Shown here piece by piece: positions 1 through 33,689 of a stretch of DNA of 33,689 nucleotides (positions within the stretch are counted from its first letter, which is position 1; every line of letters begins with the position of its first letter). Position numbers and translations under genes: made by a program. This DNA is from an uncultured Eubacteriales bacterium (GTDB lineage Bacteria > Bacillota > Clostridia > Oscillospirales > Oscillospiraceae): positions 1 through 33,689 of the forward strand of contig ONPN01000037.1 in the NCBI GenBank assembly GCA_900319695.1, given 5' to 3'. Under the pieces are notes generated by a model. It saw only the letters and a program-made list of their open reading frames with translations. It did no database searches and had not been told where the DNA came from.

Positions 1-710
<710 letters not shown>

Positions 711-718
<8 letters not shown>

Positions 719-742
719 GACCCCTGACAAGTAAGACCCCTG
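711..742. repeat. 16-bp tandem duplication across the dnaK stop codon
   Basis: The 16-mer acaagtaagacccctg occurs twice without spacing, at 711-726 and 727-742. The first unit contains the last codons and TAA of dnaK. It looks like a small replication-slippage event with no effect on the protein. Confidence 0.9.
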
Positions 743-752
743 ATTTTCAACC

Positions 753-784
753 CTTGAGGCGGAGCAGACACACTCCGCCTCAAG
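753..784 (+). terminator. Hairpin downstream of dnaK (possible terminator)
   Basis: A 12-bp perfect stem (753-764 with 773-784) has an 8-nt loop. No U-run follows, so it may be a weak terminator or an mRNA-stabilising 3' structure separating dnaK from dnaJ. Confidence 0.5.
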
Positions 785-798
785 AGTCTGTCTGCGTA

Positions 799-828
799 TT
801 GACAGACAGCGGATAACAGTGTTATATA
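799..828 (+). promoter_or_regulatory. Candidate sigma-A promoter for dnaJ
   Basis: TTGACA (799-804) is followed after 18 nt by TATATA (823-828), or after 17 nt by TTATAT. It lies after the hairpin that follows dnaK and about 170 nt before dnaJ. The -35 box sits in a small hairpin (788-809). I see no clear CIRCE-type operator beside it. Confidence 0.6.
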
Positions 829-949
829 TTCAATACGTTTTTGGGGCAGCTCTGCCGCCTCAAAAACACCTTAAGCCGAGCTTGCCGCGAGGCCTCGCGT
901 CGACCAAGCGAGGCGTCTCACGCAAGCCGAGGGCGATAAACGCGAGTTC

Positions 950-979
950 TCGATTGGAAAGCCCCTGCTTTTCAATCGA
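950..979 (+). other. Hairpin in the dnaJ 5' leader
   Basis: A 13-bp stem (950-962 with 967-979, one G-T pair) and a 4-nt loop end five bases before the AAAGGAGG ribosome binding site (984-991). A 14-bp perfect palindrome lies further upstream at 886-899. A structured leader this close to the ribosome binding site could tune dnaJ translation; this is inference from structure only. Confidence 0.5.
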
Positions 980-996
980 ATATAAAGGAGGCCCCT

Positions 997-2127
997 ATGG
1001 CCGAGAAAAGAGATTACTATGAGGTTTTGGGCGTCAAGAAGGACGCCACAGCGGAAGAGATCAAAAAGGCATACCGCAAGCTGACCAAGGAAAACCACCC
1101 CGACCTGCACCCGGGCGACAAGGCCTGCGAGGAGCGCTTCAAGGAGGTCAACGAGGCCTACGAGATCCTCTCCGACGACGACAAGCGCCGCAAGTACGAC
1201 CAGTACGGCCACGCGGCCTTCGACCCGAACGCGGGCTTCGGAGGCGGCGGCGGCTTCGACGGCTTCGGCGGTTTCGGCGGCTTCGGGGACATCTTCAGCG
1301 ACATCTTCGGCGGCTTCGGCGGTTCGACCCGCTCAAACCCCAACGCGCCGCGCCGGGGCGAGAACGTCCGCGCCAGCGTGAACATCAGCTTTGAGGAGGC
1401 CGCCTTCGGCTGCAAGAAGGAGGTCACCGTCTCCAAGATCGAGACCTGCGCCGACTGCAAGGGCACCGGCTGCGCCCCCGGCACCACGCCGGAGATCTGT
1501 CCCGACTGCAAGGGCACCGGCTCCGTCACCGTCAGCCAGCGCACGCCCTTCGGCATGATGCAGTCGAGCTCGCCCTGCTCCAAGTGCCACGGCACCGGCA
1601 AGATCATCCACCAGCCCTGCAAGAGCTGCCGGGGTCTCGGCAGCATACGCCGTCAGCACAAGATCGAGGTCAACATCCCCGCCGGCATCGACGACGGGCA
1701 GACCATCTCCAAGTCCGGCGGCGGCAGCGCGGGCGTCAACGGCGGCCCCGCAGGCGATCTGCTGGTGTCCGTCATCGTGCGCCCCCACGCCAGATTTGAG
1801 CGCGACGGCACGTCGGTTCTGCTCGAGCAGGACATCAGCTACGCCCAGGCGGCCCTCGGCGCGGAGGTCGAAGTGCCGACCCTGGACGGCAAGGTCAAGC
1901 TCACCATCCCCGAGGGAACCCAGCCCGGCGCGGTCTTCCGTCTGCGCGGCAGGGGCATCCCGTATCTGCGCGGCTCCGGGCGGGGCGACCAGTTCGTCAC
2001 CGTCTCGATCAAGGTGCCGAGGAACCTGACCGGCTCCCAGAAGGAGCTGCTCAGACAGTTCGCCGCCTCCATGGGCGAGCTGGACGGCGACGCGGGCCGC
2101 GGCATTTTCTCCAGAAAGAAGAAGTAA
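997..2127 (+). CDS. dnaJ: Chaperone protein DnaJ (Hsp40)
   Basis: A 376-residue type I J-protein, the usual family length. It contains the N-terminal J domain with the HPD motif ([10 protein letters not shown]) that stimulates DnaK ATPase. A Gly/Phe-rich linker follows at about residues 75-110. The zinc-binding region has four CxxCxGxG repeats ([32 protein letters not shown]), then the C-terminal substrate-binding domains. It delivers unfolded clients to DnaK. The start is set by AAAGGAGG at 984-991. The gene follows dnaK but has its own candidate promoter and a hairpin-rich leader, so it may be regulated partly on its own. The next gene starts 30 bp downstream and is probably co-transcribed. 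Confidence 0.97.
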
Positions 2128-2157
2128 CATCAGGGCAAGGACATAAAGGAGGACGCC

Positions 2158-3093
2158 ATGAGCGATCACTACCCGAAGGAGTTTCAGACCATCATCGACA
2201 AGGCCCGTTCCCTGAGCCGCCCCCTGCGCGTCGCGGTCGCCGGGGCCGACGCCGAGAACATCCTCAGAGGGCTCTTTGACGCCGAGGCCGAGGGCTGGGT
2301 CAAGCCCATCCTCTTCGGCAATTTCGAGAAGATCCGCGACACGCTTGAAAAGCTCGGCTGCTCTGACCGCAGGTACGACATCCAGCCCGTCGCCGACGGC
2401 GACAGCCCCGTGCAGGTCGCCATCGAGATGATCAACGCCGGCAAGGCCGACGTGCTGATGCGCGGCAAGACCCAGACCCGCGATTTTCTGATGCCCGTGC
2501 TGAACAAGGCAAACCACCTGATAAGGCCCGACGCCCTGGTCACGCATATCGAGCTGCTCAGCGTCCCCGGCTATCCCAAGCTGCTCGCGATCTCCGACGT
2601 GACCCTGCTGATTAACCCCACGCCCGACAACCGGCGGGAGGTGGCGGTCAACATGGTGCGCGTGCTCAAAGCCTTCGGGGTGGAGCGGCCGAACATCGCC
2701 CTGCTCGCCATGGTGGAAAAGCCCAGCTATCACATGCGCGACACGGTGGAGGATCAGACCATCGTCCGCCAGCACCAACAGCAGCCCATCGCGGACTGCA
2801 ATCTGGTCGGGCCCATCGCCTATGACCTCATCATCAGCAAGGAGGCCGCGCGGCTGAAAAACTTCGACTGCCCCTACTGCGGGGAGTTTGACGGCATCGT
2901 GGTGCCGAACCTCGTCTCCGGCAATCTCCTGGTCAAGGTGCTCGAGCACAACGCCGGGGCCAGGGGCTGCGGCGTGCTCGCGGGCGCGCGCGTCCCTATC
3001 GCCATCACCTCGAGAAGCGACTCGGCGGAGAAGGCCTATCTCTCCCTCGCCGCCTGCGCCGCGCTGGTGAAGGACGGGGTATACGAAAACTGA
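2158..3093 (+). CDS. Phosphate acetyl/butyryltransferase family protein
   Basis: A 311-residue protein of the phosphate acyltransferase family, close in length to phosphate butyryltransferase (Ptb, about 300 aa) and shorter than most Pta enzymes. The family exchanges CoA and phosphate on acyl groups (acyl-CoA plus Pi to acyl-phosphate plus CoA). Recognisable parts are the N-terminal Rossmann-like segment (RVAVAGADAENILRGL), the ADVLMRGKTQTRDFLMPVLN motif, and the C-terminal GNLLVKVLEHNAGARGCGVL stretch near the active site. The start follows an AAAGGAGG-type site. It sits 30 bp after dnaJ and before a good terminator. No acyl kinase gene is adjacent, so a role in butyrate formation is not shown by context. 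The substrate could be butyryl, acetyl or a branched-chain acyl group. Confidence 0.85.
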   Translation: MSDHYPKEFQTIIDKARSLSRPLRVAVAGADAENILRGLFDAEAEGWVKPILFGNFEKIRDTLEKLGCSDRRYDIQPVADGDSPVQVAIEMINAGKADVLMRGKTQTRDFLMPVLNKANHLIRPDALVTHIELLSVPGYPKLLAISDVTLLINPTPDNRREVAVNMVRVLKAFGVERPNIALLAMVEKPSYHMRDTVEDQTIVRQHQQQPIADCNLVGPIAYDLIISKEAARLKNFDCPYCGEFDGIVVPNLVSGNLLVKVLEHNAGARGCGVLAGARVPIAITSRSDSAEKAYLSLAACAALVKDGVYEN

Positions 3094-3102
3094 AAGAATG
3101 AC

Positions 3103-3137
3103 CCGCAGGAGCCGCTGAAGGCCCCTGCGGATTTTTG
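3103..3137 (+). terminator. Intrinsic terminator after the phosphate acyltransferase gene
   Basis: A 7-bp GC-rich stem (3103-3109 with 3124-3130) is followed by a five-T run (3132-3136). It closes the dnaJ unit. Confidence 0.8.
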
Positions 3138-3173
3138 TTCTCAATGCGCCGCATGGAGTGGAAAAAACCAAAA

Positions 3174-3201
3174 TTGTTGACTTGACGGAGCAGGGTATGA
3201 T
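3174..3201 (+). promoter_or_regulatory. Candidate promoter of the ABC transporter operon
   Basis: TATGAT (3196-3201) lies 16 nt after TTGTTG (3174-3179). A closer TTGACT (3177) has poor spacing. It is the only promoter-like sequence between the terminator and the GTG start at 3282. Confidence 0.5.
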
Positions 3202-3281
3202 ACAGTAAGCAAAAGCCCTCTCCGCGGAGAGGGAATAAGCCAAGCCCATAGAAATCGGGCGGAAAGGGCGGTGCTGCCGCT

Positions 3282-4655
3282 GTGGAACAGATTCAACAGC
3301 AAGTCGTCAACAATCTGAGCATTCTGATCCAGTGGTTCCTCTTCTCTGTCGCGCTGCAGAGGGTGCTGCGCAAGATGGGGGGAAAGAAAACCTGGATGGC
3401 CTATGTCCCAGGCCTGCGCTATCTCGCGCTGAGCGAGAGGCTGGATATGGAGAAGGACGGCGTCGTCTGCGCGGTTCTGGACGCTTTATCCGTCATAGCC
3501 GTCCTTGTCAACCTGACCGTCGCCATCGACATGAGCGAGCGCGTCTCTCTCGCCATGGCGCTTATACAGCTGGTTGTCATCGTCGCCCTGTTTGTCTTCC
3601 GCATCCGCTTTTTCCTCGCCCTCATCCGGGCCTTTGACATGAAAAAGCGCTGGATCATCCTGTGGCTGATCGCGGAATGGCTGACGCTGATGATCATCGG
3701 CTTTGGCAAGAAGTTTCAGCCGGTCGCGGTCGGGAGGATCCATGAGGACTGGGAGGCCGGCACCGCCCCGGCGGAGATCCCGGGCGTGCGCTCTCCCGGC
3801 GGGCGCGCCATGTCCAATACCGGCCTGAGCGTCGATCTCAGGGAGCGCACGGTCAAGGAGCTCTTTGAAAAGCGCTACCTGCTCAAGGACATCGCCCTCG
3901 ACATCCCGAACGGCTCTCTGGTGCTGCTGCTCGGCGGCTCCGGCGCGGGCAAGACCACCTTCGTCAACGCCCTCATCGGCTACGAGAAGGCGGACGCCAC
4001 GGTGCTTTTAAACGGCGCGGACGTCTATAAGGACTACGACCGCATGAAGTACCGCATCGGCTTTGTCCCGCAGCAGAACCTCATCCGCGGCAACGACACC
4101 GTGCAGCACACCGTTACGGACGCGGCGGAGCTGCGTCTGCCCGCGCAGATGCCGAACGCCGAGCGGGACGAGAAGGTCACGGAGGTCATGGACCTGCTGG
4201 GCCTCACCGCCGGGGCCGACGGCCTGGTCTGCAAAAAATCCGGCGGCCAGCTGCGCCGCATCTCCATCGCCATGGAGCTTGTCACCGATCCCGAGCTCTT
4301 CGTCCTGGACGAGCCGGACTCCGGCCTCGACGGCGTCATCGCCCGCGAGATCTTCACCAAGCTGCGCGGCATCGCGGACGAGGGCAAGATCGTCATCGTC
4401 ATCACCCACACCCCCGACCGCGTGATCGACCTCTTCGACAAGGTCATCGTGCTGGCGAAGGACTCCGGCCGCGTCGGCCGCCTCGCCTTCTACGGCAGCC
4501 CGCAGGAGGCCAGGGACTTCTTCGGCAAGGACACGATGGAGGGCGTCGTTATGAGCGTCAACCGCAAGGAAGAGGGCGGCGAGGGCCTCGCCGACGAGTG
4601 CATCGAGCGCTACGCCAAGATGACAGCGGAAAAGGAAGAAGGTGTCAGAGCGTGA
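3282..4655 (+). CDS. ABC transporter ATP-binding protein with N-terminal membrane segment
   Basis: A 457-residue protein. The first 150 residues hold three or four hydrophobic helices (about 8-25, 60-108, 120-145). An ABC ATPase domain follows, with Walker A GGSGAGKTT at about residue 218, signature SGGQLRRISIA, and Walker B LFVLDEPDSGLDG. The ATPase resembles the ABCG/ABC-2 exporter type, and the next gene encodes an ABC-2 permease. A GTG start is chosen: it gives the full hydrophobic N-terminus and has a GGAAAGGGCGG ribosome binding site upstream. The stop overlaps the next start (GTGA), so the two are translationally coupled. Exporter substrate is unknown. Fusion of an extra membrane segment in front of the ATPase is less common than a stand-alone ATPase. 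Confidence 0.85.
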   Translation: MEQIQQQVVNNLSILIQWFLFSVALQRVLRKMGGKKTWMAYVPGLRYLALSERLDMEKDGVVCAVLDALSVIAVLVNLTVAIDMSERVSLAMALIQLVVIVALFVFRIRFFLALIRAFDMKKRWIILWLIAEWLTLMIIGFGKKFQPVAVGRIHEDWEAGTAPAEIPGVRSPGGRAMSNTGLSVDLRERTVKELFEKRYLLKDIALDIPNGSLVLLLGGSGAGKTTFVNALIGYEKADATVLLNGADVYKDYDRMKYRIGFVPQQNLIRGNDTVQHTVTDAAELRLPAQMPNAERDEKVTEVMDLLGLTAGADGLVCKKSGGQLRRISIAMELVTDPELFVLDEPDSGLDGVIAREIFTKLRGIADEGKIVIVITHTPDRVIDLFDKVIVLAKDSGRVGRLAFYGSPQEARDFFGKDTMEGVVMSVNRKEEGGEGLADECIERYAKMTAEKEEGVRA

Positions 4656-5593
4656 ACGAGAACATCAGGCACAAGGGCCGCGTCGGCCAGACCTTTATCT
4701 ACCTGGGCAAGCTGCTGCGCATGTTTGTCTATCAGAGCGACTGGAAGGTCCTCCCCATGGGCGCCATTATCGCGAGCGTCGTGACCTTCGTCGTGGGCGC
4801 AAACCTCTTCGTCACCCAGGAGGGCACGCTGATGGGCGCGTTCGCGCTGGTGTGCGTGTGCATCTGGAACGGCTTTTTCAACTCCATCCAGGTTGTCTGC
4901 CGGGAGCGCGGCATCGTCAAACGCGAGCACCGCTCCGGCATGCATATCTCGTCCTACGTCATGGCGCAGATGATCTATCAGTTCATGCTTTGCCTCGCGC
5001 AGACCGTCATCACCCTGGTGATCTGCAATCTCTCGGGCGTGCAGTTCCCGCAGCAGGGCATTATCTCGGGCCAGGGCATACTCGACGTCGGCGTCACGCT
5101 CCTGCTCATCACCTTCGCGGCCGACATGATGGCCCTGATGGTCTCCTGCGTCGTGCGCACCACCACCACCGCCATGACCGTCATGCCCTTCCTGCTGATC
5201 TTCCAGCTCGTCTTCTCGGGCGGCTTCTTCCAGCTCGCGGGCTTTGCCAAAAAGATCACCGTCCTGACCATCTCCCGCTGGGGCCTTGACAGCCTCTGCG
5301 CCGTCGGCCGGTATAACGAGCTCAAGATGGTCACGCTCTGGAACACGATCTTCAAGTTCAAGGATATCGAGTTTGAGGGCACAAAGCCGCTGCTGGATGT
5401 CATTCTGCAAGTCCAGGAGCAGGGCAAGGTGGACGACATCCTCTACTGGTCCGGCACCTACAACACGCGCGACGCCTTTGTCAGCACCGCTGAAAACGTC
5501 CTCAAAAACTGGGGCGCGATCGCGCTTTTGACCTTCGTCTTCATCGTCGTCGCCATCATCGCCCTCAAGCTCATCGACCGGGACAAGCGTTGA
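4652..5593 (+). CDS. ABC-2 type transporter permease
   Basis: A 313-residue membrane protein with about six hydrophobic helices, including residues near 30-50 (GAIIASVVTFVVGANLFV), several in the middle (LLLITFAADMMALMVSCVV, FLLIFQLVFSGGFFQLAGF) and a last helix near the C-terminus (AIALLTFVFIVVAIIALKLI). The layout, with the re-entrant FSGGFF segment before the final loop and helix, is typical of ABC-2/ABCG permeases. The start is placed at GTG 4652, which overlaps the stop of the ATPase gene and has a purine-rich site upstream. An earlier in-frame ATG at 4598 would need a long overlap and lacks support. It should form the membrane channel for the upstream ATPase. A terminator follows, closing a two-gene operon. 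Cargo cannot be predicted. Confidence 0.85.
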   Translation: MNENIRHKGRVGQTFIYLGKLLRMFVYQSDWKVLPMGAIIASVVTFVVGANLFVTQEGTLMGAFALVCVCIWNGFFNSIQVVCRERGIVKREHRSGMHISSYVMAQMIYQFMLCLAQTVITLVICNLSGVQFPQQGIISGQGILDVGVTLLLITFAADMMALMVSCVVRTTTTAMTVMPFLLIFQLVFSGGFFQLAGFAKKITVLTISRWGLDSLCAVGRYNELKMVTLWNTIFKFKDIEFEGTKPLLDVILQVQEQGKVDDILYWSGTYNTRDAFVSTAENVLKNWGAIALLTFVFIVVAIIALKLIDRDKR

Positions 5594-5616
5594 ACCCCAT
5601 CGGGGCGGCGATCCTC

Positions 5617-5647
5617 ACGGCGGACCCGACCGGAGTCCGCCGTTTTT
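5617..5647 (+). terminator. Intrinsic terminator after the ABC transporter operon
   Basis: A perfect 9-bp stem (5617-5625 with 5635-5643) with a 9-nt loop ends in a five-T run. Confidence 0.85.
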
Positions 5648-5706
5648 ATGTTGATTTCACGAAAGAAGGGCGGACTTTGCCGGTGCATCTTTATACATTT
5701 TCCGAC

Positions 5707-5735
5707 TTGTTATCGTGTCGGCGGCGTGTTATACT
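5707..5735 (+). promoter_or_regulatory. Candidate promoter of the HTH-cupin-ligase gene
   Basis: TTGTTA (5707-5712), a 17-nt spacer and TATACT (5730-5735) lie 41 nt before the start codon. No long leader is left, so any autoregulation by the HTH domain would act at or near these boxes. Confidence 0.65.
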
Positions 5736-5776
5736 TCCACATATTGATACTTGCAGCATTACGGGAGGGCTGAAAC

Positions 5777-8059
5777 ATGGCCAAACTGCCTGAACTGGAA
5801 TACAAAATTCAGGAGATCACCGACCGCATCCGCGAGCTGAGAACGATCCTGGGCATCTCCGTGGAGGAGATGGCGCGGCGCCTCGGCCTCGAGCCTGAGG
5901 ACTACCAGGCCTATGAGGCGGGGGAGGAGGAGCTGAACTTCGCCTTCCTCTACACCTGCGCGCAGATTCTGGGCGTCGACGTCACCGAGCTCATCGAGGG
6001 CGTGAGCCCCCGGCTCTCCAGCTACATCCTCACCCGCAGCGGCGAGGGGCGGCGCGTCGAGCAGGCCCACGGCATGACCTACTACAACCTCGCCTACAAG
6101 TTCCGCCGCCGCATTGCCGAGCCGCTCTTTGTCCACAGCGTCTTCAGCGAGGCCGCGCAGCTCCGCCCCATCGAGGTCACCACCCACGAGGGCCAGGAGT
6201 TTGACATCGTCATCCGCGGCCACCTCAAGGTGCAGCTCGGCCGCCACAGCGAAATTCTCGGCCCCGGCGACACGATCTACTTTGACTCCACCACGCCCCA
6301 CGGCATGATCGCCACCGACGGCGAGGACTGCGACTTCTACGCCATCGTCCTCACGCCCGAGGAAAAGCTCGAGCAGCGCCCCGCCGAACAGCCCACCATC
6401 ACCGCCGCCCGCGAGACCGGGCGCAAGCGTATTTACGAGAAGTTTATCACCCCCGTCGAGGACGGCAGCGACGTGCTGCGCATGATACGCTTTGAAAACG
6501 CCGACCGCTTCAACTTCGCCTTCGACGTGGTGGACGCCCTGGGCGAGCAGCAGCCTGAGAAGCTGGCCCTCCTGCACGTCGACCGCCACATGAAGGAGAC
6601 GCGCCTGACCTTCGGGGACATGCGCAAGCTCTCCGGCCGCGCGGCCAACTACTTCCGCGCCCTCGGCATCAAAAAGGGCGACAAGGTCATGCTGGTGCTG
6701 CGGCGCAACTGGCAGTTCTGGCCCATTCTGATCGCGCTGGAAAAGCTCGGCGCGGTGGCCATCCCGGCTGTCGACCAGCTCCAGGAGAAGGACTATCTTT
6801 ACCGCTTCGAGACCGCCCACGTCTCCGCCATCATCTGCACCGCCGACGGGGAGAGCACCCGCCAGAGCGCCCCGGCCATCGAGCAGTACGGCAAGATCGC
6901 GGTGAAGATCGCGGTCAACGGCAAGGTGGAGGGCTGGCACAGCTTCGACGAGGAGTTTGAGATGTACTCCGGCCGCTTTGTCCGCACGGAGGACGCCATC
7001 TGCGGCGACGACCCCATGATGATGATCTTCACCTCCGGCTCCACGGGCTACCCGAAGCTCGCCGCCCACAACTGCAAGTACCCCCTCGGTCACTTCGTCA
7101 CCGCCCGCTACTGGCACTGTGTCGACCCCAACGGCCTGCACATGACCATCTCCGACACCGGCTGGGCCAAGGCCATGTGGGGCAAGATCTTCGGCCAGTG
7201 GCTGTGCGAGGCCGCCGTCTTCGTCTACGACTTCGACCGCTTCAACGCCGAAGAGATTTTGCCGATGTTCGCCAAATACCACATCACCACCTTCTGCGCG
7301 CCCCCGACCATGTACCGCTTCCTCATCAAGCAGGACCTGAGCAAGTACGACCTGAGCTCCATCAAGCACGCCTCCACCGCGGGCGAGGCCATGAACCCCG
7401 AGGTCTTCAACCGCTTCAAGGAGGCCACCGGCCTTTCGATCATGGAGGGCTTCGGCCAGACCGAGACCAGCGTCGTCATCGGCAACTTCGTCGGCATGGT
7501 GCCGAAGATCGGCGCCATGGGCAAGCCCAACCCCCAGTACGATGTGGAGCTCATCGACCCCGACGGCAAGCCCGCCCCCGCGGGCGAGATCGGCGAGATC
7601 TGTGTCTTCACCGGCGACGGCGCGCCCTGCGGCCTCTTCGCGGGCTACTTTGAGAATGAGGAGGAGACCTCCGCCTGCTGGCACGACGGCTACTACCACA
7701 CGGGCGACCTTGCCTGGCAGGATGAGGACGGCTACTTCTGGTATGTCGGCCGTGCGGACGACGTGATCAAGTCCTCCGGCTACCGCATCGGGCCCTTCGA
7801 GATCGAGAGCGTGCTCATGGAGCTGCCCTATGTGCTCGAGTGCGGCGTCACCGCCGTCCCGGATGAGATCCGCGGCCAGGTGGTCAAGGCCTGCATCGTC
7901 CTCGTCAAGGGCAAGGAGGGCACGGACGAGCTCAAGACCGAGATTCAGAACTATGTCAAGAAGCGCACCGCGCCGTATAAATATCCCCGCATCGTGGAAT
8001 TTCGCGAGGAGCTGCCCAAGACCACCAGCGGCAAGATCATCCGCAGCAAGCTGAAATGA
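5777..8059 (+). CDS. HTH-cupin-acyl-CoA synthetase fusion protein
   Basis: A 760-residue protein joining three parts in one uninterrupted frame. Residues 16-75 form an XRE-type helix-turn-helix (LRTILGISVEEMARRLGLEP). Residues 125-192 form a cupin with HEGQE and PGDTIYFDSTTPHG, which supply likely metal ligands H137, E141 and H175. Residues from about 220 are an AMP-forming acyl-CoA synthetase: TSGSTGYPK at 419, GFGQTETS, YHTGDLAWQDEDGYFWYVGRAD, and the C-terminal TTSGKIIRSK with the catalytic lysine. The ligase part resembles medium-chain/aryl acid-CoA ligases, which adenylate a carboxylic acid and transfer it to CoA. HTH-cupin pairs are normally free-standing repressors of about 190 aa, so this may be an enzyme that also binds DNA. 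Single-gene unit with its own promoter; the start has a GGGAGGG site. Confidence 0.85.
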   Translation: MAKLPELEYKIQEITDRIRELRTILGISVEEMARRLGLEPEDYQAYEAGEEELNFAFLYTCAQILGVDVTELIEGVSPRLSSYILTRSGEGRRVEQAHGMTYYNLAYKFRRRIAEPLFVHSVFSEAAQLRPIEVTTHEGQEFDIVIRGHLKVQLGRHSEILGPGDTIYFDSTTPHGMIATDGEDCDFYAIVLTPEEKLEQRPAEQPTITAARETGRKRIYEKFITPVEDGSDVLRMIRFENADRFNFAFDVVDALGEQQPEKLALLHVDRHMKETRLTFGDMRKLSGRAANYFRALGIKKGDKVMLVLRRNWQFWPILIALEKLGAVAIPAVDQLQEKDYLYRFETAHVSAIICTADGESTRQSAPAIEQYGKIAVKIAVNGKVEGWHSFDEEFEMYSGRFVRTEDAICGDDPMMMIFTSGSTGYPKLAAHNCKYPLGHFVTARYWHCVDPNGLHMTISDTGWAKAMWGKIFGQWLCEAAVFVYDFDRFNAEEILPMFAKYHITTFCAPPTMYRFLIKQDLSKYDLSSIKHASTAGEAMNPEVFNRFKEATGLSIMEGFGQTETSVVIGNFVGMVPKIGAMGKPNPQYDVELIDPDGKPAPAGEIGEICVFTGDGAPCGLFAGYFENEEETSACWHDGYYHTGDLAWQDEDGYFWYVGRADDVIKSSGYRIGPFEIESVLMELPYVLECGVTAVPDEIRGQVVKACIVLVKGKEGTDELKTEIQNYVKKRTAPYKYPRIVEFREELPKTTSGKIIRSKLK

Positions 8060-8135
8060 ATGCCGCAGCGGGCGCTTTGTGAGTTTACCTAAAAAATGAC
8101 TTTCCGCGCCGCTTCGGTTCGTGTTTTCTTTCGTC

Positions 8136-8164
8136 TTGACAGTTCAAGGCCACGGCGTTACAAT
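8136..8164 (+). promoter_or_regulatory. Promoter of the aro operon leader
   Basis: TTGACA (8136-8141), exactly 17 nt, then TACAAT (8159-8164), a near-consensus sigma-A promoter. Transcription should begin near 8171 and run through the leader peptide and attenuator before aroF. Confidence 0.85.
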
Positions 8165-8196
8165 ACAGGCATCCTGAATGATAGGGGTTTAAAGGA

Positions 8197-8253
8197 ATGA
8201 AGTCCAGCCTCGTTTTTGCGTCCTATTATACCTTTACCGGCGTTCGCGGGTAA
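8197..8253 (+). CDS. Attenuator leader peptide rich in Phe/Tyr codons
   Basis: An 18-codon frame, MKSSLVFASYYTFTGVRG, too short for standard ORF calls. It has AGGGG 9 nt before ATG and lies right after the operon promoter. Two Phe and two adjacent Tyr codons fall within seven codons (8215-8235), as in leader peptides that sense aromatic amino acid supply. The sequence tttttgcg (8213-8220) inside it is exactly complementary to 8267-8274 downstream. The frame ends 42 nt before an intrinsic terminator, and the operon it precedes makes Phe and Tyr. The family logic is ribosome-mediated attenuation as in pheA/trp leaders. I infer that stalling at the Tyr/Phe codons covers 8213-8220 and favours the antiterminator. 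Confidence 0.8.
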   Translation: MKSSLVFASYYTFTGVRG

Positions 8254-8298
8254 GGATAATTTGTGGCGCAAAAAAGAGAGTTCTCAGCTTTTTTTGCC
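8213..8298 (+). promoter_or_regulatory. Attenuator: anti-antiterminator and antiterminator segments
   Basis: Segment 1 (8213-8220, tttttgcg, inside the leader peptide) can pair perfectly with segment 2 (8267-8274). Segment 2 (gcaaaaaa, 8268-8275) can instead pair with segment 3 (ttttttgc, 8290-8297), helped by a small GAG/CTC stem between them. Segment 3 overlaps the 5' arm of the terminator, which starts at 8296. This is the classical 1:2, 2:3, 3:4 logic of an amino-acid attenuator. A further hairpin with a TTCG loop lies at the end of the leader peptide (about 8234-8254). I saw no T-box consensus. Confidence 0.7.
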
Positions 8299-8329
8299 GC
8301 ACAGGTTATCCTGTGCGGCTTTTATTTTT
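8296..8329 (+). terminator. Attenuator terminator before aroF
   Basis: A perfect 10-bp stem (8296-8305 with 8310-8319), a TTAT loop and the tail ttttattttt form a strong intrinsic terminator. It stands between the promoter at 8136 and aroF at 8530, so it must be bypassed for the operon to be expressed. Confidence 0.9.
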
Positions 8330-8335
8330 GGGAAA

Positions 8336-8486
8336 CGGTGAACCAATCGCCGCGCACGTCTTGACGGCATATTTTCCGCCTGATTTTGTCTTAAAATCTT
8401 GATGTACACAAAGTACATTTGCGATTTCTCGCCTTCATCAGACGAAAAATCTGCTCGCCAATCCGCACACTTCGATTGATTCACCG
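8336..8486. repeat. Hairpin-forming inverted-repeat element in the aroF leader
   Basis: The ends cggtgaaccaatcg (8336-8349) and cgattgattcaccg (8473-8486) are inverted repeats matching at 13 of 14 positions. The inner stretch 8378-8411 resembles the core of the repeats at 18195-18228 and near 33626-33659 (shared tgatttTgtc, tcttga and tacacaa blocks in the same order). I read it as a diverged relative of that dispersed family sitting between the attenuator and aroF. It could equally be a leader RNA structure. A smaller stem lies at 8402-8418. The rest of 8060-8529 is covered by the promoter, leader peptide and terminator; nothing else is evident there. Confidence 0.55.
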
Positions 8487-8529
8487 CTTCCCAGGTGTGA
8501 ATGCTTTTTATTTACAGGAGGAAATAGAT

Positions 8530-9531
8530 ATGATCGTTGTATTGAAGCACGGTGTTTCCGAGGAAAAGATGGCCCAGCTCATCGCCTGGCTCAAGGCCCT
8601 GGGCCTGCGCATCCATATCTCCAACGGCGAATTTCAGACCGTTCTCGGCCTCGTGGGGGACACCTCCACGGTGGACATGGACCTTGTGGAGAGCCTTGAC
8701 ATCGTCGAGAGCGTCAAGCGCGTCACGGAGCCCTTCAAGATGAGCAGCCGCAAGTTCCACCCCGAGTCCTCGGTGATCTCGGTGGGCGACGTCAGGATCG
8801 GCGCGGGTAACTTCGTGATGATCGCGGGCCCCTGCTCGGTGGAGTCGGAGGAGCAGATCGTCACCGTGGCGAAGGCCGTCAAGGCGGCGGGCGCGACACT
8901 CCTGCGCGGCGGCGCGTTCAAGCCCCGCACCTCTCCCTACGATTTCCCCGGCCTCAAGGCCCAGGGTCTGGAGCTTTTGAAGGTCGCCCGGCAGGAGACC
9001 GGTCTGCCCTTCGTCACCGAGCTTATGAACATCAACGATCTGCCCCTCTTTGAGGACGTGGACGTCATCCAGATCGGCGCGCGCAACATGCAGAACTTTG
9101 ACCTCCTGCGCGAGCTGGGCCACACGGACAAGCCCATCCTCTTAAAGCGCGGCCTTGCCAACACGCTCAAGGAGCTTCTGATGAGCGCGGAGTACATCAT
9201 GGCCTCCGGCAATGAGCAGGTCATGCTCTGTGAGCGCGGCATCCGCACCTTCTCCGACTACACCCGCAACACCCTGGACCTCTCCGCCGTGCCCATGCTG
9301 CATGAGCTTTCGCATCTGCCCGTGATCGTGGACCCGAGCCACGCCACCGGCATTGCCCGCCTCGTGCCGCCCATGGCCCTGGCCGCCACCGCCGGCGGGG
9401 CGGACGGCCTCATCATCGAGGTACACAACGACCCCATCCACGCCCTGTGCGACGGGGCGCAGAGCCTCCGGCCCGAGGAGTTTTCCGACCTTGCCGACAA
9501 GGTCCGCGCCATCCGGGGGGTGGTCGGATGA
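8530..9531 (+). CDS. aroF: 3-deoxy-7-phosphoheptulonate (DAHP) synthase
   Basis: A 333-residue enzyme joining phosphoenolpyruvate and erythrose-4-phosphate, the first step of the shikimate pathway. Residues 1-70 form a ferredoxin-like regulatory domain. The barrel follows, with [39 protein letters not shown] and VDPSHATG. This fused-domain arrangement is that of the AroAI-beta/Thermotoga-type enzymes, in which the N-terminal domain mediates feedback inhibition by Tyr or Phe. ATG 8530 follows AGGAGGAAATAGAT; an upstream in-frame start at 8419 would add an unrelated low-quality N-terminus encoded by the repeat element. It is first in the operon behind the Phe/Tyr attenuator, and its stop overlaps the next start (ATGA). 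Confidence 0.95.
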
Positions 9532-10361
9532 GCACCGTCGGCGTCTTCGGCCTCGGCCTCATCGGCGGAAGCTTCGTCAAAGCCTACCACGCGGCGGGCT
9601 GGACGGTGCTCGCCCACAACCGCTCCCGGTCCGTCCTGGATTTCGCCAAACTCAGCGGCGACGTGGACGGAGAGCTCACCAAAGAGAATATCGGCGAGTG
9701 CGACCTTGTCCTGATCACCATCTACCCCGAGGCGGCTGTCAGCACCCTGCGGGAGTTTGCGCCCTATATCGGCGAAAAGCCGCTGGTCATGGACTGCTGC
9801 GGCACCAAGCGCGTCGTGTGTGAGGCGGCCTTCCCGATCGCCGAGGAATACGGCTTCACCTTCGTCGGCGGCCACCCCATGGCGGGCACCCAGTATTCCG
9901 GCTACAAGTACGCCAAGGCGACCCTGTACCACAACCAGCCCATGGTCATCGTCCCCCCGCGTTATGACGACATTTTCCTGCTCGGGCGGGTCAAGTCCCT
10001 TTTGAGCCCGGCGGGCTTCGGCCGCTACTCGGTCACCACCGCCGAGGCGCACGACGCCATGATCGCCTTCACCTCGCAGCTTGCGCACGTCGTGTCCAAC
10101 GCCTATGTCAAGAGCCCGACGGCCAAACAGCACCACGGCTTCTCCGCGGGCAGCTACAAGGATCTCACCCGCGTGGCCTGGCTCAACGCCCCCATGTGGG
10201 CCGAGCTCTTTCTGGAGAACAAAGACTACCTCATCGGCGAGGTGGACTGCATCATCGACAGCCTCACGGCCTACCGCGACGCCATGAGAGACAACGACCG
10301 TGAAAAGCTCACCACCCTCCTGGAGGAGGGCAAGCGCCTCAAGGAGGAGATCGACGGATGA
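9528..10361 (+). CDS. tyrA: Prephenate dehydrogenase
   Basis: A 277-residue NAD(P)-dependent enzyme that oxidatively decarboxylates prephenate to 4-hydroxyphenylpyruvate on the tyrosine branch. It begins with a Rossmann dinucleotide fold ([12 protein letters not shown]) and contains the family motif [14 protein letters not shown] with its histidine. A helical dimerisation domain carries [11 protein letters not shown]. No chorismate mutase or ACT domain is fused, so it relies on the mutase in PheA of the same operon. The start is ATG 9528, overlapping the aroF stop by 4 bp; a start further upstream would run deep into aroF. Its own stop overlaps aroB in the same way. Arogenate rather than prephenate as substrate cannot be excluded from sequence. 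Confidence 0.93.
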
Positions 10362-11413
10362 CACGCCTTGTCCATGTGAGCGCCCCCTCGGGCAGCTATG
10401 AGGTGAAGATCGGCTCCGGGCTTCTGCCGGCGATCGGTCAGGAAGTGCGCGCCGTGACAAAGGCGCAGCGCTGCGCCGTCGTCTCCGGCACGAACGTCTA
10501 TCCCCTCTACGGGGACGCGGTGCACAGCAGCCTTGAGTGCGCGGGCTTCGAGACGGTCTCCCTCGTCTTCCCGGCGGGGGAGCAGACCAAGTGCCTCGAA
10601 CGCTACGGGGAGCTGCTGAATTTTCTGACCTACAACCGCTTCACAAGAAGCGACTGCGTCGTCGCCCTGGGCGGCGGCGTGACCGGCGACCTCGCGGGCT
10701 TCGCGGCGGCGACCTATCAGCGCGGCGTGCCCTATGTCCAGGTGCCGACGACTTTACTCGCCGCGGTGGACTCCTCGGTCGGCGGCAAGACCGCCATCGA
10801 CCTGCCCGCCGGAAAAAACCAGGTCGGGGCCTTCTACCAGCCCTCGCTGGTCCTCTGCGATACCGACACCCTCCAAACCCTGCCGGAGCGCGAGCTTCGC
10901 GCCGGGTATGCGGAGGTCATCAAATACGCCGTCCTCGGCGACCCGGCCCTCTTCGAAGCGCTCAAAAACCGGAGCGTCGACCTGCCCGCCGTGATCGAGA
11001 CCTGCGTCAGACGCAAGGCGGAGATCGTCGCGGAGGACGAGCGCGACACCGGCAAGCGCCGCCTGCTGAACCTCGGCCACAGCTTCGGCCACGCGGTCGA
11101 GAGCCGCAGCGCCTATGCGCTTCTGCACGGCGAGGCCGTCGCCGTCGGCACGGCGATGATCTGCCGGGCCGCCCAGAGCAGGGGACTGCTCTCCGAGGCT
11201 GACCGGGACGCCGTGATCGCCCTCCTGCGCGACTACGGCCTGCCCACCGAAACCACATACAGCGCGGACGAGCTTTTGGACACCCTTCGCCTGGACAAGA
11301 AAATCTCCGGCGGGAAGCTCCACCTCGTCGTCCCGCGGGAGATCGGCCGCTGCGACATCCTCCCTGTCCCGGAGGAGGAGCTGCGCGCCTGGCTGGAGGC
11401 GGGGCTGAGATGA
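10358..11413 (+). CDS. aroB: 3-dehydroquinate synthase
   Basis: A 351-residue NAD- and metal-dependent enzyme that cyclises DAHP to 3-dehydroquinate, step two of the shikimate pathway. Family motifs are present in order: [38 protein letters not shown], the metal-site stretch [24 protein letters not shown] and [10 protein letters not shown]. Length matches the family. The start overlaps the tyrA stop (ATGA), and the end overlaps aroA likewise, so translation is probably coupled along this part of the operon. No frame break or missing key residue is visible. Confidence 0.96.
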
Positions 11414-12672
11414 AGAAGGAGCGCCGTATTTTTGTCGGGCTGACGCCGGGGACTTACGCTGGCGAAGTCTGTATTCCCTCCTCCAAATCCGTCGCCCACC
11501 GCCTGCTGATCTGCGCCGCGCTGGGGACGGAGAAAACAACGCTTCTGATCGACGGCTTTTCCAAAGACATCCTCGCCACGGCGAAGTGCCTGCGGGCGCT
11601 CGGCGCCGGGATCGAGGCGAAGGGACGCCGCATCCGCGTCACGCCCATTCAAAAGCCTGTCGGCGGCGGCCTGCTCCCCTGCGGGGAGAGCGGTTCGACC
11701 CTGCGCTTTCTGCTCCCCGTGGCCGGGGCGCTGGGCGTCTCGGGCTATTTCAAAATGGAGGGCCGCCTGCCCGAACGGCCCATGCAGGTCTATGAAGACG
11801 TCCTGCGCGCCCACGGGATGGAGATTTCCCGGGACGGGAGCTTTCTCCGTTTCGGCGGACAGCTCCGCAGCGGGGACTACAGCCTCCCGGGGGACGTGTC
11901 CAGCCAGTATTTCTCCGGCCTGCTGATGGCCCTGCCGCGGCTTTCTGGCGGCAGCGCGGTCACGGCGGAGGGGACGCTAGAATCCGCGGGCTACATCCGC
12001 CTGACGGAGGACGCGCTCGCCCTCTCCGGCGTCAAGATCGAGCGGGAGGGACAGACCTGGCGCATCCCCGGTTCCCAGCACTTTGCGCTTCCCGGCGTCC
12101 TGCGCGTGGAAGGGGACTGGTCAAACGCCGCCTTCTTCCTGTGCATGGGCGCGCTGAGTGAAAAAGGCGTCACCGTGCGCGGGCTGAAGCATGAATCCTC
12201 TCAGGGAGACAAAGCGATTCTGGACATCCTCAGACAGTTCGGCGCTTCGGTCGAAGCCTCCGACGGCGCGGTGACGGTGCGTCGCGCGGAGCTGAGTCCC
12301 GTCACCATTGACGCCGCGCCTATTCCCGATCTGGTTCCGGTTCTGTCGGTTCTGGCCTGCGGGGCAACGGGGGATACAAGGATCATCAACGCGGCGCGGC
12401 TTCGCATGAAGGAATCCGACCGCCTGCAAACGACGGCAAGGCTGATAAGCGACCTCGGCGGGGCGGTGGACGAGCTGCCCGACGGCCTCGTCATCCACGG
12501 GACAGGCGGACTTCGCGGCGGTGAGGTCGATTCCTGCGGCGACCACCGCATCGCCATGAGCGCCGCCGTCGCGACCGGATTGTGCCGTGAGAGCGTCACG
12601 ATCGGCGGCGCGGACTGTGTACAAAAATCCTACCCCGCCTTCTGGGAGGACTTCTGGAGGTGCGCGAGATGA
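11410..12672 (+). CDS. aroA: 3-phosphoshikimate 1-carboxyvinyltransferase (EPSP synthase)
   Basis: A 420-residue enzyme that transfers enolpyruvyl from PEP to shikimate-3-phosphate, the sixth step. The two-domain inverse-barrel family is shown by PSSKSVAHRLLICAAL near the N-terminus, GESGSTLRFLLPVAG, EGDWSNAAFFL, KESDRLQTTARLI and DHRIAMSAAVATGL. The PEP-loop reads GESGSTLR rather than the GNAGTAMR of class I enzymes, so glyphosate sensitivity should not be assumed from homology. The start overlaps aroB (ATGA) and the stop overlaps aroC. Base composition is slightly less GC-biased than in neighbouring aro genes, but there is no sign of disruption. Confidence 0.95.
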   Translation: MKKERRIFVGLTPGTYAGEVCIPSSKSVAHRLLICAALGTEKTTLLIDGFSKDILATAKCLRALGAGIEAKGRRIRVTPIQKPVGGGLLPCGESGSTLRFLLPVAGALGVSGYFKMEGRLPERPMQVYEDVLRAHGMEISRDGSFLRFGGQLRSGDYSLPGDVSSQYFSGLLMALPRLSGGSAVTAEGTLESAGYIRLTEDALALSGVKIEREGQTWRIPGSQHFALPGVLRVEGDWSNAAFFLCMGALSEKGVTVRGLKHESSQGDKAILDILRQFGASVEASDGAVTVRRAELSPVTIDAAPIPDLVPVLSVLACGATGDTRIINAARLRMKESDRLQTTARLISDLGGAVDELPDGLVIHGTGGLRGGEVDSCGDHRIAMSAAVATGLCRESVTIGGADCVQKSYPAFWEDFWRCAR

Positions 12673-13739
12673 GCAGTACCTTTATCGGCCAAAAACTGCG
12701 CCTGAGCATCTTCGGACAGAGCCATTCGGCGGCCATCGGCATGACCCTCGACGGCCTGCCCGCGGGTATCGAAATTGACCCGGACGAATTACAGCACTTC
12801 CTAAACCGCCGCGCCCCCGGCCAGAACGACTGGTCCACCCCCCGAAAAGAAGAGGACAGACCGGACTTTCTCTGCGGATTAAAGGACGGCTTCACCTGCG
12901 GCGCGCCCCTGACAGCGGTCATCCATAACAACAACACCAGACCCAAGGACTATTCCCAGCTCAAAATCACGCCGCGCCCCGGCCACGCCGACTACACGGC
13001 GGAGGTCAAATATCGGGGCTTTCAGGACTACAGCGGCGGCGGGCACTTCTCCGGCCGCCTGACCGCGCCGCTGTGCATCGCGGGCGGCATCGTCAGGCAG
13101 GAGCTGAGACGGCACAACATCACCGTCGACGCCCGCATCGCCGCCATCGCCGGGATACGGGACGAGAGCGCCTTTGAGGCCTCCGTCGCGGACAAGGCCT
13201 TTCCCGTCGTCGATGATGAGATCGGTGAGCAGATGCGCGCCGCCATCCAAAACGCCCGCGAGGACGGAGACTCCGTCGGCGGCGTGATCGAATGCGTCGT
13301 GCGCGGCCTGCCCGTCGGGGTCGGGGAGCCGATGTTCGACGGGGTCGAAAACCAGATCGCCCGCCTCATCTTCGCCGTGCCCGCCGTCAAGGGCATCGAG
13401 TTCGGCGCGGGCTTTGAGGCGGCTGAACTGCGCGGCAGCGAAAACAACGACCCCTTCCTTGTTAAAGACGGCCGTATCGAGACCGCCGCCAACCACGCGG
13501 GCGGCATCCTCGGCGGCATCACAAACGGCATGCCCGTCGTCTTCCGCGCCGCCGTCAAGCCCACGCCCTCCATCTCGAGGGCGCAGCAGAGCGTCAATCT
13601 CACCACTATGGAGCCGCAGGAGCTCCGCGTCACCGGCAGACACGATCCCTGCATCGTCCCGCGCGCGGTCCCCGTGATCGAGGCCGCCGCGGCCCTGGCT
13701 GTATACGACCTGATACTGGGGGAATCAATATGGAATTAA
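12669..13739 (+). CDS. aroC: Chorismate synthase
   Basis: A 356-residue enzyme that removes phosphate from EPSP to give chorismate, using reduced FMN. Recognisable are FGQSHSAAIGMTLDGLPAG, RRAPGQNDWSTPRKEEDRP, ITPRPGHADYTAEVKY, YSGGGHFSGRLTAP and the C-terminal TGRHDPCIVPRAVPV. The start is put at ATG 12669, which overlaps the aroA stop and has GGAGG 8 nt upstream; a GTG at 12660 in the same frame is the alternative. Its 3' end overlaps pheA by 10 bp. Chorismate made here feeds PheA and TyrA. No trp genes are in the window. Confidence 0.96.
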   Translation: MSSTFIGQKLRLSIFGQSHSAAIGMTLDGLPAGIEIDPDELQHFLNRRAPGQNDWSTPRKEEDRPDFLCGLKDGFTCGAPLTAVIHNNNTRPKDYSQLKITPRPGHADYTAEVKYRGFQDYSGGGHFSGRLTAPLCIAGGIVRQELRRHNITVDARIAAIAGIRDESAFEASVADKAFPVVDDEIGEQMRAAIQNAREDGDSVGGVIECVVRGLPVGVGEPMFDGVENQIARLIFAVPAVKGIEFGAGFEAAELRGSENNDPFLVKDGRIETAANHAGGILGGITNGMPVVFRAAVKPTPSISRAQQSVNLTTMEPQELRVTGRHDPCIVPRAVPVIEAAAALAVYDLILGESIWN

Positions 13740-14872
13740 AAGACTACCGCGCGCGCCTCGACGGCATCGACAGCGAGCTTCTGCGCCTCTTCTCGGAGCG
13801 CATGGACATCGCCGGCGACATCGCCCTCTGGAAGCGTGACAACCACATGCCCGTTCTGGATCTGAGAAGGGAGAAGGAAAAGCTCAAGACCCTGGAGGAG
13901 CAGAGCCCCGAGGCGCTGCGAGAGTACACGGTCTCGCTCTTTTCCACCATCATGGAGCTCTCGCGCAGCCGTCAGAACCGCGTCCTGCATCCCAGCAGCC
14001 CCGAGACCGAGGCCATCGAGAAGGCCCTGAAGGAGACGCCGCAGCTCTTTCCCGAGTCGGCCATCGTCGCCTGCCAGGGCGTCGAGGGGGCCTACTCCGA
14101 CATCGCCTGCGAAAAGCTCTTTCAAAGGCCCAACACCTTCTACTTCTCCACCTTCGACGCGGTCTTTGCCGCCATCGACAAGGGCCTCTGCCGCTACGGC
14201 GTCATCCCCGTGGAGAACAGCACCGCCGGCACGGTCAACGCGGTCTATGACCTCATGCGCAAACACGACTTTCGCATCGTGCGCTCGGTGCGCGTGAAGG
14301 TGGACCACAACCTTCTGGTGCGCCCCGGCGCAAAGCTCGAGGATATACGGGAGATCTACTCCCACCCCCAGGCCATCGCCCAGTGCGCGGCGTTTTTACA
14401 GACCCTGCCGAACGTCAAGGTCATCCCCTGCGAGAACACCGCCGTGGCCGCCAAGAAGGCGTCGGAATCCGGCGACAGCGGCGTCGCGGCCCTCTCGTCC
14501 CGCCAGTGCAGCAGACTCTACGGCCTTGACATCCTCAGAAGCGACGTGCAGGACTCCGGCAACAACTACACCCGCTTCATCTGCATCTCCAAGAAGCTGG
14601 AGATCTACCCCGGCGCGAACCGGACGAGCCTGATGATGGTGCTCCCGCATGAGCCGGGCTCCCTCTACCGCCTGCTCTCGCGCTTCAACGCCCTGGGCAT
14701 CAACCTCACGAAGCTGGAAAGCCGCCCCATGCCCGAGCGCAGCTTTGAGTTCATGTTCTACTTCGACTTCGACACCTCGGTCTACTCCCCGCGCTTCATC
14801 CAACTCATGGGCGAGCTGAAGGAGCTCACGGACGAGTATGAGTATCTCGGCAGCTACAGCGAGGTGATCTGA
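13730..14872 (+). CDS. pheA: Bifunctional chorismate mutase / prephenate dehydratase
   Basis: A 380-residue P-protein. Residues 1-90 are an AroQ-class chorismate mutase (YRARLDGIDSELLRLFSERM, with the downstream RREKEK stretch). About 110-285 are prephenate dehydratase (GVEGAYSDIACEKLF, GVIPVENSTAGTVNAVYDLM, SHPQAIAQCAAFL, NNYTRFICI). From about 298 there is a C-terminal ACT domain (MMVLPHEPGSLYRLLSRF, KLESRPMPERSFEFMFYFDF), which in this family binds phenylalanine for feedback inhibition. The enzyme turns chorismate into phenylpyruvate, and its mutase also supplies prephenate to TyrA. The start overlaps aroC by 10 bp; one base separates its stop from the next start. Confidence 0.95.
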   Translation: MELKDYRARLDGIDSELLRLFSERMDIAGDIALWKRDNHMPVLDLRREKEKLKTLEEQSPEALREYTVSLFSTIMELSRSRQNRVLHPSSPETEAIEKALKETPQLFPESAIVACQGVEGAYSDIACEKLFQRPNTFYFSTFDAVFAAIDKGLCRYGVIPVENSTAGTVNAVYDLMRKHDFRIVRSVRVKVDHNLLVRPGAKLEDIREIYSHPQAIAQCAAFLQTLPNVKVIPCENTAVAAKKASESGDSGVAALSSRQCSRLYGLDILRSDVQDSGNNYTRFICISKKLEIYPGANRTSLMMVLPHEPGSLYRLLSRFNALGINLTKLESRPMPERSFEFMFYFDFDTSVYSPRFIQLMGELKELTDEYEYLGSYSEVI

Positions 14873-14873
14873 C

Positions 14874-16094
14874 ATGAAATGCGGACTTTTGGGCGAAAAG
14901 CTGGGCCACAGCTACTCCCCGCAGATCCACTCGGAGCTGGCCGATTATGAATACAAACTCTATGAGAAAGCCCCCGACGAGGTGGAGGACTTCGTCCGAA
15001 ACGGCGACTGGCATGGTCTCAATGTGACCATCCCCTACAAGAAGACCGTCATCCCGTTTTGTGACGAGCTGTCGGACACCGCCCGCGCCATCGGCAGCGT
15101 CAACACCCTGCTCAGACGGCCCGACGGCACGATCTTCGGCGACAACACCGACGCCTTCGGCTTCGAGACATTGCTTGACAGCACAGTGAAGACCGACATC
15201 GCCGGGAAAAAGGCCCTCGTCCTCGGCACGGGCGGCGCGTCCGTGACCGTGTGCGCCGTACTGCGCGCGCGGGGAGCGGTGGTCGTGCCCATCTCCCGAA
15301 GCGGCGAGGATAACTATGATAACCTTGACCGCCACGAGGACGCGGCGATCGTCGTCAACGCCACCCCCGTCGGCATGTACCCGAAAAACGGCGTCAGCCC
15401 CGTCGAGCTTGACGTCTTCCCCAGACTCGAGGCCGTGCTGGATGTGGTCTACAACCCCGCCCGCACCGCGCTGCTGATGCAGGCGGAAGCGCGCGGCATC
15501 CCCTGCGCGGGGGGCCTTACCATGCTGGTGGCCCAGGCCAAACGCAGCGCGGAAATTTACCTCGGCCATACGCTTCCCGACAGCGAGCTAAAGCGCATCA
15601 CGGCGCTGCTCTCGCACGGCATGCAGAACATCGTCCTCGTCGGCATGCCCGGCTGCGGCAAATCCTCCGTCGGCAGACGCCTGGCCGAGCGCCTCGGCAG
15701 ACCGCTTCTGGAGGCGGACGCCGAGATCGAAAAGGCAGCCGGCCTCACCATCCCCGAAATCTTTGAGCGGGAAGGGGAGCAGGGCTTCCGCCGCCGCGAG
15801 TCGGCCGCTCTCCGGGAGCTCGGCAAGCGCTCCGGGACCGTCATCTCCACCGGCGGCGGCTGCGTGACCAGACCGGAGAACTACGCCCCCCTCCACCAGA
15901 ACGGGACCATCGTCTGGCTCCGGCGCGATCTGAACTGCCTTGCGCGGGAGGGGAGACCTCTTTCGCTCAACGCCGACCTCTCCGCCATGTACGCCGTGCG
16001 TAAGCCCCTCTATGAGCGCTTTGCCGACCTGACGGCCGACAACAGCGGCACCTTGGAAGAGACGGTGGACGCCATTCTGGAGGTGCTGAGATGA
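14874..16094 (+). CDS. aroE-aroK: Fused shikimate dehydrogenase / shikimate kinase
   Basis: A 406-residue bifunctional protein. Residues 1-248 are shikimate dehydrogenase: GEKLGHSYSPQIHSEL binds shikimate, LNVTIPYKKTVIP carries the catalytic lysine, GDNTDAFGFETLL the aspartate, and GTGGASVTV begins the NADP fold. From residue 250 (internal ATG at 15621) there is a complete shikimate kinase with Walker A GMPGCGKSS, the GFRRRES segment and ISTGGGC. These are consecutive reactions, 3-dehydroshikimate to shikimate to shikimate-3-phosphate. The frame is continuous with no stop between parts. Separate genes are the common bacterial arrangement. The stop overlaps aroQ by 4 bp. An internal translation start producing free kinase is possible but no strong ribosome binding site is evident. 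Confidence 0.93.
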   Translation: MKCGLLGEKLGHSYSPQIHSELADYEYKLYEKAPDEVEDFVRNGDWHGLNVTIPYKKTVIPFCDELSDTARAIGSVNTLLRRPDGTIFGDNTDAFGFETLLDSTVKTDIAGKKALVLGTGGASVTVCAVLRARGAVVVPISRSGEDNYDNLDRHEDAAIVVNATPVGMYPKNGVSPVELDVFPRLEAVLDVVYNPARTALLMQAEARGIPCAGGLTMLVAQAKRSAEIYLGHTLPDSELKRITALLSHGMQNIVLVGMPGCGKSSVGRRLAERLGRPLLEADAEIEKAAGLTIPEIFEREGEQGFRRRESAALRELGKRSGTVISTGGGCVTRPENYAPLHQNGTIVWLRRDLNCLAREGRPLSLNADLSAMYAVRKPLYERFADLTADNSGTLEETVDAILEVLR

Positions 16095-16528
16095 CCTTTC
16101 TGATCATCAATGGCCCGAACCTCAATCTGCTGGGCCTTCGCGAGCCGGACATCTATGGAAAACAGGACTTTCACGCCCTCGAGGACTTCATCCGCGCCGC
16201 CTGTGAGGAGGCGGGCGTCGGGTGCGAGCTCTTCCAGTCCAACCACGAGGGGGCCATTGTCGACGCCATCCAGGGCGCCTACGGGCGCATCGACGGCATC
16301 GTCATCAACCCCGCGGCCTATACCCACACCAGCGTCGCTATCCTGGACGCCCTCAAGGCGGTGGCCATCCCCGCCGTCGAGGTCCACATCTCCGACGTGT
16401 CCAAGCGCGAGAGCTTCCGTCAGGTCTCCTACGCGGGCCTTGCCTGCGTCAAAAGCTATATCGGCCTCGGCTTCGAGGGCTACCGCCGGGCCGTCCTGTA
16501 TCTCAAAGACTATCTGGAGGGGAGATAA
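16091..16528 (+). CDS. aroQ: Type II 3-dehydroquinate dehydratase
   Basis: A 145-residue type II dehydroquinase, which removes water from 3-dehydroquinate to form 3-dehydroshikimate. Motifs include the N-terminal NGPNLNLLGLREPDIYG with the catalytic tyrosine, FQSNHEGAIVDAIQ, INPAAYTHTSVAILDAL and EVHISDVSKRESFR with the active-site histidine. Length fits the dodecameric family (about 145-150 aa). It overlaps aroE-aroK by 4 bp (ATGA). With it, all seven shikimate steps are encoded in this one operon. Confidence 0.96.
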   Translation: MTFLIINGPNLNLLGLREPDIYGKQDFHALEDFIRAACEEAGVGCELFQSNHEGAIVDAIQGAYGRIDGIVINPAAYTHTSVAILDALKAVAIPAVEVHISDVSKRESFRQVSYAGLACVKSYIGLGFEGYRRAVLYLKDYLEGR

Positions 16529-16531
16529 ACC

Positions 16532-17695
16532 ATGAAACCGATGAACAACAAATGCGCGCTCTTCACCGACTCGGTCATCCGCCGCATGACGAGAATCGCC
16601 ATCGCCAACAACGCCATCAACCTGGCCCAGGGTTTCCCGGATTTTGACCCGCCCAAGGCGCTGACCGACAGACTCATCGAGGTCGCCAACCAGGGCCCGC
16701 ACCAGTACCCCATCACCATGGGCGCGCCGAACTTCCGCCGCGCCGTCGCCGCGAAGACCAAGCGCTTCATGGGCCGCGACATCGACCCCGAGACCGAGAT
16801 CGTCGTCACCATCGGCTCCACCGAGGCCATGGTCGACACTCTCTTTGCCCTGACCAACCCCGGGGACAAGGTCGCCATGTTCTCCCCGTACTTTGAAAAC
16901 TACTCCGCCCAGACCCTCTTTGCCGACTGCGAGCCGGTGTTCATCCCCCTGGTGCCGCCGACCTTCCGCTTCGACCCGAACGTGCTTGAGGACGTCTTCA
17001 AGCAGGGCATCAAGGCCATCATCATCTGCAACCCCTCCAACCCCAGCGGCCGCGTCTTCACCTATGACGAGCTCAAGCTCATCGCCGATCTCTGCATCAA
17101 GTACGATGTCTACGCCATCACCGACGAGGTGTACGAGCATATCATCTACGACGGCCATGTCCACACCTACATGGCCAATCTCCCCGGCATGTGGGAGCGC
17201 ACCGTCACCTGCAACTCCCTGTCCAAGACCTACTCCATCACCGGCTGGCGTCTCGGCTACGCCATCGCCCCGAAGCACATCATGGATAAGATCAAGCAGT
17301 TCCACGACTTCAACGCCGTCGGCGCGCCCTCTCCGCTGATGGAGGCCGCCGTCGTCGGCCTTGAAATGCCGGACAGCTATTACGAGGAGTTCACCGCCCA
17401 CTACGCCCACATGAAGAAGATCTTCACCGGGGGCCTCAAGGACATCGGCATCCCGTTTTCCGACCCCGAGGGCACCTATTTCCTCCTGGTGGACATCGCC
17501 CCCTATCTCAAGAAGGGCCAGACCGACGTGGCCTTCTGCGAGGAGATGGCCCGGAAGGTCGGCGTGGCCGTCGTGCCCGGCACCTCCTTCTTCAAGGAGA
17601 AGGTCAACAACATCGTCCGCATGCACTTTGCCAAGAAGGACGAGACCCTCTACGCCGCGCTCGAGCGCCTCGCGGACATCAAGAAAATGCTTTAA
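16532..17695 (+). CDS. PLP-dependent class I/II aminotransferase
   Basis: A 387-residue fold-type I aminotransferase. Motifs are NLAQGFPDFDPP near the N-terminus, the NPSNPSGRVF substrate/cofactor stretch, ITDEVYEHIIYDG with the PLP-ring aspartate, and SLSKTYSITGWRLGYA with the Schiff-base lysine. An arginine near the C-terminus (NIVRMHFA) would bind the substrate carboxylate. Being last in a Phe/Tyr operon, three bases after aroQ, it probably converts phenylpyruvate and 4-hydroxyphenylpyruvate to Phe and Tyr. Specificity is inferred from context only; aspartate, kynurenine or methionine-type aminotransferases share this fold. The start ATG follows GGAGGGGAGATAAACC. Confidence 0.88.
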   Translation: MKPMNNKCALFTDSVIRRMTRIAIANNAINLAQGFPDFDPPKALTDRLIEVANQGPHQYPITMGAPNFRRAVAAKTKRFMGRDIDPETEIVVTIGSTEAMVDTLFALTNPGDKVAMFSPYFENYSAQTLFADCEPVFIPLVPPTFRFDPNVLEDVFKQGIKAIIICNPSNPSGRVFTYDELKLIADLCIKYDVYAITDEVYEHIIYDGHVHTYMANLPGMWERTVTCNSLSKTYSITGWRLGYAIAPKHIMDKIKQFHDFNAVGAPSPLMEAAVVGLEMPDSYYEEFTAHYAHMKKIFTGGLKDIGIPFSDPEGTYFLLVDIAPYLKKGQTDVAFCEEMARKVGVAVVPGTSFFKEKVNNIVRMHFAKKDETLYAALERLADIKKML

Positions 17696-17706
17696 AAACA
17701 ATTCGA

Positions 17707-17735
17707 GGGCGGGAGCTTCAGCTCCCGCCCTTGGC
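17707..17735. terminator. Bidirectional hairpin between the aro operon and the LysM gene
   Basis: A perfect 10-bp stem (17707-17716 with 17721-17730) with a 4-nt loop lies between convergent genes. The plus-strand tail is only weakly T-rich. On the minus strand a T5 run follows after a few bases. It is likely the shared end of both units. Confidence 0.65.
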
Positions 17736-17758
17736 GTTATATGCTGTTTTATGCGACA

Positions 17759-18001
17759 TTACTTGACGCGGATGACCCAGCCCTCGCGGATCAGGTCGAC
17801 GTTCTTGATGACGTCGCGGTTGAGAGACTGGATGTTCCAGACGCTGGTGCCGAATCTGACAGCGATCTCGGACAGGGTATCGCCGCGGACAACACGGTAG
17901 TAGGTCGCGCCGCCGTCAACCCAGGAGGGGCCGTTCGCGCCGCCGCCGGAAACGGTTTCTGCTTCCTGATCGTTCAGAACTTTCACTTCATCGTTAGCCA
18001 T
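17759..18001 (-). CDS. Small LysM protein with double-glycine leader
   Basis: An 80-residue protein (82 if the Met two codons upstream at 18007 is used). The second ATG is preferred because AAGGAG then sits 9 nt upstream. The C-terminal part is a single LysM domain (YYRVVRGDTLSEIAVRFGTS to the end), a peptidoglycan/chitin-binding fold. The N-terminus is not a Sec signal but reads VLNDQEAETVSGGGANG. Counted back from the Gly-Gly, Leu is at -12, Glu at -8 and Val at -4, which is the bacteriocin/ComC double-glycine leader pattern cut by C39-peptidase ABC exporters. The precursor at 25860 ends its leader in a matching pattern, and a C39 transporter is encoded at 28733, 10.7 kb away. I infer export and cleavage to a roughly 60-residue cell-wall-binding protein. 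Confidence 0.75.
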   Translation of the reverse strand: MANDEVKVLNDQEAETVSGGGANGPSWVDGGATYYRVVRGDTLSEIAVRFGTSVWNIQSLNRDVIKNVDLIREGWVIRVK

Positions 18002-18066
18002 GGTCATAATCTCCTTTTTTGTTTTATATTTTTATTTGGACTTTTTTCTTTTCTCGAGACAATTGC

Positions 18067-18095
18067 ATCATAACAGATTGAAAGCGCTCTGTCCA
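18067..18095 (-). promoter_or_regulatory. Promoter of the LysM gene
   Basis: Read on the minus strand: TGGACA (18095-18090), 17 nt, TATGAT (18072-18067). A short A/T-rich leader and AAGGAG follow before the start at 18001. Confidence 0.7.
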
Positions 18096-18144
18096 GTGCT
18101 TTGGTCCCGGTTTAAGAGTTCTTCAGAATCGTCATAAATCCGGG

Positions 18145-18353
18145 CTAGGGCAACACCGCACAATACGGCTGCGGCATCTTCCGGAAAAATCACGCTCTGA
18201 TTTTGTCACTTTTTCTTGAAATACACAATCCGATTCGCTTCGCTCACATGTATAAGTTCGCGTAGCCAAATCAAAGATTTGGACGCTCACTTAAGTATTC
18301 CTGCGAATTTTTCTCGGAATCCGCTCTTGCCGCATTATGCGGTATTGCCCTAG
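18145..18353. mobile_element. 209-bp MITE-like inverted-repeat element
   Basis: The ends are inverted repeats: the first 25 bases, beginning CTAGGGCAA, match the reverse complement of the last 25 at 22 positions. Looser complementarity continues inward to about 47 bp, for example TTCCGGAAAAAT near 18180-18190 against 18308-18321. A small stem (18266-18282) lies inside. There is no coding capacity. The first 116 bases are repeated without gaps at 33574-33689, differing at about 14 positions by hand count, with the last 39 bases identical. This fits a non-autonomous transposon or REP-type element. No clear target duplication is seen. Confidence 0.75.
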
Positions 18354-18371
18354 GAAATCATTCTTTTCCTC

Positions 18372-18401
18372 TTGTACAAAAGAGGGAAAACGTGGTAAAA
18401 T
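18372..18401 (+). promoter_or_regulatory. Candidate promoter of the MBL/cyclase/STAS operon
   Basis: TTGTAC (18372-18377), an 18-nt spacer and TAAAAT (18396-18401). An inverted repeat cctctt/aagagg (18369-18386) overlaps the -35 box and could be an operator. A leader of about 130 nt remains before the start at 18539. Apart from this, the LysM promoter and the repeat element, the 18002-18538 gap shows nothing else. Confidence 0.5.
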
Positions 18402-18538
18402 TACCTTGTTGCATAAACTGTCCGTGCGCCGAAGCCTTCGTTCCTCGCGCCGCGCCGCAGACGCATGGACGTTTATCAAACATGTTCGGAACACCTGTGC
18501 GGCAGATAAACGGAGTCTGGAGAAAACGGGGGATTCAA

Positions 18539-19363
18539 ATGGCGGATCATGTTGGCGGAAAACAGACGCCCGGGCAGACGCTGCGCCTGACGGTGCTCGG
18601 CTGCGGCGGCTCCATACCGATCAGCGGGGACAGGCGAAAAATCTTCGGCGGAGCTACCTCCTGTTATATGGTACAGGCTGGGGAGGACTGCGTCTTTCTG
18701 GACGCCGGCACCGGGCTTTTCTCCGCACCGGCGGAGCTGCCGCGGCCCCCTCTGATTCTGGTGACGCACATGCATCTTGACCATGTGCTGGGACTCGGTA
18801 TGTATCGGCGTCTGCTGGCAGAAGGGGAGAAGACCATCCTCTGCCTGCCGGCCAAGGACGTGCGAGAGGCACAAAATATGCTCGACGCCTTGTTTTCGCC
18901 GCCCTTCTGGCCGCTCAGCCTCCTGCACTACAAAGGCGATCTGGAGCTTGCGCCCCCGCGCTTTCCCATGCGTCACGGCGCGCTGCGCATCGACTGCATG
19001 GAGGGGAGGCACCCGGGCGGCTGCCTGGTTTTCCGCGTCTCCCTCGGAGAAAAATCCCTCGTCTACGCCACCGATTATGAGCATGATTCATTCGGCTTTG
19101 CGATGCTCGAGAATTTTGCGCGGGGGACGGACCTGCTCCTGTACGACGGACAGTACAGCCAGGAGAACTACGAGACCAGGAGAGGCTTCGGCCATTCCAC
19201 CGGGGAAAAGGGCGTAGAGCTGATGGAGCGCTGCGGCGCAAAGCGTCTGCTGCTGGTGCACCATGACCCCGGCTGTACGGATCAGGACCTTCTGGAAAGA
19301 GAGGCGCGCATCGGCAGAGCGGATGTGGGCTTTGCGCGCGAGGGAGAGGTGATCGAACTGTGA
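18539..19363 (+). CDS. MBL-fold metallo-hydrolase
   Basis: A 274-residue metallo-beta-lactamase-fold protein. The metal motif THMHLDH (residues 76-82) is complete, and later ligands are likely in GRHPGG, YATDYEHD and LVHHDP. The N-terminal LGCGGSIPISGDRRKIFGGATSCY is typical of the PhnP/RNase Z-like hydrolase branch (COG1235), which includes cyclic phosphate and phosphodiester hydrolases. The start is put at ATG 18539 behind GGGGGAT; an in-frame GTG at 18392 would add a Cys-rich N-terminus with no family match. Its stop overlaps a nucleotidyl cyclase start (GTGA). I therefore suspect a phosphodiesterase acting on the cyclase product, but substrate is not shown. Confidence 0.8.
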   Translation: MADHVGGKQTPGQTLRLTVLGCGGSIPISGDRRKIFGGATSCYMVQAGEDCVFLDAGTGLFSAPAELPRPPLILVTHMHLDHVLGLGMYRRLLAEGEKTILCLPAKDVREAQNMLDALFSPPFWPLSLLHYKGDLELAPPRFPMRHGALRIDCMEGRHPGGCLVFRVSLGEKSLVYATDYEHDSFGFAMLENFARGTDLLLYDGQYSQENYETRRGFGHSTGEKGVELMERCGAKRLLLVHHDPGCTDQDLLEREARIGRADVGFAREGEVIEL

Positions 19364-20127
19364 GCGATAGTATGGAAAAACGCCTGCGGGAGCTTGAGCA
19401 GGAAAACAGCCGCCTCAAAGAGACGATACGCCGCCGAGACGAGCTGATACGCGACACCTTCGGCCGCTATCTGACGGACGAGGTGCTTGAGGAGATCCTG
19501 AATAACCGGGGCAACATCAAAATCGGGGGCGAACGCCGCGTCGTCAGCATGCTGTTCACGGACATCCGCCACTCCACGCAGCTGTCGGAGGAGATGGACG
19601 CCGAGTCCTTCCTTAAAATGCTCAACCACTATTTCAGCGAGCTGATCGAGATCGTCAACGCCTGGCAGGGAAATATCCTCGCCTTCGTCGGGGACGCCCT
19701 CGTCGTGGTCTTCGGCGCGCCGCGTGAGAATCTTTTTTCCGCGCGAAACGCCGCGGCCTGCGCGGTCGCCATGCAGCGGTGCATGCCCGCCATCAATGAC
19801 TGGAACCGCGCGCACGGCTATCCGGAGATCAGCATGGGCATCGGTCTCCACATCGGCGAGGCGATACTCGGCAACATCGGCTCTGAGACCCGCACAAAAT
19901 ACGACATGATCGGGCGCAACGTGAACCTGACCTCCCGCATTGAGGGCTTTACCCGCGGCGGACAGATTCTCGCCTCCACGGAACTGGTTGAGGCCGCGGG
20001 GGACCGCGTCATCGTCAATGAGGCCGGCTCCGTTTGGGTCAGACCAAAGGGCATACAGACGGATATCCTGCTGCACGATGTGGTTGGCTTCGGAACAAAG
20101 ATGATTCCGCCAGCAGAGAAAGAATAG
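19360..20127 (+). CDS. Class III adenylate/guanylate cyclase
   Basis: A 255-residue soluble protein. Residues 5-28 look like a coiled coil (RELEQENSRLKETIRRRDEL), followed by the RYLTDEVLEEIL linker and a class III catalytic domain (60-235). The metal aspartates are present (LFTDIRHST, D68; FVGDALVVVFG, D112), as is the transition-state Asn-x3-Arg (VNLTSR, N189/R193). The usual IGD before that motif is IGR, and substrate-selecting residues cannot be assigned with confidence, so cAMP versus cGMP is open. No membrane segment or sensor domain. The GTG start overlaps the MBL-fold gene by 4 bp; the STAS gene follows after 34 bp. I infer a small signalling operon. Confidence 0.88.
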   Translation: MSDSMEKRLRELEQENSRLKETIRRRDELIRDTFGRYLTDEVLEEILNNRGNIKIGGERRVVSMLFTDIRHSTQLSEEMDAESFLKMLNHYFSELIEIVNAWQGNILAFVGDALVVVFGAPRENLFSARNAAACAVAMQRCMPAINDWNRAHGYPEISMGIGLHIGEAILGNIGSETRTKYDMIGRNVNLTSRIEGFTRGGQILASTELVEAAGDRVIVNEAGSVWVRPKGIQTDILLHDVVGFGTKMIPPAEKE

Positions 20128-20161
20128 TTTGACTTCACATTCTCATCCCGGAGGAAAGTAT

Positions 20162-20464
20162 ATGAACATTGAATTTCAGAAAAACGATACCACGCTCACC
20201 GTGTTGCCGGAGGGCCATGTGGACAGCAACAGCGCGCCGAGGCTGGAGGCGGAACTGAATGCGAGACTTGATGGGATTACGTCGCTCATCCTGGACTTTG
20301 CCGGGGTCGACTACATCTCTTCGGCAGGGCTCCGCGTGGTCCTGGCGATGGATCAGCTGATGGTGAGCCGCGCGGGAAGCATGAAGATCATGCATGCAAA
20401 CGAGTATGTCATGCATATCTTTGATATGACGGGCTTTCTGGATATCATCAACGTGGAGACCTGA
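20162..20464 (+). CDS. STAS-domain anti-sigma factor antagonist-like protein
   Basis: A 100-residue single-domain STAS protein of the SpoIIAA/RsbV type. It shows the conserved strand and phospho-site loop LILDFAGVDYISSAGLRVVL, in which a serine of the SS pair is the usual site of phosphorylation by an anti-sigma kinase. No kinase or sigma factor gene is adjacent; the neighbours are a nucleotidyl cyclase upstream and a secreted thioredoxin-like protein downstream. The start is ATG 20162 with GGAGG 9-10 nt upstream. It probably acts in a partner-switching system encoded elsewhere. Confidence 0.88.
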   Translation: MNIEFQKNDTTLTVLPEGHVDSNSAPRLEAELNARLDGITSLILDFAGVDYISSAGLRVVLAMDQLMVSRAGSMKIMHANEYVMHIFDMTGFLDIINVET

Positions 20465-20508
20465 CAGGCATATCCTGCAAAAGCAGAAAAAAACGGAGGA
20501 AAACGAAA

Positions 20509-21825
20509 TTGAAAAAGCTGTTATCCTGCATCCTGGCCCTGCTGCTCCTGGCAGGCGTCATGCCGGTCGCGTCCGCCGATTATTACGACTATGAGCCGGA
20601 CGGCATCGAGTTTGACGCTTCCGAGGGCGGTCTTTGCCTCTACATCCCGGAGGATTGGGTCTTCGGCTCCCACGGCTTTGTGGACCTCGCCTTCAGCGAA
20701 GAGCTTGGCTACAACTCGGGCGTCTACGTCACCATGCTCGTCTATAACGCCATGTCGATGGACGATTACGATCGCTACGGCTATGACGAGGACTATTGCG
20801 CGCCCCTGATCACTTGGGTCTGCCTGAAGGACGGCTTCGATCCGAACGCCGCCATCAACGCGGGTCTCGATATCAACTTGAACGAGGCCTTTGAGATCTG
20901 CACGGTGGGGGACAACCTTGAGTATACCCACTATGTTGTGATCGGCGAGGAGAATCTGCCGAGGGGCATCAGCGGGGTTTACCTGGATGAGTATATCTCC
21001 TTCCTGAATCAGGCCGGTGACATCATCTACAGCTCGGTCTACATGCCTCCCGTGAACCCCTATGCGCAGACGGCCGGAAACACCGCCGACTTTACCAGCC
21101 GGGATCTCAACGGCAATGCCGTCGACAGCAAGGATCTCTTTGCCGCCAATGAGATCACCATGGTCAACCTCTGGGCGACCTGGTGCCCGCACTGCGTCAA
21201 GGAGCTGCCTGAGCTTGAGCAGATCAGCCGCCGCCTGCAGAAGCTCGGCTGCGGCGTGATCGGCATCCTCACGGACGACGACTATGACGAGGCGCGGGAC
21301 ATTATCCGCGACAGCGGCGTGACCTACCCTGTCGTCGTCGGCACCCCGGAGACCGAATCGATTTTCGAGTCCAATGGCCTGCCCATCACCTTCTTTGTCA
21401 ATCGCAACGGTGAAATTGTGGGCGTCCCGGTCGAGGGGGCACAGGTGGACAAGTATGAGGAGGCCGTGAAGGATCTCCTGGGCGAAGTCACCGCCAGGAG
21501 CAGAAGCCAGATCGCGGACTATTCCGACGCCCCCGTAAAGTTCAAGAGCGCGCGGCAGGCGAGCGCACAGGCGGATGTCTACCGTGTGATTTGCGTGGAT
21601 GAGAGCGGCGCGCCCGTCGCCGGTGCGAAGGTGCAGTTCTGCACGGATGACACCTGTATGCTGGGTGAGACGGATGAAGACGGCGCGGCTGAGTTCGACG
21701 TCAATCCCGGCCCCGGCAACACCGTCCATCTGCTCAAGCCGCCCGCCGGCTACGCCAAGGACAAGACCGAATACCAGGCCCCCGCAAACTTCGGCGATGT
21801 GACCATTATCCTGAAAGCCGCCTGA
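20509..21825 (+). CDS. Secreted thioredoxin-like protein with C-terminal beta domain
   Basis: A 438-residue exported protein. A Sec signal peptide (KKLLSCILALLLLAGVMPV, cut probably after ASA at residue 23) is followed by an unassigned Tyr/Asp-rich domain (24-185). A TlpA/ResA-type thioredoxin domain follows (about 190-335) with WCPHC (C226, C229) and the cis-proline stretch GLPITFFVNRNGEIVG. The last 90 residues (VYRVICVDESGAPVAGAKV, DEDGAAEFDV) look like a Cna-B/transthyretin-like beta domain. Such proteins reduce or relay thiols outside the membrane. The start is TTG with CGGAGGA upstream, chosen because it gives an intact signal peptide. It lies 44 bp after the STAS gene and is followed by a strong terminator. 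No lipobox cysteine is evident at the cleavage site. Confidence 0.82.
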   Translation: MKKLLSCILALLLLAGVMPVASADYYDYEPDGIEFDASEGGLCLYIPEDWVFGSHGFVDLAFSEELGYNSGVYVTMLVYNAMSMDDYDRYGYDEDYCAPLITWVCLKDGFDPNAAINAGLDINLNEAFEICTVGDNLEYTHYVVIGEENLPRGISGVYLDEYISFLNQAGDIIYSSVYMPPVNPYAQTAGNTADFTSRDLNGNAVDSKDLFAANEITMVNLWATWCPHCVKELPELEQISRRLQKLGCGVIGILTDDDYDEARDIIRDSGVTYPVVVGTPETESIFESNGLPITFFVNRNGEIVGVPVEGAQVDKYEEAVKDLLGEVTARSRSQIADYSDAPVKFKSARQASAQADVYRVICVDESGAPVAGAKVQFCTDDTCMLGETDEDGAAEFDVNPGPGNTVHLLKPPAGYAKDKTEYQAPANFGDVTIILKAA

Positions 21826-21907
21826 AACGGATAGAGGTAAAGGCCGCAGACGCAGCAGGGGAGACCTCCCTTGCTTACCCGGCAGAACACAGCAAAAACA
21901 AAAATAT

Positions 21908-21950
21908 GTGCGGCGATTTCGTACAATCTGCGAAATCGCCGCACGTTTTT
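21908..21950. terminator. Strong bidirectional terminator between thioredoxin gene and lanM
   Basis: A perfect 14-bp stem (21908-21921 with 21931-21944) with a 9-nt loop is followed by T5 on the plus strand. On the minus strand a T-rich stretch follows as well, so it can end both convergent transcripts. Confidence 0.88.
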
Positions 21951-21975
21951 CTCACTGTGTTTATACTGGTCTCCC

Positions 21976-22113
21976 ATAAAACGGCTTAAAGCCGTTTTAT
22001 AGTGCCAAAGGCACGTCGGAGACCTATGAGACGTGTTTTGTGCCCTAGGGCACAAAACTGGCAGCGCGCCTTGCGCGATGCCTTTTCGTTAAAACGAGCC
22101 GTTTTAACGAAAA
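21976..22113. repeat. Array of perfect palindromes/hairpins
   Basis: Five hairpins stand within 138 bp: 21976-22000 (10-bp stem), 22002-22014 (5-bp stem), 22036-22057 (a 22-bp perfect palindrome with no loop), 22065-22077 (5-bp stem) and 22083-22113 (13-bp stem). No coding frame crosses them convincingly. They lie just past the 3' end of lanM. They may be an extended 3' structure or a REP/BIME-like repetitive element. The rest of the 21826-22119 gap holds only the terminator. Confidence 0.7.
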
Positions 22114-22119
22114 ACAGTA

Positions 22120-24843
22120 TTACTCCTGCGCTTCCAGCGCGTCGGCGTAGACCAGCATCGCGTAGGCCACACCCGCGGTGCCGCGCCAGAAGGCGGGGTC
22201 GGGGACGTTGCGCAGCCGCAGCGGGAGAGAGCGATAGCCGCCGTCCCGCTCCGCGCGCTTTGCGGCTTGCGCGAGCCGCGCGCCCGCCGCGCGCAGAAGG
22301 GCCGCATCCCTGCGGCGCAGGGCCGCCTCGGTCAGCGCCAGGGCGAGACCCGCGTTGCCGCAGGCCAGATCGTCCGTCTCCAAAAACGGCAGCGAGAGCG
22401 TGCAGGCGAGCGCCCTGTCCGCGAGCTCTGCCGCGGCGGGCACCGTCTCTTCGCACAGGATCGCGGCCAGGGCGATGCCGGGCGCGCCGGCCTCCAGCGC
22501 CTCGCCCCGGATGACGGGCAGGGAGGACTTCTCATAATTCGGCCAGCCGCCCAGCAGCGTGCGATACTGCGCGCTCTCATAGCGCAAAGCCTTGTCCGCC
22601 GCCTCCAGACAGTCCGTATTGCCGGTGAAGCGGAAGCTCCGCGTAAGCGCGAGGGCCGTGCCGGCCATGCCTTTGCCGAGACCGGAGACCGGGCCGGGCT
22701 CGTCCACCCGCGCGATCACGAGAGGCGTCAGCCGCTCGATGAGCCGCAGGAGCGGCTTCGGCGCGTCCGCATACCCGATCCGCTCCGCCGCCGACACGCA
22801 GCCGTACAGGAGCCCGCCGATCCCGGCGTACAGCCCGGCGTTCTCCTCCTCAAAGCTCCGGCTTGAAAGCTTTAAGCTCTCGATGACGTCCTCGATCCCC
22901 TCCCCGTCCATGCACGGGGAGAGCAGCAGCCCGCCGACGCCCTTGCGCAGGCCCGGATGCAGAACCGAGCGGAACTTATCGCTCATCTGGCGATAGGTTC
23001 TCCGCGAGCGCAAAAGGTCTTCCCTCGTATCCGCGAGAAGGCGCAGCGCCTGCGCTTCGCAGCCGAGGGAGGCGGTTTTCAGGGCGCGGTCGAACAAAAC
23101 GCTCATGCCCGGCAGACCCCGTTCAAAAGTCGGGTGATGGCTCGGGACAAGATGCTGATCGGCACTGAGCAGAATGCGGCTCCCGTCGGTCAGCTTCAAG
23201 GCCATCTTCTCCATGTCGGCGAGGATGCCGCGCGCCTCGGCGCGGGCCTCGTCGGCAGAGAGCGGGAGCGGCTCCGTTTCGGGCGGCGCGCCCGGCGGCG
23301 CGAAGGAATAATCAGGCCCCTGCTCAAGCCGCCGCCGGAGGTAATCCAGCTCAAAACGCTTCTCCTCCGGCCCGGAGTGCTCCAGGGTCAGGAGGCATTG
23401 CTTTGTCGCCGCGATGCGGAAGAAATCGTCTATGAGGATCTCGCCCCGCGGGTCGCCGTACAGCCCGCCGTGACCGGCGCGGAAGGAAAAATAGGGGATG
23501 TCGCCCTCCTCGAGACAGGCGCGCTCCCACTGCACTACCGGCAGATACTCCGGCGCTTTTTCAAAGTGTTTGTCCAGGTCGGCCAGGATCTTCTCTCGCC
23601 CCTCGACGGAGGCGCAGCCCGCGGGGGCGTGCAGCTCGCGCAGCGTCAGGGCGTAATAGGCCGAGGCGCGCAGGACGAAGCGGGCGCTCATGCCCTCCGC
23701 CTCGCGCACCATGTCCGCAAGCTCCCCGCGCCGAGCAAGCAGGCGGTCATACATGCGCGCAAAGCCCTCTGTAAAGCTGTCCTCATAGCCGTAAACGGGG
23801 ATCTGTTTTCCATTCAGGACCGGGAGACAGGCGGCGGTCTCCGTCCCGCCGCGCAAAAGGGGGCTGATCTGCGCCTTGCCCTGGAGCATCATGGGCAGCA
23901 CCAGCGTGCTCTGGGCGGAAAACATCAGATCCCGCCACACCGGGTTCAGCTCGTCGACCGTGTCGACTTCGCAGCCCCGAAAGGGATCGGAGGCGGGGGT
24001 AAACAGCGTCTCCATGTCAATGGCGGTCGGGTAGACGCCGCAGGCCAGAATGTTCTCAAAATGCATGTCGGAACTGCCGAGAAAGCGGAACAGCGCCGTC
24101 AGCGCGCCGAAGTGCCGGTAATAGGCCGCGACGTCCTCAGGGCTCTGCACCGGCGCGGTCTTCATGCACTCGATAAAGCCGAAGCCCTCGCCGCACACGG
24201 CATGCGGCGCAAGGGTCTCGCCGGGGCAGAAGCGCTCCACGATCCGGCGGTAGAGAAGGTCGATCCGGCTGTCGCGGGGCTTGTAATAAAACACGCCGCC
24301 CTCGCACGTCACACGCATGGCGCACTGGCCGTGCAGATGCATGTCGGCCCCGGACGCGCCCAGGGAGAGGAGCCTGCCCATCGGGCGGCCTTCCAGCAGC
24401 TCCCGCTCGATCCGGTCCGCGTATTCGCTCACGCGGCGCAGGAAGGTCGTCAGAAAGCGGCGGAAGTTTGCGCAGACATGTTCCGCGTCCCGCCTGAGAA
24501 GCGGGTAGCGTTCGAAGGGACTGCCGCCGGGCGCCGCCAGGCTTTGAAGCGTCCGGGCAAGGGCCTGGGCGCGGTCGCTGTCCGACGCAAAATGCGGCGA
24601 AAGCCGGACGGCGGGGTTGATGAGGCAGAGCGCTTCCTCCAGCGCCGCCTGTACCGTCGGCTCCGCGAGCTCCTTCAGACGGCGGAAAAGAAGCTCCTGC
24701 CCGAGTGCAGCCGCTTCCCGCAGAGGAAGCTCCGGCAGACGGGCGAGCTCGTTCACCTCGTCCTCCGCCATGGGGCGTAGAAAGTCGTAAAGATCCTCCG
24801 GCTGTCCGGCGGCCGCCTGCCTACTTTCCATGTGATTGTTCAC
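22120..24843 (-). CDS. LanM-type lanthipeptide synthetase with degenerate cyclase domain
   Basis: A 907-residue class II lanthipeptide synthetase. The dehydratase part (about 1-590) keeps its key residues: ADMHLHG (D167, H169), YYKPR (K188), DMHFEN (D259, H261, N264) and IDMET (D276), with spacing matching the CylM kinase-like site. It should phosphorylate and eliminate Ser/Thr to Dha/Dhb. The LanC-like part (about 660-907) is recognisable by GIGGLLYG, GMAGTALAL and AGAPGIALA, but its active site is changed. The expected HG is KG (K724), the WCHG cysteine is E784 (LEAGAPG), and CHG is ACG (A827, C828). Zinc binding and thioether formation therefore look lost. GTG start overlapping the flavoprotein gene stop (GTGA). 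Confidence 0.9.
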   Translation of the reverse strand: MNNHMESRQAAAGQPEDLYDFLRPMAEDEVNELARLPELPLREAAALGQELLFRRLKELAEPTVQAALEEALCLINPAVRLSPHFASDSDRAQALARTLQSLAAPGGSPFERYPLLRRDAEHVCANFRRFLTTFLRRVSEYADRIERELLEGRPMGRLLSLGASGADMHLHGQCAMRVTCEGGVFYYKPRDSRIDLLYRRIVERFCPGETLAPHAVCGEGFGFIECMKTAPVQSPEDVAAYYRHFGALTALFRFLGSSDMHFENILACGVYPTAIDMETLFTPASDPFRGCEVDTVDELNPVWRDLMFSAQSTLVLPMMLQGKAQISPLLRGGTETAACLPVLNGKQIPVYGYEDSFTEGFARMYDRLLARRGELADMVREAEGMSARFVLRASAYYALTLRELHAPAGCASVEGREKILADLDKHFEKAPEYLPVVQWERACLEEGDIPYFSFRAGHGGLYGDPRGEILIDDFFRIAATKQCLLTLEHSGPEEKRFELDYLRRRLEQGPDYSFAPPGAPPETEPLPLSADEARAEARGILADMEKMALKLTDGSRILLSADQHLVPSHHPTFERGLPGMSVLFDRALKTASLGCEAQALRLLADTREDLLRSRRTYRQMSDKFRSVLHPGLRKGVGGLLLSPCMDGEGIEDVIESLKLSSRSFEEENAGLYAGIGGLLYGCVSAAERIGYADAPKPLLRLIERLTPLVIARVDEPGPVSGLGKGMAGTALALTRSFRFTGNTDCLEAADKALRYESAQYRTLLGGWPNYEKSSLPVIRGEALEAGAPGIALAAILCEETVPAAAELADRALACTLSLPFLETDDLACGNAGLALALTEAALRRRDAALLRAAGARLAQAAKRAERDGGYRSLPLRLRNVPDPAFWRGTAGVAYAMLVYADALEAQE

Positions 24844-25592
24844 GCTTCTGCCCGTCCTTTCTGCCGCAGAGCCTCGCGCAGGGACGCGCAGCCCATCAAA
24901 CCGCGCCGACGGAAGGTGTTTACCTCGTCGGGGCAGCTCTGCCCTGTGAGCGTCCGGAAGGTTTCCAGAGCGCGGTAGCTCTGCCGGAGGCTCTGAAACT
25001 GTCCCTCCGCAAGCTCCGAAAGATATTGTTCGGGGTGCCCGACCGCGTCCAGAAGAGAATCCGCGGCGCTCTCCATGGCCGCGCGCGCTTTCTCGCCGCC
25101 GATCACCAGACCGTCGCCCTGCCTTTGCAGCGGGAGACGCGCCGCGACGGCGCAGCCCATGACCTCAAGGCACTCGGACAGATAAGCGGCCGCGCGCTCG
25201 GAGCCGGAGACGGCGGTCACGCTGAGAACCAGGCAGGGTTTTCCGAGCAGCTCAAACACATGGCACCAGCGCGCGCAGCGATCCAGAAAATTCTTGCACC
25301 AGCCGCTGACCGAGCACATATAGACCGGTGTCGCGGCGATCAGCGCGTCGCAGTCCTTCACCTTCCGCCGCAGCTCGGCCATGCCGTCCTCCCCGTCCTG
25401 CGGGCAGAAGCCCTCAAGAAAACAGCTTTTGCAGCCGACGCAGGCCTGCACGGGCAGCTCGCTCATGGTGAGGACTTCAAACGCCGCGTCCGGGCAGCGC
25501 CGACCGATCATGCCGCAGAGCTCGTTCGTCATCCGCAGCGTCGCCGACTTTTCTTCACGGCGTGCCGCAAAAACAAGCGCCAGTATTTTCAT
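24840..25592 (-). CDS. Iron-sulfur flavoprotein / NAD(P)H-dependent FMN reductase family
   Basis: A 250-residue flavodoxin-fold protein. It starts with MKILALVFAARREEKSATLR (FMN phosphate loop) and has TPVYMCSVSGWCKNFLDR, the family flavin-contact stretch. Between them, C51, C54, C57 and C63 form C-x2-C-x2-C-x5-C, like the compact cluster motif of iron-sulfur flavoproteins. The C-terminal 80 residues are extra to the minimal domain and not recognised. It is first in the minus-strand unit, overlaps lanM by 4 bp, and has a GGAGGG site. Flavin-dependent reductases in lanthipeptide clusters can reduce Dha/Dhb to D-Ala/D-Abu. I infer that role here from position; a maturation or redox-supply role is also possible. 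Confidence 0.8.
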   Translation of the reverse strand: MKILALVFAARREEKSATLRMTNELCGMIGRRCPDAAFEVLTMSELPVQACVGCKSCFLEGFCPQDGEDGMAELRRKVKDCDALIAATPVYMCSVSGWCKNFLDRCARWCHVFELLGKPCLVLSVTAVSGSERAAAYLSECLEVMGCAVAARLPLQRQGDGLVIGGEKARAAMESAADSLLDAVGHPEQYLSELAEGQFQSLRQSYRALETFRTLTGQSCPDEVNTFRRRGLMGCASLREALRQKGRAEA

Positions 25593-25615
25593 ATCGCATC
25601 CCTCCGCGTTTCTTC

Positions 25616-25629
25616 ACAATTGGAATTGT
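25616..25629. promoter_or_regulatory. Inverted repeat, candidate operator
   Basis: acaattGGaattgt is a perfect 6-bp inverted repeat. It lies between the minus-strand -10 box (25643-25648) and the flavoprotein start, close to the expected transcription start. A repressor here would control the flavoprotein-lanM unit. No regulator gene is in the cluster. Confidence 0.4.
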
Positions 25630-25642
25630 TCACACAAAAGGT

Positions 25643-25671
25643 ACTATATCATTCCTGAGCGGCCGCCGCAA
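25643..25671 (-). promoter_or_regulatory. Candidate promoter of the flavoprotein-lanM unit
   Basis: On the minus strand TTGCGG (25671-25666), 17 nt, TATAGT (25648-25643), 50 nt before the start codon. Confidence 0.55.
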
Positions 25672-25740
25672 GATGAACGCCGTACTTTCATCGTTATCTT
25701 TTTTTCAGTCCTAAATTAAATTAAATAAATTTAATAAATA

Positions 25741-25769
25741 TTGACACACCTGCGCCAAAATGCTATAAT
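25741..25769 (+). promoter_or_regulatory. Consensus promoter of the precursor peptide operon
   Basis: TTGACA (25741-25746), exactly 17 nt, TATAAT (25764-25769): both boxes match consensus. The 28 bases upstream are almost all A/T, resembling an UP element. This is the strongest promoter I see in the window and suits an abundant precursor peptide. A leader of about 85 nt follows. Confidence 0.92.
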
Positions 25770-25859
25770 TTGGCACGGCAAACAGGGAAAATGGCTCTGT
25801 TATTTACAGACTAAAAAATTGTTGATTTCGGCTCAGGCCGAGGAAAGGAGATCATACAC

Positions 25860-26144
25860 ATGACCATTAAGGAATTCTACGAAAAAGCCGCAACTGATAC
25901 CGAACTGCAGGCAAAGGTCGCCGAGGCTGCCAAGAGCGGCAAAGCGCTGGAAGTCATCCTGAAGGAGCTGGGCATCGACGCCACCGTGGAAGAGCTCAAG
26001 GCCTTCGTCGGCGCAAATACTGCCGAGGGCAAGCTCGACAAGAGCCAGCTCGACGAAGTCGCCGGCGGCACCACGCCCACCGTTGCCACGGTCGTTCCTG
26101 CCTGCGGCGTTACCATTTCCGTTTCTTCCGCCGCTACCTGCTGA
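25860..26144 (+). CDS. Nif11-like-leader RiPP precursor peptide
   Basis: A 94-residue peptide. Residues 1-64 form a helical Nif11-like leader (IKEFYEKAATDTELQAKV, LEVILKELGIDATVEELKAF). It ends in LDEVAGG, with Leu at -12 and -7 and Val at -4 from the Gly-Gly at 69-70, the C39 cleavage pattern. The 24-residue core (71-94) has Thr at 71, 72, 74, 77, 85 and 93, Ser at 87, 89 and 90, Cys at 82 and 94, Pro at 73 and 80, and otherwise Ala, Val, Ile and Gly with no charged residue. It is preceded by AAAGGAG 9 nt before ATG and by a consensus promoter, and followed by modification and export genes. It should be the substrate of LanM and the radical SAM enzyme. The product is unknown. Confidence 0.93.
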   Translation: MTIKEFYEKAATDTELQAKVAEAAKSGKALEVILKELGIDATVEELKAFVGANTAEGKLDKSQLDEVAGGTTPTVATVVPACGVTISVSSAATC

Positions 26145-26183
26145 TTGTTCGCCTATTGGGCAGGAGCAGCCTGTCCGCATCTG

Positions 26184-26212
26184 CCGGCAGCCGGGTTTCG
26201 GCTGCCGGTTTT
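26184..26212 (+). terminator. Hairpin after the precursor gene (partial terminator)
   Basis: A perfect 10-bp GC-rich stem (26184-26193 with 26199-26208), a 5-nt loop and a T4 tail lie between the precursor and the radical SAM gene. No second promoter is seen, so partial read-through would give more precursor than enzyme mRNA. Confidence 0.75.
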
Positions 26213-26239
26213 GCTGTATTTCCGGGAGGAGAGTGACCT

Positions 26240-28171
26240 ATGATTTCCGAACTGCACAAGCAAGCCAACAAAGAAGAGCGGCTTGACGTCGTCCTGCTTT
26301 CGCCGCCGTACGACTTTCCGCCGCGGCCGTCGATCGCGCTGTCCCTTTTCAAACAGTGCCTGAACGAAGCGGGGATGCGCTCGCAGGTCTTCTATCCGAT
26401 GTTTCGGCTGGCCCACCTCCTCGGCCTCGAGGCCGCCGGAAAGATTGACGCCTTTCCCTATACCTCGGGCCTGCAGGAGTATCTGTTTGCCCACATGACC
26501 GATGTGGAAAACACCTGCAGCGATGAGCGCTTCGCCCGTCTTCTCTGCCGGGATTATCCCGTGTATCCGTTAGATGAGATTCTCGCGCTGATTCAATACG
26601 CCAGGGAGAAGGCCCGCCAGTGCGTGGAAGAACTGGCGGAGGAGATCGCGCGCATCCGCCCCGGCGTTCTGGCGGTCAGCTCCATTTTTTCGCAGATCAA
26701 CGGGGCGCTCGCCGTCATCAGGCGCGTCAAGGAGCTTGCCCCGGACATTGTGACGATCCTCGGCGGCACCAACGTGTCCGGTGAGGCCGGAGCGGCGGTG
26801 CTGCGCCATTATCCCAGTGTGGACTATGTCTTCTTCGGCGAGGGGGACGAGGTGTTCGCCCAGGTCTGCCGCATCGCCATGGGCGCGGAGGCCGGGCCCA
26901 TGCCCTACGGCGTGGTCCGGCATGGGGAGCAGATCCCCGACCCGATCCCGCACCGCATGACGCAGGACATGAACAAGGTCTGCTATCCCGATTATTCCGA
27001 CTTTATCGACGCTTGGAAACGTGAGCAGGCGGGAGAATTCGGCCCGCCCATGTTCGGGCAGGAATTTGTGGAGGATAACAAGCAGCTGCTCTACCTCTCG
27101 GGCGCAAACTATGCGCTGTACCTTGAGGGCTCGCGCGGATGCTGGTGGGGTCAGAAGCACCCGTGCAGCTTCTGCGGGCTCAACGGGCGCAAAAACGTCT
27201 ACCGCTTCAAAAGCGCGCAGCGCCTGTGCGATGAGATCCTGGAGCTGAGCCGCAAATACGAAAACAACCTGATCCAGCTTACGGATAATATTCTGAGCTT
27301 TGACGCGATGGAGAACCTGCTGCCCATGCTGGCCGAGAGCGGCCAGGCGCTGAATCTGGTGGGCGAGGTCAAGACAAATCTGAAAGAGCGGGATATTGTG
27401 CGGCTTGTGAAGGCGGGGTTCGTCATCGTACAGCCGGGCATAGAAAGCCTGAACGACCATCTGCTGCAATTGATGAACAAGGGAAACAACGCCGCTTCTC
27501 ATGTGGCCTTTCTGAAATACTGCCGCAGGCACGGTCTGGGCCTGTCATGGAACCTGCTGATGGCCTTCCCCGGCGAGAAGGAGGAGGACTACGAGGAACT
27601 GATCGACCTGATCCCGAAGCTTGTGCATTTCCATGCTCCGACAGGGGTGTTTCCCATTATGTTCCAGCGCTATTCGCGCTATCTGGAAGACCCGGCGCAG
27701 TACGGGCTGGAGCTCAAACCGAAAGAGATGTATCGCTGCATCTACGGCGACAGCGACGACCGGGTCGAAAATATGTGCATGTACTATGAGCTGACGGGCG
27801 GCGCGTTCCGGGAGACGCTGGCGCGGATGCAGCCCTGGTATGACCGCCTTTATGCGGCTGTCTTTGAATGGAGACGGATCGCGGCCTCCGGCGAAAAGCA
27901 CAGCCTCGTGATGGCGGAGACCGCAGGCGGGCTTCTGCTGCTGGATTCTCGCCCCTGCATGGTGCAGCCCTTCGGCCTCCTCACCGGGGTGGACAGGGCG
28001 GTCTTTCTGGCCTGTGACGAGGTGAAGACGGAAAAGCAGCTGCTCGCCGCCCTGCGTGATGATGCGTCTGAGGAGGAAATCCTCGCCTCGGCGGAAAAGC
28101 TCACTTCGCTGAACTATCTGGCCAGGCTGGGCGGGCGCTACGTGTCGCTGGCCCTCCCCGCCTCAACTTAA
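26240..28171 (+). CDS. B12-binding radical SAM RiPP maturase (C-methyltransferase type)
   Basis: A 643-residue class B-like radical SAM protein. Residues 1-230 form a cobalamin-binding-like domain (DVVLLSPPYDFPPRPSIALS, TILGGTNVSGEAG, VDYVFFGEGDEVF). The radical SAM core carries the cluster motif GCWWGQKHPCSFCGLNG, where C301, C309 and C312 give C-x7-C-x2-C, not the standard C-x3-C-x2-C. That motif marks the 'RiPP maturation radical SAM protein 1' group found in NHLM/Nif11 precursor clusters, whose studied relatives are C-methyltransferases. The C-terminal 80 residues look like a small winged-helix-type domain. It probably methylates an unactivated carbon of the core; site and number are unknown. 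The start has GGGAGGAGAG upstream; the next gene follows after 18 bp. Confidence 0.88.
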   Translation: MISELHKQANKEERLDVVLLSPPYDFPPRPSIALSLFKQCLNEAGMRSQVFYPMFRLAHLLGLEAAGKIDAFPYTSGLQEYLFAHMTDVENTCSDERFARLLCRDYPVYPLDEILALIQYAREKARQCVEELAEEIARIRPGVLAVSSIFSQINGALAVIRRVKELAPDIVTILGGTNVSGEAGAAVLRHYPSVDYVFFGEGDEVFAQVCRIAMGAEAGPMPYGVVRHGEQIPDPIPHRMTQDMNKVCYPDYSDFIDAWKREQAGEFGPPMFGQEFVEDNKQLLYLSGANYALYLEGSRGCWWGQKHPCSFCGLNGRKNVYRFKSAQRLCDEILELSRKYENNLIQLTDNILSFDAMENLLPMLAESGQALNLVGEVKTNLKERDIVRLVKAGFVIVQPGIESLNDHLLQLMNKGNNAASHVAFLKYCRRHGLGLSWNLLMAFPGEKEEDYEELIDLIPKLVHFHAPTGVFPIMFQRYSRYLEDPAQYGLELKPKEMYRCIYGDSDDRVENMCMYYELTGGAFRETLARMQPWYDRLYAAVFEWRRIAASGEKHSLVMAETAGGLLLLDSRPCMVQPFGLLTGVDRAVFLACDEVKTEKQLLAALRDDASEEEILASAEKLTSLNYLARLGGRYVSLALPAST

Positions 28172-28189
28172 CGAAAGGAGACTCTCGCT

Positions 28190-28714
28190 ATGCCGAAAAC
28201 CGAAAACCTCTTTCGCAAGGAGAGCATGGATCAGCTGAGCCAGCAGACCAGAACCGGCCCCTATGTCAGCGCCACGCGCCTGATGCCGTGGATGACGCTG
28301 GTGGCGGTGCTGGTTTTGCTCCTGTCCTTTCTGATCTGGGCTTTCGCCGGAAAGCTGCCGGTCACGGTGTTATGCTACGGCTTTGCCCCGGAAGACGGGA
28401 ACGAGTGTATTCTCCTGCTGTCGCCCCAGCTGATGCAGACCTACAAGGCAGATCAGGGGGACGACGTGCGCGTTACCCAGCCCAACGGCGGCATTCTGCG
28501 GGGCAAGGTGGTCGACGTGTCGGACAAGCCGCATTCACTGGGGGAAATGTCGACTATCATTGAGAGCGACTGGGTCTTTAATGAGCTTGCCGCGGCGGAG
28601 TACAACTACTATATAACGGTTGAGGTGAATGCGCCGCTGCAGAAGGAAGATCTGGTGGAGGCGGTCATCACCGTCGACCATGTGCGGCCCATCGTTCTGA
28701 TGATCGATCCCTGA
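28190..28714 (+). CDS. Short HlyD-like NHLM secretion protein
   Basis: A 174-residue protein with an N-terminal segment (NLFRKESMDQLSQQTRTGPY) resembling NHLM-system HlyD proteins, one membrane helix (about 35-53, MTLVAVLVLLLSFLIWAFA), and a beta-rich lipoyl/barrel-like part (VTQPNGGILRGKVVDVS, YYITVEVNAPLQKEDLVEAVI). Typical family members are about 400 aa and have a long coiled-coil hairpin; none is present here. That fits a Gram-positive-type cell with no outer membrane to bridge. It should be the accessory subunit of the two ABC proteins downstream. AAAGGAG lies before ATG. The next gene begins 18 bp after its stop (ATG 28733). Confidence 0.78.
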   Translation: MPKTENLFRKESMDQLSQQTRTGPYVSATRLMPWMTLVAVLVLLLSFLIWAFAGKLPVTVLCYGFAPEDGNECILLLSPQLMQTYKADQGDDVRVTQPNGGILRGKVVDVSDKPHSLGEMSTIIESDWVFNELAAAEYNYYITVEVNAPLQKEDLVEAVITVDHVRPIVLMIDP

Positions 28715-28732
28715 TGTGTGAGGACGCGGAAG

Positions 28733-30883
28733 ATGAAGTACACACATGTAAAGGTACCGATGATCATGCAGATGGAGTACGTCGAATGCGGGGCGGCTTC
28801 CCTTGCGATGATCCTGGCCTATTACGGAAAATATGTGCCGCTTGAAAAGGTGCGCCGGGACTGCGGCGTCTCCAGGGACGGTTCACGCGCCTCCAATCTG
28901 GTAACGGCGGCGGAGAACTACGGCCTGATTGCCGACGGCTATCGCTGGTCGGTGGAGAGTGTGATGCAGAAGGCGCACTTTCCCTGCATCATTCACTGGA
29001 ACATGGCGCATTTCGTGGTGCTGCGGGGCTTCGGGAAAAACAAGGCGTATCTGAACGATCCGGGACTCGGTGAAGTCACGGTCACTATGGAGGAATTCAA
29101 CCGCAGCTTTACCGGCATCGTCCTGGAATTTACCCCCGGGGAGAACTTCGTCCGGGACGGGAAGGCGCCCACTGTCGTCTCTTTTCTGAGAGACAGGGCG
29201 CGTCAATACCGCTCCGGCCTGCGCTTTCTGGTGCTGGACGCGCTGGCGGTATCGCTGGTGGGACTGATGGTTCCGGTGTTTCAAAGGGTCTTTACCGACA
29301 TGATCCTGGAAAGCCTGCAGATCTGGGAAAAGCAATTCTTTCTGCTGCTTTTGTTTCTGGGCGTGCTTGAGCTTGCGGCGGATCTTTTGCGCGAGACCTA
29401 TATTTACCGGATTCAGGGCGATATGGCGATCCGGACAAACACGGAATTTTTTGCCCATCTGCTCAAGCTTCCGATCGAGTTTTACCAGCAGCGCTCAGCC
29501 GGGGATCTGATCTCGCGGCTGACGATGAATTCCACCATCGCCGAGCTTTTGGTGCGCAAAATCACACCGACGGCGATTCAGCTTTTGATGGTGGGCATCT
29601 ATTTTGCGGCGCTGTACTCCCTGAGTCCCGCGGCGGCCTTTCTGGGGGGCTTTGCGCTCTGTGCCAACGTCTTCGCGGCCTGGTTCCTGGCAAAGTTTAC
29701 GCTGCAGTCGCAGCAGCAGCGCATGAACAGCAAGATGCGTATGGACGCCACGATGATCGCAGGCATTGACATGATCGAGACCATCAAGTCCTCGGGCGTG
29801 GGCAACGGTTATTTTGCCCGCTGGGCCAGCCAGCAGGCGGAGGTCAACGAAGGCAAAACCAAAGAGAACGACATCTCGGCGTATCTGAGCGGGCTGTCGG
29901 TTTTCATGCTGGATCTGACGAACGCCATAGTGCTGACGGTAGCGGCCTGGTCCATCGTCCACGGCAGAACCACCGTGGGCCTGATCCTGGTGCTGCAGAC
30001 CCTGATCCAGAAGCTGACGGCCCCGGCGCAGGAACTGGCGCAGGTCAGCCGAAATATCCGCGAGCTTGCCACTTCCATCCAGAAGGTGGAGGATGTGAGA
30101 TGCTATGAAGAGGATGCGGCCTTCCCGATTGAGACCATGGCGCAGGATACCGCGCTTCCCCCCATGCGGGGCGGCGTAGAGTTTCGCCATGTGACCTTCG
30201 GCTATTCGCGCCTGTCGCCGCCGCTGCTGGACGATTTCAGCTTCACCATCGAGCCGGGACAGCGCGTGGCCTTTGTGGGCGCGTCTGGCTCCGGCAAGTC
30301 CACCGTCGCCAAGCTCATGACCGGCACGGTCCTTCCCTGGTCGGGGGAAGTGCTGTATGACGGCGTCAATCGCCTTGACCTGCCCAAATCGATGTTTACC
30401 GACAGCGTGTCGATCGTCAGTCAGGACAGTACCCTTTTTGAGGCGACCGTGCACAACAACATCAGCATGTGGGACGCCAATATCCCCGGCCCGGCCATTA
30501 CCGGCGCAGCCCGGGAGGCCTGTATTGAAGAGGATATTCTGATGCATCCGGGCGGCTACGACTATGTGGTCCGCTCCGGCGGCAAAAACTTCTCCGGCGG
30601 TCAGCGCCAGCGCATCACGATTGCGCGCGCCCTGGTCAGAAATCCGAAGGTGCTGATCCTGGATGAGGCGACCTCGGCCCTGGACGCCATGACCGAACAT
30701 GAGATCATGGAGAACATCAAGGCGCGCAGCATAACCACGGTCATCGTGGCGCACCGGCTGTCCACCGTGCGGGACTGCGACAAGATCATTGTGCTTGCCA
30801 ACGGAAAGATCGCCGAACAGGGCACGCACGATGAACTGATGAAGCTTCAGGGCCGCTATTACACCCTGGTCTCATCGCAGTGA
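28733..30883 (+). CDS. NHLM-type ABC transporter with C39 peptidase domain
   Basis: A 716-residue peptidase-containing ABC exporter. The N-terminal C39 domain (1-140) has its full set of catalytic residues: Q13 and C19 in MQMEYVECG, H93 in NMAHFVVL and D109 in LNDPG. It should cut after Gly-Gly leaders. A six-helix membrane domain (about 165-440) follows. Then comes an ATPase with Walker A GASGSGKST (about 516) and FSGGQRQRITIARAL/ILILDEATSALD-type signature and Walker B. ATG 28733 is preferred; a GTG at 28718 in the same frame is possible. Its expected substrate is the precursor at 25860; the LysM protein at 17759 has a compatible leader. The stop lies immediately before the second ABC gene. 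Confidence 0.93.
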   Translation: MKYTHVKVPMIMQMEYVECGAASLAMILAYYGKYVPLEKVRRDCGVSRDGSRASNLVTAAENYGLIADGYRWSVESVMQKAHFPCIIHWNMAHFVVLRGFGKNKAYLNDPGLGEVTVTMEEFNRSFTGIVLEFTPGENFVRDGKAPTVVSFLRDRARQYRSGLRFLVLDALAVSLVGLMVPVFQRVFTDMILESLQIWEKQFFLLLLFLGVLELAADLLRETYIYRIQGDMAIRTNTEFFAHLLKLPIEFYQQRSAGDLISRLTMNSTIAELLVRKITPTAIQLLMVGIYFAALYSLSPAAAFLGGFALCANVFAAWFLAKFTLQSQQQRMNSKMRMDATMIAGIDMIETIKSSGVGNGYFARWASQQAEVNEGKTKENDISAYLSGLSVFMLDLTNAIVLTVAAWSIVHGRTTVGLILVLQTLIQKLTAPAQELAQVSRNIRELATSIQKVEDVRCYEEDAAFPIETMAQDTALPPMRGGVEFRHVTFGYSRLSPPLLDDFSFTIEPGQRVAFVGASGSGKSTVAKLMTGTVLPWSGEVLYDGVNRLDLPKSMFTDSVSIVSQDSTLFEATVHNNISMWDANIPGPAITGAAREACIEEDILMHPGGYDYVVRSGGKNFSGGQRQRITIARALVRNPKVLILDEATSALDAMTEHEIMENIKARSITTVIVAHRLSTVRDCDKIIVLANGKIAEQGTHDELMKLQGRYYTLVSSQ

Positions 30884-30897
30884 AGGGAGAGATGAGC

Positions 30898-33081
30898 ATG
30901 AGTGACAGCTGGAAGGAGAAAATCCTGCGCCGTCAGGAGGCCGACGCCGAACGGCTTGAAAACGCTGAGAACAGTCTTCTCGGCGTCACCGCCCTGGGCT
31001 TGTCCGCGGGCGGTGAAAAGAGCAGCGACAGATCCCTGGATCGCGCCTTCGCACTGAGGGAGATATGCTCATTTTTCGGTATTGCCACACCTGAGTTTCA
31101 CCCAGACCGCCTCGAAAACGAATCCTATGTAGAAGATCTGCTGCGAAAAAACGGCATTATGTCCCGTGTCTGCCTGCTCTCCCCCGGGTGGGAGCAAAAC
31201 GCTTTCGGCCCCTACCTGTGCAGGCTTACAAACGGTGTTACCGCGGCGCTGCTGCCCGGAAGCTACGGGCGCTATGCCTGCATTGATCGATCCAGCGGGG
31301 AGAAAATTGTTTTTGACAAAAAGAACAGCGCTCTGGTAGAGCGCGAAGCCGTGCTCTACTATCAGGCCGCGCCCCAGAGCAAGCTGAGCCTGAAGAAACT
31401 GCTGGCGTTTATGATGAGCTGCGTGGCAGGCGGCGAACGCTTTCTGATCCTGTTCTGCGCGCTGGCCGTGATCCTGCTTGGCATCTTCTATCCGGTTGCC
31501 AGCAAGTGGATGATGACGCTTGTGATTCCCTCCGGCAATGGTGAGCTGATCTATTCACTGCTGATCTTTCTGCTGGGCTGCGCAATTGCAAAGTATCTCT
31601 TTTCCATCGTACAGGCCAGGGTGGTTGCCAGGGTCAGTCAAAAGATGTCCCTTTTCCTGCAGAGCTCGCTTTTCGCCCGTGTTCTGGACCTGCCGGTGGA
31701 GTTCTTTCGCAAGAACAAGACCGCCGATGTTTACGGCAGTCTGAACCTGGTGGAGCCCCTGTGCAGCGTGCTTTGCTCCCTCTTTTTCTCCACAGGCCTG
31801 AGCGCGCTTCTGTCTCTGACCTATGTGTTTGAGCTGAAAACCGCTGCCCCGATGATGATCGGTCCGGCCCTTCTGGTGCTGGGCATCCAGCTGGTGCTGC
31901 AGGTGTTCGGCGTGCTGGGGCAGATTCGCAACGCCATGGACCGTCTGAGCGGACAGATGGAGACGAACGAACGCGCTCTGGATACTCTGTGGGGCATTGA
32001 AGAGGTGAAAAATGCCGGCGCCGAATCGCGGGCGCTGGCGCGCTTCATGGAGGCCTACCGTGTCCAGGCGGATGCCGAGTTCCGCCCGCCTCTTTTTGTG
32101 AAGCTCCAAAACGCGCTCGGGCCTTCCACGACCATTTTCGGCATGGTGCTTCTCTTCTGGATGGCTATTCGTGTCGGTCTGACTGATGATCTGTTCATCT
32201 ACTTCTTTGCGGCCTACAGCATGAGCAGCACGGCAATCCAGCAACTGAGCGGCCTCGGCTCTCAAATCGCGGCGATCCGCCCGATTTTGCTGCTGATGCG
32301 TCCGATTCTCGAGGAGGTCCCCGAAATTTCCTCCTCCGGGCGCGACCCCGGAAAGCTCAGCGGCGCCATCACGCTCAATGAGGTGTCGTTCCGCTATGAC
32401 AGCTCCGCGCCTCTGGTTCTGGATCATCTGAGCTTACAGGTAAAGCCAGGGGAATACCTGGCCATCGTCGGGGGCTCCGGCTCCGGCAAGTCGACCCTCG
32501 TGCGCCTGCTGCTGGGGTTTGAGCATCCCCAGACCGGCGCGGTCTATTATGACGGTGAAAACCTGCTCCATCTGGACAACACGGCCGTCCGGCGCCAGAT
32601 CGGGGCCGTGCTGCAGCAGGGCAGAATTTTCTCCGGCAACGTCTTTACGAACATCGCCATCACGCGGCCGGATCTGACGGAGGAGGAGGCCTGGGCAGCG
32701 GCGGAGGCTGCGGGTCTTGCCGACGATATCCGGGCCATGCCGCTCGGCATGCAGACGATACTCTCGGACGACGCGGCAGCGATCTCCGGCGGGCAGAAGC
32801 AGCGCCTGCTGATCGCCCGCGTGATCGCGCAGAAACCGTCCATCCTGATTCTGGATGAAGCGACCTCCGCATTGGACAATGTGACGCAGAAGAAGGTCAC
32901 CGACGCGCTGGACAATCTGCACTGTACCCGCATTGTCATTGCCCACCGCCTGAGCACGATCCGTGACTGCGACCGTATACTGGTTTTGAGCAAGGGAAAA
33001 ATCACGGAAGAAGGAAGCTATGACGAGCTGCTTGCCAAGGATGGGGAATTTGCCAAACTGGTGAAGCGCCAGCTCGTATAG
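30898..33081 (+). CDS. NHLM-type ABC transporter, second ATP-binding/permease protein
   Basis: A 727-residue ABC half-transporter. The N-terminal region of about 170 residues is soluble with no C39 catalytic residues. A membrane domain spans about 175-450. The ATPase domain has Walker A GGSGSGKST (about 525), ISGGQKQRLLIARVIAQ and ILILDEATSALDN. It ends FAKLVKRQLV, the usual type of C-terminus for the second ABC protein of NHLM bacteriocin systems. It probably pairs with the C39-ABC protein as a heterodimer and assists leader handling. ATG 30898 is chosen for its AAGGGAGA site 7 nt upstream; ATG 30892 and a GTG at 30880 are in-frame alternatives. The last gene of the RiPP operon; no terminator is evident after it. 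Confidence 0.9.
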   Translation: MSDSWKEKILRRQEADAERLENAENSLLGVTALGLSAGGEKSSDRSLDRAFALREICSFFGIATPEFHPDRLENESYVEDLLRKNGIMSRVCLLSPGWEQNAFGPYLCRLTNGVTAALLPGSYGRYACIDRSSGEKIVFDKKNSALVEREAVLYYQAAPQSKLSLKKLLAFMMSCVAGGERFLILFCALAVILLGIFYPVASKWMMTLVIPSGNGELIYSLLIFLLGCAIAKYLFSIVQARVVARVSQKMSLFLQSSLFARVLDLPVEFFRKNKTADVYGSLNLVEPLCSVLCSLFFSTGLSALLSLTYVFELKTAAPMMIGPALLVLGIQLVLQVFGVLGQIRNAMDRLSGQMETNERALDTLWGIEEVKNAGAESRALARFMEAYRVQADAEFRPPLFVKLQNALGPSTTIFGMVLLFWMAIRVGLTDDLFIYFFAAYSMSSTAIQQLSGLGSQIAAIRPILLLMRPILEEVPEISSSGRDPGKLSGAITLNEVSFRYDSSAPLVLDHLSLQVKPGEYLAIVGGSGSGKSTLVRLLLGFEHPQTGAVYYDGENLLHLDNTAVRRQIGAVLQQGRIFSGNVFTNIAITRPDLTEEEAWAAAEAAGLADDIRAMPLGMQTILSDDAAAISGGQKQRLLIARVIAQKPSILILDEATSALDNVTQKKVTDALDNLHCTRIVIAHRLSTIRDCDRILVLSKGKITEEGSYDELLAKDGEFAKLVKRQLV

Positions 33082-33573
33082 TGGTACAGTCCGGATGCCG
33101 GGTCTTCCTGGGACGACGGCGGCTCCCGGGAGGACGACGGCAGCGCAGAAGTCGATGCGTATGAGGGTTACGACGTCTCCGTGGAAGGCGGGATGGGGAT
33201 TATCGACGCATCGAACGAAAGCTATCTGCGGGAAGAAGATGTGGAGGACCCGGAACTCGACGAGGGCGAATTTCGTTCTTTCTACGTAATCGTCAAGAAA
33301 AACAACCCGGACGACCGGAGGGATGTTCCTGTCTGGTTTCGGGTGGACGGCGGGATCGAACAGCCGATGAACGAACTGGAGCATTACAGCCGCTCGCCCT
33401 ATATCGTGTACTACCCTAACTTTGGCGAGACGAAGGGGCTCATACTATCCCCTGATAGAAACAGCAAAATCTTTCCGGCAGAAGTTGTGCCATACTGCGT
33501 TGCCTTCCTTGACCAATATCTCCATTATGCTCTGCGGAAGGCGCCTTGTCTGGCGCAAATTCTGCTCGGAAAT
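33082..33573 (+). pseudogene. Gene fragment after the RiPP operon
   Basis: The frame is open from the base after the ABC stop codon, beginning WYSPDAGSSWDDGG. It continues for about 164 codons with protein-like composition: an acidic Ser/Gly/Asp linker, then DEGEFRSFYVIVKKNNPDD and VPVWFRVDGG. No start codon with a ribosome binding site is present; the first possible start (GTG 33181) has none. The frame runs on into the repeat element at 33574 and stops there at 33648. This looks like the middle of a larger secreted or wall-associated protein that lost both ends. A short intact gene from 33181 is the alternative. I do not recognise the family. Confidence 0.45.
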
Positions 33574-33689
33574 CTAAGGCAACACCGCATAATCCGCCTG
33601 CGGCATCTCCTGGAAAATTTGTGCCCTGATTTCGTCACTTTTTCTTGAGGTACACAATCCGATTCGCTTCGCTCACATGTATAAGTTCG
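33574..33689. mobile_element. Second copy of the MITE-like element (cut by window end)
   Basis: These 116 bases align end to end, without gaps, with 18145-18260. About 102 positions are identical by hand count, and the final 39 are all identical. It starts CTAAGGCAACACC, matching the left terminal repeat of the first copy. The copy is in the same orientation and its right end lies beyond the window. Confidence 0.8.

Follow-up and report, generated by a model that had tools for sequence, protein, structure and literature searches.

A LanM-type synthetase without the usual zinc ligands and an adjoining flavoprotein suggest a ring-free or ring-poor peptide pathway in an uncultured bacterium

LanM-type enzymes that lack zinc and do not cyclise are already known (the LanMbC CcaM, PoyF and EmbM), and the LanMs of the lah cluster fall in the erased-ligand group described below. 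These enzymes lay outside the initial annotation of the DNA studied here. According to the available portions of PMC10676384, CcaM of the dehydrazole/carnazolamide pathway dehydrates without forming lanthionine, and its zinc-less cyclase domain is required for dehydration. Zinc-free cyclisation is described for class III LanKC enzymes (available text of PMC10604976), which counts against reading a zinc-less domain as ring-free. FMN-reductase-family LanJB enzymes convert dehydro residues to D-amino acids (available text of PMC7268733 and PMC11519912).

We analysed the whole 33,689-nucleotide stretch (the window) of contig ONPN01000037.1, from an uncultured gut-type bacterium. It encodes a LanM that, like CcaM, fuses DUF4135 to a cyclase domain free of zinc ligands (PMC10676384, in part). 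The chemistry we propose for it, LanM activity without rings, resembles that of PoyF (polytheonamide) and EmbM (phospeptin) as described in the available sections of PMC9505594. We judge the odds somewhat better than even that this is a dehydratase-only LanM that makes no thioether rings and keeps a dead LanC half, and that a neighbouring flavoprotein reduces some or all of the Dha and Dhb. In the open-access literature, a search for a ring-free LanM/FMN_red class gave no paper on it among the matches listed.

The LanM and its two halves

The lanM gene (22120..24843, minus strand) encodes a LanM-type synthetase of 907 aa from a GTG start that shares bases with the reductase stop codon. Its frame contains no internal stop and the product matches Pfam DUF4135 and LANC_like, so the unbroken LanM of the initial annotation stands. 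The dehydratase part (residues 113–530, 23254..24507, minus strand) was delimited by Pfam and a CylM alignment, with the best DUF4135 stretch at residues 113–322 (E 8.9e-62). The NCBIfam LanM model TIGR03897 scored 298.3 bits, slightly below its cut-off of 304, and the LanKC model 47 bits. Mapping on CylM recovered all seven kinase/elimination residues claimed earlier: D167, H169, K188, D259, H261, N264 and D276 correspond to CylM D252, H254, K274, D347, H349, N352 and D364. The elimination residue CylM R506 is also kept (R388), and T512 is changed to S394. This column holds Thr in 71 and Ser in 10 of 86 aligned rows (8 duplicate rows counted in), and all six readable LanMs of the window sub-branch have Ser (L032 is split at the site). 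Apart from T512, the protein is a DUF4135 dehydratase with the kinase and elimination residues of a LanM. The loss of elimination residues seen in EmbM was not found, as D167, H169 and R388 are present and S394 replaces T512. Because CylM needs T512 for elimination, a phosphopeptide product, as with EmbM, is possible. The strand, R388, S394, the overlapping flavin reductase gene and the Nif11 precursor lay outside the initial annotation.

The LanC-like part (residues 560–907, 22123..23166, minus strand, by Pfam and alignment; LANC_like match at residues 657–901, E 3.6e-11) lacks the usual zinc ligands. Compared with LicM2 and 54 ligand-intact sequences, which have H, C, C and C/H, the window LanM has K724, E784, A827 and C828. 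The 54 come from 72 sequences with cyclase columns; 8 rows without these columns are outside that count, some only because the locus ends. The codons (all minus strand, placed by alignment) are 22672..22674 for Lys724, where ligand-intact enzymes have His, 22492..22494 for Glu784, where they have Cys, and 22360..22365 for Ala827-Cys828, where they have Cys-Cys or Cys-His. The changes read earlier as HG to KG at 724, Cys to Glu at 784 and CHG to ACG at 827–828 were therefore borne out, and the protein carries neither the active-site His nor the Cys/Cys/(Cys or His) ligand set of a LanC. The His at the 724 position we take to be the equivalent of NisC H212, which belongs to the active site but does not bind the zinc. 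One Cys is left at the zinc site of the window LanM (C828), as claimed, but it is Leu in L032 and so is not a conserved ligand. The orthologs read REAC (L029), KEAC (L030), KEAC (L031) and REAL (L032) at the four positions. Since these come from four other assemblies, the loss is more than chance or sequencing error.

None of the 11 His/Cys residues in window residues 540–907 is conserved across the whole erased group as an alternative zinc ligand. All five window-type LanMs, however, share H564, H570, H629, C644 and C682, which could form a re-sited metal site in this sub-branch. In a cyclase-domain tree (LanKC and CcaM lie outside it), the window domain groups with CCG-type LanM domains. Across six ortholog pairs, dN/dS is 0.19–0.36 in the cyclase half and 0.16–0.24 in the dehydratase half, and the cyclase values indicate purifying selection and no decay. 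A role of the cyclase fold in substrate binding, as suggested in the initial annotation, is only compatible with this selection on the window domain.

The cluster and its relatives

Overlapping lanM by four bases is a gene for a 250-aa PF03358 FMN_red flavoprotein (24840..25592, minus strand) with a C-x2-C-x2-C-x5-C-P motif. Its nearest solved relative by sequence is SP1951 (1SQS, E 6e-16), which lacks the four-Cys motif of the window-type reductases. The motif resembles the signature of iron-sulfur flavoproteins, and we know of no four-Cys-type reductase with demonstrated action on dehydro residues. The protein is an FMN_red member inside a LanM cluster, as LanJB enzymes are, and by analogy with LanJB it probably turns Dha/Dhb into D-Ala/D-Abu.

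On the forward strand, a sigma-70-type promoter-like site (25741..25769; 12/12 matches with TG before the -10, a consensus match only) precedes the gene for a Nif11-type precursor of 94 aa (25860..26144), recognised by profile match and GG site. The leader_Nif11 model scored 36.6 bits against a cut-off of 32.3, and the 70-aa leader ends in AGG before the core TTPTVATVVPACGVTISVSSAATC (26070–26141). A terminator-like hairpin in the sequence (26183..26209, forward strand) separates this gene from one for a B12-binding radical SAM enzyme of the TIGR03975 RiPP maturation C-methyltransferase family (26240..28171; 511.5 bits, cut-off 281.85). Further downstream on the same strand are genes for a short NHLM HlyD-like membrane protein (28190..28714; a weak match of 22.3 bits, in the same position in three orthologs), an NHLM_micro_ABC1-type exporter with a C39 peptidase that would cut after GG (28718..30883; 819.8 bits, cut-off 853.3) and an NHLM_micro_ABC2-type exporter (30880..33081; 623.7 bits, cut-off 709.4).

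The erased LanC site occurs in 15 full-length LanMs, those of the window locus and its four orthologous loci plus ten other proteins. All seven kinase/elimination residues are kept in 14 of them (with the L032 halves read apart), the exception being LanM 17515 of L041, without the D252, H254 and T512 equivalents. In a tree from dehydratase columns only, a branch with an SH-aLRT of 95 separated the 19 erased and truncated LanM rows from the rest. These rows adjoin ligand-intact CCG-type LanMs and form a clade if the root lies outside. This was a quick tree of 53 rows with duplicates, near-copies and partial rows dropped and long branches flagged. Surveys, with the centre genome counted in, gave matches in 3 of 394 genomes of the order, 12 of 391 of the class and 10 of 79 of the genus of G540. 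From the genus survey only regions of G1219, G1223 and G540 were taken in; L009–L011, which came from a separate search, were left out. The ligand readings leave out the loci of the order and class surveys, where further group members could hide. The G1219 LanM (L145) is ligand-intact. The G1223 locus (L146) has a 514-aa LanM without cyclase columns, no reductase match and a core with five Cys.

Besides the window, 13 of 15 loci with an erased or truncated LanM (13 of 16 counting L146) have a reductase of the window's family in the cluster, and the remaining loci of the 61 scanned gave no match at E<=1. The scan profile was built from the family's own members, so distant FMN_red proteins could escape, and L027 was searched by blastp with window proteins only. 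A one-sided Fisher value of 3e-8 (13/19 vs 0/34 tree rows) ignores kinship and is not a true probability; given the kinship among loci, the counts represent few independent events. L033 and L034 have an erased LanM, no FMN_red match and a free-standing LanC that retains H, C, C and C, an exchange of one gene for the other. Across 11 other genomes, among them that of the window, PF05147 detected no separate LanC; in the window genome, which is 79% complete, it matched only lanM. Beyond its cluster, the L034 genome, of Butyrivibrio VCD2006, contains two more LANC matches.

Cysteine content was compared among the cores. The window core has two Cys, the highest in its sub-branch. A Cys at the C-terminus persists in four of the five window-type cores, as it does in the two from L033 and L034. 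Some remaining ring formation, or a different use of Cys, is therefore possible, which counts against a ring-free reading. The single precursor detected in L029 (an 84% complete genome, with a LanM 90% identical to that of the window) is Cys-free, as are all six of L035 and all eleven of L039, two more distant relatives. At erased full-length LanM loci 23 of 34 cores are Cys-free, vs none of six at four ligand-intact Nif11 loci. Cores at L036 and L037 have one Cys each, and those at truncated-LanM Olsenella loci three or four. No cores were found at L038 (a contig edge) or L040, and L087 has two precursor-like fragments with no parsable GG site. Such Cys-free precursors in relatives argue against (methyl)lanthionine formation.

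Weighing the explanations

The initial annotation proposed a dehydratase-only LanM. Comparison supports this well, through the group-wide loss of the zinc site, the Cys-free L029 precursor and the separate LanC of L033 and L034; the two Cys of the window core speak against it. We infer from these patterns that cyclisation was lost. In the preferred reading, the LanM would phosphorylate and dehydrate Thr and Ser of the Nif11-type core with no thioether ring closure, and the LanC half would be a catalytically dead module, probably for folding or substrate positioning. The flavoprotein would convert some or all of the resulting Dha/Dhb into D-Ala/D-Abu in LanJB-like fashion, the B12 radical-SAM enzyme would add methyl groups to the peptide, and the C39 exporter would cut the leader off at GG. 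The predicted product is a mostly hydrophobic peptide, ring-free or ring-poor.

FMN_red proteins often merely supply reduced flavin, and a B12 radical SAM gene lies in the same cluster; a dehydratase-only LanM whose Dha/Dhb stay or pass to other enzymes, with the flavoprotein serving another step such as electrons for the radical SAM enzyme, would fit both facts. We consider this unlikely, since the radical SAM type of the window is also encoded at L033 and L034, which gave no FMN_red match. L036, L037 and L040 show the converse, FMN_red but no TIGR03975-type match, though other radical-SAM-like genes lie at these loci. Thus the reductase tracks the missing cyclase and not the TIGR03975-type radical SAM. 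Continued ring closure by the LanC half, for example to the C-terminal Cys, either class III-like without metal or with new ligands, seems quite improbable to us, even with zinc-free cyclisation by LanKC (PMC10604976, in part), the C-terminal Cys of most window-type cores and the three His and two Cys conserved in five window-type cyclase halves. L029 has the same site and a Cys-free precursor, and the ThurKC ligand positions S726, F770 and D771 correspond to E784, A827 and C828 (Leu in L032), places matched by motif only, so that Phe770 and Asp771 are absent from the window LanM. ThurKC with Ala at F770 or D771 dehydrates but does not cyclise. Class III-like cyclisation was accordingly ranked low, given the absent ThurKC residues and the LanKC score of 47 bits vs 298 for LanM.

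We give little credence to a kinase-only enzyme whose product remains phosphorylated, as with EmbM of phospeptin. EmbM lacks a cyclase domain and is paired with a Cys-free precursor of the Nif11 type (available text of PMC9505594), CylM T512 is Ser394 in the window, and L041 17515 has lost three elimination-related positions; against this, D167, H169 and R388 are retained, Ser at 394 is uniform in the readable LanMs of the sub-branch and keeps a hydroxyl, and a reductase partner makes sense solely after elimination. Loss of the known active site and the splitting of L032 lanM into two frames could also point to a decaying gene or an artefact, which is barely credible: lanM frames are full-length in four assemblies, dN/dS is well below 1 in both halves and the gene cassette is kept. 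Decay was rejected on these grounds.

A wider reading, which we hold tentatively and at rather less than even odds, is that the zinc cyclase was lost a single time, in LanMs that then took a four-Cys flavoprotein reductase as partner, giving a RiPP class in which Ser/Thr become D-Ala/D-Abu in linear, thioether-free peptides, with two lineages keeping or regaining rings through a free-standing LanC and without the reductase. If true, this would mark a fork in LanM evolution in which the ring-closing half is a dead but conserved module and dehydro residues pass to a reductase, so that a lanthipeptide-like cluster yields ring-free D-amino-acid peptides. In alternating cores (V-T-I-S-V-S), L and D residues would then alternate along the backbone with no radical-SAM epimerase involved, and the flavoprotein is a candidate anaerobe-type reductase for D-Ala/D-Abu installation. 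Erased LanMs paired with either a reductase or a free-standing LanC, and cores with zero to two Cys, form a natural set in which the contribution of the LanC fold to dehydration is directly testable. For genome mining, a LanM match need not imply a lanthipeptide.

Comparison with described pathways

Locus L041 comes from Lachnospiraceae bacterium C6A11 and is the lah cluster (LahSB, LahT, LahA1-9); its methyltransferase matches LahSB 6UAK with E 9.8e-214. Its LanMs, which we take to be LahM1 and LahM2, are both in the erased-ligand group, and the cluster shares Nif11 precursors and an FMN_red gene with the window. Huo et al. 2020 refer in their title to a dehydratase and a methyltransferase in Lachnospiraceae, and their abstract reportedly calls LahM1/M2 unusual class II synthetases. 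The lah LanMs are only 23–24% identical to the window LanM, and one of the two has lost elimination residues. Unlike the window, the lah cluster has YcaO genes and a methyltransferase, with no TIGR03975-type radical SAM match. Known LanJB enzymes (BsjJB type) sit in lanthionine-ring clusters, whereas the window reductase adjoins an erased LanM; window-type reductases carry the four-Cys motif and are likened to LanJB by family and description only.

The other systems differ in which domains and residues remain. Clostridium acetobutylicum CA_C0082 is, like the window protein, LanM-like and without the zinc-binding motif, but in the available text of PMC10301443 it also lacks the dehydratase residues, and its homologs are 670–728 aa long and tied to agr signalling. 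No YcaO azole partner was found in the window genome or the four ortholog genomes (incomplete assemblies). As described in the available portions of PMC10676384, CcaM, in contrast, is leader-independent and modifies Ser only where an azole follows, which makes it dependent on YcaO. Its domain is termed class III there, whereas the window domain groups with CCG-type LanM domains. Judging from the accessible sections of PMC9505594, EmbM and PoyF have no cyclase domain, while the window LanM keeps one under selection with its site gone; EmbM also lacks the elimination residues that the window LanM keeps, with T512 as Ser. The polytheonamide pathway, as portrayed in the same source, resembles the window cluster in its B12 radical-SAM C-methyltransferases.

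LanMs with an erased cyclase site

Alignment comparison bore out the initial annotation of the window's 907-aa LanM (22120-24843): every kinase and elimination residue that it listed is present, and the LanC site is lost (K724, E784, A827, C828). The equivalent of CylM R506 is kept as R388, and the equivalent of T512, described as one of four CylM residues needed for phosphate elimination (PMC4550811), is Ser394. Within the radical-SAM sub-branch, all six LanMs that can be read at this position have Ser (ortholog L032, split there, is left out of the count); most other LanMs have Thr. Since the closest relatives with intact ligands belong to the CCG (ProcM-like) kind, C828 stands in the place of a normal ligand; this position is Leu in L032. 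Conservation of K/R724 and E784 in 7/7 sub-branch LanMs is a hint of selected substitution, not of random loss.

Four orthologs (90, 83, 78, and 68% identity) keep the cassette and have different flanking genes. Cyclase columns are present in 72 sequences. The ligands are intact in 54, two of which are free-standing LanCs, and lost in the other 18 (15 full-length and three truncated LanMs). A tree built from dehydratase columns only, with no root inferred, groups the erased LanMs with the truncated ones (SH-aLRT 95), next to Nif11-linked LanMs whose ligands are intact. Across six ortholog pairs, dN/dS is 0.19-0.36 for the cyclase half vs 0.16-0.24 for the dehydratase, and the low value indicates that the cyclase half is maintained. 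Within this unusual group the window's LanM is typical, not a single freak.

Several related loci have features of their own. The lanM of L032, the 68% ortholog, lies in two overlapping frames (L032:9926-12644), an assembly error or a real break. Three loci carry a second LanM after the first LanM and reductase (L036:15599-17581, L037:12305-14683, L040:15007-16989), with a C-terminal domain cut short and all seven kinase residues present; at L036 and L040 a gene classed as radical-SAM-like from its motif alone lies between the reductase/first LanM and the second LanM. L042 and L046 (Olsenella sp. SIG37) hold two LanMs that lack cyclase columns and in which Thr replaces H261; each is accompanied by an FMN_red gene and by Nif11-type precursors that contain 3-4 Cys and are poor in Ser/Thr. 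MAG contigs L063, L067, L068, and L071 are titled Bordetella parapertussis and carry LanMs. The LanM of L067, the sole one of the four in the tree, groups with Zwartia (Alcaligenaceae), and the titles are probably wrong names.

Locus layout and the FMN_red reductase

The window is one entire contig of a 2.8-Mb genome (79% complete) whose closest named relatives are Ruminococcaceae MAGs; "RUG" in the names of these relatives denotes rumen genomes. On the - strand, the FMN_red gene at 24840-25592 overlaps the downstream lanM by four bases. Facing this pair on the + strand is a Nif11-type precursor (25860-26144) with an upstream promoter-like site (12/12 matches). Further genes on that strand encode a B12 radical-SAM C-methyltransferase of family TIGR03975, then a short HlyD-like protein and a pair of NHLM-type ABC exporters, of which the first carries a C39 peptidase. 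A terminator-like hairpin (26183-26209, + strand) between the precursor and the radical-SAM gene could yield more precursor than enzyme. Another (21906-21946, + strand) follows a thioredoxin-like gene (20509-21825) convergent with lanM.

Just 3' of lanM is a REP/MITE-like dispersed repeat of 153 bp (21963-22115) that forms a very strong hairpin (DNA fold z-score -12.7). Long copies number at least ~40 in the window's genome (40 of 86 candidates scored) and at least ~40 in relative G068 (40 of 76), with additional partial copies of the left or right part only. G084 and G045 gave single matches and the five other relatives searched gave none; no Rfam family matched in the window. In a small protein (17759-18007, - strand), a GG leader of the bacteriocin type precedes a LysM domain; L020:14175-14417 encodes a homolog with 66% identity. 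Small GG-motif ORFs occur near the cassette in two relatives (L018:16438-16653, L021:14800-14934).

Two stretches are common to all 14 aligned reductases, C-x2-C-x2-C-F...C-P and D-R...H...L-GK. Iron-sulfur flavoproteins carry C-x2-C-x2-C-x4-7-C as their signature. By sequence, the closest protein of solved structure is SP1951 of S. pneumoniae (1SQS); its second stretch is comparable (E-R...H...L-GK), and it lacks the Cys motif. SP1951 lies in a lantibiotic cluster. Because LanJB enzymes of the FMN-reductase family are described as converting dehydro residues to D-amino acids, and as common in class II clusters (PMC7268733, PMC11519912, PMC3951391), reduction of Dha/Dhb is the likely task here.

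Of 15 related loci whose LanMs are erased or truncated, 13 have the FMN_red gene in the cluster (13/16 counting the 514-aa LanM of L146), and the remaining loci of the 61 scanned gave no match at E<=1. The two loci without it are L033 (uncultured Lachnospiraceae) and L034 (Butyrivibrio sp. VCD2006). Their radical SAM and exporter genes are of the same types, and each also encodes a separate LanC of ~430 aa that retains H, C, and CC; these LanCs group with CCG-type LanM domains whose ligands are intact (support 89). The L034 genome has two more LANC matches outside the cluster. PF05147 detected no separate LanC in 11 other genomes searched, including the window's; five gave the erased LanM domain only and six gave nothing. 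The reductase and a working cyclase never occur together in this set, a separation that the proposed reduction of Dha/Dhb would explain.

Precursor cores and ring closure

With the window precursor as query, one match per genome was found in seven genomes (the window's, four orthologs', L033, and L034). The window core, TTPTVATVVPACGVTISVSSAATC, has two Cys; ortholog cores have none (L029, where the Cys-free sequence ends at a clean in-frame stop), one, one, and one, and those of L033 and L034 one each. More distant members include Cys-free cores at L035 (six), L039 (eleven), and L041 (5/7), one Cys per core at L036 (two cores) and L037 (one core), and three or four Cys at L042 and L046. Overall, Cys-free cores make up 23/34 at loci with full-length erased LanMs, 0/5 at truncated-LanM loci L042 and L046, and 0/6 at four ligand-intact Nif11 loci. 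Lanthionine requires a Cys, and therefore ring closure cannot be the task common to these LanMs.

The initial annotation was correct about the residues; the function that it proposed, a dehydratase-only LanM, is probably right. We consider ring-less dehydration by the window's LanM, taken alone, highly probable, and the joint statement of ring-less dehydration plus reduction by LanM and reductase somewhat favored. Counting most against the latter are the two Cys of the window core, Ser in place of T512, and five His/Cys conserved in the cyclase halves of the five window-type LanMs (H564, H570, H629, C644, C682).

Comparison with known systems

Locus L041 of Lachnospiraceae bacterium C6A11 is the lah cluster, as shown by its LahSB; Huo et al. 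2020, by its title, describes a dehydratase from Lachnospiraceae. One of its two LanMs (L041:17530-20334) has Tyr/Arg at D252/H254 and Pro at T512, and from these residues may be a kinase only. Zinc-less LanM enzymes that form no rings are already in print. CcaM (LanMbC) is described as dehydrating next to azoles and needing its dead cyclase domain (PMC10676384), PoyF and EmbM as lacking the cyclase domain (PMC9505594), and CA_C0082 as being without both sites (PMC10301443). YcaO matches were identified in the genomes of L035, L038, L039, and L041. The window's genome, those of the four orthologs, and the genomes of L033, L034, L037, and L040 gave none. The window thus represents a variant that lacks YcaO and carries a reductase together with a radical-SAM methyltransferase.
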